Below are positions 1 through 64,000 of a stretch of DNA of 64,000 bases, piece by piece. The translations under genes and the position numbers were made by a program. How positions within the stretch are numbered: position 1 is the first letter of the stretch; every line of letters starts with the position of its first letter. The DNA comes from Nostoc cf. commune SO-36 (GTDB lineage Bacteria > Cyanobacteriota > Cyanobacteriia > Cyanobacteriales > Nostocaceae), in contig NZ_AP025732.1 in NCBI RefSeq assembly GCF_023734775.1, positions 4,958,501 to 5,022,500 on the forward strand, read 5' to 3'. The notes under the pieces are model-generated. The model saw only the letters and a program-made list of their open reading frames with translations, was not told the DNA's origin and searched no databases.

Positions 1-705
1 TAAAAATGCCGTAGGGAATCAGAGTTATCTCCGTCGGGAAGTCGTGGTCTACTGAGATGGTTGGCATTCGATTTTTACCCCCACGGTCAAATTCTCCAAT
101 CTTAACTGCTACCTTAGCATCAATGGAAATTCGCAGAGTATGAGGGTCATTGTCAGCTTCACTATTAATTTGTTCAACTTGTTCAAAAATCGCTTCTGTT
201 TCGGGAATTTTCTTGATAGGCTTGGTTTTCAGAACTCTTTTTAAGGTATAGCCTAAATCATTCAATTTTCGTCGAATTGTTTCTGATGAAGGTAGTTCTT
301 CCTCTGTGTAACCAAATTGTTCAATTAGTTGACGACGGACTTCGCTTGCCGTCATGCGTGTATACAAACGTATACTTTTAAAACTGGGGTCAGTTTGACT
401 TTGTGGGTCTACTAACGATTTTATATCCCTCAACAAGTTTGATAATTTTGCTTCAGCCCGCTTGCGTCCACTACGCCTGAAACCATCAATAAAGGCTGAC
501 CACTCTCTAACTCCTGCATCCCTTTACGGATAGTGCGCCTATTCCATCCCAACTCCCTTTCCGCCACAGTTTGTCCACCTATTCCCAAACCTTTGACTAC
601 TTCTGCCATGAATTGTCTTCGGTCACTTCCCTTGAGTTTTTTCGCTGTTTTGATGTACAGAGATTTTAGGTGCGCGGTGAGTTGAATGATAGATTTTGGA
701 TACAT
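1..705 (-). pseudogene. ISAzo13-family transposase remnant, frameshifted and cut by the window edge
   Basis: The first 80 or so codons from 705 encode a helix-turn-helix-like N-terminus (AERELGWNRRTIRKGMQELESG) seen in ISAzo13-type transposases. The frame then breaks near 500. Translation continues in another frame as AFIDGFRRSGRKRAEAKL, then NLLRDIKSLVDPQSQTDPSF and ISIDAKVAVKIGEFDRGGK, open to base 1. The IDAKVAVKIG stretch probably holds the first catalytic Asp of the DDE fold. One indel at about 500 explains the break. The rest of the gene and the other IS end lie outside the window, so activity cannot be judged, but the reading frame as given is broken. Confidence 0.8.
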
Positions 706-1013
706 GAGCTAGACTGCACACTGAATTTATCTTTCTCTTATCATAGGATCAATTATTCTGTGGAGTTCTCTAACTTCATAATAATGCTCAATATAACCGG
801 GCGAATAGATTTAGGGTATAGATGACACTGCTATTACTTTACTAATTGCTCAAAATCTGGAATAGAATAGCCTTTCCATTTTAAAAGTGCATAAGAATAT
901 GCTTTTTTTAGCATTAAATAATCAGCACTTACTCGGAGCGATGCCTGCGGCGGGCTACGCCTACGCAAACTACACCCTGTAGGGACAATTCATGAATTGC
1001 CCCTACCTAAAAA
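706..1013. other. Intergenic stretch with dispersed short repeats
   Basis: No convincing gene. Bases 929-1000 contain the GGAGCGATGCCTGCGGCGGG and CTACGCCTACGC words that recur elsewhere in the window (for example near 48517 and 54945) and are typical of Nostoc dispersed repeats. Confidence 0.5.
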
Positions 1014-2294
1014 TTAGGGTTTCGGGTATTGTTTGCGTAAGTCCTGTTCGCTTTTCGCTTTCCGGCTGAAGACTCGATAGTATAGCGACGTACTAATTTC
1101 CTTTAAGGGAAACAGCAGATAGATGAGAGGATTTATTGCCACAATAATATTTCGGAAGTCGCGCCGCGCCAAAAATAAGATAGCACGAGCAACTTGCTGT
1201 GCAGACATCACACCATAGGGATTCAGTTGACTCTTAAACGGGCCAAGAATTAACTTGCGAATTACACAATCCCCGTCCAAACGCTTCAGGGTAACAATAT
1301 CTCCTAACGCTCTTTTGCTGAGTTCATAAAGCGGACTCAACGCTGGAGAAACCTCAGCCTCAGAAGTATTTACCCAAATTTCCTTGGTTGCTTTTGCTTG
1401 TGGCCCTGTTACAGTTGTCAAAAATATATCCATCAACCGCAATGCTGAAAAGGTATTCACTTCATAAGAGGAGTTGATAGCCTCCGATGTGCGGCTGGCG
1501 TAGACATTGATTCCGTGGTTGATAATTAAAATATCTACTTTCTCTAAACTATTTCTCAGTTCGGCTTCATTACCCAACTGCCAAGGAACCACCTTCACCC
1601 CAACTTGCTCTACTAATTTTTCTGGATTAGTGGTTAATGCCACGACTTTAGCATTATTCTTTACAAGTTCAGCCGCTAATGCTTGTCCCAAAGTTCCTGA
1701 TGCTCCTGTTAAAGCGATGGTTTTACCTTTAAGAGACAGTCCTGTACCAAGAATTTTATCCACTAGGGGAAAGACACCACTGTAGTAAGCGTTGACATCA
1801 TCAAAATGATGTCGCCAATGGTAAGACCGATTCACCCACCAAAGGGATGGTATTGTCTCTAAAGGGCCGGGTCGGTGGTTGTAGTCTGTATCAATTTTTC
1901 CCTGGAAATATCGCACAGACGCACCATACAAGAAAGTGCAACCATAAGCTGCTCCCAGCCATAACCCCATTTGCTGGACAATTAAAGCAATGACTACCAA
2001 CACCACCAGCAGTAGACTCGACTCTAGAATGTCGTGATATAACTGGGATTTTTGGTAAACTTTCAGGGAAACTATCGATAAATCGCGGCGATAGGCGCTA
2101 TGGTGCTTGTTGTGCCATTTCGCCAGCCAATTCACTTGGTGACACAAAACATGATAGCTGTCTCTCAAGACCTCGGCGAGTAAAAGTGAAAAGAGTGCCC
2201 AAGTAAGAAACTGGAAGCTGGCATTTAGCCAAACCCAATTAATTTGTAAGCTTGTCTCAATTCCCATCAAGTTTTCAGCTAGCGTTTTTATCAT
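1014..2294 (-). CDS. Bifunctional sterol desaturase / short-chain dehydrogenase
   Basis: The 426-residue protein fuses two domains. Residues about 20-180 are a membrane fatty-acid-hydroxylase/sterol-desaturase domain with hydrophobic segments and histidine clusters (HVLCHQVNWLAKWHNKHH and SYHWRHH) that would bind a di-iron centre. Residues about 190-400 are a Rossmann short-chain dehydrogenase beginning TIALTGASGTLGQALA, the NAD(P)-binding glycine motif. Fused proteins of this kind are known in cyanobacteria, where they are annotated as above without a settled substrate. It should sit in a membrane and modify a lipid or carotenoid-like molecule (inference). The ATG at 2294 is the first Met before the transmembrane region. 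Confidence 0.85.
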   Translation of the reverse strand: MIKTLAENLMGIETSLQINWVWLNASFQFLTWALFSLLLAEVLRDSYHVLCHQVNWLAKWHNKHHSAYRRDLSIVSLKVYQKSQLYHDILESSLLLVVLVVIALIVQQMGLWLGAAYGCTFLYGASVRYFQGKIDTDYNHRPGPLETIPSLWWVNRSYHWRHHFDDVNAYYSGVFPLVDKILGTGLSLKGKTIALTGASGTLGQALAAELVKNNAKVVALTTNPEKLVEQVGVKVVPWQLGNEAELRNSLEKVDILIINHGINVYASRTSEAINSSYEVNTFSALRLMDIFLTTVTGPQAKATKEIWVNTSEAEVSPALSPLYELSKRALGDIVTLKRLDGDCVIRKLILGPFKSQLNPYGVMSAQQVARAILFLARRDFRNIIVAINPLIYLLFPLKEISTSLYYRVFSRKAKSEQDLRKQYPKP

Positions 2295-2651
2295 GTTTGT
2301 CTATACTCATTTTTCTTAAGCATTCTTCATGATCTAATAAAGGTGCGTTAAGGTCGAGTCTAGAGCAAATAAAAATCAAAAGAAATAGGGTAAGGGAGAG
2401 TAGAAAGTAACGATTAGAGAGGAATAGTAAAGTTTCTTTGTCACTAACGACAGTCTTGACAGGAAAATAAGTAGATAAACAAAATTAATTACACAATGTC
2501 ATTGCGATCGCAGCAAAGCGAAATAAAGCAATTCGCTTGTGGCTGTGATTGCTTCGTTTCTCTACGAGACGCTCCGCGAACGCTCGCAATGGCTGTAATT
2601 AATTCTGTAGGCTTATTTTTAGTACCTATGACTAATGACTAATGACGAAAT
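2295..2651. repeat. Intergenic stretch with a Nostoc-type dispersed repeat
   Basis: No gene seen. Bases 2505-2592 hold a repeat unit that starts at a GCGATCGC site, contains GAGACGCTCCGCGAACGC, and is bracketed by imperfect inverted copies (TCATTGCGATCGCAGC and CGCTCGCAATGG). The same words recur at 35506-35523 and 52392-52412. It may form a hairpin in the 3' or 5' untranslated region. Confidence 0.5.
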
Positions 2652-3521
2652 TTAAGCTGCACAAAAAATCGGGGCAGGTTCCAAACCTGCCCCAACATCT
2701 GATATACTGCGCCCAACGGCTGTAGCTACAGGCTTTAAACTATCGACTAAATGCACCATATCTTCTAAAGAAAGCGCTTGACGGGCATCAGAAACAGATT
2801 TTTCTGGTTCTGGATGACATTCAATAATTAACCCATCAGCACCGCAAGCGATCGCAGCCCTAGCCACAGGTGCAACTAACTCCCGTTTCCCAACAGCATG
2901 GGAAGGATCTACAATCACAGGCAAGTGAGTTATTTGCTTGAGTGCTGCCACTGCCCCTAAATCTAGAACGTTGCGGGTGTAATCATCAAAACTGCGGATA
3001 CCTCTTTCGCACAACACCACATCAGGATTCCCGTGGCTGAGGATATATTCAGCAGCCATAACGAATTCTTCAATTGTCGCTGCTAACCCACGTTTGAGCA
3101 GTATTGGTTTACCAGCTTGTCCTAAAGCTTTGAGCAAGTCGAAGTTTTGCATATTACGACTACCAACTTGAAGCATATCAGCATGGGCAGCCACTACTTC
3201 AATTTGAGAAATTGACATAACCTCGGTGACAACCGGCATATTGTAATGCGATCGCACCCTTGCTAAAATTTCCAATCCTTCTTCTCCCATACCCTGGAAA
3301 GCGTAGGGAGATGTGCGGGGTTTGTAGACACCGCCACGCAACCCCTGCACGGATGCAGTAGATAGCTTTTGAGCGACTATCTCCATTTGTTCTAAACTTT
3401 CAACAGTACAGGGGCCGCCGATAATTACCAGTTCTTTGCCCCCGAAAGCGACTTTTTTTGAGATTTTAACGATTGTTTGGTGGTTCGGATGAGATTGTGC
3501 GGCAAGTTTGGCGTTAATCAT
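2652..3521 (-). CDS. aroF: 3-deoxy-7-phosphoheptulonate synthase (DAHP synthase, AroF/AroA(Ib) type)
   Basis: Condenses phosphoenolpyruvate and erythrose-4-phosphate, the first step of the shikimate pathway to Phe, Tyr and Trp. The 289-residue length and the motifs IIGGPCTVES, GGVYKPRTSPYAFQG, LQVGSRNMQNF, ILLKRG, PVIVDPSHAVGKRE and DGLIIECHPEP fit the short Ib-class enzyme, which lacks a large N-terminal allosteric domain. The first 20 residues look family-variable. ATG at 3521 follows AGGAGAACGAAACC, a good ribosome binding site. The gene is monocistronic here and sits behind two tandem attenuators (3567-3832), so aromatic charged-tRNA supply probably sets its transcription. aroE, another shikimate gene, is in this window at 50417-51316 but is unlinked. 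Confidence 0.93.
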   Translation of the reverse strand: MINAKLAAQSHPNHQTIVKISKKVAFGGKELVIIGGPCTVESLEQMEIVAQKLSTASVQGLRGGVYKPRTSPYAFQGMGEEGLEILARVRSHYNMPVVTEVMSISQIEVVAAHADMLQVGSRNMQNFDLLKALGQAGKPILLKRGLAATIEEFVMAAEYILSHGNPDVVLCERGIRSFDDYTRNVLDLGAVAALKQITHLPVIVDPSHAVGKRELVAPVARAAIACGADGLIIECHPEPEKSVSDARQALSLEDMVHLVDSLKPVATAVGRSISDVGAGLEPAPIFCAA

Positions 3522-3566
3522 GGTTTCGTTCTCCTAAAAATTGAGTATTGGGCACTGTTTTGCGAT

Positions 3567-3601
3567 AAAAAAAAGCCCGAAACCTTTGAAGAGTTCCGGG
3601 C
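3567..3601 (-). terminator. Attenuator 2 terminator upstream of aroF
   Basis: Read on the minus strand, GCCCGGAACT pairs with GGTTTCGGGC (10 bp with two G-U pairs) around the loop CTTCAAA, followed directly by eight T. It lies 45 bases before the aroF start codon. Its 5' arm CCCGGAA (3600-3594) can instead pair with TTCCGGG at 3639-3633, the last codons of leader peptide 2, giving a mutually exclusive antiterminator. Confidence 0.85.
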
Positions 3602-3629
3602 GCGTTCTGATTCATCGACATGACGCTAC

Positions 3630-3692
3630 TTACCCGGAATTTAGTCTGGGCCAAAAGTAAAAGCCATAAAACCAGCTATTCAAATAAGTCAT
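3630..3692 (-). CDS. Aromatic leader peptide 2 (attenuator of DAHP synthase)
   Basis: A 20-codon ORF, MTYLNSWFYGFYFWPRLNSG, preceded by AAGGAG 12 bases upstream. Seven of the eight residues from 7 to 14 are aromatic (W F Y G F Y F W). A ribosome stalled there for lack of charged tRNA(Phe/Tyr/Trp) would sit just upstream of TTCCGGG (3639-3633), leaving it free to pair with the 5' arm of terminator 2. This is the classical ribosome-mediated attenuation layout. A 14-bp stem with one mismatch (3701-3688 with 3624-3611) also encloses the ORF and covers its start codon. Function is inferred from architecture. Confidence 0.85.
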   Translation of the reverse strand: MTYLNSWFYGFYFWPRLNSG

Positions 3693-3710
3693 GACGATGA
3701 AATTCTCCTT

Positions 3711-3745
3711 AAAACAACAAAAACCGCAGAGTTCGCTCTGCGGTT
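3711..3745 (-). terminator. Attenuator 1 terminator upstream of aroF
   Basis: A perfect 10-bp hairpin on the minus strand, AACCGCAGAG-CGAA-CTCTGCGGTT, followed by TTTTGTTGTTTT. The 5' arm overlaps CCCGGTGAACC (3752-3742), which pairs perfectly over 11 bp with GGTTCACCGGG (3791-3781) inside leader peptide 1. The two structures exclude each other, as in a transcription attenuator. Between the antiterminator arms lies a small hairpin GTTTCC-TAAC-GGAAAC (3770-3755). Confidence 0.87.
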
Positions 3746-3775
3746 CACCGGGCGGTTTCCGTTAGGAAACTCAAT

Positions 3776-3832
3776 TCACTCCCGGTGAACCACCCTAAAC
3801 CAAAAATAAAAGTAGGAATTTGTCTTAAGCAT
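3776..3832 (-). CDS. Aromatic leader peptide 1 (upstream attenuator of DAHP synthase)
   Basis: An 18-codon ORF, MLKTNSYFYFWFRVVHRE, with six consecutive aromatic codons (Y F Y F W F). It overlaps the antiterminator arm GGTTCACCGGG, so ribosome stalling on the aromatic run would expose that arm. No strong Shine-Dalgarno is visible before ATG 3832. It is followed by its own terminator and then by a second, sequence-unrelated leader peptide of the same composition. The repeated aromatic run plus correctly placed alternative stems make chance unlikely. Confidence 0.83.
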   Translation of the reverse strand: MLKTNSYFYFWFRVVHRE

Positions 3833-3880
3833 TTGTGGGGTTTTTGCTGGAAAATCTAATAACTATACCTATGTAGCATA

Positions 3881-3909
3881 ACACTAGCAAGAAGAGTAAG
3901 CGGTGTCAA
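3881..3909 (-). promoter_or_regulatory. Probable promoter of the aroF leader
   Basis: On the minus strand TTGACA (3909-3904) is followed after 17 bases by TAGTGT (3886-3881), a sigma70-like arrangement with a weak -10. Transcription would start near 3874, about 40 bases before leader peptide 1, so both attenuators would be transcribed. Confidence 0.5.
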
Positions 3910-4120
3910 GACCCCCACAAACCAGAAAAAAGCGATAGACTCAGTACAAATGTGGGAGTCAAGACTAGTAAACAGGATTCAGAAGTTAAAATATATAATT
4001 CTCCTGAGTTGTCACCTCACCTTGTGAAAGCTTATTGCAGATAATTGACCATCGCCATCCATTATTCTTACCCAAGCCCTCATTGACCAGATCAACTTTT
4101 TAGGATCATTCAGTTTGATT

Positions 4121-4615
4121 ATGCCCAGTTCCAAAATCTTAGCCCAATCTTTCGACTATTATGGAGTTTACCCCTGCCCAGTCTGTCGGATAGGCAAGAT
4201 TTCTCACATGCCAATGATGGAAGCTATGGCTTGTGACTTTTGTCAAGAGATTTTTACAGTCAACTCAGAACTACAGCAAATCAAGATGCCTTCTAGGCAA
4301 CCACCCTTAATTTGGCGTTGGAATGGGTTTAGTTGGACTGAAGGTCAGTTGGAAGGTGTGGAATTAGGTTGGGGTTATGGACTAGCAGCAGCAGTTTTTG
4401 TAATTCTTCCCACTTCTTTAATTGGCATAGTAGCTTACTATTTTCCTGCTAATCTCAAAGAACCCATTACCTGGACGCCGTATATTTGGACGATATTAAC
4501 TTTCTTGTCACATTTATCAATTATTGTTTGGATTGTGATTGAAATTTATCAGATTCCAGTTGCAGCATATTTAAGAGCGATCGCTCGATGGAGAAACGGG
4601 GAGATGGGGAGATGA
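4121..4615 (+). CDS. Zinc-ribbon protein with two membrane helices, unknown function
   Basis: About 164 residues. The N-terminus carries CPVC (residues about 19-22) and CDFC (about 38-41), a likely rubredoxin-like zinc ribbon. Two hydrophobic segments (about 93-113 and 126-150) then anchor it to a membrane. The ATG at 4121 gives MPSSKILAQSFDYYG; an upstream TTG two codons earlier is possible. It is divergent from the aroF leader. A conserved hypothetical architecture; I do not recognise a function. Confidence 0.65.
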   Translation: MPSSKILAQSFDYYGVYPCPVCRIGKISHMPMMEAMACDFCQEIFTVNSELQQIKMPSRQPPLIWRWNGFSWTEGQLEGVELGWGYGLAAAVFVILPTSLIGIVAYYFPANLKEPITWTPYIWTILTFLSHLSIIVWIVIEIYQIPVAAYLRAIARWRNGEMGR

Positions 4616-4777
4616 GAAATCAATTAAAAAATAAAAAATAAAAAATAAAAAACTTCTACTTCCTGCCCCCTACCTCCTGCCCCCTCTTTCGCAATGCCCC
4701 ATAATCCATAACAAATGATGCAGCGAATAAATAGCTCCATCACTGATAATTAAGTTGATTGTCCACCAAAATATCGT

Positions 4778-5455
4778 ATGAGCGATCTGGAGTACTACTA
4801 TAGAGTCTTGGAATTAGAGCCTGGAGCAACACTTGACGAAGTGAACCAGGCTTACAAAGATTTAGTCTTTGTTTGGCATCCCGATCGCATTCCTAAAGAC
4901 AATCTCCGTTTACAGCAGAAAGCACAAGACAAGCTGAAAGCCATAAATGAAGCTCGTGAAAAGTTGCGCTCTCTAAAAACCAAACATCAAACCACATATC
5001 ACTCACCGCCACCTCAACAGGGAAAACCATACTCACCGCCACCTCAACAGGAAAAACCATCTCAAACAACCCAAAAACCACCAAAGCAAAACTCAGACTT
5101 GAGTGGTAAAGACTACAGTCGGGCAAATTTGAGCAATAAAGACTTATCTGGCAGAAATCTGAGTTATGCCAATTTGAGCGGTGCTAATCTCAGCGATACT
5201 TTTATGCACAAAGTCAACCTTAGAGGAGCGAATTTATCTGAAGCAAATTTATTTCGGGCAAACCTACTTTTAGCGGATCTCAGAGAGGCAAATTTACGCG
5301 CCGCTAATTTGATTGGCGCGGATCTCAGTGGGGCCGACTTGCGAGGAGCCGACTTAACAGGAGCGCGGATTCGCTCTGGTGAGCGCCTTTTAGTTAAACT
5401 AGTTGGTACTAACTTAGCAGGGGCAATTATGCCTGATGGTTCAATTTTTCAATAG
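4778..5455 (+). CDS. DnaJ-domain pentapeptide-repeat protein
   Basis: 225 residues in three parts. Residues 1-67 form a J domain with the HPD motif (VWHPDRIP), which stimulates Hsp70 ATPase. Residues about 72-105 are a low-complexity linker with a duplicated PPPQQ-KPYSPPPQQEKP tract. Residues about 106-222 are pentapeptide repeats (ANLSGANLSD, ADLSGADLRGADLTGA) that fold as a right-handed quadrilateral beta helix. Such J-pentapeptide fusions are a cyanobacterial speciality. It probably targets DnaK to an unknown partner (inference). Confidence 0.85.
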   Translation: MSDLEYYYRVLELEPGATLDEVNQAYKDLVFVWHPDRIPKDNLRLQQKAQDKLKAINEAREKLRSLKTKHQTTYHSPPPQQGKPYSPPPQQEKPSQTTQKPPKQNSDLSGKDYSRANLSNKDLSGRNLSYANLSGANLSDTFMHKVNLRGANLSEANLFRANLLLADLREANLRAANLIGADLSGADLRGADLTGARIRSGERLLVKLVGTNLAGAIMPDGSIFQ

Positions 5456-5499
5456 CTGAAGTTGCGCTATGAAAAAGCAATCAAGCAGTTATTGTTTAG

Positions 5500-6468
5500 A
5501 TGCAACAGATGATAGTGGCACAGCAATGCTGTGCCCTTACAAGTGATCTGTATTCCAGATCCCTACAACCTACCTGTAAAATTGAATATGATACCTCAAG
5601 GCTTTTAGGCACTGTGAACTTTTTTATTGGTTGTGCTGTTTGGGCATATAAAGGTTGGGTGGGCGAACTTTATCCCCAAGGCACTCGTACTGCCGATTTT
5701 CTCCACCTCTACAGTCGTCGCTTCACCACCGTAGAAGGTAACACCACTTTTTATGCCGTGCCTAACCAAGAAACTGTAACCCGTTGGGCTGCCGAAACTC
5801 CAGCAGGTTTTGAATTTTGCCTGAAGTTACCGCGAGATATTACCCATCAAGGGTTGCTACAACCCTATATTCCAGCAGCTTTAAAATTTTTGGAAGGGAT
5901 GCGCCCTTTAGGTAAGCATCTTGGCCCAATATTTGCCCAGTTACCACCCAGTTATGCACCTACATTGCTTGATGATTTGACCAACTTTTTGGAATCTTGG
6001 CCACTCACAGAAGCACCCCTAGCGCTGGAAGTCCGACATCCCGACTGGTTCAGGGAACCCTATGCTAGTAATTTGACAGCGCTTTTAGAAAGGCTAGGTG
6101 TGGGACGGGTATTGTTAGACTCGCGCCCCATTTATACTGGAGATGATGACCCCCAGCTGCAATCGGAACGGCGTAAACCCAAATTACCGTTGCAATTGAG
6201 TCTGACAGCACCTTTTACTCTGATTCGGTTTATTTCTCATCCAAATTTATCAGTGAATCAGCCATTTATGGAAGAGTGGGTAAAGCAGATTCAGCAGTGG
6301 TTACAGATGGGAGTGCAAATTTATTTCTTTGTTCATTGTCCAATAGAAGCGCGATCGCCTAGCACAGCGCGTCACTTGCAACAGCTATTAGAACAGAGTG
6401 GTACACCAGTTCCACCCCTACCTTGGAATAACCTTGAGTATCCTCCCAATCAGCTGAGTTTATGGTGA
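5500..6468 (+). CDS. DUF72 (YecE-like) protein
   Basis: A TIM-barrel-like DUF72 protein. Visible family signatures are FIGCAVWAYKGWVGELYPQGT near the N-terminus, YSRRFTTVEGNTTFYAVP, FCLKLPRDITH, LGPIFAQLPPSYAP and ALEVRHPDWF. The family has no established activity. The ATG at 5500 gives 322 residues, but the first 38 are unlike the family. A GTG at 5614 (VNFFIGCAVWAY) would give the usual length and may be the real start. Confidence 0.8.
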   Translation: MQQMIVAQQCCALTSDLYSRSLQPTCKIEYDTSRLLGTVNFFIGCAVWAYKGWVGELYPQGTRTADFLHLYSRRFTTVEGNTTFYAVPNQETVTRWAAETPAGFEFCLKLPRDITHQGLLQPYIPAALKFLEGMRPLGKHLGPIFAQLPPSYAPTLLDDLTNFLESWPLTEAPLALEVRHPDWFREPYASNLTALLERLGVGRVLLDSRPIYTGDDDPQLQSERRKPKLPLQLSLTAPFTLIRFISHPNLSVNQPFMEEWVKQIQQWLQMGVQIYFFVHCPIEARSPSTARHLQQLLEQSGTPVPPLPWNNLEYPPNQLSLW

Positions 6469-6637
6469 GCATATTTAGTACATAATTAGTTTTGTAATAC
6501 TTTCCTGTTAAAGTTTGATACTAATTTTGATTAGAGTATATGTGATACATGAATATAACGGATAAAAGTGTATTAACTTTGATTAGGTATGTAATTTAAG
6601 CTAGTTTTTTAAAAGCAGTTCCACCAAAGGAGGTTGG

Positions 6638-7078
6638 ATGAGTCGTCTTATTTATGAAAGCTCAGTCTCATATAAAGGATATCTCATCATTCCATTTGTT
6701 TTTGGCAAGGCGGATAATTACGAGATTTATTCGTATAAATTACTATCTGAGATTGGTCACAAAAGTCAATTTCATAAAGCAGAAAACCCAGCAGGAATTT
6801 ATGGAAGTTGTGTTAGTAATATCATTGATATCGCTAAAGAACATATTACTAAAAATTTAGAGTTTGCTCATCGGGGAGATAGTTTTAAGTCTCGCTATGT
6901 TTACCGTAACAATTTGATTATTATCTTCCAAGAAGCTGATAAATATTTTTACGATCATTACCCACCAGAGTTATTGAATAATATTGCAGCGCCAAAATTA
7001 TTCAAGTCTGAATATGAATGTCTGAGTTGGATTAAGCAAGGGTTTGATGGACGACATATATCGCAAAGAGTTATTTGA
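6638..7078 (+). CDS. Hypothetical protein
   Basis: A 146-residue soluble protein with no motif I recognise. The start is well supported by AAAGGAGG seven bases before the ATG. It is relatively rich in Tyr, Lys and Ile. It lies just outside the left end of the Tn7-like element, so it could belong to the ancestral flank or to an older insertion at the same site. Confidence 0.6.
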   Translation: MSRLIYESSVSYKGYLIIPFVFGKADNYEIYSYKLLSEIGHKSQFHKAENPAGIYGSCVSNIIDIAKEHITKNLEFAHRGDSFKSRYVYRNNLIIIFQEADKYFYDHYPPELLNNIAAPKLFKSEYECLSWIKQGFDGRHISQRVI

Positions 7079-7296
7079 AGAAGGTAGGAGTTGGTAAACA
7101 GGAAGAGGTTTAGCGATCGCTCAGTCGAACCGCAGATTAAATAACCCTACTGCATCTACCCTTGCAGGGTGTCACATTATCTAATTTCAATGATAAAGCT
7201 GTCTCCGCTTTTTCCCAAGAGGCTTTGATACAGCAGGAAAATCACGTGTAAAAAATTGCAAGCATAAACTTCTAATCAAGCAAAAGTCATACTTTC
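7079..7296. other. Left flank of the Tn7-like element
   Basis: No gene seen. Bases 7169-7185 (GTGTCACATTATCTAAT) repeat exactly the sequence spanning the right transposon boundary at 26699-26715. The word TTTCAATGA occurs at 7184-7192 and again at 7293-7301, just before the left inverted repeat. The segment may be the scar of an earlier insertion at the same attachment site. Confidence 0.5.
7169..7185 (+). repeat. 17-bp direct repeat, left copy
   Basis: GTGTCACATTATCTAAT, identical to 26699-26715. In the right copy the first eight bases are the transposon terminus and the rest is target flank next to tRNA-Ala. The left copy therefore looks like a second end-plus-target junction in the same orientation, as expected from tandem insertion at one att site. 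Confidence 0.65.
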
Positions 7297-7305
7297 AATG
7301 ACAGA

Positions 7306-7459
7306 TGCGACAACAATCATTAGTTGACCACGGTGGCAATCAGTAGTTGTCCAAGAAGCGCTCTGAAATACTTATTCTTTCATCAATCCGATCGCAGCCA
7401 AAGTTCTATACACAAACATTAGTTGACCAAGAGTGAAAATACTAGGCATTAGTTGACCA
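7306..7459 (+). repeat. Left-end TnsB-type binding sites
   Basis: Four copies of a 13-base word in one orientation: CATTAGTTGACCA at 7318-7330, CAGTAGTTGTCCA at 7341-7353, and CATTAGTTGACCA at 7417-7429 and 7447-7459. Spacing is uneven, as in Tn7 left ends. They match the outermost right-end site (complement of 26673-26685, CACTAGTTGTCCA). Transposase binding is inferred. Confidence 0.75.
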
Positions 7460-7661
7460 CAAGTAGTAATCTTTATTTCTTTGTGGCTTGTAGAAGTAAC
7501 ATCCTCAGCTATCGTCTCTAAAGACTGATAAAATTGTCATCCCAATCGCAATAGTCTAAAATATAACGTGGCTGTATGAAATAATACTCCATAATCACTG
7601 GTAATTTGGAGACCGAAAATCTAACTATTCCTTTAAACCTCCAAAAGTTCGGTAAGTAAAA

Positions 7662-8078
7662 ATGAATACATTACTTCTTCAAGCTCAAACTACACTCCTT
7701 CATTTATTTTTGTTATGCGCCGAAAGTGGAGTCAAAGAAATTCAACTCATCCCGCCACTAGCAGTCAGTATGGCAGCACGACGCGGAGTCGCTTTACATA
7801 AAAAGTTCGGCGGTGGTAAAAATTTGACCTTAGCTGAAGCGATCGCACAACAAAAACCTCTGACCCTTGAAGATATTAATACAATGGTGGACTTTTTTGA
7901 GAAATTCAAACCAGACATGGACGATCCAGGGTGGTACAACCCTGAGAGACCTTCTGTAGGTTGGATTCGTTGGTCTCTCATGGGAGACCAGTCTGGTAAA
8001 ATGTGGTCAATAGAGACCAAAAAGATGGTTGAAGAAGGTTTGAAAGATAAATCTATAAAAATAAAGGCACTGGAATAG
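7662..8078 (+). CDS. Cargo protein of unknown function
   Basis: 138 residues, first gene inside the left end. No known domain recognised. Features seen are a short hydrophobic N-terminus (LLHLFLLCAESG), a KKFGGGKNLTLAEAIAQQ segment, an acidic PDMDDPGWYNPERPS loop and a charged C-terminus. A 200-base leader with the TnsB sites precedes it. It may be a regulator or a defence accessory, but nothing in the sequence proves this. Confidence 0.5.
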   Translation: MNTLLLQAQTTLLHLFLLCAESGVKEIQLIPPLAVSMAARRGVALHKKFGGGKNLTLAEAIAQQKPLTLEDINTMVDFFEKFKPDMDDPGWYNPERPSVGWIRWSLMGDQSGKMWSIETKKMVEEGLKDKSIKIKALE

Positions 8079-8187
8079 ATATACAGCAGGAAAAATACTA
8101 AGGCTTCCAGTTTTTTTAAATAGCTCTATTCATTTGGCGATCGCACTTGGGAACACTAAGATAAGTACAGTCTGAAAAGATACTGTA

Positions 8188-8589
8188 ATGTCCTCAAGCG
8201 AAGCCTTCACGAGAACCGAATTAATAGACCCAGCTTTAGAACTAGCAGAATGGAACCTGAAAGAGCCAAACCAGGTAGGGTTTGAAATTCCAGTGGATGG
8301 CTATGATGCCGAACCTTGAAATGGGGTTACTGACTACTGCTTGTATCAGCCTAACAGTGAAATGATTGCTGTAGTGGAAGCGAAACGACAAAGCCGTGAC
8401 CCTCCTATTGCTCAAGCACGAGTCGAGTATTACCTTAGATCAATGCGGCGGAGGTTAGCTTTGACGTTTCCTTTCTGTATCCAGTGGATGGTAGGCTTGC
8501 AACGAAATCTTTCTACTAATTTACGGTCAATCAGTAATACGAGAAACAATTATTATAGATTCACTCTGTTTACAAATTCAGAGAAATAG
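8188..8589 (+). pseudogene. hsdR relic (type I restriction subunit, N-terminal nuclease part)
   Basis: Translation from ATG 8188 gives SEAFTRTELIDPALELAEWN, the typical HsdR N-terminus, then an in-frame TGA at 8317. It continues with DYCLYQ and VVEAKRQSRDP, the D...ExK nuclease motif, and IAQARVEYYL. Homology fades after about 8440 and the helicase/translocase domains are absent. So the R subunit of the adjacent type I system has been lost down to a stub of roughly 100 codons. The position directly upstream of hsdM marks its former place in the locus. Confidence 0.78.
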
Positions 8590-8704
8590 CGGCAATATAG
8601 TGATTTGTAACCAAGATTGAGTGTCATCGAAAGCCATCACAAAAACTGCTGGAAAAATAGTTGACGCAGCAGATACCCCTTTGGGGTAAGATAAATTTTC
8701 GCTT

Positions 8705-10162
8705 ATGAGTACCACTACCTACGACCTAATTGCCAAGCTCTGGAATCTTTGTAACGTCCTCAAAGATGATGGCGTGACGTATCACCAATACGTCATTGAA
8801 CTGACGTACCTGCTGTTTCTGAAGATGGCGAAGGAAACCCGCACCGAAAACCTGCTTCCAGAGGGTTACCGCTGGGACGACTTGGAAGGCAAAGCAGCAA
8901 ATGAACGTCTGGATTTTTACAAACTGCTGTTGATCCACCTTGGTAGTCGCGGTTCTACGCTTGTTAAAGAAATTTTTGCCAACGCCAATTCCTCTATCAA
9001 CAAGCCCAATACACTTTCTACACTAGTTACTGAGATTGACAAGCTTGACTGGTATAGCGCCCGGCAAGAAGGATTGGGCGACGTGTATGAAGGGCTGCTG
9101 GAAAAGAATGCCAATGAAAAGAAATCCGGTGCTGGTCAGTACTTTACACCCCGTCCGCTGATCGATAGTATGGTGCATGTTATGCGCCCTACGTTGAAGG
9201 ACGTTATTCAAGACCCCGCAGCAGGAACAGGCGGTTTTTTAATCGCCGCCAATCGCTACATACGCGAAAACAGTGACCCGGATATCTGGACAGAAAAACA
9301 GCAACGCAAGTACCGTAGCAATACCTTCTACGGTATGGAGCATGTGCAGGACACGCACCGTCTGGCTTTAATGAATCTAATGCTGCATGGGCTAGAGTTT
9401 GACCCGCAAGGGGCAGGTATCCGCTACGGCGATACGCTTTCGCCAGAGGGAGAAGCATTGCCGAAAGCAACGCTGATCCTTACAAATCCACCTTTCGGCT
9501 CCAAGAAAGGGGGTGGCTTACCTACCCGCAAAGACTTTATTTTTCCTACCAGCAACAAACAATTTTGCTTTCTGCAACACATCTATGGTGGTCTCAAGCC
9601 TGGTGGTCGTGCTGCGGCCATTTTTCCAGACAATGTGTTGTTTGACAGCAATGTGGGTAAGCAGATTCGCACTGAATTAATGGAAAAGTGCAATCTACAT
9701 ACCATTCTCCGTCTACCAAGTGGTATTTTTTACGCTCACGGTGTTAAGACTAACGTGCTGTTTTTCACGCGTGGTAAAAAAGAAAAGAGTAATACCCAAG
9801 AAGTTTGGGTGTACGATCTGCGTGCTAACATATCGCAATTTGGCAAGCGCACTCAACTCACACGTAAGCACTTCGCCGAGTTTGAAGTTGCTTTTGGTGA
9901 TGACCCTTTTGGTAGCTCAGTAAGTCTTGTTAAGCGTGTAGATACTGGCGAACAAGGACGTTTTAGAAAATTTACTCGTGACTGGATCGGTGAGCGCAAT
10001 GAAAATCTGGATATTTCCTGGCTTAAATACGAAGACGAAGGTGACATAAATGCACTACTCCAACCAGCAAAACTCGTACAAGAAGCAATGGGCGAACTGG
10101 AAGCCGCTCTGGAAGAATTGCGCGGGATTTTGGAAGAGTTGGGAGAGGAAGTTGAAGCGTGA
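8705..10162 (+). CDS. hsdM: Type I modification methylase, HsdM
   Basis: 485 residues. Residues about 1-120 resemble the HsdM N-terminal helical domain (LWNLCNVLKDDGVTYHQYVIELTYLLFLKMAKE). The N6-adenine methyltransferase domain follows, with the SAM motif DPAAGTGGFL, the catalytic motif NPPFG and the partner sequence GQYFTPRPLI. The C-terminal region is helical and acidic. It transfers a methyl group to adenine in the site read by HsdS. The stop overlaps the GTG start of hsdS (GTGA), so the two are co-translated. The gene looks intact. Confidence 0.93.
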   Translation: MSTTTYDLIAKLWNLCNVLKDDGVTYHQYVIELTYLLFLKMAKETRTENLLPEGYRWDDLEGKAANERLDFYKLLLIHLGSRGSTLVKEIFANANSSINKPNTLSTLVTEIDKLDWYSARQEGLGDVYEGLLEKNANEKKSGAGQYFTPRPLIDSMVHVMRPTLKDVIQDPAAGTGGFLIAANRYIRENSDPDIWTEKQQRKYRSNTFYGMEHVQDTHRLALMNLMLHGLEFDPQGAGIRYGDTLSPEGEALPKATLILTNPPFGSKKGGGLPTRKDFIFPTSNKQFCFLQHIYGGLKPGGRAAAIFPDNVLFDSNVGKQIRTELMEKCNLHTILRLPSGIFYAHGVKTNVLFFTRGKKEKSNTQEVWVYDLRANISQFGKRTQLTRKHFAEFEVAFGDDPFGSSVSLVKRVDTGEQGRFRKFTRDWIGERNENLDISWLKYEDEGDINALLQPAKLVQEAMGELEAALEELRGILEELGEEVEA

Positions 10163-11691
10163 ACGAACTTCCTGAAGGCTGGACGCTAACCAAGTTTATG
10201 GATGTATATGATATTCAGGGTGGTACACAGCCTCCCAAAAGTAACTTCCAATATGAACCCCAGCCTGGTTACATACAACTGTTACAGATTCGGGACTTTG
10301 GTGAACGCCCTGTTCCTACTTACATTCGCGATACACATACTATAAAAAAATGTACTGAGCAAGACATTCTCATTGCCAGATATGGCGCATCTTTAGGACG
10401 AATATTAACAGGGCTTTCTGGTGCTTATAATGTGGCAATGGCAAAGGTAGATATTCCAGAAGCAATAGATAGGCGGTTTGTATATCATCTATTGAGGTCT
10501 GAGATATTTCAAGCACCATTGCGTCTAGTTTCTCGTTCAGCTCAAAATGGATTTAATAAGAAAGATATTGCCGAGATTGAACTTCCCCTCGCCCCACTCA
10601 ATGAACAAAAACGCATTGCTGATAAGCTCGATGCCCTGCTTACAAGGGTTGATGCCTGCCGAAAGAAACTGGATCTTATCCCCTTCATTCTCAAACGCTT
10701 TCGCCAAGCCGTTCTTACTGCTGCAAAATCAGGGCAACTTACCGAGGATTGGCGGACATCTCATGAATCGACTCAATGGCAAAGGTTGTCATTAAGTGAA
10801 ATATGTCGCTCGATCACCGATGGCGATCACCAAGCTCCGCCGCAAACGGAACGAGGCATTCCGTTTATCACCATTGCGGCGATCAATGATGGGCGCTTGC
10901 GAATAGATAAGGCTACTCGTTTTGTTCCATCTGTATACTTTGAGAATCTGAAAGCCTCACGAAAGCCTGAGATAGACGATATCTTGTTTTCGGTAACAGG
11001 CTCAATCGCAATCTCAGCTGTTGTAGACACTAACGAGCCATTTATATTTCAACGTCATATTGCAATCTTGAAGCCGGATTTGTCTCGAATATCTAGCAGC
11101 TTCCTTCGTTATGCGCTTGAGACAGAGGACATAAAGAAGCAAGCCCTATCTGTGGCAACAGGAACAGCACAGCTAACAATACCATTATCTGGGCTTAGAA
11201 CATTAACAATCGATGTTCCCGCACGAGACGAACAGGACGAAATCGTCAGCCGTATTGAAGCTCTTTTCGCCTATGCTGATCGCCTCCAAACTCACTATCA
11301 ATCCGCCTACACCCAGGTTGAGCTTTTAACACCCAAACTCTTGGCTAAAGCTTTGTGCGGCGAACTTGTCCCCCAAGACCCCAAAGATGAACCAGCATCG
11401 GTACTGTTGGAGAGGATTCGCACTGAACGAGCAGCAAAACTTTCCAAACCCAAGACTCAAGCTCTCAGAAAACCAATTATGACCAAAATGACCAAAGAAT
11501 CTGTGAAGGAAGCAATTCGGCAATTACCTAAGAACAAATTTTCATTTGATGAACTGCGTGAAAACCTCACTGGTGATTATGACTCCCTAAAGGATATCCT
11601 GTTTACACTCCTCAGTGAAGCCGAGCCAATTCTTACGCAGGTTTTTGATCAAGAGGAGCGAGCAATGCGTTTTTTTCGGGCAGGCAAATGA
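10159..11691 (+). CDS. hsdS: Type I specificity subunit HsdS with a C-terminal extension
   Basis: 510 residues. Target recognition domain 1 lies at about 1-140, and a helical spacer (LAPLNEQKRIADKLDALLTR) at about 145-200. TRD2 is at about 205-350, and a second spacer (RDEQDEIVSRIEALFAYADR) at about 355-400. The protein reads a bipartite DNA target. After residue 425 there is an extra, about 80-residue segment (KESVKEAIRQLPKNKFSFDE onward) that looks like a winged helix and is not part of classical HsdS. Start GTG overlaps the hsdM stop, and the stop overlaps the ATPase start (ATGA). The extension may couple HsdMS to the downstream ATPase (inference). Confidence 0.9.
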   Translation: MNELPEGWTLTKFMDVYDIQGGTQPPKSNFQYEPQPGYIQLLQIRDFGERPVPTYIRDTHTIKKCTEQDILIARYGASLGRILTGLSGAYNVAMAKVDIPEAIDRRFVYHLLRSEIFQAPLRLVSRSAQNGFNKKDIAEIELPLAPLNEQKRIADKLDALLTRVDACRKKLDLIPFILKRFRQAVLTAAKSGQLTEDWRTSHESTQWQRLSLSEICRSITDGDHQAPPQTERGIPFITIAAINDGRLRIDKATRFVPSVYFENLKASRKPEIDDILFSVTGSIAISAVVDTNEPFIFQRHIAILKPDLSRISSSFLRYALETEDIKKQALSVATGTAQLTIPLSGLRTLTIDVPARDEQDEIVSRIEALFAYADRLQTHYQSAYTQVELLTPKLLAKALCGELVPQDPKDEPASVLLERIRTERAAKLSKPKTQALRKPIMTKMTKESVKEAIRQLPKNKFSFDELRENLTGDYDSLKDILFTLLSEAEPILTQVFDQEERAMRFFRAGK

Positions 11692-13322
11692 AGCTTTTAA
11701 GGGTTCACATCATTTCTGCTAAAACCTGCGGGGGGCTACTTGATGGACTGAACTTACAGTTACGAAGTCCATTTAATGGCTATTCTGGGTTTGCTCCTCT
11801 ATGTCTTATTGGGCCAAATGGCGCAGGTAAATCTCAATTCTTGCAAGTGCTAACAGAAATTTTTCAGTCTGTGTTTCACAGGTGCATTCCTGATGAAGAA
11901 CGTGTCGAAGGAAATCCCGACTTGCTATTCGAGCTTGAGTACCTCATTCACCCAGAAGATGAGCAGCTACCTGTGCGTGTTCGCATTTCACAGAAAGCCA
12001 GTGGTAAAAATCGTCCAACACTTTTAATTGAGCGGAGAGATGAAGATGAATACGACTGGATAGACTGTGACTTGAACGCTCTTGAGACCCATACACTTTT
12101 GCCTCAAAAGATTGTTGGCTACACATCAGGCGATAATGAAACGCTCAGTTTACCTTTCCTCTTAAGTCGCAGTGGGTATGCGAAGGATGTGACCGAAAGT
12201 GCATTAAAGGAGCCAAAACCCGTTCCAGACACTCGGCTGATGCTGATTGACTATGGAACGCATCTTGAGGTTTTTGTAGCAAATCTCCTGTTGGGTGAAG
12301 CTTCTCAGTGGGATTTTCTGCTAAAGGATGCAAAACTGCAAAATCTTCACTCATTTCGTTGCGTAGTCCAACTTGCACACAGTGCAGCCCCAAATAATCC
12401 GAATACGAATAAGGGCAAACCTAATAACAGGCCAAAAGAAGTTCTGCTTACAGAGGAACTCAAAACTTATCTTGACCAGTTCAAGCGCTGTGCTACTTGC
12501 TATAGTTATGACGATAGGACAAAAACTTATACCTTTGACTATTGGATCAATGACCATACGAGGGAAGGGTTTCGCTTGTTTTGGGACAACACGCTTGATC
12601 TGTACTCCTCATTCCACAAGTTCGCAATGTTAAACGACTTGGTACTTCCTAAGAAGACCCGTGAGCGGTTTCGGAAAGATACCAAATCGAGAAGGTTTGC
12701 TTCACGTCTTCCAGAGCCTCAAGATGAGGATAAAGTTTTCCGATTTGAAAGCGTTATGTTTACTGCTCAAAGGACTGGTAAAGAGGTAGACTACGTATCG
12801 CTTTCCGATGGCGAGCATCAGCTTGGGCAGATTCTTGGAACGTTTTGTATGTTGTCATTTCCTAACGTACTTTTCTTGCTTGATGAACCTGAGTCGCATT
12901 TCAATCCGCTATGGCGGGTAAAGTTCATTTCACGCATATTGGATCTGCCGACTATACATGGCGATCGCAGAGAATCAGCTAAAGCTACTGAACAAGAGTG
13001 CTTACTAACAACACACTCGCCTTTCGTCCCCTCAGATATGCATAGAGACAAAGTTTTTATTTTTAGCAAAGACGAAGAAGGGAAGATTCAAGTCCAAAAT
13101 CCTAATATTGAGACATTTGGCACTACATTCGACACAATCATTGAGGAATGCTTTAACGTTCGCCCACCTATGTCACAAGTTCCTCATGATGAGATTAAAA
13201 GGCTTATGGAGAGTGAAAATCCCGAAGAGATTAGGGCAGGGATGCAGCATCTTGGTGATTCTGTCGAGAAAGCATTTCTTGTTGATCGACTGTTGCAGCT
13301 AACAAATAGGGATGAGGTGTAG
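11688..13322 (+). CDS. AAA/ABC-type ATPase, restriction-associated, PtuA-like
   Basis: 544 residues of SMC/OLD-like ATPase. Walker A is GPNGAGKS at 42-49, the signature LSDGEHQLGQ at about 372, and Walker B VLFLLDEPESHFN at about 393-405. A switch histidine lies in LLTTHSPFVPSD. A family named restriction-system-associated AAA ATPase exists next to type I loci (from memory). Pairing with a downstream HNH protein is the layout of Septu PtuA-PtuB. It overlaps hsdS by four bases and the HNH gene by up to eleven, so this is one translationally coupled operon. Probably the sensor or gate of a nuclease complex (inference). Confidence 0.82.
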   Translation: MKLLRVHIISAKTCGGLLDGLNLQLRSPFNGYSGFAPLCLIGPNGAGKSQFLQVLTEIFQSVFHRCIPDEERVEGNPDLLFELEYLIHPEDEQLPVRVRISQKASGKNRPTLLIERRDEDEYDWIDCDLNALETHTLLPQKIVGYTSGDNETLSLPFLLSRSGYAKDVTESALKEPKPVPDTRLMLIDYGTHLEVFVANLLLGEASQWDFLLKDAKLQNLHSFRCVVQLAHSAAPNNPNTNKGKPNNRPKEVLLTEELKTYLDQFKRCATCYSYDDRTKTYTFDYWINDHTREGFRLFWDNTLDLYSSFHKFAMLNDLVLPKKTRERFRKDTKSRRFASRLPEPQDEDKVFRFESVMFTAQRTGKEVDYVSLSDGEHQLGQILGTFCMLSFPNVLFLLDEPESHFNPLWRVKFISRILDLPTIHGDRRESAKATEQECLLTTHSPFVPSDMHRDKVFIFSKDEEGKIQVQNPNIETFGTTFDTIIEECFNVRPPMSQVPHDEIKRLMESENPEEIRAGMQHLGDSVEKAFLVDRLLQLTNRDEV

Positions 13323-14397
13323 GATGCTGTTTGGGTATCCCGTTTCGGCAACAGCGGAAAATTGGCTTCACGAATGCTTACGCGAGATTCTGTGTTCAAT
13401 TCATACAAGCCTAAAAGCAGCAGCCACTCTGCCAGCATGGCCTGAAATTATTCCAGCGCGATACCGAAGAAGGCTGGAAAAACGCCGAGGGCTGGAAGAT
13501 AGGTTGAATAATTATAAGACAGCTCTAGAAAAGCTTACCACCGCAGAACAGAACCGAATTCTTCAAGCATTCCATGACCAAAATCAGATTGATCTTCTCT
13601 TGTCTTGCCAATTGAACTGTGAAGCTATCGGTGATTTGCCAGAAGCCATTCATGAGCCAGTAAAAAAACTTTTTGAATTTGGGTTTGAACTTCTCACAAA
13701 ACTAGAAATCCGCGATAAGCACTACAAGGCTATTTATGATGCGGCTCCATCTCATACATGTCCTTTCTGCGGATGTGAGAACTTTGATGCACCAGAAGCA
13801 CCTCGTGAAGCATTAGATCATTACCTTGCAGAAAGTAAATACCCGTTTGCAGCTTCAAACTTGCGTAACCTCGTTCCAATGGGAAATAAATGCAACTCAC
13901 GCTACAAGCTTGCTGAGGATATTCTCAGTCAAAAAAACGGTACTCGTCGCAAGTCGTTTGACCCATACAACTGTACAGGAATCAGATTCTCTCTCAACAA
14001 AAGTCAGCCTTTTGCTGGTAAAACTGGTCAACTACCAAGATGGCAAATAGAGTTTGAGCCGAATACTGAAGAGGTAATCACTTGGGACGAGGTGTTCCAC
14101 ATCCAAGAACGATATGAAAGAGACGTGCTAAACCCGAAATTCAAAAGTTGGCTCGATGATTTTAAGCATTGGTGTAAATCTGCCAAGATAACGCCTAGTT
14201 CTGACCAAGAATTGCTGGATGGGATCAATAGTTATGCAACTTTATATGAGGAAATGGGGATCAGCGATCGCGCGTTCTTAAAAGCCGCTGTATTCCGAAT
14301 GTTGCACACACATTGCCAGCAGGGTGATCAACGACTTATTTCATTGATCATGAATATTGTGAACCCAGGACAAACCAATTTGCGGCAAGCCCCATAA
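13312..14397 (+). CDS. HNH-type endonuclease, PtuB-like
   Basis: 361 residues. Residues about 150-200 carry CPFCGCENFD, then EALDHYLAESKYPF, SNLRNLVPMGNKCNS, an HNH treble-clef fold with zinc cysteines, a catalytic His in LDH and Asn in the third strand. The remaining halves are helical. Its place behind an ATPase matches PtuB of Septu and the HNH partners of some retrons. Two starts are possible: ATG 13312, overlapping the ATPase stop, or ATG 13324. It likely cuts nucleic acid when released or activated by the ATPase (inference). Confidence 0.8.
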   Translation: MRCRMLFGYPVSATAENWLHECLREILCSIHTSLKAAATLPAWPEIIPARYRRRLEKRRGLEDRLNNYKTALEKLTTAEQNRILQAFHDQNQIDLLLSCQLNCEAIGDLPEAIHEPVKKLFEFGFELLTKLEIRDKHYKAIYDAAPSHTCPFCGCENFDAPEAPREALDHYLAESKYPFAASNLRNLVPMGNKCNSRYKLAEDILSQKNGTRRKSFDPYNCTGIRFSLNKSQPFAGKTGQLPRWQIEFEPNTEEVITWDEVFHIQERYERDVLNPKFKSWLDDFKHWCKSAKITPSSDQELLDGINSYATLYEEMGISDRAFLKAAVFRMLHTHCQQGDQRLISLIMNIVNPGQTNLRQAP

Positions 14398-14741
14398 ACT
14401 AAATTAATTTTGACGCGATCGCTTTCATCTTAAATAAGTAAATCAACAAGAAATCGAACCCGTTCAACTAACCTTATCAGGATTGGGTTAAACCGCGTGA
14501 TAAGGGGAATAGTAGACGAACTCAAATTTTATTTTACAAAATGTGCTTATGTTACAGCCAGCAAAACAGTAGATCAGTTTGTAGAACGGTGATTTATTTG
14601 AGAAATCACTGGCTGGCAGCGAGATCATCTATATCGTTATGACCTTACCTTGCTTTTTTTCAACCGTTTAAACTAGCTGCACTTCCACAAAATGATCAAT
14701 AGTACAAAGGTTGCCCTTGAACGCAATTCCTGTAATTATTA
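14398..14741. other. Intergenic stretch, nothing certain
   Basis: No intact gene. A frame between about 14535 and 14690 reads TASKTVDQFVERWFI-stop-EITGWQRDHLYRYDL and could be a decayed coding remnant, but I cannot name it. Confidence 0.3.
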
Positions 14742-14760
14742 TAGTCGTGAATCACGACTA
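14742..14760 (+). promoter_or_regulatory. Palindromic operator
   Basis: TAGTCGTGA-A-TCACGACTA, nine-base arms with perfect symmetry, 28 bases before the ATG at 14789. Related words occur at 15598-15610 (TCGTGATTTACGA) and 15720-15732 (TCGTAATTCACAA). A dimeric DNA-binding protein, perhaps the product of the adjacent small genes, could bind here. Confidence 0.6.
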
Positions 14761-14788
14761 AATCATTTATAACCCCTGATATAAGGTC

Positions 14789-15081
14789 ATGGACAGAGAT
14801 GCTCTTTCAACCCAATATAGAATCGACGTACTCAGTAGACTACCTTTGGAGCCTTTAGAATACTGCCAACGTTGGGTTGAAGTATCACCTGATGAACGGG
14901 GTTATCGGAAAGCCTGTGTAGCCGCTCTAGCGGAAGCCACAGCCTTGAGTCCACGCCCGATTAACGACTGGGGGCTAATTTTGAAAAGCGTCCTGACCAC
15001 GTTCTACACGTCCTCAGAATGGCGGATATGCTGAACCAGATCAGGAAAATCGTCTTACCCCCTGATTATCCGCAAAAATAA
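14789..15081 (+). pseudogene. Small putative DNA-binding protein, paralogue 1, frameshifted
   Basis: The frame from ATG 14789 encodes RIDVLSRLPLEPLEYCQRWV, then GYRKACVAALAEATALSPRP and INDWG, before losing homology. Skipping back one base at the run of five G (about 14971) restores WGANFEKRPDHVLHVLRMAD, MLNQIRKIVLPPDYPQK and a stop at 15081. This matches the intact neighbour at 15255. The ATxLSPxxIxDWG segment resembles a helix-turn-helix. One missing G explains everything: real decay, frameshifting or sequencing error. Confidence 0.7.
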
Positions 15082-15254
15082 TTTAATCGGATTTTCCGAC
15101 TAAAAGACTAGTATTGTGGGCAGAGATTTCTTAATCTGTAGACTGTTGTATTAGACTGCCGCTTGAGTACAACAGCAGTTGCCTTCACTTTTGAATCAAC
15201 AAATTAACAGTAGGCAATAGCCAAAATCAAATTACTCAAGCCTTCATCTGGTAC

Positions 15255-15593
15255 TTGCCCATCCATTACCAGCCCCAGATGTTTGTGAGACTTTCGCCTA
15301 ATCCAGAAGAGCAGAGGATTGATGCTATCCGTCAGCTGCCTTTGGAGCCAATGGAATACTGTCGTAAGTGGGTAGATATTGACCCAGCCAGAGGTTATCG
15401 CAAAGCTTGTATCAATGCTCTGGCACAAGCCACAGGGTTAAGTCCTCACACCATCAAAGACTGGGGAACTAACTTCGACAGACGACCCCATTACATTCCT
15501 TTCCTGCTGCGACAGGCTGATTTACTCAATCAATTTAAACAACTAGTTATCAGCCAACAAATAATTTTGCCACCCAACTTTCTTACTAACTAA
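15255..15593 (+). CDS. Small putative DNA-binding protein, paralogue 2
   Basis: 112 residues, intact. It shares with its neighbour the blocks RIDAIRQLPLEPMEYCRKWV, GYRKACINALAQATGLSPHT and IKDWGTNFDRRP, plus an LRQADLLNQ helix. The ATGLSPHTIKDWG part looks like a helix-turn-helix whose second helix would read DNA. The start may be ATG 15255 or the ATG eight codons later (15279). Palindrome-like sites lie just downstream, before the DUF262 gene. A role as repressor of the defence cargo is an inference. Confidence 0.6.
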   Translation: MPIHYQPQMFVRLSPNPEEQRIDAIRQLPLEPMEYCRKWVDIDPARGYRKACINALAQATGLSPHTIKDWGTNFDRRPHYIPFLLRQADLLNQFKQLVISQQIILPPNFLTN

Positions 15594-15597
15594 CTGT

Positions 15598-15732
15598 TCG
15601 TGATTTACGAGTAACTTGCGATAAAACCTCTTGCTGACAAGTTATGAGGCGCTTTATTGTGTCTTATATCTGTATTCATTACCGTGAAAACAAGTGACAT
15701 TATCTCATCCTAAAATTGCTCGTAATTCACAA
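15598..15732 (+). promoter_or_regulatory. Two imperfect operator-like sites before the DUF262 gene
   Basis: TCGTGATTTACGA (15598-15610) and TCGTAATTCACAA (15720-15732) are degenerate copies of the core TCGTGAATCACGA at 14745-14757. The second lies 65 bases before the ATG at 15798. Confidence 0.4.
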
Positions 15733-15797
15733 AAAAATCTAATTTATCTGCGCTAGCAGCAGTATGTGAGCAAAGAATAATAACCTCAGAACAGCAA

Positions 15798-17651
15798 ATG
15801 CATTCCATCAGCACATTTGACATCACTAAATATCCTTTACTCGATATTTTAAAAGATATAAAAACTGGGCGGATTCAACTGCCAGATTTTCAACGAGATT
15901 GGGTTTGGGATGATGCTCGTGTGCGTCGTCTACTTGCCAGCATCTCACTTGCATACCCAATTGGCGCAGTGATGATGCTTCAGCAAAGTAACCAGCAAGT
16001 GCAATTTAAACCTCGCCTTATCGATAATGTCAAAGAGCCAAAGTACGATAATCCCAGCCTGTTAATTCTCGACGGTCAGCAACGCTTAACCACTTCATTC
16101 ATGGTTTTGCTGTCGGAGCAACCCGTTGTCATTAAAGACCAAAAAAGCCAAAAGCTGATAAAAAAATGGTACTACCTTGATATTGCCAAATCCCTTGACC
16201 ATAACATCGACCGCCGCAGTGCCATTATCGCTTTCCCGGAATCAAAACAACTCCGAACATTTGGTGGAGAAATTATAGACTGTTCCACCCCAGAAAATGA
16301 GTATGAAGCAGGACTATTCCCATTATCAAAAATTTTCTTCTTTTCAGAATGGAGAAGTAAATATTCCAAATATTGGCAATATGATGCTCAAAAACTCGAA
16401 CTCATCGACACTTTAGAACTAGAAGTACTCAAAAAATTTGAGCATTATCAAATACCAGTAATCCAACTACGGGACTCCTTACCCAAGGAAGCAGTTTGCC
16501 AAGTGTTTGAGGATACCAACACCTCTGGCTGTGACCTCAACTACTTCGACTTGATGAGTTCTAGCTACTGCGCTAATGACTTCAGCCTCAGAGATGATTG
16601 GAAACTGCGGGAAGCTCGTTTTCAGCAATTTAAAGTATTACGTTTAGTCCGTAACACTGACTTTGTACAAGCGGTGACTTTGGTAGCTGGCTACGTGCAT
16701 AGAATGGAAGCAATAAACAAAGGCGGCAATTTAGACAAACTACCTGGTGTCTCCTGCGGTCGTGGAGACGTTTTAAAACTTTCCATTCCAGAATACTCTA
16801 GTTGGGCTGATAAAGTTACGGCAGGATTTGAGGAAGCAGCCAGATTCCTGCATGGGCAGAAAATTTTTGACGCAATGGATTTGGCTTATCCGATTCAACT
16901 AGTTGCCTTGGCCGCAATTTTGACTGTTTTAGGAGAACGTTCACGTTCCGTTAAGTCTCGTTCAATGCTAGAACGTTGGTTTTGGTGTGGGCTGTTCAGT
17001 GAGATGTATACAGGTTGGCACGAAACCCGTACAGGACGAGACGTATTAGAAATACCACAGTGCCTGCAACAAGAGGGTTCACTTCCGTCCACAATCCGAG
17101 AAGCCAATTTCTTCCCAGAGCGGTTGCTGACCGTAAGAAAGCGTTATGGTGCAGTTTATCAAGGCTTATCAGCACTACTGCGACTTTCTGGGGCAATTGA
17201 TTTCATTACAGGTGAAGAAATCAATGATGTACTTTACTTTGAAGAACAAATTGATTCTCACCACATCTTTCCCGTAGCTTGGTGCAGAAAGCAAGGCATC
17301 GACCCCAAAAAATATAACTGCTTAGTTAACCGCACCCCTTTAAGTGCCAAAACCAACAAAAAGATTGGTAGTAAACCACCTTCAGTCTATCTCCGAGAGC
17401 TTGAGATGTCCGGCGTATCACCGCAGAGGCTGGATGAAATATTGCGTTCTCATGCCATAGACCCCGAAACTCTACGGCAAGATAACTTTGAAGGATTTTT
17501 CCAAGCACGGACAAAGGCGTTGTTAGATTTAATCGGCAAGGGAATGGGAAAGTGCTTATATATTGAGGCTTTTGAGGATTTAGGTGGTAAACATCAGAAC
17601 CGATGTATCAAAAGACTGAATTCGGAATTATTGTTAAATAAGTACATATAG
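15798..17651 (+). CDS. DUF262-DUF1524 (GmrSD-like) defence nuclease
   Basis: 617 residues. The N-terminal DUF262 domain has the ParB-like motifs IQLPDFQRDWVWDDARVRRL and LILDGQQRLTT, which bind and hydrolyse nucleotide in GmrS/BrxU proteins. A helical middle follows. Residues about 485-525 (DSHHIFPVAWCRKQGIDPKK, then NCLVNRTPLSAKTNKKIG) form the DUF1524 His-Me/HNH nuclease. Fused proteins of this plan cut modified phage DNA in known type IV systems. It stands alone between the small regulators and the tns genes and looks intact. Target specificity cannot be read from sequence. Confidence 0.85.
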   Translation: MHSISTFDITKYPLLDILKDIKTGRIQLPDFQRDWVWDDARVRRLLASISLAYPIGAVMMLQQSNQQVQFKPRLIDNVKEPKYDNPSLLILDGQQRLTTSFMVLLSEQPVVIKDQKSQKLIKKWYYLDIAKSLDHNIDRRSAIIAFPESKQLRTFGGEIIDCSTPENEYEAGLFPLSKIFFFSEWRSKYSKYWQYDAQKLELIDTLELEVLKKFEHYQIPVIQLRDSLPKEAVCQVFEDTNTSGCDLNYFDLMSSSYCANDFSLRDDWKLREARFQQFKVLRLVRNTDFVQAVTLVAGYVHRMEAINKGGNLDKLPGVSCGRGDVLKLSIPEYSSWADKVTAGFEEAARFLHGQKIFDAMDLAYPIQLVALAAILTVLGERSRSVKSRSMLERWFWCGLFSEMYTGWHETRTGRDVLEIPQCLQQEGSLPSTIREANFFPERLLTVRKRYGAVYQGLSALLRLSGAIDFITGEEINDVLYFEEQIDSHHIFPVAWCRKQGIDPKKYNCLVNRTPLSAKTNKKIGSKPPSVYLRELEMSGVSPQRLDEILRSHAIDPETLRQDNFEGFFQARTKALLDLIGKGMGKCLYIEAFEDLGGKHQNRCIKRLNSELLLNKYI

Positions 17652-18123
17652 TAATTTCAAATTTATGAAGTTCAAATTATCTACTGTTTGTTTAAGGATT
17701 TAAATAATATAGCAATCCTTAATGAGTCGTGAAAATCTCCGACTCCTTTCTCTGTATTCTCTACATCTCTGCGATTAATTTATTTTTACAAACAATTTTG
17801 GGCTGATATAGTCAAATTAATCTCTCAATAATCACATATTTAAAAACTAATTATTTTATCAATAAAAGTTGAATATCCGTAAACGGATATTCAAAATAAA
17901 TAACCACACAAATAAATATGTCAAGTCAAATTAATAGGTCGCTTTTAACAAAAACAGAGAAGCTGTACTACACACAGAGCTTTTTATTTACAGAAGTTTG
18001 ACAGTTCTTCTATAGATTACTCCCTTTAAAAATTTCACTTGTACTACATTAAATGTAAACTTCTCTTAAAAATAAATATATATAATTTTGCTATGGTAAG
18101 CTTGAATCATAATTTATCCTGCG
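17652..18123. other. AT-rich intergenic stretch between cargo and tns genes
   Basis: No gene seen. It contains the palindrome at 17871-17892 and AT-rich promoter-like sequence (TATAAT near 18085). No CRISPR-like direct repeats were found, which argues against a hidden CAST guide array here. Confidence 0.5.
17871..17892. promoter_or_regulatory. Perfect palindrome GAATATCCGT-AA-ACGGATATTC
   Basis: Ten-base arms with a two-base centre, too tight for a good terminator loop, so more likely a protein-binding operator. It lies about 230 bases upstream of the small ORF that precedes tnsAB. Confidence 0.5.
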
Positions 18124-18276
18124 TTGGCAAGAAGAAAATACATATTTACTGATGATTACCAAAGTTTTATCAAGGATTTTGGCTTTTCATTTAATGTGCC
18201 CAATTCCAGTGGATACGTTAGTAAGTTTATGCATATAAACTTACTAGACAAGAAAACTACGATTTTGAAAAAATAA
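18124..18276 (+). CDS. Possible 50-residue protein upstream of tnsAB
   Basis: A TTG-initiated frame, MARRKYIFTDDYQSFIKDFG and FSFNVPNSSGYVSKFMHINL followed by LDKKTTILKK, ending 16 bases before tnsAB. Composition looks protein-like and basic, but there is no clear ribosome binding site and the start is not ATG. It could be a small Tn-encoded regulator or the remnant of a larger gene. I do not recognise it. Confidence 0.35.
   Translation: MARRKYIFTDDYQSFIKDFGFSFNVPNSSGYVSKFMHINLLDKKTTILKK
18219..18246. promoter_or_regulatory. Perfect palindrome TAGTAAGTTTAT-GCAT-ATAAACTTACTA before tnsAB
   Basis: Twelve-base arms around GCAT, 46 bases before the tnsAB start. It could be an operator for autoregulation of the transposase operon or an mRNA hairpin near its start. 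It lies inside the possible 50-residue ORF. Confidence 0.6.
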
Positions 18277-18292
18277 ACTAATAAGGTTTTCA

Positions 18293-21061
18293 ATGCTTAC
18301 CCAAGATGAGTTTGAACTTTGGTGCCGTCGTCTAAATCTTTCTGAGGCGGCCATAAAGGTCATAGAACAAATTCGCTCATCCGAACCTTCACGCCTGGTA
18401 GGTGGAGGAAAAAAGAATGTTGCTGGTCGTTACCCCAGCCGTAAAATGGGAATGACTATACAGTTTGAGTCTCATCGCAATGAGTTAGCGCATATTTACA
18501 AACTGGAGCATGACGAAGATGTACTTGAATTCTACGACCAGCCGCCGCCAATATTTCTGGATTACCTAAGCAAAAAAGGACGGCGAAATTACCACAGTCA
18601 TACACCTGACTTTTTCGTAATCCGAAAAAACTTTGCGGGCTGGGAAGAGTGCAAGACAGAAAAGGATCTATTAAAACTAGCACAAGATAGCCCGAATCGC
18701 TGGCAGCGCAAAGATGAGAGCAAATGGCGCTGTCCGCCAGGTGAAGAGTACGCTTCTCAATTTAGTCTTTATTACGCTGTCCGTTCCTCGGCTGAAATTA
18801 GTTCGATATTTGTACGGAATTTTGTCTGGCTGGAAGATTATTTCCAAAATAAACAACTGGAAGTGGATGAAGCAATAACTTTTGCCGTACTCACCCTTGT
18901 AAAAACCCAGCCAGGAATCACTTTAGCCAATATAACTAATCGAATTGAACAAGCGAGCATTGATGACTTAAATATCCTAATTGCCACAGATCGGGTCTAT
19001 GTTAACCTCTATACTACTTTCTTAGGTCAGCCTGAACAAGAGGAAGCATTTGCTCACATGCAGATGTCAAAAATTTCTGCTCCAGCGTCTGCTAGCAATG
19101 TTTGTACTCTTAAAATTACCGTTGGAACCTCTATCTGCTGGGATGGGATTATCTGGCAAATTGTTAACACAGGTGATAAATCCATTGGTCTGCTTAAAGA
19201 CGATGGAAAGTTTATTGACCTCCTTAATGAAACTTTTGAGGAATTAGTTAATAAAGGAAAGATAACAGGTCTCCTTGTATCTGAAGAATCAACCATCAAT
19301 TCTGAAGTTGAAGAATTAATAAGTAAGGCAAGTAAAGAAGACCTCAAAGAAGCCAATACTCGTTACAAAGCTATTGAGCCATTTTTGAATGGGAGTTCCT
19401 CTACAAAACCTAATCGCACTCAAAGACGTTGGCTTACCAGCTACCGAAAGGCTGAAAAAATATACACAAGAGGTTTTGTTGGACTATTCCCCAGACATAA
19501 AAATAAGGGCTGGTATAGGAAAGGTATTCCAGAAGAAGTGCGATTGCTGATGGAGGAGCATATTGGAAAAAATTACGAGAATATCAAGCAGCACTGCATC
19601 CGTCACGCCTACGAATCTTTCAAAGAAATATGTGATGAAAAAGGATACAAACCTCCCAGTAGTGAATCCTATCGCCAAGCAGTAAGAAATCGTCCTCTTC
19701 ATGAGCAAATTAAAAAGCGCATGGGCGATCGCGCTGCCTATAAAGAGGAGCCTTTTTACTGGTATCTGTATCGAGAAGAAACACCTCCCCACGGCGATCG
19801 TCCTTTTGAAATTGGTCATATAGACCATACAGAGGCGGATGTTGAACTCCTCAGTTCAATTATGTTGAACCTTGGTGTTGATTACAGCTATATCAATCAA
19901 ATCCCCGATATGGGAAAGTCTTGGGTGACTTTGCTAATAGATGCTTATACCCGAAGAACATTAGCAATTTACATAACCTTTGATCCACCAAGCTACCGCT
20001 CCGACATGATGATTTTGAGAATTTGTGTCCATAAATATGGACGGCTTCCTCAAACAATTGTGGTGGACAGAGGGGCTGATTTTAACAGCATTTACTTTGA
20101 AACTCTCCTTGCTTACTTCGGCATTACCAAAAAGCAAAGACCCGCAGCGAAGCCTAGATATGGTTCAGTAATTGAGTCTTTCTTTGGAGTAGCTGATAAG
20201 GAGTTTTGGCACAACCTGATGGGTAATACCCAAATTATGAAAAATGTCCGGCAGGTCACAAAAGGGGTGAATCCCAAAAACCATGCCGTTTGGACGCTTA
20301 CTAAGCTATATACCTACTTCTGTGAATACTGTTATGAAGTCTATGACACTTGCCCCCACCCAGCTCTGAAGATGAGTCCTCGCGAAGCTTTCAATATTGG
20401 AATAGCACGTGGCGGTATTCGAGACCATATGTTCATAAAAGAAGAGGAGTTTAAGCTTTTAGCGCTGCCATCACCTAAAGATCAACAAGGCAGCAGAAAA
20501 GTGACTCAGGAGGGCATAAAAATTAACTACCTCTACTACTGGCATCCCTCCTTTAGTCGGATTAGAAACACTAAAGTAGAGGCCAAGTTTGACCCATTTG
20601 ACATCACGCTGGCTTATGCCTATGTCAATGGTCAGTGGACTAAATGCCATTCGCGTGTGCTACGAGAACTTCAAGGTCATTCAGAAAAAGAATTGATGAT
20701 TGCAGCAGCAGAATTAAAAAAGCTTAACCAGCTTCAGAATAAGCAGTTCAATGACATTACGGGCAAAAAGCTGGCTCAGTTTTTTAGCCGGATCGAGATG
20801 GAAGAGGCTGCCCTTACTCCAGCGTGGCGTCAAGCAAAAAAAGCTATACAAGCTCAGCGGCAGAAGGATAGAGAACTTAAGCAAGTTCATGCACAGATTG
20901 AAGGGCAATTAATTGAGTCTGATAAAGATGGTTTGCTCACTATTGACACTCCTATTGCTATTGCGAGTGAAACATTAACAATGCAAGCAACAGAAACTTT
21001 TAAACCAGAAGTTGATGATGTAGATTTGGATGAAACTTTTAAACCTTTAGAGGAATGGTAA
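18293..21061 (+). CDS. tnsAB: TnsA-TnsB fusion transposase
   Basis: 922 residues joining the two Tn7 strand-cutting enzymes. Residues about 50-190 are the TnsA nuclease: Glu64 in RNELAHIYKLEHDEDV, Asp106 in HTPDFFVI and the E-x-K at Glu119/Lys121. These cut the 5' ends. After a linker with helix-turn-helix regions, residues about 500-650 are the TnsB RNase H fold: Asp511 (GHIDHTEAD), Asp592 (VVDRGADF) and Glu628 (GSVIESFFG), which cut and join the 3' ends. All catalytic residues are present. TnsAB fusions are known in I-B CASTs such as AvCAST and related cyanobacterial elements. It overlaps tnsC by seven bases. Confidence 0.93.
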   Translation: MLTQDEFELWCRRLNLSEAAIKVIEQIRSSEPSRLVGGGKKNVAGRYPSRKMGMTIQFESHRNELAHIYKLEHDEDVLEFYDQPPPIFLDYLSKKGRRNYHSHTPDFFVIRKNFAGWEECKTEKDLLKLAQDSPNRWQRKDESKWRCPPGEEYASQFSLYYAVRSSAEISSIFVRNFVWLEDYFQNKQLEVDEAITFAVLTLVKTQPGITLANITNRIEQASIDDLNILIATDRVYVNLYTTFLGQPEQEEAFAHMQMSKISAPASASNVCTLKITVGTSICWDGIIWQIVNTGDKSIGLLKDDGKFIDLLNETFEELVNKGKITGLLVSEESTINSEVEELISKASKEDLKEANTRYKAIEPFLNGSSSTKPNRTQRRWLTSYRKAEKIYTRGFVGLFPRHKNKGWYRKGIPEEVRLLMEEHIGKNYENIKQHCIRHAYESFKEICDEKGYKPPSSESYRQAVRNRPLHEQIKKRMGDRAAYKEEPFYWYLYREETPPHGDRPFEIGHIDHTEADVELLSSIMLNLGVDYSYINQIPDMGKSWVTLLIDAYTRRTLAIYITFDPPSYRSDMMILRICVHKYGRLPQTIVVDRGADFNSIYFETLLAYFGITKKQRPAAKPRYGSVIESFFGVADKEFWHNLMGNTQIMKNVRQVTKGVNPKNHAVWTLTKLYTYFCEYCYEVYDTCPHPALKMSPREAFNIGIARGGIRDHMFIKEEEFKLLALPSPKDQQGSRKVTQEGIKINYLYYWHPSFSRIRNTKVEAKFDPFDITLAYAYVNGQWTKCHSRVLRELQGHSEKELMIAAAELKKLNQLQNKQFNDITGKKLAQFFSRIEMEEAALTPAWRQAKKAIQAQRQKDRELKQVHAQIEGQLIESDKDGLLTIDTPIAIASETLTMQATETFKPEVDDVDLDETFKPLEEW

Positions 21062-21954
21062 TGGTTATTCAATATGGATTTCCACGTGAATTACTTGACC
21101 AACCACCCCAGGAGCGGAAGAACTTTTTCAAAAACCCTGATGTCACATTTATGCACCGAAATTTGCTGACTGTCTTTAACAAAGCTCACCGTATTATTCT
21201 TGAACCTGCGGGAACCTCAATTATTTTAGTGATTGGCCCTTCTGGTGTTGGGAAGTCAACCCTGCTGCGCTTACTCTACAAAAAAATTATTGAACAGAGT
21301 ATTGCAAACATGAAAATAAACCCCGGTTGGATTCCTATTGTTTGCGTTGAAGCACGTGCACCAGGGAAAGGAACTTTTAGATGGAAAAGCTTCTACGAAA
21401 TTATCTTGAAAGCTGTGGATGAACCCGAAATTCAGCAAAAAATTAGCTACAACGACAATGGTATTCGGCGAGATAGTGATGGGAAACTTATCATTAATAC
21501 AAGAAGAACAACGGAAGATGCACTCCGTTTAGCAATGGAGAATGCTTTAATTCATCGTAAACCTTATACGTTGGCAGTAGATGAATTTCAGCACATTGGC
21601 AAGATGGCTGGAGTAGAGCTTTTACAAGCTCATATGGATTGTGTGAAGTCGGCTGTAAATATTACTAAAGTTCCTTGGACTGGGTTTGGCACTTATCAAC
21701 TACTTGACTTCCTTGAACTGAGTCCACAATTGAGTCGACGTACCAAAATTATTCACTTTCCACGCTATTGTCTTGAGTCCGATGAAGATATTAAGGAGTT
21801 CAAAAGGATATTAGAGCATTTCCAATACCGAATGCCACTTCTGAAGACTCCCCTTTTGAAAGAAGAATACTGGGAGTTTTGCTACGAACGTAGTATTGGC
21901 AACTTTGGCACTCTCAGAGATTGGCTGGGGAGCATCCAGTTTTGGCAGAAATAC

Positions 21955-22809
21955 TCAAATAGCCAGTAAACCATTGAGATAAGCACAACGAACTGAGAGG
22001 ATTTGATTAACACTATCAACATTCCATTGTGCGCCAGAAATTTTCATCCTAGCTCCAATCTGTTTAATAGCAGACTCGACTGCACCAGAACCAATAGAAC
22101 AAAGTTGTTCAGCCTGGTAATAGCTGTAGTTGACAATGCGAGAGCGATGTTTTTCAAGATAAGCGATGAAGTTCTTAACTTGTTTGCCTCGACGATTATG
22201 AAATAAAGCTTTAGTTTCTTCGACTTGACCTTGCCACAAAAGAGTTTCAGCAACTTTAAGCCGCTTTAAAGAACCGCCAATTTTGTAGAGATTTTCTTTG
22301 AGGTGATACCAATCCAATATTTCCCAACGCTGAAAATGCTCTGTTTTACCAAACTCTTTGACTAAATTCCACACGCCATCATGACCATCCCCCAAGCATA
22401 CTAATGGGTTAACCAGACGCTGGCTATTGACATAATCAACTAATGATTGGTTGTCATCAAAAAACGCACTATAGTAAATTCCTTGTAGTCTTACGGTTTT
22501 ATAGTCTCGCCAGTGACACCCGGCTTTCGGTTTACCCCGGAGTCGGACTTTTCCCCCATCTACACTGACTTCTGAAACTGCTTGTTTTGCAAGTGGTAAT
22601 TCAAAATCTTGTGACAGTACTAATTTTTGTTGCGTTGAGTGACCCACTTTCACTCCTGTCAATGCCTCAACTTCAATTTCTGCTTTTTGGTATGATTCGT
22701 TAGCTGACAGCCTCAAACAACACTTTTGAAGTAATGGGCTTAACCGACTTCTGGGCTTCAAACCCAGTTTCTGTAACTGTTTGGCTTTAAGAGTCAGTTC
22801 CCCCACCAA
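21955..22809 (-). CDS. ISKra4-type transposase, main part
   Basis: 284 residues from a TTG at 22809. Conserved features include SEVSVDGGKVRLRG (first catalytic Asp), LVCLGDGHDGVWNLV (second Asp) and CSIGSGAVESAIKQIG with the third acidic residue, as in ISKra4/UPF0236-like transposases. The frame is open upstream past the TTG towards 22845, so it may be made by -1 frameshifting from the ORF at 22833-23024 in an A-rich run. The ORF looks intact, so this IS may still be active. Confidence 0.8.
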   Translation of the reverse strand: MVGELTLKAKQLQKLGLKPRSRLSPLLQKCCLRLSANESYQKAEIEVEALTGVKVGHSTQQKLVLSQDFELPLAKQAVSEVSVDGGKVRLRGKPKAGCHWRDYKTVRLQGIYYSAFFDDNQSLVDYVNSQRLVNPLVCLGDGHDGVWNLVKEFGKTEHFQRWEILDWYHLKENLYKIGGSLKRLKVAETLLWQGQVEETKALFHNRRGKQVKNFIAYLEKHRSRIVNYSYYQAEQLCSIGSGAVESAIKQIGARMKISGAQWNVDSVNQILSVRCAYLNGLLAI

Positions 22810-22832
22810 GCTTTTAATTTTCCTGGTTTTAC

Positions 22833-23024
22833 CTACTTTTGTTCCAGTTTTTTGTTCGATAAAAAAAGGGCTATTTCTGGGCTAACTAGTTCTAATATTT
22901 GACTGCGAACTGTTTTTTCTATGCCTTCCAGGTCTGTTAGCTTACTTTTGTCTGCTTCTTCATACAACAATGTTGCCACTTCTTGTAAGCACGCTTTGAG
23001 CCGTTCTTGTTTATCCTGGTTCAT
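22833..23024 (-). CDS. ISKra4-type transposase, N-terminal part
   Basis: 63 residues, MNQDKQERLKACLQEVATLL onward, helical and charged. It ends at a TAG just after AACAAAAAACTGGAACAAAAG. A -1 slip in the A runs would continue into the downstream frame (VGKTRKIKSLVGELTLKAKQ), giving one transposase of about 360 residues. Two-frame organisation is common in this family, but a mutation is also possible. Confidence 0.6.
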   Translation of the reverse strand: MNQDKQERLKACLQEVATLLYEEADKSKLTDLEGIEKTVRSQILELVSPEIALFLSNKKLEQK

Positions 23025-23421
23025 GATTCCTGGTTCACGCTTCTTTCTGTCTGTTATTTTCTCCTAAAATCTGTATATCTTCCAAAAGTGGATGCTCCCA
23101 TTGGCTGACGGATGCCTATGATCTTGCTCTTTCTGAAAATGCGAACACTGTAAGTCTTGAACATCTAAAAGAAACAGCCTACAAATATTTTGAGTGCCGT
23201 GAGATGGCTAGAGAGGCAATTAACGGTGAACAAAAGCTTAGAGATAGCGAAGATGGGAGCAAGAACTTGCGTATCACTTTAGGTTTGGAGAAGGCCGAAA
23301 CTCACAAGCAAGATAAATTGTCAAATAAGGAAAGTATCGAACAGAAAGGAAATTTTAAATCTAATAATACACAACCATTTCAACGTAATCCTAAACGTGA
23401 TCGGCTAGGAGGCCAATAAGT

Positions 23422-24984
23422 ATGAGCAGCAATGAACTTCAAGCAATCGAGTTATATGATTTACAAGAACCAACTATTCCTCCACGCAGCCGCCTCTACA
23501 ATTTAAAGCCAATTGGTATCGGAACGCCTGAGGTAGAAAGCCTAACAGGCTACATTGTCCGATTAGCTGAAGAGCATTGTGTACCTACAGGAATATTAAT
23601 CTTGAGCGAGCTTGTACCATTGCTCAAGGAAGGATACATCTTCAAGAGTAAAGATGGAGGGCTAGACAAAAGTTTTACTAGTCAGACAAAGACTTTGAAT
23701 GGAATGGGTAGCTGGGCTTTAAAACTAATTAAAACCCTTGAATCATTAACTCTACGTAATGACTTGCGTTCACTAACAATGCTCAATTGGGTGGAAATAA
23801 TTCCTCCAAGGAACTTGCTCCGCTCTATCAGGGCTTGGTGTCCAAGCTGCTACGAGAATTGGCGTGTAACTGAACAGACAGTCTATGAACCACTCCTTTG
23901 GTCACTAAAGGAAGTTACGATTTGTCTGCATCATCATCAGCGTCTATGTACAGAGTGCCCATACTGTCACAAAGACAACAGGCTATTGGCTTGGCACTCA
24001 AGACCAGGTTGTTGTTCAATATGCAGAGAGTGGCTTGGCATTTCTCCAAATGTTAAATCACCAAATAGTATAAAACTGACAGAAGATGAACTAAATTGGC
24101 AAATATGGGTTACAAATAATCTTGGAAATTTAATAGCCGCTACACCACATTTATCTCCACCACCTAAGGAAAAGATTTCCGAAATGCTTTCTGCTTATGT
24201 CAATGTCCTTGCACATGGCAATATAGCTGCATTTGCAAAAAAGCTAGGGATAAATAGAACTCAAACCCATAGATGGTGTGTGGAAAAAACCTTGCCAGCG
24301 ATCGACACACTTCTGCAAATTTGTTTTCAGCTTGAAATACCGCTGCTTGATTTCCTTACTAAAGATGAAATTAACGTAGATTCTAGCAACATAATCATAC
24401 AAAATCAGAATCAACCAAGTAGGGAAAGTAATTACCAATTAAGTACCTCGACAGAAATACTATATGCACTGGAAACTGCGCTCACTGAAAGCCCACCACC
24501 ATCCCTAGTAGAAATTGCTAAATGGTTTGGGTATAAAACAACTAGTACTTTGTACTATTATTCTTCAGATTTGTGTAAGATTATAGCGGCGCGACATAGT
24601 GAGTATGAAAAAGCTCAAAGGCTAGAAAAATTACAGCGTTTATTGGAAGAATTGCTTGCAGCTAAAGAGTATCCACCACCATCTATGCAGGAGGTTGCCA
24701 AGCGTTTTGGTAAAAAATCTGTACATAGCCTAGATAAACATTTTCCAGACCTATGCAGTACAATTTCAGCACAGTATGCTAATTATCGCCAAGAAAACCG
24801 AACAAAACGAGTAGAAAAATTGCGTCAGGAAGTTTGGAAAGTTGCGTTTCAGCTTCATTCGGAAGGGGTAGAACCTACCGCTAGCAGGATTTCAGTTTTT
24901 TTAAAAAGTCCTGGTTCGATACTCCAAAAAGAGGTTGTTGAAGCAGTATGCAAAGTACGGCACGAACTCGGCTGGGAAAAATGA
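23422..24984 (+). CDS. tniQ: TniQ/TnsD-like target selector 1
   Basis: 520 residues. The N-terminal TniQ domain has GIGTPEVESLTGYIVRLAEE. Zinc ligands follow: CPSC at about 140-143, CLHHHQRLCTECPYC, and CCSICREW. A Cro-like helix-turn-helix (GNIAAFAKKLGINRTQTHRW) is at about 270. Two repeated helical units, each PPPSxxEIAKWFG... and PPPSMQEVAKRFG..., lie at about 355-480. Such long TniQ proteins act as TnsD, recognising a fixed DNA site, here presumably the adjacent tRNA-Ala gene. The gene starts two bases after the tnsC stop and appears intact. Confidence 0.88.
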   Translation: MSSNELQAIELYDLQEPTIPPRSRLYNLKPIGIGTPEVESLTGYIVRLAEEHCVPTGILILSELVPLLKEGYIFKSKDGGLDKSFTSQTKTLNGMGSWALKLIKTLESLTLRNDLRSLTMLNWVEIIPPRNLLRSIRAWCPSCYENWRVTEQTVYEPLLWSLKEVTICLHHHQRLCTECPYCHKDNRLLAWHSRPGCCSICREWLGISPNVKSPNSIKLTEDELNWQIWVTNNLGNLIAATPHLSPPPKEKISEMLSAYVNVLAHGNIAAFAKKLGINRTQTHRWCVEKTLPAIDTLLQICFQLEIPLLDFLTKDEINVDSSNIIIQNQNQPSRESNYQLSTSTEILYALETALTESPPPSLVEIAKWFGYKTTSTLYYYSSDLCKIIAARHSEYEKAQRLEKLQRLLEELLAAKEYPPPSMQEVAKRFGKKSVHSLDKHFPDLCSTISAQYANYRQENRTKRVEKLRQEVWKVAFQLHSEGVEPTASRISVFLKSPGSILQKEVVEAVCKVRHELGWEK

Positions 24985-25182
24985 GGTAATTCTTTGGGAA
25001 ATACTAGTTACAAATACTGACTTTTCACGGTAAGCCCTAAAGCCAAGAAACAGCATGACTTTTTACGCATACTCTCAAAAGTCAGGTATAGGAAAACTAC
25101 CAACATTATAAAACCTGTATGTGTTGAAATACAATGTGGCTGAGGTGTAATTTATTCAAGGTGAAAAAGTTTAGGAGCAAAT

Positions 25183-26546
25183 GTGCTAACTAAATACGAG
25201 TTGTGGAATTTGAAGCTACCTTTGATCCCACCGCGTAGCCATCTGTACCACGTAGAACCTGTCGGTATCGGAACACCTTTGGTAGAAAGCCTGACAGGCT
25301 ATGTTTCTCGATTGGCTGAGGCTCATTGCTTACCTCCGGGAGTGTTGATGAAAAGAGAACTGACCTCAGTTTTTAATAAGACATATGGAAGTAATAATTT
25401 ACACAAAATATATCCTTTTACAGGAGCGCTAAATGGCACGGGTGTCATGGCTGCTGACTTGCGTCAAGCTCTTCAAATCTTGACTCTACGCAATGATCTT
25501 CAGTTTTTGACATTGCTAACTTGGTCTGAACTACTCCCGTCTAGGAATTTGCTTCGTTCTATCAGGGCTTGGTGTCCAACTTGTTACGAAGAACGACGCA
25601 CAACTAGTCAATTAGTTTTCGAGCATTTACTTTGGTCGTTGGATGTAGTTAAAGTTTGCCCGCATCACCAGCAAAAGTTGAGTCAAAAGTGTCCTCATTG
25701 CTGTCAGACAAATTACGTTTTGGCTTGGCGATCGCGGCCGGGATATTGCTCTAAATGCTTGAAGTGGCTTGGAATGCCATTTGATACTCAAATAAGCGCT
25801 CACCAAAATTTAGAAGAGCATGATTTACAGTTTGAAATATGGATCGCACAAAGTGTAGGTGAGTTGCTTGCTAAAGCCCCATATTTGACACCTTTGCCAT
25901 TAAAAGATAGCATTGCTAAGGCATTGTGCAGTTACGCATCTCAAGTTGCTGAGGGAAATGTAGCTGCATTTGCTCGCCAGCTTCAGATACCCAGAAATAC
26001 AGTATGGGTTTGGTGTAGAGGTGAGAATCAACCTTCAATCAAGGCTCTTTTACAAATTTGTTACTGTCTGAAAATCTCCCTACTGGATTTCTTAATACAA
26101 GGAGTAAAATCTGCAAATTCTTTTCAAGCAGTGCGACTACTACCACTTCAATCAAAACCCCAGACTAGGGCAAGCGTAAAGTCTTTTGATGCTAACAAAG
26201 TACAACAAAATCTAGAAGCATTGCTTGAGAGTAATGATTCCCCATCACCATCAATGGAAGAGGTTGCTAGGCGTTTGGAATGTGACAGAAGAACTATTTT
26301 TAGGCATTTTCCGAGTTTATGTCATGCCATCTCTGCGAAATACCTCAACGAGAAAAAAGCGATTCTTCTGAGAAATGTCCAGCAGTCTTGCGATGAAGTT
26401 CGACGAATTGCCCTAAGTTTACACAATCAGGAGCATATCCGTCTGAAGCCCGCGTTTCAGAACAGATGAGTATGCCAGGATACTTAAGATACAGAGAAGT
26501 ACGTGCAGCATTGCAAGAGATACAATGCCAATTAGGCAAATGCTAA
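25183..26546 (+). pseudogene. tniQ: TniQ/TnsD-like target selector 2, frameshifted near its C-terminus
   Basis: A paralogue of the preceding gene: same PVGIGTPLVESLTGYVSRLA start, CPTC and CxxC zinc ligands, a Cro-like helix-turn-helix at about 265, but only one C-terminal helical unit (SPSMEEVARRLECDRRTIF). The frame as given stops at 26469 after LHNQEHIRLKPAFQNR. Stepping back one base at about 26428 gives AYPSEARVSEQMSMPGYLRY, then REVRAALQEIQCQLGKC, stopping at 26546, which aligns with the C-terminus of TniQ 1. So the last roughly 40 residues are out of frame. The main domain is intact and might still work. Confidence 0.82.
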
Positions 26547-26619
26547 CTTAAATTTTTTTCGAGCCACTGAGCAATCATTTCTTCTAGGCTTTTCCTTACT
26601 TTCCTCTCCGTTATGCGAT

Positions 26620-26706
26620 AATTGACAAGCATTAGTTGTCCTTTGAGAACAACAAGCATAAAGTGACCATTTTGGACAACTAGTGCTTGTTGTCGCAAGT
26701 GTCACA
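26620..26706 (-). repeat. Right end of the Tn7-like element
   Basis: The complement reads TGTGACACTTGCGACAACAA from the terminus at 26706, then CACTAGTTGTCCA (26685-26673). Two direct-orientation words, CATTAGTTGTCC (26630-26641) and CATAAAGTGACCA (26657-26669), lie inside. It is shorter and more palindromic than the left end, as in Tn7. The five bases after it are TTATC. Confidence 0.72.
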
Positions 26707-26715
26707 TTATCTAAT
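26699..26715 (+). repeat. 17-bp direct repeat, right copy
   Basis: GTGTCACATTATCTAAT, identical to 7169-7185. It spans the transposon terminus (through 26706) and the first nine bases of target flank. Confidence 0.65.
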
Positions 26716-26729
26716 ATAACTTTTAAGAA

Positions 26730-26802
26730 TGGAGCTAAGCGGATTCGAACCGCTGACCCCCTCAATGCCATTGAGGTGCGCTACCAACTGCGCTATAACC
26801 CC
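26730..26802 (-). tRNA. trnA-GGC: tRNA-Ala (GGC)
   Basis: 73 bases forming a full cloverleaf on the minus strand. Acceptor GGGGTTA/TAGCTCC with two wobbles; D arm GCGC...GCGC; anticodon stem CCTCA/TGAGG with loop ATGGCAT, so the anticodon is GGC (codon GCC). T arm AGCGG-TTCGAAT-CCGCT; discriminator A, CCA not encoded. The 3' end lies 23 bases from the end of the Tn7-like element, which suggests this gene is the attachment site read by a TnsD-like protein. Confidence 0.95.
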
Positions 26803-26896
26803 TTGAAACCCATTATATATAGTCGCTTAAATATTAGTACTTTGTCAAGCTTTTTGTGGAAACTAAATTTTAAATATTTGCTTTAGCACTCAGCAC

Positions 26897-27091
26897 TCAC
26901 AACGACACTTGCAGCAAATAGGTCATACAGTGCCCCATCAAAAAGTAAACTACTAACATGGCAGCAGCTGCCAGAGCAACTAAGGTTCCAGCCAACATGA
27001 GAGAAAATTCTTTACTCTCGTATGCTCTTTCCATCAAGTGCAGCGACCACGCCACTAAAGCTACATCAAAAAGTAAAATAGGAAGCAACAT
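26897..27091 (-). CDS. Small two-helix membrane protein
   Basis: 64 residues with two hydrophobic segments (about 2-17 and 32-58) separated by a charged loop MERAYESKEFS. Conserved-looking but of unknown function. It lies convergently between tRNA-Ala and hisF. Confidence 0.55.
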   Translation of the reverse strand: MLLPILLFDVALVAWSLHLMERAYESKEFSLMLAGTLVALAAAAMLVVYFLMGHCMTYLLQVSL

Positions 27092-27190
27092 ATTTCTTAA
27101 TATTTGTTAATACTTGTAAAATAATATTAACACCCTTTTAGGGAAGTGTGTCTAACCTAAGATGGATGTCATTAACTCGTAAATGGTGGA

Positions 27191-27964
27191 TCAAGATAAC
27201 GTTCTGACTGGCACATTGCGATCGCGCAAATAATTTTTAATTTCTGCTACGCTTAATTGTCCGTAATGTAACAGAGATGCAAGTAATGCTGCTTCAGCTT
27301 TGCCTTCGGTTAGGGCTGTGTAGATGTGTTCACAATTACCTGCACCGCCAGAAGCAATAACCGGAATTTCCACAGCATCAGCAATTGCCCTTGTTATTTC
27401 AATGTCATACCCGGCTTGGGTTCCATCAGCATCCATACTTGTTACTAGCAGTTCTCCGGCCCCCCGTTTTTCAACTTCTTGTGCCCAAAGTAGGGCATCT
27501 AAGCCTGTATTTTCCCTGCCACCCCGCACATACACATCCCAACCTGGATTCTCCGGGTTATTTCTGCGTCTGGCATCAATAGCAACAACTATGCACTGAT
27601 TACCAAAGCGATCGCTGGCCCGATTAATCAAGTCTGGTTCCCGCACTGCCGCAGAATTAATACTAACCTTATCTGCGCCGGCTCGTAACAAAGCTTTAAC
27701 ATTTTCTAAGGATTGAATGCCACCACCCACAGTCAATGGAATAAAGACCTGTTCAGCAGTTCGGTAGACCACATCTAAAATTGTAGCTCGGTCTTCATGA
27801 GTAGCTGTAATATCCAGAAATACTAACTCATCAGCACCGGCTTCGTTGTAAACCTTGGCCAACTCTACCGGATCGCCTGCATCTTGGAGATTAACAAAGT
27901 TAACTCCTTTTACAACCCGTCCCGCCTTTACATCTAAGCACGGTAAGATTCTTTTAGATAACAT
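27191..27964 (-). CDS. hisF: Imidazole glycerol phosphate synthase cyclase subunit HisF
   Basis: 257-residue (beta/alpha)8 barrel. [17 protein letters not shown] holds the catalytic Asp11; [11 protein letters not shown] the second Asp near 130; [11 protein letters not shown] and [10 protein letters not shown] the phosphate-binding loops. With HisH it converts PRFAR and ammonia to IGP and AICAR in histidine synthesis. hisH is not adjacent, as is common in cyanobacteria. Full length, intact. Confidence 0.97.
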
Positions 27965-28182
27965 AATAACTTTTGTACTTCTGGGTAATTGACCGAATTT
28001 AAATTTTAAATTGGCGCGGGTATTCTCAAACTAGAATTTTCATGGGCATTGGGCATTGGGCATGGGGCATGGGGCATGGGGCATTGGTTCTTCTTTCTCC
28101 CCCTGCCTCCCCTGCTCCCCCTACCTCTCCTGCCTCCCCTGCTCCCCCACTCCCTAGTCCCTTAAAAGTAGATAGCTGAATT
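27965..28182. repeat. Intergenic low-complexity repeats
   Basis: Bases 28039-28085 are a run of GGGCAT(T/G)GG units, followed by C-rich CTCCCCCTGCC and CCCTGCTCCC repeats to 28150. No gene; it contains the leader of ruvB. Confidence 0.6.
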
Positions 28183-29283
28183 ATGGCGATAATCTCCTCG
28201 AAAAAACAGCCTCCAGAACCCAACGGAGAACCAACGCAGCGTCGAGACTCGGCGAAAGCACCATCCACAGAAAATATTTTGAAGCCTGAAGCTGCGATTG
28301 ATGAACAAGAACAGCAGGAAGAAGGTATTCGGCCACACCGATTTGCTGATTACATTGGGCAAAAAGATTTAAAGGATGTGCTAGATATTGCCATCAAAGC
28401 GGCCAAGTCTCGTGGTGAGGTACTGGATCACTTGTTGCTGTATGGGCCGCCGGGATTGGGCAAAACCACAATGGCAATGATTTTAGCATCGGAAATGGGG
28501 GTAAATTACAAAATTACCAGTGCGCCAGCCCTAGAACGTCCACGGGATATTGTTGGGCTACTGGTGAACATGAAACCAGGAGATATTTTATTTGTTGATG
28601 AAATTCATCGCCTCTCGCGGATGACAGAGGAAATTCTCTACCCGGCGATGGAAGATTATCGCTTAGATATTACTATTGGTAAGGGTTCCAGCGCTCGGAT
28701 TAGAAGTTTGCCTCTGTCAAAGTTTACTCTAGTGGGAGCTACAACCCGTGTGGGTGCTTTAACTTCACCACTGCGCGATCGCTTCGGTTTAATTCAAAAA
28801 CTGCGATTTTACGAAGTTGACGAACTAACTCAAATTGTACTGCGAACCGCTCAATTACTCAAAACCTCGATTACAGAAGATGGGGCTACAGAAATTGCCC
28901 GTCGTTCACGCGGAACACCACGGATTGCTAATAGATTACTTAAGCGAGTCCGTGATTATGCGGAAGTAAAAGTATCTGGTGAGATTAATGAAAGCATTGC
29001 ATCTGAGGCATTGCAACTATTCCAAGTAGATCCTTGCGGTTTAGATTGGACAGATCGCCAGATGCTAAGTGTAATAATTGAACAATTTAACGGCGGCCCA
29101 GTGGGGTTAGAAACAATGGCAGCAGCAACGGGTGAAGATACCCAAACAATTGAAGAGGTGTATGAACCTTACCTCATGCAGATTGGGTATTTAACTCGGA
29201 CTCATCGCGGCAGGATGGCGACTAAGGCAGCATATAAGCATTTGGGATTCACGCCGCCTAATCAACAGTTGTCATTATTGTAA
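28183..29283 (+). CDS. ruvB: Holliday junction branch migration helicase RuvB
   Basis: 366 residues. AAA+ motor with Walker [10 protein letters not shown], Walker [14 protein letters not shown], sensor [19 protein letters not shown] and the C-terminal winged helix ([20 protein letters not shown]). With RuvA it drives branch migration in recombination. The N-terminal 50 residues ([13 protein letters not shown] onward) form a disordered extension longer than in E. coli, as is usual in cyanobacteria. Confidence 0.97.
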
Positions 29284-29331
29284 TTATGGGTATTGGGCAT
29301 GGGGCATTGGGCATTGATATTTGTAAATGAG

Positions 29332-29535
29332 CCTTTGAACTCCTTTAAAGAGTCTTTGAACTCCTTTAAAGAGCCTTTAAACTTCATTAAAGAGTCTTTG
29401 AACTCCTTTAAAGAGCCTTTGAACTTCATTAAAGAGTCTTTGAACTCCATTAAAGAGCCTTTGAACTCCATTAAAGAGCCTTTGAACTCCATTAAAGAGC
29501 CTTTGAACTTCATTAAAGAGCTTTTGAACTCCATT
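29332..29535 (+). repeat. 21-bp tandem repeat (minisatellite)
   Basis: Nine full copies and a partial tenth of a unit like CCTTTGAACTCCATTAAAGAG, with C/T at base 1 and C/T, A/T changes inside. The length is a multiple of three, so both strands stay open (LNSFKEP on plus), but there is no sign of translation. It lies between ruvB and the TPR gene. Confidence 0.9.
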
Positions 29536-29588
29536 CCTCTGCCCCATGCTCAATTACGAATGACAAATGACAAATTAAGTAAACCTAG

Positions 29589-30392
29589 ATGATTAAACTT
29601 ATTGGTATTTTTCTCAGTTTGTTACTTGTGTTTGGCTGGGGTACTCCAGTCATGGCACAATCTCAACCGCCTATTACTCAAGAACAGTTAAAACAAGGTG
29701 ATGAGTGGGCAAATCAAGCCTTTGCAGCGACGAATCAAGGTGACTTTGCGACGGCTGAAACTTACTGGACAAAGATTATTGAGCAATTTCCCACAAATGC
29801 GGGGGCGTGGAGTAATCGGGGAAATTCGCGGGTGAGTCAGAACAAGTTGCAAGAGGCGATCGCAGATTATAACAAAGCGATAGAATTAGCACCAAATGTC
29901 ACCGATCCATATTTGAATCGGGGTGCGGCGTTGGAAGGTTTAGGAAAATGGGACGATGCGATCGCAGATTATAATCATGTCTTAGAACTCGATCCTAAAG
30001 ATGCGATGGCGTATAACAATCGGGGAAATGCCAAAACAGGTTTAGGAAAATGGGAAGATGCGATCGTAGACTACAAAAAATCTAATGAGATAGCCCCAAA
30101 TTTTGCCTTCGCCCGTGCTAACTATGCCCTCGCTCTTTATGAAACTGGTCAAAAAGAGCAAGCAATCCGCGAGATGCGAAATATTGCCCGTAAATACTCC
30201 AAATTTGCTGATGTGCGTGCCGCCCTCACAGCTGCATATTGGGTAAATGGAGAACAAGGTGAAGCCGAAAGCAACTGGGTAGCAGCTTATGGACTTGATA
30301 GCCGCTACAAAGATATCGACTGGGTAAAAAATATTCGGCGTTGGCCTCCCAGCCTAGTTACGGCTTTGGATAAGTTCTTGAAAATCCAGTAG
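29589..30392 (+). CDS. Exported TPR-repeat protein
   Basis: 267 residues. The N-terminus (KLIGIFLSLLLVFGWGTPVMAQS) is a signal peptide with AxA-like cleavage. Then come four or so tetratricopeptide repeats (AGAWSNRGNSRVSQNKLQEA, DPYLNRGAALEGLGKWDDA, AMAYNNRGNAKTGLGKWEDA) that make a protein-binding superhelix in the periplasm or thylakoid lumen. The C-terminal part (AAYGLDSRYKDIDWVKNIRR, then WPPSLV) is typical of cyanobacterial homologues. Function unknown. Confidence 0.82.
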   Translation: MIKLIGIFLSLLLVFGWGTPVMAQSQPPITQEQLKQGDEWANQAFAATNQGDFATAETYWTKIIEQFPTNAGAWSNRGNSRVSQNKLQEAIADYNKAIELAPNVTDPYLNRGAALEGLGKWDDAIADYNHVLELDPKDAMAYNNRGNAKTGLGKWEDAIVDYKKSNEIAPNFAFARANYALALYETGQKEQAIREMRNIARKYSKFADVRAALTAAYWVNGEQGEAESNWVAAYGLDSRYKDIDWVKNIRRWPPSLVTALDKFLKIQ

Positions 30393-30480
30393 GCACTTCT
30401 AACTCAACAAAGATTTCTTTTCTTTGCCTATGTAGCTGTTTTCTGGTATACATCATTGTAATCAACCAGAAGCAGGAACT

Positions 30481-31758
30481 ATGACTCATTTTGGATTGAT
30501 CTGTCCGGCAGCAACTGGTCATCTTAACCCCATGACTACGTTGGGATATGAACTTAAAAAACGTGGCCATCGCGTCACCCTATTCGGTATACTCGACGCT
30601 CAATCTAAGACACTAGCTGCTGGATTGGAATTTTGGGCAATTGGCGAGTCTGAGTTTCCCCGTGGATCGATGGCGCAATTGTTTGCCCAATTAGGAAAGC
30701 TTAGTGGATTAGCTGCATTGCGGTATACGATCGCTTGGATACAGAAAATGGCGGCTATGTTTCTTAGGGAAGCTCCACAAGCGCTTAAAGAAGCTGGGGT
30801 AGAGGCACTGCTAGTAGACCAAGTTTCACCTGAAGGAGGAACAATCGCAGAATTCTTGGGCATCCCGTTTGTCACCGTGTGTAACGCCATGATGATTAAT
30901 CGGGATGTCAGCGTTCCACCTTTTAACACCTCTTGGAGCTATAGTTCTACTTGGTGGGCACTTTTACGCAATAGAGCAGGTTATGAGCTGTTAAACCGTG
31001 TTGCGCGACCAATTAGGGAGGTCATAGATGAGTATCGCCGAGAATGGAAGTTACCCCCTCACTTTAGCCCCAACGACTCTTACTCTCAGCTAGCTCAGAT
31101 CAGCCAACAGCCTGCTGAATTTGAATTTCCAAGAAAGAATTTACCCAATAGTTTTCATTTCACAGGGCCATACCATAACACAGTTACTAGGGAACTTGTA
31201 TCTTTCCCATTTGAAAAGTTGACTGGGCAACCGTTAATTTACGCTTCGATGGGGACTGTACAAAATCGCCTATTGAAAATTTTCAATTTTTTTGCCGAAG
31301 CTTGTAAAGAGTTAGATGCTCAATTAGTTATTTCTTTAGGTGGTTCTGCAACTCCAGAGTCTCTACAAGGGCTACCCGGAAATCCCTTGGTTGTTGGTTA
31401 TGCACCCCAACTAGAATTGCTGCAAAAAGCTACTCTCACCATTACCCATGCTGGTATGAATACCACTTTGGAATCTCTGAGTAATGGAGTGCCGATGGTG
31501 GCAATACCAATTACCAATGATCAACCAGGTGTCGCAGCACGTTTAGTTTGGGCTGGTGCTGGTGAAATGATTCCCCTGGGTCGATTGAATGTTCCCCGGT
31601 TGCGAACCGCCATACAACAAGTGCTAACGGAAGATTGTTATAAAAAAAATGCAGTTAGGTTACAAGAGGTGATTCAGAAAGCAGGGGGTGTGAGTCGAGC
31701 CATTGATATTGTGGAACAGGTCGTTGCTACAGGAAAGCCTGTATTGTCAGAAACATAG
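30481..31758 (+). CDS. UGT/MGT-type glycosyltransferase
   Basis: 425-residue GT-B enzyme of the MGT/UGT (GT1) class. N-terminal acceptor half starts HFGLICPAATGHLNPMTTLG. The C-terminal half has the nucleotide-sugar signature VVGYAPQLELLQKATLTITH and AGMNTTLESLSNGVPMVAIP, ITNDQPGVAARL. It resembles zeaxanthin glucosyltransferase CrtX and macrolide glucosyltransferases, so the acceptor is probably a hydrophobic alcohol. The APS kinase follows closely (47 bases) and then a sulfotransferase, which suggests a sulfated glycoside or glycolipid as joint product (inference). Confidence 0.85.
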   Translation: MTHFGLICPAATGHLNPMTTLGYELKKRGHRVTLFGILDAQSKTLAAGLEFWAIGESEFPRGSMAQLFAQLGKLSGLAALRYTIAWIQKMAAMFLREAPQALKEAGVEALLVDQVSPEGGTIAEFLGIPFVTVCNAMMINRDVSVPPFNTSWSYSSTWWALLRNRAGYELLNRVARPIREVIDEYRREWKLPPHFSPNDSYSQLAQISQQPAEFEFPRKNLPNSFHFTGPYHNTVTRELVSFPFEKLTGQPLIYASMGTVQNRLLKIFNFFAEACKELDAQLVISLGGSATPESLQGLPGNPLVVGYAPQLELLQKATLTITHAGMNTTLESLSNGVPMVAIPITNDQPGVAARLVWAGAGEMIPLGRLNVPRLRTAIQQVLTEDCYKKNAVRLQEVIQKAGGVSRAIDIVEQVVATGKPVLSET

Positions 31759-31805
31759 GTATATATCTAACATCATCAATCGCATTGCACGACACTGGAG
31801 GTTGG

Positions 31806-32357
31806 GTGAAGCTAAAGCAATATGGTCTTACAATTTGGTTTACTGGTTTAAGTGGTGCCGGAAAGACTAGTATTAACCGAGTCGTAGAAAGAGAGTTGCG
31901 ATCGCTTGGATATCAGGTTGAAGTCCTTGATGGTGATATAGTACGCCAAAATTTATGTAATGGTTTAGGCTTCAGTAAGGCAGACCGCGATGAAAACATC
32001 CGCCGCATTGGTTTTGTGGCTCATCTTTTGACTAGAAATAATGTGATTGTTCTTGTTTCAGCTATCTCACCCTATCGCGAAGTTCGTGAAGAGGTACGGC
32101 AACGCATTGGGACTTTTGTGGAAGTTTACGTTAATTCACCGTTGGAGATTTGTGAGGAACGGGATGTAAAAGGTCTGTACAAAAAAGCGCGAAATGGAGA
32201 TATTAAATATTTTACCGGTATTGATGATCCATACGAGCCACCACTGAATCCAGAAGTAGAATGCAGAACAGACAAAGAAACTGTTGAACAAAGCGCAAGT
32301 AAGGTTTTGGCAAAATTGGCAGATTTCGGATATCTTTATTCGCTTGGTGGACAGTGA
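31806..32357 (+). CDS. cysC: Adenylylsulfate (APS) kinase
   Basis: Phosphorylates APS to PAPS, the sulfate donor of sulfotransferases. P-loop GLSGAGKTS, the LDGDIVRQNLCNGLGFSKAD motif, RIGFVAHLLTRNNVIVLVS and the GIDDPYEPPLNPEVE C-terminal motif are all present. I place the start at GTG 31806 (VKLKQYGLTIWFTGLSGAGK), after GGAGG. A TTG at 31785 would add seven residues. About 183 residues, normal length. It sits directly before a sulfotransferase, supplying its co-substrate locally. Confidence 0.92.
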   Translation: MKLKQYGLTIWFTGLSGAGKTSINRVVERELRSLGYQVEVLDGDIVRQNLCNGLGFSKADRDENIRRIGFVAHLLTRNNVIVLVSAISPYREVREEVRQRIGTFVEVYVNSPLEICEERDVKGLYKKARNGDIKYFTGIDDPYEPPLNPEVECRTDKETVEQSASKVLAKLADFGYLYSLGGQ

Positions 32358-32402
32358 ACTATCACTAAAAATTTGTTATTCAAATTTAATCAAAAGTATA
32401 AT

Positions 32403-33401
32403 ATGGCAGAGCTAAAAAACGAGAAACCGCCAACTACTAGTATCAACCAAATTTATGATGAACCATACTTAAATTTACTAGAAAAAGCCGATTTTTGTCC
32501 CATTTTTATTATGGCAGACCATCGTTCGGGTACGACTTTATTATACCAGACATTGGTGGCAACGGAGTGTTTTAACTTTATCAAAAGTTATCACATTGTT
32601 AAATATGATGAGCTTATTTCTAACTATGTAAATGGCACTGAGAAACAAGCACGCCAAGAAATAGAGGATATATTTAAATCTCTAGGGATGAAGGATCGCG
32701 TTATTGACAACGTAGCAGTGACTCCAGATTTACCAGAAGAGTATGGATTTATTCTCAAGAATGCTGGATGCGATTCTTACTTGAATCCTAATAATCTATT
32801 CAAATTTACAGAGTTGTGTAGAAAGATTCAATTTGTGTCAAAACGAGAGAGACCACTGCTGCTGAAAAATCCGTGGTGCTTTCCACACTTTGTGTATGTC
32901 AAAACAGCTTTTCCAGAAGCTAAGTTTATCTTTATTCACCGACATCCAATTCATGTAATTAATTCCAAATTAAAAGCTGCACGCTCAATATTGTCATTCA
33001 GAAATGAGTACATAGCCCTAATTGCCCACCAGTATAAACAAATATTCGATAACCCTGTACAAAGCTTTTTATACCAGTTATTGTATTCATCGTACTTCGA
33101 CCTGGGATTGCACCGAGTTACTAAAGAAACTGTACAATCGACAACCTACTTTTTAAATAATATTGAGGCTTTACCAAAGACAGATTATGTCTCGCTCACT
33201 TATGAAGAACTGTGCCATGCACCGGAGGCAACCATAATCAGGATTTTGGGGTTTCTGGGATTAGAGGCGAGAGTGACATTAGCTTATGACACTTTGATTC
33301 AAGCGCGTCAACTTAAATTATTGCCAGAAGTAGAACGAAATTATGAGCGAATTCGCCAGAAATTACAACCTTATTTTGCTTACCACGGTTACGATACTTA
33401 A
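32403..33401 (+). CDS. Sulfotransferase
   Basis: About 332 residues from ATG 32403; a TTG at 32373 would add ten. The PAPS-binding 5'-phosphosulfate loop is IMADHRSGTTLLYQTL, and the 3'-phosphate motif is KFIFIHRHPIHVINSKLKAA. It transfers sulfate to a hydroxyl or amine of an unknown acceptor. Together with cysC and the glycosyltransferase upstream it forms an apparent three-gene operon. Confidence 0.85.
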   Translation: MAELKNEKPPTTSINQIYDEPYLNLLEKADFCPIFIMADHRSGTTLLYQTLVATECFNFIKSYHIVKYDELISNYVNGTEKQARQEIEDIFKSLGMKDRVIDNVAVTPDLPEEYGFILKNAGCDSYLNPNNLFKFTELCRKIQFVSKRERPLLLKNPWCFPHFVYVKTAFPEAKFIFIHRHPIHVINSKLKAARSILSFRNEYIALIAHQYKQIFDNPVQSFLYQLLYSSYFDLGLHRVTKETVQSTTYFLNNIEALPKTDYVSLTYEELCHAPEATIIRILGFLGLEARVTLAYDTLIQARQLKLLPEVERNYERIRQKLQPYFAYHGYDT

Positions 33402-33608
33402 GATTGTCTTTTGTGTGATAACTACTTCAAAAGAAGTATACTTTATTCTTTTAAATTCGTAGTTCTGACTTTAGTCAAAAATATCAGGTATAAAGCCGCT
33501 TACTACACAGGAAAAATGGGGATTTTTTGTAACACGCAGCTTCAGTCCTAATAATTCACCGAACATGATCTACCTTGATTTTTTCTCTTTGCGGAACAGT
33601 GTCAATCT
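33402..33608. other. Intergenic stretch between convergent genes
   Basis: No gene or clear terminator hairpin seen; it separates the sulfotransferase from the oppositely oriented P450. Confidence 0.4.
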
Positions 33609-35002
33609 TTAAGCTGAACTAGAACTTGTCTGTAAAACAGACTGATTTTGAGGACGTTTCCCCTTTACCACCATCCGCACACCACCTGCGGGGCTAAATA
33701 GCAAACCTTTACGCACTGGCTTTACAGGTTTCCCGTTAGACAATTCCATTTGCCAGCGAGACAGCACTGTTGCCAACACCAGTTTCATCTCAAACAAGGC
33801 AAATGCCATTCCAATACAGCGACGGTTGCCGCCACCAAAGGGTAAATACTCATAAGGAGAAAATTGCCGTTCCAGAAAACGCTCTGGTTTAAATTGCTTC
33901 GATTCAGGATATAAATCTTCTCGATGATGGGTCAAATAAATAGAGGGAATGAGCAAAGTACCAGGCTCAAAGTTGTATTCCCCAATTTGTAGCGGTGATT
34001 TGACCAATCGATTTAGTCCCGATACCGCTACTGGGTAAAGGCGTAGCGTTTCAGAACAGACAGCATTCAAATAAGGCAATCGAAAAATAGCGTTTGGATC
34101 TGGTTGTTCACCTAACTTATCTAATTCTTGCAGCAGTTTTTCCCGCACCTGTGGCTGATGATGAATCCAGTACAGCGCCCATGATAACGAAGTTGCAGTA
34201 GTTTCGTGACCCGCTACTAATAGAGTCATCAGTTCATCACGTAATTCCAAGTCTGTCATCGGCTCTCCCGCCTCATCACGAGCAGCCATCATCAAAGATA
34301 GAATATCAGTGCGAGATGGATCGGGTTGTGCTTTACGTTCTTGAATCTGGGCGTAGATAAGTTGATCGATTTGCTGCCGTAAACGCAAGTATTTCCCCCA
34401 AGGACTCCACGCTCCTAAATCCTGTCGCAGTGATGGGAAAAGAAGCAGAACTGTTCTTAAAATAGGGATTTTGGGATTCAGAATTGTAATCAGGAATTCA
34501 TGGAGTTTCTCGTAACGTGGCCCATCTTCTAGACCAAATACAGCCTTCAAAATTACTTGGAAAGAGATTGCTTGCATTGATGACAGAACTGCAAAGTTTT
34601 CTCCAACCTGCCACTGATTAGTTACTTGCTCAGTGATATCGCAGATTAATTCACCATAAGCTAGCATTCGTTCCCCATGTAATGGTGGTGTCAATAGCTT
34701 TCGTTGTCGCTGATGAGGCTTTCCTTCCAGCGCCAGTAGTGATTGACGTCCTAATAAAGGCGCTTGAATCCCTGCTGACTCACCAGAGTCTAACTGTTTT
34801 GGATCTGTAGTAAAATTTGTTGAATCGCCTGGGGATTGCTAATAAAAACTTGAGGAGCAACATTTTTTCCTAGCTGAAGGGTGAAGATATCACCATAACG
34901 TTTGGCACAGTCTTCGATGTATTCTAAGGGATTAGTAAGCCATTGATACATCTGTACCCAAGGGTGAGTTTGAGGGCCGTTAGGCAGTTTAAGTGCAGAC
35001 AT
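33609..35002 (-). pseudogene. Cytochrome P450 (CYP110-like), single frameshift
   Basis: From ATG 35002 the frame gives LPNGPQTHPWVQMYQWLTNP and LEYIEDCAKRYGDIFTLQLG, typical of cyanobacterial CYP110, then stops at 34790. One extra base at the A4 run 34811-34814 would read IFTTDPKQLDSGESAGIQAP and continue to 33609. The rest is complete: the I-helix AGHETTA, ExxR in SETLRLYP and the haem loop FGGGNRRCIGMAF. So one indel breaks an otherwise full 460-residue P450. CYP110 enzymes hydroxylate fatty acids and alkanes. Its place beside the sulfotransferase hints at a joint hydroxylation-sulfation pathway (inference). Confidence 0.82.
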
Positions 35003-35220
35003 TTTTATTAATCTCCCAATGAGTAAAGTAAGATTGTTATGAGCCAGCCATTCATGCACCCCTAGCTTGATTAATCTTAGACTACAGATCAAGCAAATGA
35101 ATTTACCTAACTCGGAGAGAAGGCTCCCGCCATAATCTGTGATTTGGCGGCGAGACGGCAGTCGCTTCAAGTCGGGGGAGCCGCCCAACGCGCTGCCTCA
35201 TTTTTCGCAAATCCATTGTT

Positions 35221-36474
35221 ATGATTTACGTTAATGCACGTGACGTAAATATGCTGGTATTTGAAGCAAAACTTGATGGACAAGACTCGCAGTATCAATT
35301 GCTTGATGAAGCAATTAGAACTGCGCGTTTCGTTCGCAATGCTTGCCTTCGGTACTGGATGGATAACAAAGGTATTGGCAGGTATGAGCTTTCTGCCTAC
35401 TGCGCGACTCTTGCTCAACAATTTGAATGGGCAGGGAAGCTCAATTCGATGGCTCGTCAAGCCAGCGCTGAAAGAGCGTGGTCTGCAATCGCTCGGTTCT
35501 TGTCTACGACACGCTCCGCGAATGATAATTGCAAAAAAGCCTTGCCTGGGAAGAAAGGTTTTCCAAAGTTCAAGAAGGAACAAACCCACGGTTCTGTTGA
35601 GTACAAAACCTGTGGGTGGAAACTTTCTGACGACCGCAGGTATATCACTTTCTCTGATGGATTTAAAGCAGGAACCTTTAAGCTTTGGGGAACTCGTGAC
35701 CTGCATTTCTACCAACTCAAACAGTTTAAAAGAGTGCGGGTTGTACGTCGTGCCGATGGGTATTATGCCCAATTTTGCATTGACCAAGACAGAGTAGAAA
35801 CACGAGTTCCATCGGGTAAAACCATTGGTATTGATGTTGGCTTGAATCATTTCTATACCGATAGTAACGGGGAGACAATTGCCAATCCGCGTCACCTGCG
35901 TAAAAGTGAGAAGTCTTTGAAACGGTTGCAACGCCGGATGTCTAAGACTAAAAAGGGTTCTAACAATAGAGTCAAGTTTAGAAATAAACTTGCTCGTAAG
36001 CATCTCAAAGTAAGTCGCCAGCGTAAAGACTTTGCTGTTAAGACAGCAAGGTGCGTGGTGAGGTCTAACGACCTCGTGGCGTATGAGGATTTGAAGGTGC
36101 GGAATATGGTGAGGAATAGACACCTCGCTAAGTCGATTAGTGATGCGGCATGGACTCAGTTCCGTGAATGGGTTGAGTATTTTGGTAAAGTGTTTGGTGT
36201 TGTAACCGTTGCTGTTCCACCCCACTACACCAGTCAGAATTGCTCTAACTGTGGTCAAGTTGTCAAAAAGACTCTTAGCACTAGAACCCATATTTGCCCT
36301 CATTGTGGACATACCCAAGATAGGGATTGGAACGCGGCGCGAAACATATTAGAAAAAGGTCTAAGTACGGCGGGTCACGTCGGAACTAACGCCTCTGGAG
36401 AGACTGACCAATACTTGAGCGAGGCAACTCTTTCAAGCAAGTCAACTCGTGGAAAGAGGAAACCCAAAGAGTGA
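35221..36474 (+). CDS. tnpB: TnpB RNA-guided nuclease (IS200/IS605)
   Basis: Up to 417 residues. The natural start is probably ATG 35251 (MLVFEAKLDG). The RuvC-like catalytic residues are all visible: Asp in KTIGIDVGLNHF, Glu in VAYEDLKVRNM and Asp in DRDWNAARNI. A zinc ribbon CSNCG...CPHCGH lies between the last two. The N-terminal RNA-binding half is basic. TnpB, ancestor of Cas12, uses an RNA copied from the element's right end to cut the vacated site and so helps the IS persist. The gene appears intact. Confidence 0.93.
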   Translation: MIYVNARDVNMLVFEAKLDGQDSQYQLLDEAIRTARFVRNACLRYWMDNKGIGRYELSAYCATLAQQFEWAGKLNSMARQASAERAWSAIARFLSTTRSANDNCKKALPGKKGFPKFKKEQTHGSVEYKTCGWKLSDDRRYITFSDGFKAGTFKLWGTRDLHFYQLKQFKRVRVVRRADGYYAQFCIDQDRVETRVPSGKTIGIDVGLNHFYTDSNGETIANPRHLRKSEKSLKRLQRRMSKTKKGSNNRVKFRNKLARKHLKVSRQRKDFAVKTARCVVRSNDLVAYEDLKVRNMVRNRHLAKSISDAAWTQFREWVEYFGKVFGVVTVAVPPHYTSQNCSNCGQVVKKTLSTRTHICPHCGHTQDRDWNAARNILEKGLSTAGHVGTNASGETDQYLSEATLSSKSTRGKRKPKE

Positions 36475-36530
36475 TCTTTGGAATCCCCCACTATATTCGG
36501 TACTCCGAATTAGTGGTGGGAGGATGTCAA
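36400..36530 (+). ncRNA. Probable omega RNA (reRNA) of TnpB
   Basis: By family knowledge the guide RNA overlaps the tnpB 3' end and runs to the right end. The right-end hairpin 36487-36516 and terminal GGAGGATGTCAA fit. The guide would be the flank beginning at 36531, CAATTCTTGAATTTGTC. The 5' limit is a guess. Confidence 0.55.
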
Positions 36531-37331
36531 CAATTCTTGAATTTGTCTTGGAGTCAATTCCTGCACATTACGCAAAACTACTGCTGCTCCTGCTGCTATT
36601 AGTGTCTCACTATAAGCATCACTACGCGCTGCTGTTTCCTGCACATGGGGCGGTAAAACGCCTATACCAAGCCAAGTGCGAGTAGAATCTAGACTCCGCG
36701 CTTTCTCAACGGTGTACATATCTGCTACCGTATCTCCCACATACACGATCGCTAATCTTTCCTCAATTCCATTTTCTAACTCACGAACTGTAGCGAAAAG
36801 TCCCGTAGGATCTGGTTTACCTGGTGCATCTTCCATCGCAATCAACACCGGAGATTGCAAACCGAGGCGTTTTTCTAATACATAGTTGGCGGAAGCACGA
36901 GTCGCACCGCTAAAAAATCCCCAAGCAATCCCGGCTTGGGTAAGTTGCTCTAAATAGCTAGGTTGTAATAATAAAGGTTCATTACAGATATACCCAGTAA
37001 AATTATTTGGGTCAGGGCCACGGTAACGGGATTGGAAAAAAGCAACGATCGCAGTGTAATCTAGTTGCAGTTGTTCTCGGCTCTGTTCTTGGGTTTCAAA
37101 GTAGCGGTAAATTAATTCCTGCGATGCTTCCCAATCGTTATTCCATACACCTTCAGACTTTAGTTGGTCAATATCCAGTGGTGTTGGACGATATGCTTGG
37201 GTGGTAAAATATTCTACGGTATCTGCGATCGCCCGGCGATAGGAACCGCTAACATCGCGCACAACGCCATCAATATCGAAAATAGCGATCGCTTTTACAG
37301 AAGTTTGTTGAGTCATGGGGTAAGCAAGCAA
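36510..37331 (-). CDS. TIGR01548-type HAD hydrolase
   Basis: 273 residues. Motif I IAIFDIDGVVRDVSGSY (nucleophile Asp), motif II-like GFFSGATRASA, the Lys/Asp region EDAPGKPDPTGLF and YVGDTVADMY. The subfamily is cyanobacterial/plant with unknown phosphate ester substrate. The last residues TSSHH are encoded by the right end of the TnpB element; the pre-insertion C-terminus would have been VNSFA. Only four or five residues are changed, so the enzyme is probably functional. Confidence 0.85.
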   Translation of the reverse strand: MLAYPMTQQTSVKAIAIFDIDGVVRDVSGSYRRAIADTVEYFTTQAYRPTPLDIDQLKSEGVWNNDWEASQELIYRYFETQEQSREQLQLDYTAIVAFFQSRYRGPDPNNFTGYICNEPLLLQPSYLEQLTQAGIAWGFFSGATRASANYVLEKRLGLQSPVLIAMEDAPGKPDPTGLFATVRELENGIEERLAIVYVGDTVADMYTVEKARSLDSTRTWLGIGVLPPHVQETAARSDAYSETLIAAGAAVVLRNVQELTPRQIQELLTSSHH

Positions 37332-37357
37332 AAGAGTTTTACATCATCATAATGCGC

Positions 37358-37846
37358 TCATGGCTCAGGTAAAAAATCGGAGTCGAGGGCTTGCTCTGGC
37401 GTGAAGGGAGATTGTTCGGGGAAGGTAGCCAAATGCAATTCAGTTTCATCGGCAGCCAAGAGTCTAGCATCGTCATAACACAGCCCAAAAACCTCATCAA
37501 AATATGGTTTGAGGCTAGGACTTTCTTCTAGAGCTTGTCTGAGGCGTTTGCGATGCTCCCGAATTGTTCCTCGCCAACTACCACGCTTCTCGGCTTGATA
37601 TTTATACTTCGATAGATGCATCAGCACCACTTCCAAATTGTTTCTGAGTGCTTTCTTTTCACTTCTGCCCATCGTTTCAATTTCATCAATCAAATTCTCT
37701 AAATCCAGTTCTGTGAGCCGACCTTGCTTGAGTAGTTCTGCTGTGGTTTGAATCCACAGGTAAAAATCTTGCTCGTACAAATCTGAACCAGATGTTGTTT
37801 GAGATTGGGGCAGTTGAGCAGTCACGTCGCTTCGCTCCGAATTCAA
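37358..37846 (-). CDS. DUF29 protein
   Basis: 162 residues matching DUF29: YEQDFYLWIQTTAELLKQGR, LDLENLIDEIETMGRSEKKA, LEVVLMHLSKYKYQ and LRQALEESPSLKPYFDE. The family is abundant in cyanobacteria, function unknown. Its upstream region holds a TCAAAAG repeat (AAAAGTCAAAAGTCAAAAGTC). Confidence 0.88.
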   Translation of the reverse strand: MNSERSDVTAQLPQSQTTSGSDLYEQDFYLWIQTTAELLKQGRLTELDLENLIDEIETMGRSEKKALRNNLEVVLMHLSKYKYQAEKRGSWRGTIREHRKRLRQALEESPSLKPYFDEVFGLCYDDARLLAADETELHLATFPEQSPFTPEQALDSDFLPEP

Positions 37847-38056
37847 AAGTCAAAAGTCAAAAGTCAAAATTACCATAGACAAATTTACTTGCTCTGTATC
37901 ATGGGTCTGTTTCGGTCATAAGCATCTTTGTTAGCGCCGACTTACACCTTATGCTAGCCCAATCTCATCACTGTTTGGTCATTTGATATAGTATTGCGTT
38001 AAAATAAGCGATCGCTATCCTAGTTCAGTAATGCCCGGAAATTCCCGGAGGTGTGA

Positions 38057-38356
38057 TTGACAAAGTTTATTTTGAAAATTCTGTGGTTAGACGAAAACGT
38101 CGCTCTAGCAGTCGATCAAATTGTCGGCAAAGGCACAAGTCCCTTGACTAAGTACTTTTTTTGGCCCAGAAATGATGCCTGGGAAGAGTTAAAAAAGGAA
38201 TTAGAGTCCAAACATTGGATTACTGATGTGGATCGTGTCGAGTTGCTTAATAAAGCGACAGAAGTGATTAACTACTGGCAAGAGGAAGGCAGAAACCGTC
38301 CAATGGCAGAAGCTCAGTTGAAATTTCCAGAAGTTGCCTTCACAGGTAGCGCCTGA
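38057..38356 (+). CDS. Ribosomal protein PSRP-3 (Ycf65-like)
   Basis: 99 residues with the family signature [39 protein letters not shown] and [13 protein letters not shown]. It is a small-subunit protein shared by cyanobacterial and chloroplast ribosomes. The TTG at 38057 is preceded by GGAGG and gives the usual N-terminus ([10 protein letters not shown]). Intact. Confidence 0.93.
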
Positions 38357-38366
38357 TATTACAATA

Positions 38367-40175
38367 TTAGCTATTGTCCTGTTCTACAAGCTGCCACAGT
38401 TTGATAGTCTTGTCCCGGCTGCCACTTACAATCAATTGTCTAACTTTGCTCACAGCTACAGCAGATACTGAGTCTATATGACCAGAGAGAGTAACAATCT
38501 CTTCTGCTGTGCTTACCCTCCAAAGTTTAACTGTTTTGTCGCAACTTGCGCTTAGGAGTGTTTCGCCATCGGCAGTAAAAGCCACAGCCACCACAGACCA
38601 AGAATGGCCTACAAGTGTGCAAATTAGCTGACCAGTGTTTACCTCCCACAATTTAATAGTGTTATCATCACTACCCGTCGCCAAAATTTGACCATCAGGA
38701 CTAAAAGCGACTGTCAAAACCGCCCATGCATGACCCGAAAGGGTGCTTAACAAGCTATAGCATGGGCGGTTTTGAATTTCTCTCTGGGAACCTTCTATCT
38801 GCCACAGGCGAATTGTTCTGTCATAGCTAGCACTGGCTAAAAGCTGTCCTTGGGGACTAAATGCCACTGAACTTACTTGCAATTGGTGTCCAGCGATGGT
38901 GTAAATTTCTCTGCCAGTATTTACATCCCAGAGTTTGATTGTCTTATCCCAGCTACCACTAGCGAGAATCTGCCCATCTGGACTAAAAGCAACTGATTTT
39001 ACAGCGTGTGAGTGTCCCAATAAGGTGCAGATTCCTTTTAATGTCTCAACCTGCCACAATTTGATCGTTTTATCATCGCTAGCAGTTGCCAAAATTTTCC
39101 CATCAGGACTGAAGGCGACTGATTTTATTGCTTGAGAATGTCCTGATAAGCTAGCTAGGACTTTTTTGGTATTTAAATCCCACAACTTGATGTTTTTGTC
39201 ATCACCACCACTGGCTAAAGTTTGACTGTCTGGACTAATAGCAAGGGTATTTACACTATTCAATGTCCCAGAATGCCCAGTTAAGGTATGCAAGCATGGC
39301 TGAGGAGGGTTTGGTAATTTCAAATTTTGAGTTTTACATTCCATACCCATTGCTTGCATAACTTCATCAGCTGATTGAAAGCGGTGGTTAACAGTCTTTT
39401 GCAGCAGCTTGTCGAGGATTTGCGCCAAGCGTAGACTTTTTGAGTCTTGTCGCCAGACATCGCTAACCTTGGTAGTAAGATATTGTTGCCAAACCCAACA
39501 ATCGTTAGCAATATCAAATAAATCAAAGGGAGGAATCTGGGTAAGTAAGTAAATACAAGTTACACCCAAGCTATATAAATCACTAGCAAAAACGGCTTTT
39601 CCCTTCGTTTGTTCTGGAGCAGCGTATTCTGGACTGCCAATACTGGTTTCAGATGTTAGCCGATCGATTTCTGTGACGATTTTCGCAGTGCTAAAATCGA
39701 CTATAACGAAATTCCCGTTTTTAGTAATTGGGGATCTACGGATGATATTGTGGGGTTTGATATCTCGGTGGATGATGTGGCGATCGCTAATCAACTGCAA
39801 AACTGGCAACAAATCTTCTAAAAGTTGCCAAATCTGAGTTTCATTAAAAGCGCCTTCTTCCTCAACTACCTGAGCTAAATTAGTGCCTGCAATAAACTCT
39901 TGCACTAAATAAAAATGCTCGTTCTGCTGAAAATAAGCCAACAAAGCGGGAATTTGCGGATGATTTCCGAATTCTTCTAGCTTTTGCGCCTTTTGCTGAA
40001 AAGTTTTAGATGTTTCAAATTTCAGCGATAATTCTTGAACGACGCAAGGAATTGGCGGAAATTGACCTTCATCTACAGCGACGAAGGTTTTACAGAATCC
40101 CCCTTTACCAATCCGTTTCATTAAACGATAACGTTCTTGTAAAAGCAAAATTTCTCCGCCAAAGTTGTAGGACAA
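38367..40175 (-). CDS. Ser/Thr protein kinase with WD40 repeats
   Basis: 602 residues. The N-terminal kinase (about 10-275) shows a variant glycine loop RIGKGGFCKTFVA, HIIHRDIKPHNII (catalytic loop), VIVDFSTAKIV in the DFG position (DFS) and the activation segment GSPEYAAPEQ. Residues about 295-600 are seven WD40 repeats (for example VKSVAFSPDGKILATASDDK TIKLW pattern), a propeller scaffold. The class is common in Nostoc signalling. It ends ten bases from the convergent PSRP-3 gene. Confidence 0.93.
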   Translation of the reverse strand: MSYNFGGEILLLQERYRLMKRIGKGGFCKTFVAVDEGQFPPIPCVVQELSLKFETSKTFQQKAQKLEEFGNHPQIPALLAYFQQNEHFYLVQEFIAGTNLAQVVEEEGAFNETQIWQLLEDLLPVLQLISDRHIIHRDIKPHNIIRRSPITKNGNFVIVDFSTAKIVTEIDRLTSETSIGSPEYAAPEQTKGKAVFASDLYSLGVTCIYLLTQIPPFDLFDIANDCWVWQQYLTTKVSDVWRQDSKSLRLAQILDKLLQKTVNHRFQSADEVMQAMGMECKTQNLKLPNPPQPCLHTLTGHSGTLNSVNTLAISPDSQTLASGGDDKNIKLWDLNTKKVLASLSGHSQAIKSVAFSPDGKILATASDDKTIKLWQVETLKGICTLLGHSHAVKSVAFSPDGQILASGSWDKTIKLWDVNTGREIYTIAGHQLQVSSVAFSPQGQLLASASYDRTIRLWQIEGSQREIQNRPCYSLLSTLSGHAWAVLTVAFSPDGQILATGSDDNTIKLWEVNTGQLICTLVGHSWSVVAVAFTADGETLLSASCDKTVKLWRVSTAEEIVTLSGHIDSVSAVAVSKVRQLIVSGSRDKTIKLWQLVEQDNS

Positions 40176-40523
40176 TACGGTTCATTTAAGGCTAAAACCC
40201 TTTGTGAAATCAATTTTTTTAACGTAGACGCTTGGCTTGCCGCAGGCTACCACAGAGGCGCAGAGAACACAGAGAGAAGGAAAAAATGCTCTTAACTGAA
40301 CTGTATTGAGTCATAGCAGCCAGGGCGAATGGAATAGAGCCTCCGGCACGCTACGCGAACGCGGCTACACAAACATAGACGCTTTGCGGCTACTCTTCGA
40401 GAACGCCAAGGGCGAACCCGCAAGGTAGTCCGCCTCCGAGGAAATCATGAAAAATTGAGGGTTTGAAACCCACGGAAGTGGGTTTTGTCTGTATAGGCGC
40501 GGTTTCTAAGCGCCCTTTTAAGG
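40176..40523. repeat. Intergenic stretch with dispersed repeats
   Basis: No gene. It is composed of Nostoc-type repeat words (CGCAGAGAACACAGAGAGAAGG; GGCACGCTACGCGAACGCGG; TTCGAGAACGCCAAGGGCG) and a possible hairpin GGCGCGGTTTCTAAGCGCCC near 40496-40515. Confidence 0.55.
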
Positions 40524-42640
40524 TTAAGTTGACTTATCTACAGGGAAATTCACAACTATAGGTGGATAACCGTTTTCTGGGGTTGGTTGTCCGTTGTTAA
40601 CTACTGGTTGTGGATGCAAAGTTGTTGATGTCAATTCACCCTTACCAGCTTGATTCCATAAAATCAGGGATAGTAACCCATCCACTAAGCCGTTATTACT
40701 ACCGTTACCGCTAACTAAAACAATCTGGTATTAAGCGGACATTGCGATCGCCTATAATTTGCATCAGTTGCATTGCTGTATAACCTTGTGAACCCAAGGC
40801 TTCCACACCCGCTTGGTAAGTTTCTGCTTTGGCGTTACCCGTGGCCAGAATACCTTCAGCCTCAGCAATTGCCCGAAGTTTTGTCCCCTCAGCTTCACCG
40901 TTCGCCTGTTTAATTTGGGCTTGAGCTTTCAAATCGGCAATCTGTACACTCTGCTCTGATTGCACCATTTCTTCTTGGATATCAGCCAGTGCTGTCTCCC
41001 TGACAAGTTGTTGCCGTTGGGTTTGCGCCATCTGCTGAACTTCGTAAGTTTTGCGTTTTTCTTCAGCAATTTTACGGTCTGTCAGTGTGTGCATTAATTC
41101 ATCTGGTGGGGTAATCAAACCAATTAATGAATCCACCGCTTGCACATCATAAGCACGCAAGGCAGATTTAACGTATTCGGAAGCTTCAACTTGGCGATCG
41201 CTTCGTGCAGTCAAGAAATCCAAGATAGTATACTCTTGAGCCGAGTTGCGGAAATAATTCCCCACAATGGGACGCAAAACCTGATCGATGACGTTTTGCA
41301 TCGAACCTAAGCGGGAAATCACTTTCGGCGCATCGGAAGCCCCAATGTGGATAATTTGGAATATCTCTAAATCAAAGGTAAAACCATCAAAAGATAGCAG
41401 TTTTAGCGCCTGCAAGTTTGTATCATAACCGTGCTTACCGCTAATCCTTTCAGTGAAGTTTAAGACGATATTTGTAGTTGGTACTAGCTCAATTTTCATC
41501 ACCTTGGTGTTGAGCGGGTGTTTCCCAGGATACAACGGCTCAACCCAAACACCCTTATGTCCTTGATTTACTAAATTTCCGTGGGTGAAAGATGCTCCGC
41601 TCACATCTTCGTGTTCTTTGCCTACGAAAGAAATCACTACACCCACATAACCGATAGGGATTTCAGTCATCGGGACTTGTTCAATATTTACTAACCAAGG
41701 GTTAAGGTTCCACGAACCCGATAATAATACTTGTTCTTGTAAACCCCGTTGTCCCCCAGCGTCGATAAATTTTTGACCATTTTGGAAATTATCATGTCCG
41801 CTAATGATGCGTCCAGCGATTTCACCTGCTGCGATCGCTGAACCATCTAAAGTAGTAACAATCCCAACCTTCTCTGCTGCTATTTCATAAATGTGCAACT
41901 GTTGTGGACTCATGCCATGAGCGCTAGCATTTGTAGCTGTAATCACTTTAAACAGCGCGGTGTTGATGCGGTAAGTACCTGCGGTGAGAAAACTCATTTG
42001 CCGCCCTTTTTCCCCGCCTTGGGTGAGGAATTTCCGAGCATCTTGGAAGTTGTCACAACTTACAATTTTACCCAAAATCCGCTCTGGTGGGTTGGATGCG
42101 CCATCCGCCGCTACAACCAAAGCAATTTCCCCTTGGGGAACGATAATTACCGACTCTTTTTTTACAGAATACTGCCAAGGCCAGTAACCCCAATGCCAAC
42201 CAGGAGCTAAAGTATCTGCCTGCAAGCCAGCTTCGCCATTCAGAGCAATCAAACTGCCGGCAGGTAGTCCACGCCCGGAAAGGGTAAATTTCCTTACAAC
42301 AATGCCAACTTCACGTTCCCCAATAACTACAAGTCCGCCAAAGAATAGGGGGACGAATATAACTAAACCGCCGACAAGTAGAATGGGAACTAGTACAACA
42401 GGATCGATTCCAGCAGTTTGATATTGAGTCTTACCAGTTTGTAACTGGGCAATATTTGGTGTGGTTTGATTTAGCTGGACTGATGCTGAATTAATTTTCT
42501 TTTGCAGTAGTTATTTTTACAGAAGTAGCATCCACAGAATGAATACTACTAGCCATTGCTAACGTTGCGACGATAGATGCTGCAAAAAGAACTGCCTTAT
42601 TTTGTTTCCGCTTACCAAGCAAAGATGAAAAACTTTTCAT
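40524..42640 (-). pseudogene. Flotillin/SPFH-domain membrane protein, two frameshifts
   Basis: ATG 42640 starts SFSSLLGKRKQNKAVLFAAS and a hydrophobic segment. The frame hits a stop at 42493. A one-base shift in the A-rich run 42495-42503 gives INSASVQLNQTTPNIAQLQT and a second membrane helix (VVLVPILLVGGLVIFVPLFF). The SPFH body runs to 40711, with AEAEGILATGNAKAETYQAG near its coiled-coil end. A second one-base shift at GG 40727-40728 extends LIPQIVLVSGNGSNNGLVDG to a stop at 40524. Restored length is about 705 residues. SPFH proteins organise membrane microdomains. Two homopolymer indels suggest error or recent decay. Confidence 0.78.
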
Positions 42641-42792
42641 AATTTTTGCCCAAATGGGCAACTAATTAGCTAAGTTAACACTTCACCAAGGCTTGGTTCA
42701 ATTTCTTAAACTTGACGTAATTTTTAAATTTAATTTTTAAATTAATAAATATTTTGGTGTAGGTTGGATATTGCCCAACCTACAAAGTTAAA

Positions 42793-43206
42793 TTAGACCG
42801 AACCGCCAGCAGCTTGAAACCGAGTGCGGGCGCGTTTGAAGGCTTGAGTTGCCTGAATTTGGGCTTGGCGATCGTCTGCTGAGACTTGACTTAGACGCGC
42901 TTCTGCTTGGTTGTAAGCAGTACGCGCTTCATCAAGGTTAATTTTGTCGCCACGTTCAGCGCCGTTAACCAGAATTGTCACTTCATTTTCTTCGACTTCG
43001 GCAAAGCCACCCAAAAGAGCGATCGCTTCCCAATTCTGATTTTTAGCGGCACGGACTCGCATTACACCAGTATCCAGGGCGGTCAAAAGTGGTGCGTGTC
43101 CAGTTAGGATACCTAGTTGACCAGTCGTGCTAGGCAAAACAACTTCTTCAGCTGGGGCATCCCAGACTGTTTTATCTGGGGAAATTACACGAACGGTTAA
43201 TGTCAT
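42793..43206 (-). CDS. atpC: ATP synthase epsilon subunit
   Basis: 137 residues: [40 protein letters not shown] and the C-terminal two-helix hairpin ([20 protein letters not shown]). A regulatory rotor subunit of the thylakoid/plasma membrane ATP synthase. It lies downstream of the beta gene, as in other cyanobacteria, where the pair is separate from the main atp operon. Confidence 0.96.
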
Positions 43207-43359
43207 TTGTCTTTTGTCCTTCGTCCTTTGTCCTTTGTCCTACCCTACGGGAAGCCGCCCAAAGGGAGTCTATGTCTTTTGCAATTTGCCATTAGCCACT
43301 AGCCATTAGCACTTGAACTAATGACTAATGACCAATGACCAATGACAAATGACTAATGA
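43207..43359. repeat. atpB-atpC spacer with heptamer-like repeats
   Basis: Contains CTTTGTCCTTTGTCCTTTGTCC-like (43212-43241) and CAATGACCAATGACAAATGA-like (43318-43358) repeats, short tandem repeats common in heterocystous cyanobacteria. Confidence 0.7.
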
Positions 43360-45140
<1,781 letters not shown>

Positions 45141-45310
45141 TTATTTGCGTTTTAATTTAGAGGTGATACCAAAAGCACCTAAACTAGGCAAGCCAATCAA
45201 ACAAACTGGTTCAGGAACAGTAGCAGCGTGATATATTACATTATCCACAATTGTCGCGCCATTGTACCAATTTACACGGACTTCATAAACTAGTCCTGTA
45301 TAACCCGATT
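45141..45310 (-). pseudogene. PEP-CTERM C-terminal fragment
   Basis: An open frame without a start, GYTGLVYEVRVNWYNGATIV, ending in VPEPVCLIGLPSLGAFGITSKLKRK and a stop, which is a PEP-CTERM sorting tail. It begins right after the stop of the neighbouring PEP-CTERM gene, so it is the stub of a second, related gene. Confidence 0.6.
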
Positions 45311-46020
45311 TTAGGCTTGAGATGCGGCTTTACGTTGTTGTTTACATTTTAGGAACGAAGTGGCACTGTAAGCACCTAATGCCAGTAAACCTAACACAGA
45401 TCCAGATTCGGGAACTGACTTACTTGCAGGTGTAAGGAAAGATTGTCATATACAAATGCATTTTCCCCTCTTATTTCAGTCAAGATAACCTGGCTGATGT
45501 TAACTGAAGATGAAGAAAAGCTCAACTCTCCCCACTCTCCGAATGCTGTAGTAATGGTGTTAGTACCTAGTAGCAAGTTGTTGATATCAAATGCTTGTAG
45601 CTGGAAAGTACTAGACTCTCCTGCAGAAGCGAAGATAGAGAAATCACTTATCGAGTCAGCAAAACTGATTGTTTCTGGATCTGTTGGTAAACCACCGTTT
45701 GATAGGATGGCATCACGATTGAACGCCAAAAAATTAGAGCCACTGAGTGCATTAACTCCAAAATTGCCCAACTGATCTAATATTGAGCCACCGCTTAGTT
45801 GACCTGGGCCACTAAAATTTACGCCCAAGGGTGCATACAAGTTAGTAAGCGCAGTGCTTTCAATGAACAAAGATGAAGCATTTATCGGATTACCATTAGC
45901 ATCTGTGTCAAAGTTAATCAAGGCAGCCTGTGCTGTACTGATGGTTCCTAGAGTTATGAATGCTGTGCTGATAGTAGCTATTGATAATTTCATCACAGAT
46001 GAAGTAGCCATAAAACTCAT
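45311..46020 (-). pseudogene. PEP-CTERM secreted protein, frameshifted before its sorting tail
   Basis: Starts at ATG 46020 or 46011 after GGAGAA. A signal peptide (KLSIATISTAFITLGTISTA) is followed by a beta-rich domain of about 170 residues. The frame as given ends at 45391. A one-base shift at about 45441 after YDNLS gives TPASKSVPESGSVLGLLALG and then AYSATSFLKCKQQRKAASQA, stop 45313: VPE motif, hydrophobic helix, basic end. So the sorting tail is present but out of frame. Such proteins are exported and processed by exosortase in EPS-producing cyanobacteria. Confidence 0.75.
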
Positions 46021-46077
46021 TTCTCCACAAAAATATGTATTGATAATAGGGATACTGCCAACTTCGTAGGCAAACAC

Positions 46078-46584
46078 TAAGTATAGCTATTGTTCTGTGT
46101 CAATTTTTACAGCCGCATGAGCGATCGCACACACCATCTGTATAATTACCAAGCTAGAAGCATAGTGTTAACTTGATTTCTGCTAGGTCGTATAACTACG
46201 AACATTATTAGTAAAAAGATTTAAAAAAACAAGTATTATTACTGATATTCACTAAAAATTTATAATATTAGTTTATATTCTTCTAAAATAGAAAAATTCT
46301 TAAAGTCACAGTATGTAAAGCTTTTATAGCGATTTGTCATCTGTTGCTAAATTAACAAGTATATAAAGCTTGTATAAATTTATAGTAATTTATATAGGAG
46401 AATACATATTTGTATTACTTCATGTGCTTTACATGGATGCAGCCTGTTGTAAACATCACTAACACAGCATTTACTAAAAGTTTAAGATAAAGATAGATAC
46501 AAAAAACTGCTTTTAGCCGAGCCGCGATGCCTTTCTTGGGCGTAGCTGCGGATTCATCGTCACACTTACACAGAACAACAGCTT
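46078..46584. other. AT-rich intergenic stretch
   Basis: No gene seen. Very AT-rich from 46190 to 46480 with several TATAAA/TATAAT-like words; divergent promoters for the flanking genes are likely here. Confidence 0.4.
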
Positions 46585-47409
46585 ATGAATTTCTCGTCAG
46601 CACGACAATATTTTTATCAAGAGATTCAGCAGTCTGACGAGCAAATTGACTTAGCAAAGGCAGCTTTGTATATTGCACTAGAAGAATATCCCAACTTAGA
46701 CCCAGAGGAATATCTCAACGCCCTTGATACAATGGCATGTGAGTTACAAGAACGTCTACCTGAGTCACGATATCCTTTGCGGATAGTTCAAAGTATTAAT
46801 CAGTATCTCTACGAAGATTTAAAGTTTTCTGGTAATAAAATTGACTATTACGACCCGCGCAATAGCTTTTTCAATGATGTGATCGAGCGCCGACTGGGGA
46901 TTCCTATTAGCTTGGCGTTGGTTTACCTAGAGGTTGCGCGACGGATTGATTTTCCGATGGTGGGTGTGGGAATGCCGGGACATTTCCTAATCCGCCCAGA
47001 TATTCCAGATATAGAGATTTTTGTGGATGCCTTCAATGGTGGTGAAATAATATTTGCTCAAGATTGCGAAGAACGGCTGTCTCAGCTTTATCAGCAACCC
47101 GTAACGCTGCAACCAGAATTTTTAGCTGTAGTCAGCAATCGGCAATTTTTGGCACGGATGCTGACAAATTTAAAATTTATTTACCTCAAACAGCAAGAGT
47201 TAGAAAAAACGCTGGCAGCAGTTGAACGAATTTTGTTGCTGTTTCCTGGTTTAACTTTAGAAATGCGCGATCGCGGTTTAATCTATTATCAACTCGGTTA
47301 CTACCCGCAAGCTGTAGAAGACTTACAAAATTATTTAACAAAAATTCCTGATGCCGAAGATGCATCTATGATTCGGCGGCTACTTACCGAGTTGGGGAAA
47401 GAACGATAG
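46585..47409 (+). CDS. SirB1-family transglutaminase-like protein with TPR end
   Basis: 274 residues: YLYEDLKFSGNKIDYYDPRN, ERRLGIPISLALVYLEVARR, VGMPGHFLIRPD and DAFNGGEI define the SirB1/transglutaminase-like fold, with the catalytic Cys not obviously conserved. The C-terminus (LTLEMRDRGLIYYQLGYYPQ) holds one TPR. Widespread in bacteria, function unclear. Confidence 0.85.
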   Translation: MNFSSARQYFYQEIQQSDEQIDLAKAALYIALEEYPNLDPEEYLNALDTMACELQERLPESRYPLRIVQSINQYLYEDLKFSGNKIDYYDPRNSFFNDVIERRLGIPISLALVYLEVARRIDFPMVGVGMPGHFLIRPDIPDIEIFVDAFNGGEIIFAQDCEERLSQLYQQPVTLQPEFLAVVSNRQFLARMLTNLKFIYLKQQELEKTLAAVERILLLFPGLTLEMRDRGLIYYQLGYYPQAVEDLQNYLTKIPDAEDASMIRRLLTELGKER

Positions 47410-47958
47410 GGTAAGTACTGGGGACTGGGAAAGAGTTTTAGTAAGACAATGACCAATGACAAATGACAAAATGACCAATGACAAATGACTAATTTGTTCT
47501 TCTGCAACTCGTTTGAGGCGGCGCAGTTGGGCTTGCATATCTTGTTTTGTCCAAGATGCAGCAAAGGTGTTGAAACCCCAACTCACTAAGGGGTTAGGGA
47601 TATCGTACTCAAAGCGGTTCAATAGAAGCGTTCCCTTTTCTGTAGGTTGACATTCCCAGCGATCGCGTCCTTGAAAAAATCCCTGAAATTCCCAGATTAC
47701 CAAACCCGGTTGTCGTTCCACAACTACGCTATTCAATGTGGGTTTTAGTAGAGGAATTTGAATAATAAAACGACTTTGACTGCCTATGTCAGTACTCCAG
47801 GCTTCGCCTACAGGTTCGCAACGGAGTACGGGGTTGAGCCAACGGTGCATGAGAGTTAAATCGCTAATACAGCGCTCTACCACCGTAGCTGTAGCATTAA
47901 TTTGAATTGATTGTTCCAAAACTTGGGACATTCTACATCTTTGGTGCTGTTGCTGCAA
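47380..47958 (-). CDS. SRPBCC (START-like) family protein
   Basis: About 192 residues. SQVLEQSIQINATATVVERCI starts a polyketide-cyclase/START-like fold with HRWLNPVLRCEPVG and RDRWECQPTEKGTLLLNRFE. The true domain ends near EEQISHL; the final roughly 35 residues read through ATGACAAA repeat sequence and overlap the 3' end of the SirB1 gene. The start may be ATG 47931 (MSQVLEQS), as the family is normally about 145-150 residues. Probably binds a hydrophobic ligand. Confidence 0.75.
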   Translation of the reverse strand: MQQQHQRCRMSQVLEQSIQINATATVVERCISDLTLMHRWLNPVLRCEPVGEAWSTDIGSQSRFIIQIPLLKPTLNSVVVERQPGLVIWEFQGFFQGRDRWECQPTEKGTLLLNRFEYDIPNPLVSWGFNTFAASWTKQDMQAQLRRLKRVAEEQISHLSLVILSFVIGHCLTKTLSQSPVLTLSFFPQLGK

Positions 47959-48050
47959 TTAGAGTAACGCAAAATTCAGCAAAGTAGGGAGTGGAGCAGG
48001 GGAAGCCTTTTGGAGTTGTTGCGTAACGTAGGGAAGGTTAATTTTTGCAA

Positions 48051-48218
48051 GTCAATGCATTAAAGGTGCAGGTCGATGCATTAAAGGTGCAGGTCAATGC
48101 ATTAAAGGTGCAGGTCAATGCATTAAAGGTGCAGGTCAATGCATTAAAGGTGCAAGTCGATGCATTAAAGGTGCAAGTTAATGCATTAAAGGTGCAAGTC
48201 GATGCATTAAAGGTGCAG
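48051..48218 (+). repeat. 21-bp tandem repeat (minisatellite)
   Basis: Eight copies of GTCAATGCATTAAAGGTGCAG with A/G and C/T variants, then a partial copy. As with 29332-29535 the unit is 21 bases, leaving open frames on both strands (VNALKVQ on plus). No start or ribosome site supports a gene. Confidence 0.9.
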
Positions 48219-48490
48219 GTCAAGAAACTTGTGTGTACACCGTAGCCTAAAAGGAGAGAGATTTTAAAATTTCCCCCTTCCCCATCGGGAAGGGGGTTAG
48301 GGGGTTAGGTATCTTGTCGCTTTTCTACATAACGTGAAAAGTCAGATTTAAATATGAGTAACAAAGTCAATAATTAGTCTTGATATCGATAAATATATGT
48401 ATGTGTTTACTGGTAAATTGATAGGCAAAACACTGACTTAGTGTTTACGGCGAATACTTAAGCATAATTCTCGAAAACCATGAACACAAC

Positions 48491-50155
48491 TTGGCAAGGA
48501 ATAACCGAGGTGATGTCTACGACGGGCTACGCCTACGGAGTTGCTTTGTCCACAAGGATGCAGCAATTTTGGCACAATCATCGCCTAGCCTGCAACCGAT
48601 GCAACCAGCAGTGAATCAAGGAATCGCTGATGTGCAAGGTATTGTTCAACAGTTGATTGCGTTTACACCCCGTCTACTAGGGGCAGTGGCAATATTGCTA
48701 GTAGGTTGGTTAATTGCAGCGATCGCAGCAGCAGTAACGCAAGGAATCCTCAAGCGCACAAACATCGATAACCGCATTGCCGCAGGGGTAACAGGTCGTC
48801 AAGATGTTCCCCAGGTGGAGAAAATCGTCTCCAGTTTGGTCTTTTGGAGCATTATCCTGTTAACGGCGGTAGCTGTTTTACAGACATTGGATCTGGAGGT
48901 AGCCTCTCGACCTCTGAATAATTTTCTCGAGCAACTGATTGGCTTTTTGCCAAAGTTAGTTGGTGCGGGAATCCTTTTAGCAGCTGCCTGGTTTTTAGCG
49001 ACCATTGTGAAGATTATCACTGTGCGCTCATTACAGGCATTTAATCTGGATGAGCGTTTGAATCCAGAACCAGAAAACAGCGCACCCAGGCTCAATCAAC
49101 TATCTCTGAGTGAGACGATTGGCAATGCTCTGTATTGGTTTATATTTTTACTGTTTCTTGCCCCAGTTTTGGATACTCTCGGACTCAGGCAGGCTCTACA
49201 ACCAGTACAAGCTCTAATTACACAAGTTTTGCTAATTCTGCCGAACATTTTAGCGGCAATATTAATTGCTGTAGTTGGCTGGTTTATAGCTAACGTGGTA
49301 CGGCGAATTGTGACAAACTTGCTGGCAACAACTGGTATAGACAATTTAGGTACTCGCTTGGGATTATCCTCAGCTGCGGGGGTGCAACCTCTATCGAGTA
49401 TTATCGGCACAATTGTCTATGTTTTGATTTTGATTCCTGTAGCGATCGCAGCGCTCAATGCTTTACGAATTGATGCGATATCAGTACCTGCGATCGCAAT
49501 GCTGCAACAGGTTCTCAACGCTCTCCCTGCTATCTTTACAGCCATAGCAATTTTGATTGTTGCCTATTTTTTGGGGCGGTTTATTGCAGATTTGGTTACA
49601 AGTATCCTCACCAATTTAGGCTTTAATAACATTTTCACTATTTTGGGTCTGACAACACCCAGTAGACGCATCGAAATTTCCACAGAACCAACAGTTGAAC
49701 TTACTCCAAACCGCACTCCATCGGAAGTTGCAGGTATTGTTGCTTTAGTGGGTATCATGCTATTTGCAACGGTGGCGGCGGTGAATATCTTGAATATTCC
49801 AGCCCTGACAGCATTAGTGTCTGGTATTGTCATCATATTTGGGCGGATTTTGGCGGGATTAGTAATATTTGCCATTGGCTTATTCTTGGCAAATATGGCT
49901 TTTAACATCATTACCAGTTCCGGCGATCGCCAAGCCCAGATTTTGGGGCAAGTAGCGCGGATTGCAATTATTGCCTTAGTCTCTGCAATGGCACTGCAAC
50001 AGATTGGAGTTGCCAGTGATATTGTGAATTTAGCCTTTGGACTTTTATTAGGTGCGATCGCAGTTGCTATTGCCCTAGCTTTTGGTCTTGGAGGGCGCGA
50101 TATTGCACGAGAGCAAGTTCAAGAATGGCTAGACTCTTTCAAAGGTAGAAACTAA
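48491..50155 (+). CDS. Multi-TM mechanosensitive-channel-like protein (TM-helix repeat)
   Basis: Up to 554 residues with five or more repeats of a hydrophobic unit like FTPRLLGAVAILLVGWLIAA and NILAAILIAVVGWFIANVVR, each followed by an amphipathic ID(N/R)RI or GIDNLGTRLGL segment. This is the conserved TM-helix family related to MscS. The C-terminus (AFGLGGRDIAREQVQEWLDS) is typical. The first 36 residues include a translated dispersed repeat (CTACGACGGGCTACGCCTAC), so ATG 48599 is a plausible alternative start. Confidence 0.82.
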   Translation: MARNNRGDVYDGLRLRSCFVHKDAAILAQSSPSLQPMQPAVNQGIADVQGIVQQLIAFTPRLLGAVAILLVGWLIAAIAAAVTQGILKRTNIDNRIAAGVTGRQDVPQVEKIVSSLVFWSIILLTAVAVLQTLDLEVASRPLNNFLEQLIGFLPKLVGAGILLAAAWFLATIVKIITVRSLQAFNLDERLNPEPENSAPRLNQLSLSETIGNALYWFIFLLFLAPVLDTLGLRQALQPVQALITQVLLILPNILAAILIAVVGWFIANVVRRIVTNLLATTGIDNLGTRLGLSSAAGVQPLSSIIGTIVYVLILIPVAIAALNALRIDAISVPAIAMLQQVLNALPAIFTAIAILIVAYFLGRFIADLVTSILTNLGFNNIFTILGLTTPSRRIEISTEPTVELTPNRTPSEVAGIVALVGIMLFATVAAVNILNIPALTALVSGIVIIFGRILAGLVIFAIGLFLANMAFNIITSSGDRQAQILGQVARIAIIALVSAMALQQIGVASDIVNLAFGLLLGAIAVAIALAFGLGGRDIAREQVQEWLDSFKGRN

Positions 50156-50228
50156 AAGTAAAAAAACATCCCACAGTAGGGGCGCAAGGCATTCATCTGT
50201 GTCAACTTAAGCGAAAAGCTGACGGGAG

Positions 50229-50333
50229 TAATCGCCCTCATCCCCTAACCCCTTCTCCCATTTTGGGAGAAGGGGAATTTAATCCTTTACCTCCCCTCTC
50301 CCAGGTTGGGAGAGGGGCTGGGGGTGAGGGCAA
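50229..50333. repeat. Intergenic hairpin repeats
   Basis: CTTCTCCCATTTTGGGAGAAGG (50251-50272) is a perfect-stem hairpin, followed by CCTCTCCCAGGTTGGGAGAGG (50294-50314), a second. Both are a common dispersed cyanobacterial palindrome and could end the upstream transcript. Confidence 0.75.
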
Positions 50334-50416
50334 AACGTTGTCGCCAAGTAGGTTTCACGTTAAGTTGACACCAATGGCAAGACCTTGCGCCCATACAAAA
50401 TCTCCTGCCCCCTGTC

Positions 50417-51316
50417 TCATCCCCCCAAACCCAAGTGATTTTGTAAAGCTTGACGCATCACTTCTACAGGTATTTCCTGCTGCAACCAGATTTTTAATGC
50501 TGCTACCCCTTGTTGAACTAGCATTTCTAAGCCATCGATCGCAATTGCCCCTTGTTTTTGAGCGTGCTGTAAAAATTGCGTTGGTTTAGGAATATAGATT
50601 AAATCGTAAGCGATCGCACCTGTTGGTAAATTCGCTATTTCCTCTACACTCAATGGCGATTCGTCAACTTTGGGATACATCCCAATCGGAGTTGTATTTA
50701 CTAGCAGATTTGCTTGAGGAATTAGCTTTGGTAATTCTTCCCATTGATGAACCTGGAATTTTTCAGCTAGGGTTGAATTGCTCCAACTATTGCTAAATTC
50801 TTGTAATCTCTGCATATTGCGCCCAACAACATGAATTTGGGCAAAACCTAGCTGAATACAACCTGCTACAACTGCTCTTGCTGCACCACCATTGCCTAAA
50901 ATTACCGCTACTTTCTGACTCCAATCCTGTTTATATGTTGTCTGCAAAGGGGCGATAAATCCTTCTATATCTGTATTTGTGCCCACCCATTGGTTCTTTT
51001 GGCGGCTAACAGTATTTACTGCGCCGATAGCTTTAGCCAGGGGTGTAATTTCTGAGAGTAGAGGGATGATTGCTTGTTTGTGAGGTATTGTCACACTAAA
51101 GCCGACAACACCAACAGCCGCGAAACCTGCGATCGCCACCTCCAAATTCTCTGGTGCTATGGGAAAGGGCAGATAAACATAATCTAATCCCAAATCAGCG
51201 ATGTCTCCGACGAGCTGCGCTAACGCGGCATTATGCATCACTGGCGACAGTGAATGCTCTACCGGATGTCCAATGACTCCTAGTAGCTTAGTTTTGCCTG
51301 TAATTTTATTTGTCAT
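50417..51316 (-). CDS. aroE: Shikimate dehydrogenase
   Basis: 299 residues. KLLGVIGHPVEHSLSPVMHN (shikimate-binding Ser-x-Ser), VTIPHKQAI (catalytic Lys), NTDIEG, the NADPH motif VILGNGGAARAVVAG and GLEMLVQQGVAALKIW. Reduces 3-dehydroshikimate to shikimate. No attenuator-like leader is visible at this gene, unlike the DAHP synthase gene. Confidence 0.96.
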   Translation of the reverse strand: MTNKITGKTKLLGVIGHPVEHSLSPVMHNAALAQLVGDIADLGLDYVYLPFPIAPENLEVAIAGFAAVGVVGFSVTIPHKQAIIPLLSEITPLAKAIGAVNTVSRQKNQWVGTNTDIEGFIAPLQTTYKQDWSQKVAVILGNGGAARAVVAGCIQLGFAQIHVVGRNMQRLQEFSNSWSNSTLAEKFQVHQWEELPKLIPQANLLVNTTPIGMYPKVDESPLSVEEIANLPTGAIAYDLIYIPKPTQFLQHAQKQGAIAIDGLEMLVQQGVAALKIWLQQEIPVEVMRQALQNHLGLGG

Positions 51317-51421
51317 TTGTCATTTGTTATTTGTCATAGACCATACCTCATACTCCTGTCCCTACTCCCCACTCCCTACCTATAACAATTATTAAAAGAC
51401 TACTTAACATTTCTTTAAATC

Positions 51422-52360
51422 ATGCAGGTAACTACAGCCTCCTCTACAACTCCAATCCCTGGCAAATATTGGCAGTGGCGCGGGCACAACGTTTACTATG
51501 TGCGTGCGGGAGAGAAACAAACCCAACGTCCGCCTTTGCTTTTGGTACATGGATTTGGTGCTTCTACAGACCACTGGCGCAAGAATATCACAGGATTGTG
51601 TCAAGATTTTGAAGTATTTGCGATCGACCTTTTGGGATTCGGGCGATCGGCAAAACCAAAATTGCAGTACAGTGGCGACTTGTGGCGCGACCAACTTAAC
51701 GACTTTATTAGTGAAGTGATTGGTCAAAAAGCAGTATTAGCAGGTAATTCCCTTGGTGGCTATGCTTGCTTGTGTGTTGCGGCACAACGTCCCGACAGTG
51801 CGGCTGGTTTAGTCTTGCTCAATAGTGCCGGGCCTTTTAGTGAAAGTCAGCCTACGTCTGAACCTGAAGCTTTGCAAAGCGAGATTCAGCCACCCAAACA
51901 ACCCTCTTCTTTAGAGAAATTACTGGGTAACTCTGTTAAGTGGATGTTTCAACAACCTTTAGCTCAGTTTGTGTTATTTCAATACGTGCGACAACGTTGG
52001 GTAATTCGCCAAACTTTAGAAAAGGTATATCTTGATAAAAGTGCAGTTACAGACCAATTGATAGAAGAAATTTCTCGCCCTGCTTTTGATGCCGGTGCGT
52101 TGGATGTGTTTGTTTCAGTTTTTAGCAGTCCTCAAGGAGAAAAAGTTGATGTGCTACTAAAGCAATTAACTTGTCCTTTATTGATGTTATGGGGAGAAGC
52201 TGATCCTTGGATGAATACTAGAGAACGTTCTCCAAAGTTTCGTCAATATTGTCCTAACTTGACAGAATATTTCTTAACGGCAGGTCATTGTCCCCATGAT
52301 GAAATACCGGATAAAGTAAACCAACTTTTAAGCGATTGGGTTTTCTCTCTTGCCCAATGA
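51422..52360 (+). CDS. Alpha/beta hydrolase
   Basis: 312 residues. Oxyanion region LLLVHGFGASTDHW, nucleophile elbow AGNSLGGYACL (Ser), acid in LMLWGEADPWM and His in AGHCPHDEIPD. The family includes cyanobacterial/chloroplast hydrolases related to pheophytinase. Substrate not inferable. Divergent from aroE. Confidence 0.9.
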   Translation: MQVTTASSTTPIPGKYWQWRGHNVYYVRAGEKQTQRPPLLLVHGFGASTDHWRKNITGLCQDFEVFAIDLLGFGRSAKPKLQYSGDLWRDQLNDFISEVIGQKAVLAGNSLGGYACLCVAAQRPDSAAGLVLLNSAGPFSESQPTSEPEALQSEIQPPKQPSSLEKLLGNSVKWMFQQPLAQFVLFQYVRQRWVIRQTLEKVYLDKSAVTDQLIEEISRPAFDAGALDVFVSVFSSPQGEKVDVLLKQLTCPLLMLWGEADPWMNTRERSPKFRQYCPNLTEYFLTAGHCPHDEIPDKVNQLLSDWVFSLAQ

Positions 52361-52429
52361 TATTATGCCTCATTAGAAAATGCTGTTGAGAGACGCAATC
52401 AATCGCGTCTCTACTCGCAGTTTTTTATC

Positions 52430-52794
52430 TTTTTGTTTTTCCAAATTGCCATAACTTTGATTGAGTTTGTCTAAAAAGAATAAATCCTCACGTTTAACAT
52501 TGAAAATCAGCGCTTTTGTATTAGCTTTATAAGAACCTAAAACCGGAGAATTAAAATACCTTCTTTAGCAACTAAAAAAGTATCCGTATCAAATTGCGCT
52601 CGTTCGTATTGAGTGCGGACATCATCTAACACACCATAAAAACGTACAATTCCGCCACCATCTGGACGTTGAGTTCGCACTTCTACAACATCATCTAGCC
52701 GTAAAACTTTTTTGGCATCCACTGCTATCCAAAATTCCAAAGGAGTAGCTTCTTTTGTACCAAGTACAAAACCGATTGGTTCGGAAGATGTCAT
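52430..52794 (-). pseudogene. HerA-like ATPase remnant with internal deletion
   Basis: ATG 52794 begins an intact HAS-barrel domain (EPIGFVLGTKEATPLEFWIA, DDVVEVRTQRPDGGGIVRFY), running to VAKEGIL. The frame then shifts to NSPVLGSYKANTKALIFNVK and REDLFFLDKLNQSYG, a segment that in HerA proteins lies about 100 residues further on. The ATPase core is gone. The remainder to 52375 is open but repeat-derived. Confidence 0.65.
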
Positions 52795-52844
52795 TGATTA
52801 TCAACTAAAATTTGCCTTGTCAAGTTTAAAACACACTTCTTTAA

Positions 52845-53561
52845 TTATTTAAAAATATAAGATTTAATTTCTTGCTCGATTTGATCACTAATTATTTCAG
52901 TTCCCATACCGATTTTATCGAGGTTAACCCTCACAAAATTTGTTCTGTCTTCTTCTGTAAACTTTTTATCATTATCCGAGTCTTTGATAATTTTGAGAAA
53001 AAGTGCATTTTGACTTGGAACAACAACCCAACTGATGATTCGAGTATTATTTGGAGTAATTTGCTGGAGATTCTTACCTGATAAATCAGAAAGATAGCCA
53101 ATAGTAGCATCTTCGCCGTTGAGTTTTTTATCTGTGTTTGTGTCTTGGTCAATGATTCTATACAACCAAACTCTTGTGGTTGGCTTATCTGCCGCTTTTA
53201 CCTCTAATAAATCAAAGGAGGTGATAATGGCTTTTTTCTTTAATAAAATATGAGCTTCACCATCTTGCTTACGATAAAAGATGATGTTATACAATGGGTT
53301 ATTTCTGTCATAAGAACGGGAAAGTTTTAAATCAATTCCTTTATCTTCATTCTGCTCTCCAAGAGTAACAGGAATCATCAGATAATCTGATTGTTCCTTA
53401 ATGATTAAATTGCCATAGACAAGATTTGCTTGTGGCTTCGATTTGTCAGTTGCTTTTGCCTGTTCTGCGTTTCTGCTCACAAAAGACCTACAGGAGAAAC
53501 AAAGGGTTGCTACAATAATACCCGTAGTAATTTTATTTAAAAAATTATAATTTCTCATCAA
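52845..53561 (-). CDS. Exported protein with EF-hand-like loops
   Basis: 238 residues. The N-terminus (KITTGIIVATLCFSCRS) is a signal peptide, possibly a lipoprotein signal with Cys near 24. Two loops, DQDTNTDKKLNGED and DSDNDKKFTEED, match DxDxD calcium-binding EF-hand or dockerin-like patterns. Domain otherwise unrecognised. GAGGAGA precedes the start. Confidence 0.65.
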   Translation of the reverse strand: MMRNYNFLNKITTGIIVATLCFSCRSFVSRNAEQAKATDKSKPQANLVYGNLIIKEQSDYLMIPVTLGEQNEDKGIDLKLSRSYDRNNPLYNIIFYRKQDGEAHILLKKKAIITSFDLLEVKAADKPTTRVWLYRIIDQDTNTDKKLNGEDATIGYLSDLSGKNLQQITPNNTRIISWVVVPSQNALFLKIIKDSDNDKKFTEEDRTNFVRVNLDKIGMGTEIISDQIEQEIKSYIFK

Positions 53562-54565
53562 ATTCTCCTCGCAGGATATATTGCTGTCTTATTTTATTCC
53601 CTGCTGGAAAATTAGCTATGGTATTAATTTGATTTGATATTTGACAAAACAAGCTAACATAGCTGGGCTGATTTTGCTAAAAAATAAGTGAATTAGCCTA
53701 ACTAAAGGATTTTAAGTTTATCCTAATCTTACAACTAGCTTCTCAAGCGTTAACTGCGGTACTAACTGCCAACACCGAAAATAATTACATAACATTGAAG
53801 AAGAATCAAGAATTCATAATTCAGAATCAAGATGCTATCCGCCAGTCGTACAGAATTCATTCTGAATTCTGACTCCTGACTCCTGAATTCTGATTGATAA
53901 AATACCAAAAACCTGGTCAAGGTTAACCAGGTTTTATAGAGTTCACAGTTTTCAAATTGTTAAACTAATTACGTAGTTGAAAATTAATAACTAAGGTGGA
54001 CTAAAAAACTAACAAACTCAGCATTACTGCGTTTTTCCGCTTTAGGATTTGGCTTTACCTTTTACATCAGGTCTTTTGCCACTTTTCTAATATTTGGTAT
54101 GCTGAAATTCGCTTGGGCTGATGACAAGGGGACACTAAGTCATTGACCCTTTTTGTTTGGTTTTATTTTTTTGGTGTCCTACTATTTAAATTAGCACTTA
54201 GTTTGTCAGTTGCAACCCTTGGTTTACTAAAGTTGACGTTTTGTTAGATTTTGTAATCTAGAACTATAAGTTTGATCCCCAAGCCTCTTTTTAAGAAAGT
54301 TGAGGGAATCTTGAAGAGATAAGCATCGCTAACCAAACTGTATTGTCACCAATTCCACATAATCTGATTGTCATCCAGATAGTCAGTAACAATACGTCTA
54401 ATGGCATTAATTTCTGCCAATTTGACGGCAGAAAGGTTTGTCTAGTGCTTGTTTAGGATAACGCGCTCTCAGGATGTCTGATGACAAGCTGTTACGAGTC
54501 TAGGCATTTGTTTGTAGTTGAGCAATCAACAAATGCAAAGCTAACTGAGCAAAGGTACAATATGA
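53562..54565. other. Long intergenic stretch
   Basis: No gene found. Contains GAATTCTGAATTCTGAC-type repeats (53805-53895), the hairpin at 53908-53935 and a run GGGACACTAAGTCATTGACCCTTTTTG (54128-54154) that could terminate a short RNA. An unrecognised small RNA between 53980 and 54160 is possible but unsupported. Confidence 0.4.
53908..53935. terminator. Bidirectional terminator-like hairpin
   Basis: AAAACCTGGT-CAAGGTTA-ACCAGGTTTT, a perfect 10-bp stem flanked by A-rich and T-rich ends on both strands. Confidence 0.6.
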
Positions 54566-54960
54566 TTAGCGAAAACTTTTGTGGCATAATCCACGCGATA
54601 TCTGGCAGCCCTCCGGGTTCGGAGGTTCGCAAGACGCTCGTTCGCTCTTAGCGTCTCCCCTTCTCCCAAAGAGAGAGGCTAGCGCCTGCCGTAGGATGCT
54701 CGAAGGGCTGTAGGGAGAAGACTGCAACACGTCTACGCGTACATTAGATAAAGCTTCAGCGACAATTCGCTCAGAGTGTCCTTTACCATAAACTTTAGCA
54801 CTATCAATTGTTGTCATACCAGCTTCAAATGCTGCTCAGATTCTTTTAATCGAGTTAGCATACTCAATTTCTACCCACATTTTTTGCCAGCTTGCTAAGT
54901 TCTCATTGCAATGGGTGTGATTTTGACATTAGAAATATCAAGCGTAGGCGTAGCCCGTCG
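54566..54960 (-). pseudogene. Aldo/keto reductase relic
   Basis: Reading 54960 down gives SNVKITPIAMRT-stop-QAGKK, a frame change to MWVEIEYANSIKRI, a stop, then AAFEAGMTTIDSAKVYGKGH and SERIVAEALSNVRVD. This is the N-terminal part of an aldo/keto reductase. Bases about 54590-54720 are a dispersed repeat (GACGCTAAGAGCGAACGAGC and others) inserted into it. Several stops and a frameshift: clearly dead. Confidence 0.72.
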
Positions 54961-55057
54961 TAGACATCACTTTCTCATAATTGCTTCCTAATTCATCACC
55001 TTAGACAGGTTCATACTTTATCGGTTTTAACTTCAAATTAAATCAGAGTTACAGTAG

Positions 55058-55657
55058 ATGCTGATGGAATTGATTACAACTTCTCATGCTCTCAAAGAAT
55101 GGGCAGTCGCCGTAAATGCCTTGGAAAGTGGCAAAACAATTATGCTACTCCGCAAAGGCGGTATCCATGAACGAAATGGACATTTCCAAGTTGCCCACAA
55201 GCAAGTTTTGCTTTACCCTACTTATGAACATCAGCAAGCTTTCATGCTGAAATCTGAGTATGCCGATAGCGTCTATCCCGTAACATCAGGTTGGCATCCT
55301 GAAACAGTTCGCATCGGCAGTTGGGCTGAAATTACGGATATTTTGCCAGTGAGTGACGAATTGATTGTCAATGCCTTGCTTCCTTTCCATATTTGGAACG
55401 AGCATTTTATTAGCGATCGCCTCAAATGGAAACCACGCCAGCCGCTTTACATTCTGCTCTTACGAACTTACAAACTTTCCCAAGAGCAAGAAATTCCCTA
55501 CCACTCTAAATATGGCGGTTGCAAGTCATGGATTGATTTAGATCAACCAATTCACTTCCAAGCAGCACAACCAGTTTTATCTAACTTTGCATACACCCAA
55601 TTAGTAGAGACAATTCGCCAGATTGTCGGCGATAAGTTGTATGCTCCATCCTTCTAA
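55058..55657 (+). CDS. DUF1802 protein
   Basis: 199 residues matching DUF1802: HALKEWAVAVNALESGKTIM, LLRKGGIHE, FQVAHKQVLLYPTYEHQQ and the C-terminal HSKYGGCKSWIDL. Common in cyanobacteria and archaea; function unknown, sometimes near nuclease-like genes. ATG 55058 or 55064. Confidence 0.85.
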   Translation: MLMELITTSHALKEWAVAVNALESGKTIMLLRKGGIHERNGHFQVAHKQVLLYPTYEHQQAFMLKSEYADSVYPVTSGWHPETVRIGSWAEITDILPVSDELIVNALLPFHIWNEHFISDRLKWKPRQPLYILLLRTYKLSQEQEIPYHSKYGGCKSWIDLDQPIHFQAAQPVLSNFAYTQLVETIRQIVGDKLYAPSF

Positions 55658-56036
55658 TAACCCAACTTGCTGCCTAGATCCCTGGCTTCTTGAAAAAGCC
55701 GGGGATCTAAATCTAGCTTAAGTAAGCGCCATCCTAACCTATTGTTTGATTGCGAACCCCAGTCAAAATAGTAGTGATTGTTACACACGATCGCAAAAAA
55801 CGCGGATAACATTAGAAAAATCTCACCCAATAAAGAAGGTGAGGCAAAGCTGTTTATCTTTATGTCCCATTAGCAGCTGTCTTTCAGGCTATGAGTTGTT
55901 AAGCAATTATCCCGTAGTGGATAGAACTTAATTACATTTTGTCTAAAGTGTTAGACAAAAAATTACCCCCAAGGGTGATAAATTACTTGACAAAAGCTTG
56001 CTACTATGCATATTAACTAAGAAAAAGGAGTTTGCA
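55658..56036. promoter_or_regulatory. Intergenic region with promoter of the next gene
   Basis: A hairpin CTGGCTTCTTGAAAAAGCCGGG lies at 55682-55703 and may terminate the DUF1802 transcript. TTGACA at 55987-55992 with TATTAA at 56011-56016 (18-base spacing) forms a likely promoter for the gene at 56037. Confidence 0.5.
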
Positions 56037-56300
56037 ATGCATCGACAAATGTGCTGGTTATCTAAGTTTGGTGGCGACGGAGAGAAAATTTTGCATTTGC
56101 AGACAGAACCCAATCAACCTTGGCGTCCCTACACAGCTTTTGGACATTTTTCAGTCCCAGATTATCAAATACCAGGCGGTTCCAAGGGGTGGGCAACTTA
56201 TCAAAAACTTCTTAAAGCAGGGTGGACACTAGTTCCTAGCACACGGGCAAATGAGTTTGGTAACAGCAGCTACGCAGAGTCAACAATTCAAAATCAATAA
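56037..56300 (+). CDS. Small conserved hypothetical protein
   Basis: 87 residues from ATG 56037, which follows AAGGAG by six bases. Sequence HRQMCWLSKFGGDGEKILHL, PWRPYTAFGHFSVP, GWATYQKLLKAGWTLVPS. Rich in Trp and Tyr, no membrane segment, function unknown. A well-placed promoter and ribosome site support it. Confidence 0.65.
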   Translation: MHRQMCWLSKFGGDGEKILHLQTEPNQPWRPYTAFGHFSVPDYQIPGGSKGWATYQKLLKAGWTLVPSTRANEFGNSSYAESTIQNQ

Positions 56301-56330
56301 TCCCTCATTCCTCTCGTCTTCCCCACTCCC

Positions 56331-56890
56331 TCACAAACCTTTGGGGGAAACTTCACCGCGAGGATCAGCGGCCCCTTCTAGAGTTCCATCAGATGTAACA
56401 GCGATCGCGTTACCATTACCCCAAGGAGTAGTTTCTTTAATTTTATGCCCCCGACGGCGTAAGTCTTGGATAGTGAGAGCATCCAAACCCCAAGATTTCA
56501 CCCGCAACTCATCTGGAAGCCATTGATGATGTATGCGTGGAACAGAAACAGCCGCACTAACATCCATGTTGTATTTCAGCACATTCAGGATTAGTTGCAA
56601 AACCTGGGTGATGATGGTGCTACCACAGGCGCACCTGCTGCCATGCGGAAATGACCGTTTTCTGTAACAATTGTGGGAGTCATGCTGGATAGGAGAGTTT
56701 TACGGGGTGCGATCGCATTAGCATCATTACCAAATAAAACCAATTCGCAATTCGCAATTCGCAATTCGCAATTAATTCAGCCACGCACAAGGGGTGGGGT
56801 TTTTACCTACCTTGAGAAACAAGGATTTTTTCGCCCACCACGTTCTTCATCGACAACAGTAAGATGGCTGGTTTCAGGAAATTCATACTA
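56331..56890 (-). pseudogene. Gamma-glutamyltransferase relic
   Basis: Three out-of-frame pieces: ETSHLTVVDEERGG (about 56875), LFGNDANAIAPRKTLLSSMT and VTENGHFRMAAGAPV (about 56730-56620), and VSVPRIHHQWLPDELRVKSW with GHKIKETTPWGNGNAIAV and ADPRGE (56560-56340). These are the small-subunit motifs of gamma-glutamyltransferase. A GCAATTCGCAATTC repeat (56746-56776) interrupts it. Confidence 0.75.
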
Positions 56891-57530
56891 AGGACAAAGG
56901 GAGGCAGGGGAAAATGAGGCGAGACGAAGACATTTAGAATTTGGACTTGGGAATTCAAATCTATTGGCTTGACTTCGGTGGAGGGTCGAGCCATTTGCGT
57001 ATTGAAGCGATTGATTGTGAGATTCGTCAAGCCCTGAAGTGATCCTGAGCAGTTAAAATTTAAAGAAATAGTTGATCCATATTGGTTGATCCCGGATTTC
57101 TCATCACCACACCTCTTAAAGCCTGTGCAAGTGCCGGGGAGAAGTAATACAGCAGTTTTCGATCAAACCCACCACAAAATGAATCCTAAAACAAATCCCA
57201 GTAGTGCTTTCAGTACTTTTATCTGTGGCACGTTTGATTGCAATTTGCTGTAAGTAAGAAGTTTTTACTCATTACTCATTACTCATTACTTCTCTTCTGC
57301 TCCATCAAACGCCTTGAGCTTGTGAGAAATGCGGGTGATGAATCCCGGTAAAAGCAAGGTTCTGGAATTCCCAGTTCCAAATTAGCGAACTACAGAAACA
57401 AATATCAGAACTTTCTCTGTATATTTGTGTAACTTCGCTTCAAAAAGCTAGCTGTTAGGCGTTTATAATTTGTGGTTTGATTTTAAGAGCCGATGGGGAT
57501 AACCCAAAATCCACCATTCCAAAATCGCCC
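56891..57530. other. Intergenic stretch
   Basis: No intact gene. Probably includes further decayed gamma-glutamyltransferase sequence and an ATTACTCATTACTCATTACT repeat (57268-57291). Confidence 0.4.
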
Positions 57531-58577
57531 ATGATTGAAATTGACGGTTCCTACGGAGAGGGAGGCGGACAAGTTCTTCGCACTTCCTTAAGTCTAGCCG
57601 CCATCACTGGCGAACCCATACGAATTTCAGGCATTCGCGCTGGACGTAAAAAGCCAGGATTAGCGGCACAACACTTAACCGCAGTTCGGGCTGCGGCGAG
57701 GATTTGTAATGCCCAACTGCAAGGTGATGCTTTGGGTTCAATGCTGCTGGAATTCATCCCAGGTAGTGCTGTGCAAGCTGGAATTTATACCTTTGATGTT
57801 AGTAAAGCACAAGTTGGTGGTTCTGCGGGTGCGATCGCTCTAGTTTTACAGACAATTCTCTTACCTTTGGCACTAGCATCTGGCAATTCCCAGATAACGC
57901 TAAAAGGTGGAACTCATGTAAACTTTAGCCCAACAGTGACGTACATTGAGCAAGTTTATCTACCGATATTGCAACGCATGGGTGTAGAGGCGCAAGTCAA
58001 GTTAGGTGCTTGGGGGTGGTTTCCCCAAGGTGGGGGAGAGGTTGAGTTACAGGTGCATGGCGGTGGTAAACTCAATGGAATCGACTTGTTGGAACGGGGA
58101 GATTTACAACAGGTGCGGGGGCTAGCAGTGGTGACAGAATTGCCTTCCCACATTCCCCAACGGATGGCGAATCGGGCGGAAAATTTGTTACGGGAAGCCC
58201 ATTTGAAAGTTGCTATACACGCCTTGCGAGAAAGAGGTATAGCACCTGGGGCGGGTATTTTTTTAACTGCTGAGTATGAGAACAGCTTAACTGGCTTTGG
58301 TGGATTTGGGCGTTTGCGGTTGTCGGCGGAGACAGTTGCAGAAATTGCTTGTCAGCAACTGCTTGAGTTCCATCATACTGGCGCAGCAGTGGATGAACAT
58401 TTAGCAGATCAGTTATTATTACCAGCTGCTTTAGCTTCGCAAGAAAGTTATTACCGGGTAGCTGAGGTGAGTAGACATTTGACGACGAATGCAGCCGTAA
58501 TTGAACAATTTGGGTTGGCACAGATTAGGGTAAATGAAGCCGAAAAAATCGTATCGGTAAAGAGTTTGACTAGATGA
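57531..58577 (+). CDS. rtcA: RNA 3'-terminal phosphate cyclase
   Basis: About 348 residues from ATG 57531 (MIEIDGSYGEGGGQVLRTSL); an upstream TTG would add 18 unlike residues. Features: GGSAGAIALVLQTILLPLAL, GGTHVNFSPTVTYIEQVYLP and the catalytic His in AVDEHLADQLLLPAAL. Converts RNA 3'-phosphate to 2',3'-cyclic phosphate using ATP; part of RNA repair. No rtcB nearby. Confidence 0.93.
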   Translation: MIEIDGSYGEGGGQVLRTSLSLAAITGEPIRISGIRAGRKKPGLAAQHLTAVRAAARICNAQLQGDALGSMLLEFIPGSAVQAGIYTFDVSKAQVGGSAGAIALVLQTILLPLALASGNSQITLKGGTHVNFSPTVTYIEQVYLPILQRMGVEAQVKLGAWGWFPQGGGEVELQVHGGGKLNGIDLLERGDLQQVRGLAVVTELPSHIPQRMANRAENLLREAHLKVAIHALRERGIAPGAGIFLTAEYENSLTGFGGFGRLRLSAETVAEIACQQLLEFHHTGAAVDEHLADQLLLPAALASQESYYRVAEVSRHLTTNAAVIEQFGLAQIRVNEAEKIVSVKSLTR

Positions 58578-58866
58578 AGTAGAAAAAGCTTTAAGAGATT
58601 GCCTTATGTAAGAGTCTTCAGTTTACCCACATCCCCTATGAAAATATTAACCGTTAATAAATCGCTGAAAAAATCTGTTGAGCAATTAAATTTAATTCTG
58701 GAAATAATACTCTCCCCCAGTACCCAATATCCAACAACAAACCACAGAATATCCTCAAGCAACAGTAATGAGTGCTTTAACCCTCTTTTGTCACTCTCGC
58801 CAAAGTATAATTAAGTGCGATCGCAAAAACTAAGACAGAGAGTATGGTTGAGCCTCGCCCACTCCC
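58578..58866. other. Intergenic stretch
   Basis: A 71-codon frame at 58599-58814 has no homology or ribosome site that I can see. Otherwise nothing noted. Confidence 0.35.
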
Positions 58867-60330
58867 TTAACTCCCCCTCTTCTCTTGCCGTTCTTTGAGT
58901 TTCAGCATGATCTCTGCGTGCATCTCGCGGGTAATTGGGTAAAAATACGTTAAAACTAAGCCACAAAGCAAACAAACTGTAGGTATAGGCCCAACAGCAA
59001 TGCGAATCGCAAACAGTGCAGATTCAGGTTGGATGGGTAGTGCGCTTCCGGCTACAGATTCTTTGAAACCGGATATTTGCAAAGTATTTCCCACCAAAAA
59101 CAGCCCGAAAGCTAAACCAAATTTTTGTAACAAAACCATGAAGCCATAAAAAATGCCTTCTCTACGTTGTCCCGTTTGCAGTTCATCCAATTCAATCACA
59201 TCTGGCATCATCGACCAGGGAATTAGATAAGCTGTGGAGACACCAATACCAGCCATGACAGCCATCACATACATCAAAACGATTTGACCAGGCTGTAAGA
59301 AAAATAGTCCGGCGGCGGCTATTATCCACAAACTCATTCCCAGAAAATAAACAACTTTTTTGCCGACTTTTTTACTCAACTCACCCCAGACAAATAGCAT
59401 CAGCAGGGCAGTTGCTTGGACTGCAATTAGCACTGTGGGTACATCTGATTCTTTAAGAGCCATACAATTGACTACAAAATAGGGAATAATGCTGGCTGTA
59501 ATCTGCACACCTAGCCAAGAAAAAAGATATATACCAATAACAAATAAAAAAGGTCGGTTGCTAAAGACAATTTTTAACTGTTCAAAGAAGGGCAGAGATT
59601 CAGGTTCCTCGGTTTGGATGCGTTTAGCCTCAAAAGCCAAGATGCGATCGCGGACTCCAAAAACGCACCAATATAATCCTAAAATGGAAATTACAGTACA
59701 AACTGCTGCTAAAAGTAGATATGCTTGTTGGCGATCGCTAATTTTGATAAAAATAATTAGCGCTAAAATCAATGACAGAATGCTGCCACCAATAGAAAAT
59801 GTAAAGCGATAGCTGTTAAGGCTGGTGCGTTCGTCATAATCTTGAGTTAGTTCTGGAGTCATCGCCGTATAAGGCAAATTCACAACCGTGTAAAACGACT
59901 GAGATATAATCCCAATTGCTACGTAATACCAAAACAACGGCCAAATATTCTCACTCTGATTTGCACTAAATTGTGGTACAGTCCACTGCAAGAAGAAGAA
60001 AATCCCAAAGGGGATTGCTCCATAAAACATCCAAGGAAGACGACGGCCCCAACGCCGAGATTTCGTTTTATCAGTCAGGAACCCGACAAGCGGATCATTT
60101 ACCCCATCCCAGATTTTGCCAATCATCAAAATAGTGCCAGCTAAACCCGCAGGGATACCAGCGACATTGGTAAAGAAAATTAGCAGATAAAATACTGATA
60201 TATTTGCAGTAACTGCTGGCCCTAAATCTCCTGCACCGTAAGCTAATTTTGTTTTTAAGTCCAGTTTTTTACTGAGAGGATCTTGTTGGGCATCGCCATC
60301 AGCACCAGAATTATTCATAATAACTTGCAC
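58867..60330 (-). CDS. GPH-type MFS sugar:cation symporter
   Basis: 487 residues with 12 hydrophobic segments. KLAYGAGDLGPAVTANISVF, GKIWDGVNDPLVGFLTDKTK, RWGRRLPWMFYGAIPFG and LNSYRFTFSIGGSIL are signatures of the glycoside-pentoside-hexuronide family (MelB-like). Transports an unknown sugar or related solute with Na+ or H+. Start ATG 60330, or 60318 (MNNSGADGD). Confidence 0.88.
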   Translation of the reverse strand: MQVIMNNSGADGDAQQDPLSKKLDLKTKLAYGAGDLGPAVTANISVFYLLIFFTNVAGIPAGLAGTILMIGKIWDGVNDPLVGFLTDKTKSRRWGRRLPWMFYGAIPFGIFFFLQWTVPQFSANQSENIWPLFWYYVAIGIISQSFYTVVNLPYTAMTPELTQDYDERTSLNSYRFTFSIGGSILSLILALIIFIKISDRQQAYLLLAAVCTVISILGLYWCVFGVRDRILAFEAKRIQTEEPESLPFFEQLKIVFSNRPFLFVIGIYLFSWLGVQITASIIPYFVVNCMALKESDVPTVLIAVQATALLMLFVWGELSKKVGKKVVYFLGMSLWIIAAAGLFFLQPGQIVLMYVMAVMAGIGVSTAYLIPWSMMPDVIELDELQTGQRREGIFYGFMVLLQKFGLAFGLFLVGNTLQISGFKESVAGSALPIQPESALFAIRIAVGPIPTVCLLCGLVLTYFYPITREMHAEIMLKLKERQEKRGS

Positions 60331-60395
60331 TCATACTAAAATAAAAAGTTTGCGATTGCCTTCAATACTAGCTATCTACCACTCCCGTTAGACTT

Positions 60396-60914
60396 ATGCC
60401 AGACCTTTATGTTTCTTGGTCAGATTATCACCAAAAAATTGAACAACTGGCTATTCAGATTTATGAATCCGGTTGGGAATTTAACCAGATTATCTGTCTT
60501 GCCAGAGGAGGACTACGAATCGGAGATATTCTCTCTCGTATATACCAGCAACCACTGGCAATTTTAGCAACCTCATCTTACAGTGGCGCTGGTCAACAAG
60601 AAAGAAGTAATTTAATTGTCTCCCAGCATTTGACAATGACTGCTGAAAAATTAGGTTCGCGCATTCTTTTAGTCGATGACTTAGTAGACTCTGGCATCAC
60701 ACTGGAACAAACTATACCTTGGCTGAAGCAACATACTGATTTGCCCATTGAGGAAATTCGCACCGCCGTTCTTTGGTATAAAGCTTGTTCAGTTATAGCA
60801 CCCAATTATTATGTTGATTATCTGCCTGACAACCCTTGGATTCATCAACCCTTTGAACACTATGAGCAGATGAACATCGCAGAACTTGCGGCTAAGGTAA
60901 ATCAACCGTGTTGA
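60396..60914 (+). CDS. Phosphoribosyltransferase
   Basis: 172 residues. VSWSDYHQKIEQLAIQIYES is typical of the N-terminus, IICLARGGLRIGDILSR follows, and the PRPP motif is RILLVDDLVDSGITLEQT. Close to xanthine/hypoxanthine-type PRTases of the DUF-like cyanobacterial group. Nucleotide salvage is likely. Confidence 0.88.
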   Translation: MPDLYVSWSDYHQKIEQLAIQIYESGWEFNQIICLARGGLRIGDILSRIYQQPLAILATSSYSGAGQQERSNLIVSQHLTMTAEKLGSRILLVDDLVDSGITLEQTIPWLKQHTDLPIEEIRTAVLWYKACSVIAPNYYVDYLPDNPWIHQPFEHYEQMNIAELAAKVNQPC

Positions 60915-61105
60915 TAAATATATACACAAAGTTAATTTCACAGCCACTCATGCTCGACCAGATTTCTTAATATACAATTTTTGTAAAGTATTGGTCACTT
61001 TTTAGATTTTAGCGATCGCTTGTCAAATAGTTGAAAACCGACCGAACTTTAGGCAAAATTAGAGATGGTGGCAGAAAAAGTAAAATCACCCTCGGATAAT
61101 TAAAA

Positions 61106-61345
61106 ATGAAATCAGCACGCGATCGCGAACAATTAATTAAAGATATCAACGTACTACTAAACCAAGCTTATGACAGTACTCTAGATGAGATTTACGCATT
61201 ACTTCAAAAAATCGAAGAGGAAGAAGAAGAGGAAGATTTAAAAGCCTATGAGCTTGCAAAAAAATCTGCTGATATTGATGGCTCAGTGTCATGGGAAGAA
61301 GCTAAAAAAGAACTAAAACGAGAAATAAAAAAGGAAGTTGGGTGA
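61106..61345 (+). CDS. Antitoxin of a RelBE/ParDE-type pair
   Basis: 79 residues, highly charged (IEEEEEEEDLKAYELAKKSA, WEEAKKELKREIKKEVG). It overlaps the toxin gene by four bases (GTGA). By position and size it is the antitoxin; DNA-binding part not obvious. Confidence 0.72.
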   Translation: MKSARDREQLIKDINVLLNQAYDSTLDEIYALLQKIEEEEEEEDLKAYELAKKSADIDGSVSWEEAKKELKREIKKEVG

Positions 61346-61608
61346 GTTATAAAGTTGAAATCTTAAAGGGAGCATTAAAACAACTTAAAAAATTATCGCC
61401 AGAACTTCAAGAACGCATACAAGTTAAAATTGATGATTTAGCCATAGAACCCCGTCCAAACGGGGTAAAAAAGCTAAAAGGTAAAGAAAATGTTTATAGG
61501 ATTAGACTAGGTGAGTATCGAATTATATACGATATTTTCGATGATATTCTAGTGGTCAATGTTGTAGAAGTTGGACATCGTAACAAGGTTTATAACGATA
61601 AAAGTTAG
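61342..61608 (+). CDS. RelE/ParE-family toxin
   Basis: 88 residues from GTG 61342. YKVEILKGALKQLKKLSPEL, IQVKIDDLAIEPRPNGVKKL and VYRIRLGEYRIIYDIFDDIL are the RelE/ParE fold; the Arg/Tyr residues in RIRLGEYRIIY fit an mRNase-type RelE. Would inhibit growth when the antitoxin is lost. Confidence 0.87.
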   Translation: MSYKVEILKGALKQLKKLSPELQERIQVKIDDLAIEPRPNGVKKLKGKENVYRIRLGEYRIIYDIFDDILVVNVVEVGHRNKVYNDKS

Positions 61609-61786
61609 GACTAATTAATTTGTAATTAATTCTTGATGATTTTAAGTACTTTGAGTGCTTGTTTGTCAATTATTTATGTTTACGAAGGAAGAAGCAAACA
61701 CCTTATATCGCGGTAACACATCTTACAACTTACAAAATTAAATAATTTTTTGTTATTATTGGCGGTCAAAGTATCAATAGTGAAAC

Positions 61787-63952
61787 CTAACAATTTAACT
61801 CTCCAAACTTAGGACTCCACCACCCTTTTTGGGTATTGAAATAAGCTACATCTTTATGTTTGGTATCCTTACGGGCTTGTGGGTCACAACACCGCAACAT
61901 TGTCTTACTCTGCCCCTCTTTGATGTAACTGTACTCTTCTAAAGGCTTCTTACATACAGGGCAGGGATATGTCGTTACCTTCACGGGAGGCTTTTGTTGA
62001 TTTTCAGCTTGGACTGTTTTAGCTTGTGGTGGCTGCCAAGTTTTGTTAAAGTCGCTCCAAAACAGCACGACATTTTCACAGCCTTTTGTACATTTGAGGA
62101 AATATTTCTTTTTAACTTTACTACTCGGAATTTTGGCGAGAAAATTTTTGCATTCAGGGCATCGCGTCCTGGAAGTTTCATATTTGCGCTCAGTTATCAC
62201 ATTAGCTTTACCTGTTGGGGAACTCGCAACTACAGTTTTAGCTTTGGAGAGCGCTGGTACAAAGTAATTCTGATTCCAACTAGTTAAATAATGCTGCCAA
62301 GAATTCTTTCCTTCGGAAATGGCATCAAGAGCATCTTCCATTTTTGCTGTGAATTCCGCCTCTAGTAAATCAGGCAGTGCTTTGAGCAAAAACGCATCAA
62401 CTTCTAACCCTAACGCTGTTGGTTGCAGATGATCTTTTTTCAATTCGACATAATTTCGTTTTTTTAAGGTAGCAACAGTAGGAGCATAAGTACTTGGGCG
62501 ACCAATACCTTTACGTTCCATTAGTTGCACCAATTTGGGTTCACTATAACGGGGTGGTGGCTGAGTCTGCTTCTTTTCATGTCCAGCATTCTCCAGTTTC
62601 AATGCTTGTCCCTGTTCTAATGAAGGTAAAATACTATCTTTGCTGAGATTGTTCCAGTACCGGGCATAACCGTAAAATTCTATTACTTGCCCTCTAGCTG
62701 ACCACAGTAAGGAACCAGACTGAGTAATCACCAAAGTTTTACGCAATTGGGCAGCACGACACTGAGAGGCAATTGACCGTTTCCAGATCATCACATACAG
62801 ATTAAACTCATCATCAGGAAGTTCTAAACGCAATTGAACTGATGGACGAAATACATCCGTGGGACGAATCGCTTCATGTGCTTCTTGAGCCGATTTGCTA
62901 CTGCGATGCTTGGCGACTTGCGACGGTACATTCTGCGGATCATTTTGCTCCAACCATTTACGGGCGCTGGCACAAAATTCTGGACTCAGCATTACTGAAT
63001 CTGTTCGCATATATGTTATCAGCCCTGCCTCATAGAGCTTTTGGGCCACAATCATGGTTTTGTCGGGAGCAAACCTCAGCTTTGAACCGGCTGCTTGCTG
63101 AAGGCTGGAAGTTGTAAATGGTGGCGGTGGCTGACGGTTAACGATTTTTCCTTCAAAATGAATCACTTGATGAGGATGTCGCTTTGCTTCTTCTACTAAA
63201 CGTGTAGCCTCTGCTTCGGAAAGAACGCGTTTAGATTCCGGTGTTTCTGGACTATTACCGACCTTTGCATCATCGTTAGTTTCAGTTTCTTGGTCTGCTG
63301 CATCTTTTGCAGAATCGACCGTCCCTTTGTAAAAAGCTCGGAATCCTTCCGCATAATCTACCCAGACACTCCAGTAATCTTGGGGGACAAAAAGCCAGAA
63401 TTTCGTTTTCTCGCTGACAAATCAAGTGCAACGTGGCGCTTTGAACTCTGCCAACACTCTTAGCGCCATTATTTAATGCCCAAACTAAAGGGCTACCTTT
63501 ATAACCTACCAACTTATCTAGGCAATCTCGGCACAGCCCAGCACCGATTAAATTTGGTCTAGCTTTCTGGGGTTTGCGATCGCACTCTGCACCGCCGATG
63601 CTGTAATCTCAGTATAAATTACTCGTTTCGGTTCCTTTAAACCCAGCGTTTCTTTGAGATGCCAAGCGATTGTTTCACCTTCCCGGTCTGGGTCAGTTGC
63701 TAAGACAACTTCATCAACCTGCCTCACCGCAGACTTGAGTTTCTGAATTGTTTCCTTCGCTCGTTGGTCACGTGGAACGTAATTGCATCGGACATTACTA
63801 CCATCCATGATAAAGCCCAAGGAATCATCCCCTTCATTGCTGAGTTCTCGGATGTGACCACAACTAGCGAGAACTTTCCAATCCGAACCCAGAATTTGAC
63901 TGAGTTTTTTGATTTTTCCGGGGGACTCTACCACAAGCAGGCGTTTGATCAT
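61787..63952 (-). pseudogene. topA: DNA topoisomerase I, two frameshifts
   Basis: From ATG 63952: toprim motif LLVVESPGKIKKLSQILGSD with ATDPDREGETIAW. The frame stops at 63548 after RKLDQI. One added base gives NLIGAGLCRDCLDKLVGYKG. A second break at the T5 run near 63398 (ILAF to VPQDYWSVWVDYAEGF) leads to the main frame from about 63395, with the active Tyr in LITYMRTDSV, PPRYSEPKLVQLMERKGIGR and two C-terminal zinc ribbons (CPECKNF; CPVCKKP). All domains are present, about 720 residues. Both breaks involve homopolymers. It may be a second topA copy or a sequencing artefact. Confidence 0.82.
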
Positions 63953-64000
63953 AGCAACTGCGTTCTACATTTTGAGCAATAAACTGGCAATTGCAATTAG

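Follow-up and report, generated by a model that had tools for sequence, protein, structure and literature searches.

Two attenuators predicted in series in the conserved aromatic leader of a cyanobacterial DAHP synthase gene

The DAHP synthase gene aroF of Nostoc cf. commune SO-36 is preceded on the minus strand by a leader of approximately 350 nt that carries two attenuator units in series. We consider it very probable that these are two ribosome-mediated transcription attenuators of the trp/phe type with the same specificity. The window analyzed is a stretch of 64,000 nt (NZ_AP025732.1, GCF_023734775.1, positions 4,958,501 to 5,022,500, forward strand), and coordinates below are those of the window. 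In each unit, a ribosome would follow the advancing RNA polymerase and translate a mini-ORF with many Phe, Tyr, and Trp codons. When the charged tRNA of one or more of these amino acids ran short, the ribosome would wait on an aromatic codon and leave the end of the ORF bare, and this bare arm would pair with the next segment as an antiterminator, so that the terminator could not form. With all three charged tRNAs plentiful, the ribosome would reach the stop codon and cover the arm, and the terminator would form. Because the units stand in series with the same codons, the polymerase would have to pass both terminators, and aroF would be made only with both units in the read-through state. If the units act independently, their readthroughs would multiply, which would keep leakage low and make the response to one and the same signal steeper. 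An AND gate or a steeper response is a deduction from the layout in series.

The aroF gene (2652..3521, minus strand) encodes a product of 289 aa that was identified by TIGR01361 (365 bits, cut-off 268) and PF00793 and that lacks the ferredoxin-like domain PF18152 in a domain search. Four DAHP synthases are encoded in the genome; PF18152 is present in two paralogues and absent from aroF and the fourth. No aromatic leader ORF was found in the 600 nt upstream of any of the three paralogous genes. Elsewhere in the window, the ORFs at 8705-13322 presumably encode the methylase and the specificity subunit of a type I restriction-modification-like pair and, after these, an ATP-binding protein.

The initial annotation had described two complete units on the minus strand, and all of their parts were found. 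Leader ORF 1 (3776..3832, MLKTNSYFYFWFRVVHRE) contains 3 Phe, 2 Tyr, and 1 Trp codons, in columns that are kept as aromatic codons among the orthologues. The 5' arm of antiterminator 1 (GGTTCACCGGG, 3791-3781) lies within the last codons of ORF 1 and pairs over 11 bp with a 3' arm (CCCGGTGAACC, 3752-3742) that overlaps terminator 1; both arms are supported by covariation. Covariation and a terminator scan support the intrinsic terminator 1, whose stem-loop (3746-3721) has 11 pairs with G-T allowed and whose T-rich tail (TTGTTGTTTT) continues below 3721. No obvious Shine-Dalgarno sequence precedes ORF 1 in the window. An AGGAG motif is located upstream of the ATG of leader ORF 2 (3630..3692, MTYLNSWFYGFYFWPRLNSG), which contains 3 Phe, 3 Tyr, and 2 Trp codons, again in conserved aromatic columns. 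Antiterminator 2 has 7 bp, also supported by covariation: its 5' arm TTCCGGG (3639-3633) is immediately 5' of the ORF 2 stop codon, and its 3' arm CCCGGAA (3600-3594) is entirely within the 5' arm of terminator 2. The latter (3567..3601; covariation and terminator scan) has a stem of 10 pairs (3601-3575) followed by eight T. In addition, CATGAC at the start of ORF 2 in the window is complementary to GTCATG just past the ORF 2 stop codon, possibly forming a protector stem.

Five mini-ORFs of 12-40 codons with at least 6 aromatic codons within 8 are present in the 64-kb window, and a perfect terminator stem follows only ORF 1 and ORF 2. Twenty first-order Markov sequences, each as long as the window, contained 0.80 such ORFs per 64 kb, none of them with a terminator. 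The terminator scan by itself was weak (2 found versus 1.1 expected in shuffles); the case for the units is carried by conservation and covariation.

Upstream of unit 1, a pattern match revealed a promoter-like element (3881..3909, minus strand) composed of TTGACA (3909-3904), a 17-nt spacer, and TAGTGT (3886-3881), with TG one base before the second hexamer. The pattern TTGACA-N14-TGNTA occurs exactly at 3909-3885; as it has 6 matches in the window at ≤1 mismatch versus 5.9 expected, the match alone is not evidence for a promoter. A consensus promoter scan did not list the site at 3881-3909. Across the orthologues, TTGACN-N14/15-TGNTA was found at most 140 nt from unit 1 in 198 of 218 unit-1 leaders, versus 7 of 4360 shuffles, and within 200 nt in two of the six unit-2-only leaders (L153 and L227). 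The initial annotation presupposed that transcription does not start downstream of 3630, and as far as the sequence tells, the position of TTGACA-N17-TAGTGT above unit 1 and its recurrence among relatives agree with this. Just above the -35 box (3910-3985, minus strand), a TCTATCG element is common to near relatives; it is present within 75 nt above the promoter pattern in 50 of 196 leaders and could be a regulator site.

Orthologues were chosen by aroF protein match and not by leader. Among the matches listed, 226 orthologue leaders were readable: 215 carried both units, five only unit 1, six only unit 2, and none neither. This alignment of orthologue leaders had been set in advance as a check on the initial annotation, which it bears out, with conserved units and covariation in both antiterminators and both terminators. 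In the best 80 listed loci from Nostocales and related organisms, both units were present in all 76 that were readable. Within the order, 64 of 70 leaders had both units, five only unit 2, and one only unit 1; these were 70 of the 73 near-full matches listed, with at least 69% identity, and the fragment G196 was left out. Outside the order, 80 leaders drawn from 95 genomes comprised 75 with both units, four with unit 1 only (all from family f43), and one with unit 2 only, and both units were present in 10 families. The script-based unit calls were revised by eye in L026, L147, L128, L129, L131, L150, and L230. Four leaders were dropped before the count, three with too short an upstream region (L044, L072, and L078) and one consisting entirely of N (L098), and G212 was left out for too little sequence. 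L296 (genome G176) has both units by eye and stands outside the 226. The tandem leaders were distinct in 213 of 215 cases, although the orthologue sets may share species. Between stop 1 and start 2, the median distance was 87 nt, with 5% and 95% points of 77 and 144 nt. Short repeats were observed between the two units in L112, with both switches intact, and between unit 2 and aroF in L154.

The possibility that the second unit is a redundant backup needs to be weighed against these counts. Either ordinary attenuator would then nearly suffice, and the pair would only tighten the shut-off, with no special logic. Single-unit leaders (11 of 226), which count against the necessity of the tandem, are of both kinds, so that one unit can suffice in some lineages. 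Weak redundancy predicts otherwise than what is found in the remaining leaders, where both units are kept and are structurally constrained over the 10 families outside the order. We regard this explanation as possible, with rather less than an even chance. A protein tree of 45 aroF sequences with an outgroup of two paralogues placed several single-unit forms together with tandem forms inside well-supported clades, namely f43 with G390, G028 with G088, G169 with G129, G096 with G113 and G121, and G448 with G385 and G408. The tree left the single-unit G022 and G043 unplaced and the deepest forks unsettled. As several single-unit forms are nested among tandem clades, the tandem form looks ancestral here and the single units look like losses.

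The leader peptides point to sensing by codons. ORF 1 contains on average 3.2 Phe, 2.2 Tyr, and 1.15 Trp codons, and ORF 2 contains 3.8 Phe, 2.4 Tyr, and 1.7 Trp codons. That both peptides combine all three amino acids, as initially proposed, was borne out in the window and is kept among the orthologues (190 of 194 distinct ORF 1 and 198 of 202 distinct ORF 2). In both ORFs the aromatic columns remain aromatic while exchanging F, Y, and W as well as synonymous codons, which favors the sensing of charged tRNA by codon over a fixed arrest peptide. Nascent-chain arrest is known from TnaC, in which a free amino acid serves as ligand. Applied to the aroF leader, the peptide sequence itself would stall the ribosome, perhaps with a free aromatic amino acid as ligand, rather than a lack of charged tRNA. 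Strongly preferred positions would fit such a peptide: Trp is found eight codons before the ORF 1 stop (136 of 155) and seven codons before the ORF 2 stop (137 of 176), and Gly 11 codons before the ORF 2 stop (103 of 176). Phe, Tyr, and Trp, however, interchange in nearly every aromatic column, the peptide tails are variable or dictated by the RNA arm, and codons are gained and lost while the unit stays intact. Arrest by the nascent chain is therefore improbable in our view.

All four helices covary, far above their slid versions. Antiterminator 1 was paired in 93.4% of 516 cells (47 representatives) compared to 27.9-52.3% when slid, with 55 two-sided changes versus 18.5 in shuffles. For terminator 1, 89.7% of the cells were paired and 26 two-sided changes were counted versus 9.7 in shuffles (47 representatives); the innermost position did not pair in 25 of 47 rows and the next one in 17 of 47. 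Antiterminator 2 was paired in 95.0% of 484 cells, with 24 two-sided changes versus 6.1, and terminator 2 in 94.4%, with 44 versus 13.9 (70 representatives each). Shuffle counts inflate significance for related sequences, and the slid controls agree with them. The underlying alignments comprise 47 of 49 chosen representatives (A1; L175 and L182 left out) and 70 of 71 (A2; L066 left out), and the same arms are present in the omitted leaders. Unaided, RNAalifold recovered antiterminator 1, terminator 1, and terminator 2; antiterminator 2, which is incompatible with terminator 2, was not drawn.

In a dealing control, 3' arms were reassigned among loci and the pairing score was compared with that of the own partner. 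The antiterminators scored 26.6 with their own partner versus 22.2 when dealt (sd 0.2) in unit 1, and 22.6 versus 20.5 (sd 0.1) in unit 2. Cross-pairing between unit 1 and unit 2 showed no excess (14.3 versus 14.2 dealt, sd 0.1). The own-partner excess together with the missing cross-pairing excess indicates that the units are separate. A 1:2 protector hairpin gave a weak signal in unit 2 (12.6 versus 11.7 dealt, sd 0.2) and little in unit 1.

Covariation of all stems, and the fact that the antiterminators can form without a ribosome, would also suit an untranslated leader with incidental ORFs, acting as a riboswitch or by binding a protein. Such a leader does not account for an aromatic codon class that is kept with third-position variation, for an ATG start in 190 of 194 ORF 1, or for the fixed distance from the last Trp to the stop, which is eight codons in ORF 1 (160 of 194) and seven in ORF 2 (160 of 202). 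Moreover, a search of window positions 3400-4100 against Rfam, known leader and T-box families included, gave no family at gathering score; relaxed thresholds yielded two weak matches, snoR31 (18.7 bits, cut-off 44) and NsiR1 (18.2 bits, cut-off 39). An untranslated leader thus appears highly improbable.

For translated units, the stall geometry was calculated with a fixed footprint, the ribosome being assumed to mask 12 nt from the first base of the A-site codon. PMC3641672 gives a ribosome footprint of 12-15 nt from the P site. In this model, the antiterminator arm would be free with the ribosome on an aromatic codon and covered with the ribosome at the stop codon in both units. When the RNA was truncated just 5' of the terminator's 3' arm, a ribosome stalled on an aromatic codon left at least five antiterminator pairs in 94-99% of cases for unit 1 and 95-97% for unit 2. 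With the ribosome at the stop codon, at least five pairs were left in 0 of 217 (unit 1) and 0 of 218 (unit 2), zeros that are partly built in by the assumed footprint. In the full RNA at equilibrium, the antiterminator beat the terminator in 74-82% of aromatic stalls in unit 1 and in 30-37% in unit 2. For the window copy, terminator 2 won at every stall position, with 0-0.8 pairs of antiterminator 2. As equilibrium refolding favors terminator 2, unit 2 would have to act kinetically, during transcription; it would work only if an early-formed antiterminator 2 persists until the polymerase has passed. The modeled stall on the single Trp codon of unit 1 left an overlap with the terminator of 3.9 pairs, versus 6.4 for Tyr and 5.3 for Phe. 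A Trp stall would hide part of the arm, and unit 1 is therefore predicted to answer less to Trp. The modeled overlap in unit 2 was nearly equal for all three aromatic stalls (8.1-8.3).

RNA models were searched in 194 genomes of the class. Model R1 gave 72 matches, 68 of which adjoin a listed aroF; of the other four, those in G298 and G344 precede an aroF truncated by the end of the contig, that in G094 precedes a remnant of aroF, and that in G361 lies at a contig end with nothing visible beyond it. Model R2 gave 69 matches, 65 adjoining a listed aroF, and the other four comprise G344 (aroF cut by the contig end), G361 (contig end), and two weak ones elsewhere with no aroF near, one in G342 (E 7e-4) and one in G311 (E 0.008) that is the second match of that genome. 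Across the phylum, R2 matched in 28 of 194 genomes, and four of these belong to family f63, outside the class (E 7e-5 to 9e-4). Inspected by eye, the four matches were located in other genes or beside a tRNA-like gene, and the 2.6 kb taken for each contained no aroF; they were taken as false and rejected as a spread beyond the class. In the G094 locus (L252, 1823-2150), a unit-1 leader passes in mid-terminator straight into a broken aroF piece, 63.6% identical over residues 46-104, and neither unit 2 nor the start of the gene is present. Cross-scores between the units were 11.2 bits (E 4.4) for R1 on unit 2 and 14.3 bits (E 0.087) for R2 on unit 1, the latter being the best other R2 match in the window. 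Because aromatic codons are common to both units, these scores can at best hint at an origin by duplication.

Known examples of amino-acid attenuation come mainly from other phyla, in leaders with a single unit. The trp, phe, and ilv attenuators of enterobacteria, which are single units, resemble each aroF unit in having an ORF with codons for the end product, a mutually exclusive antiterminator and terminator, and an arm covered at the stop. The aroF leader differs in placing two units in series, each ORF mixing Phe, Tyr, and Trp. Tandem attenuators for different signals have been described for Salmonella mgtCBR, called a "singular example" in the abstract of PMC3641672, where mgtM and mgtP sense ATP and proline and act additively. 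Like the aroF leader, mgtCBR has two short ORFs with a switch each, one of which senses charged tRNA, and its stem-loops are unlike intrinsic terminators. In contrast, both aroF units address the same three amino acids and have an intrinsic terminator each; ORFs for different signals are not apparent from the codon content, with all three amino acids in 190/194 and 198/202 ORFs. The initial annotation described classical attenuators as single; a tandem layout has a precedent in mgtCBR (PMC3641672).

The tandem riboswitches of Bacillus clausii metE, named in PMC3641672, are similar in that two switches and two intrinsic terminators follow each other in one leader; they differ, as outlined there, in sensing two different ligands directly and without a leader peptide. 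Single candidate leaders of aroF have been proposed in Corynebacterium glutamicum (Phe-Tyr-Phe; PMC4046766), Acholeplasma (uORFC-13-1; PMC8632094), and Shewanella (PMC2659441). All three are predicted to attenuate DAHP synthase by aromatic codons of a leader ORF or by tRNA-Tyr sensing. They have one unit each as described and belong to other phyla, and kinship with the aroF leader is not implied. No attenuator of a cyanobacterial DAHP synthase gene was found among the papers listed by one open-licence library, subscription papers and preprints being outside the scope of this search.

The leader stands on a DAHP synthase without the ferredoxin-like domain, and the two domain-bearing paralogues of the same genome have no such leader. 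A further reading, which we put forward only tentatively, is that an attenuator with two stages and one specificity, of long standing in cyanobacteria, replaces the feedback of the domain-less enzyme and combines a mainly Phe/Tyr unit with an all-aromatic one in a differently tuned AND. If so, differently tuned units in series would make entry into the shikimate pathway graded or subject to a threshold. As a conserved two-unit leader of one specificity, it offers a clean natural case for asking whether serial attenuators buy lower leakage, steepness, or logic, and the eleven single-unit relatives are natural controls. The finding bears on how cyanobacteria may control entry into aromatic synthesis, which is a target of metabolic engineering.
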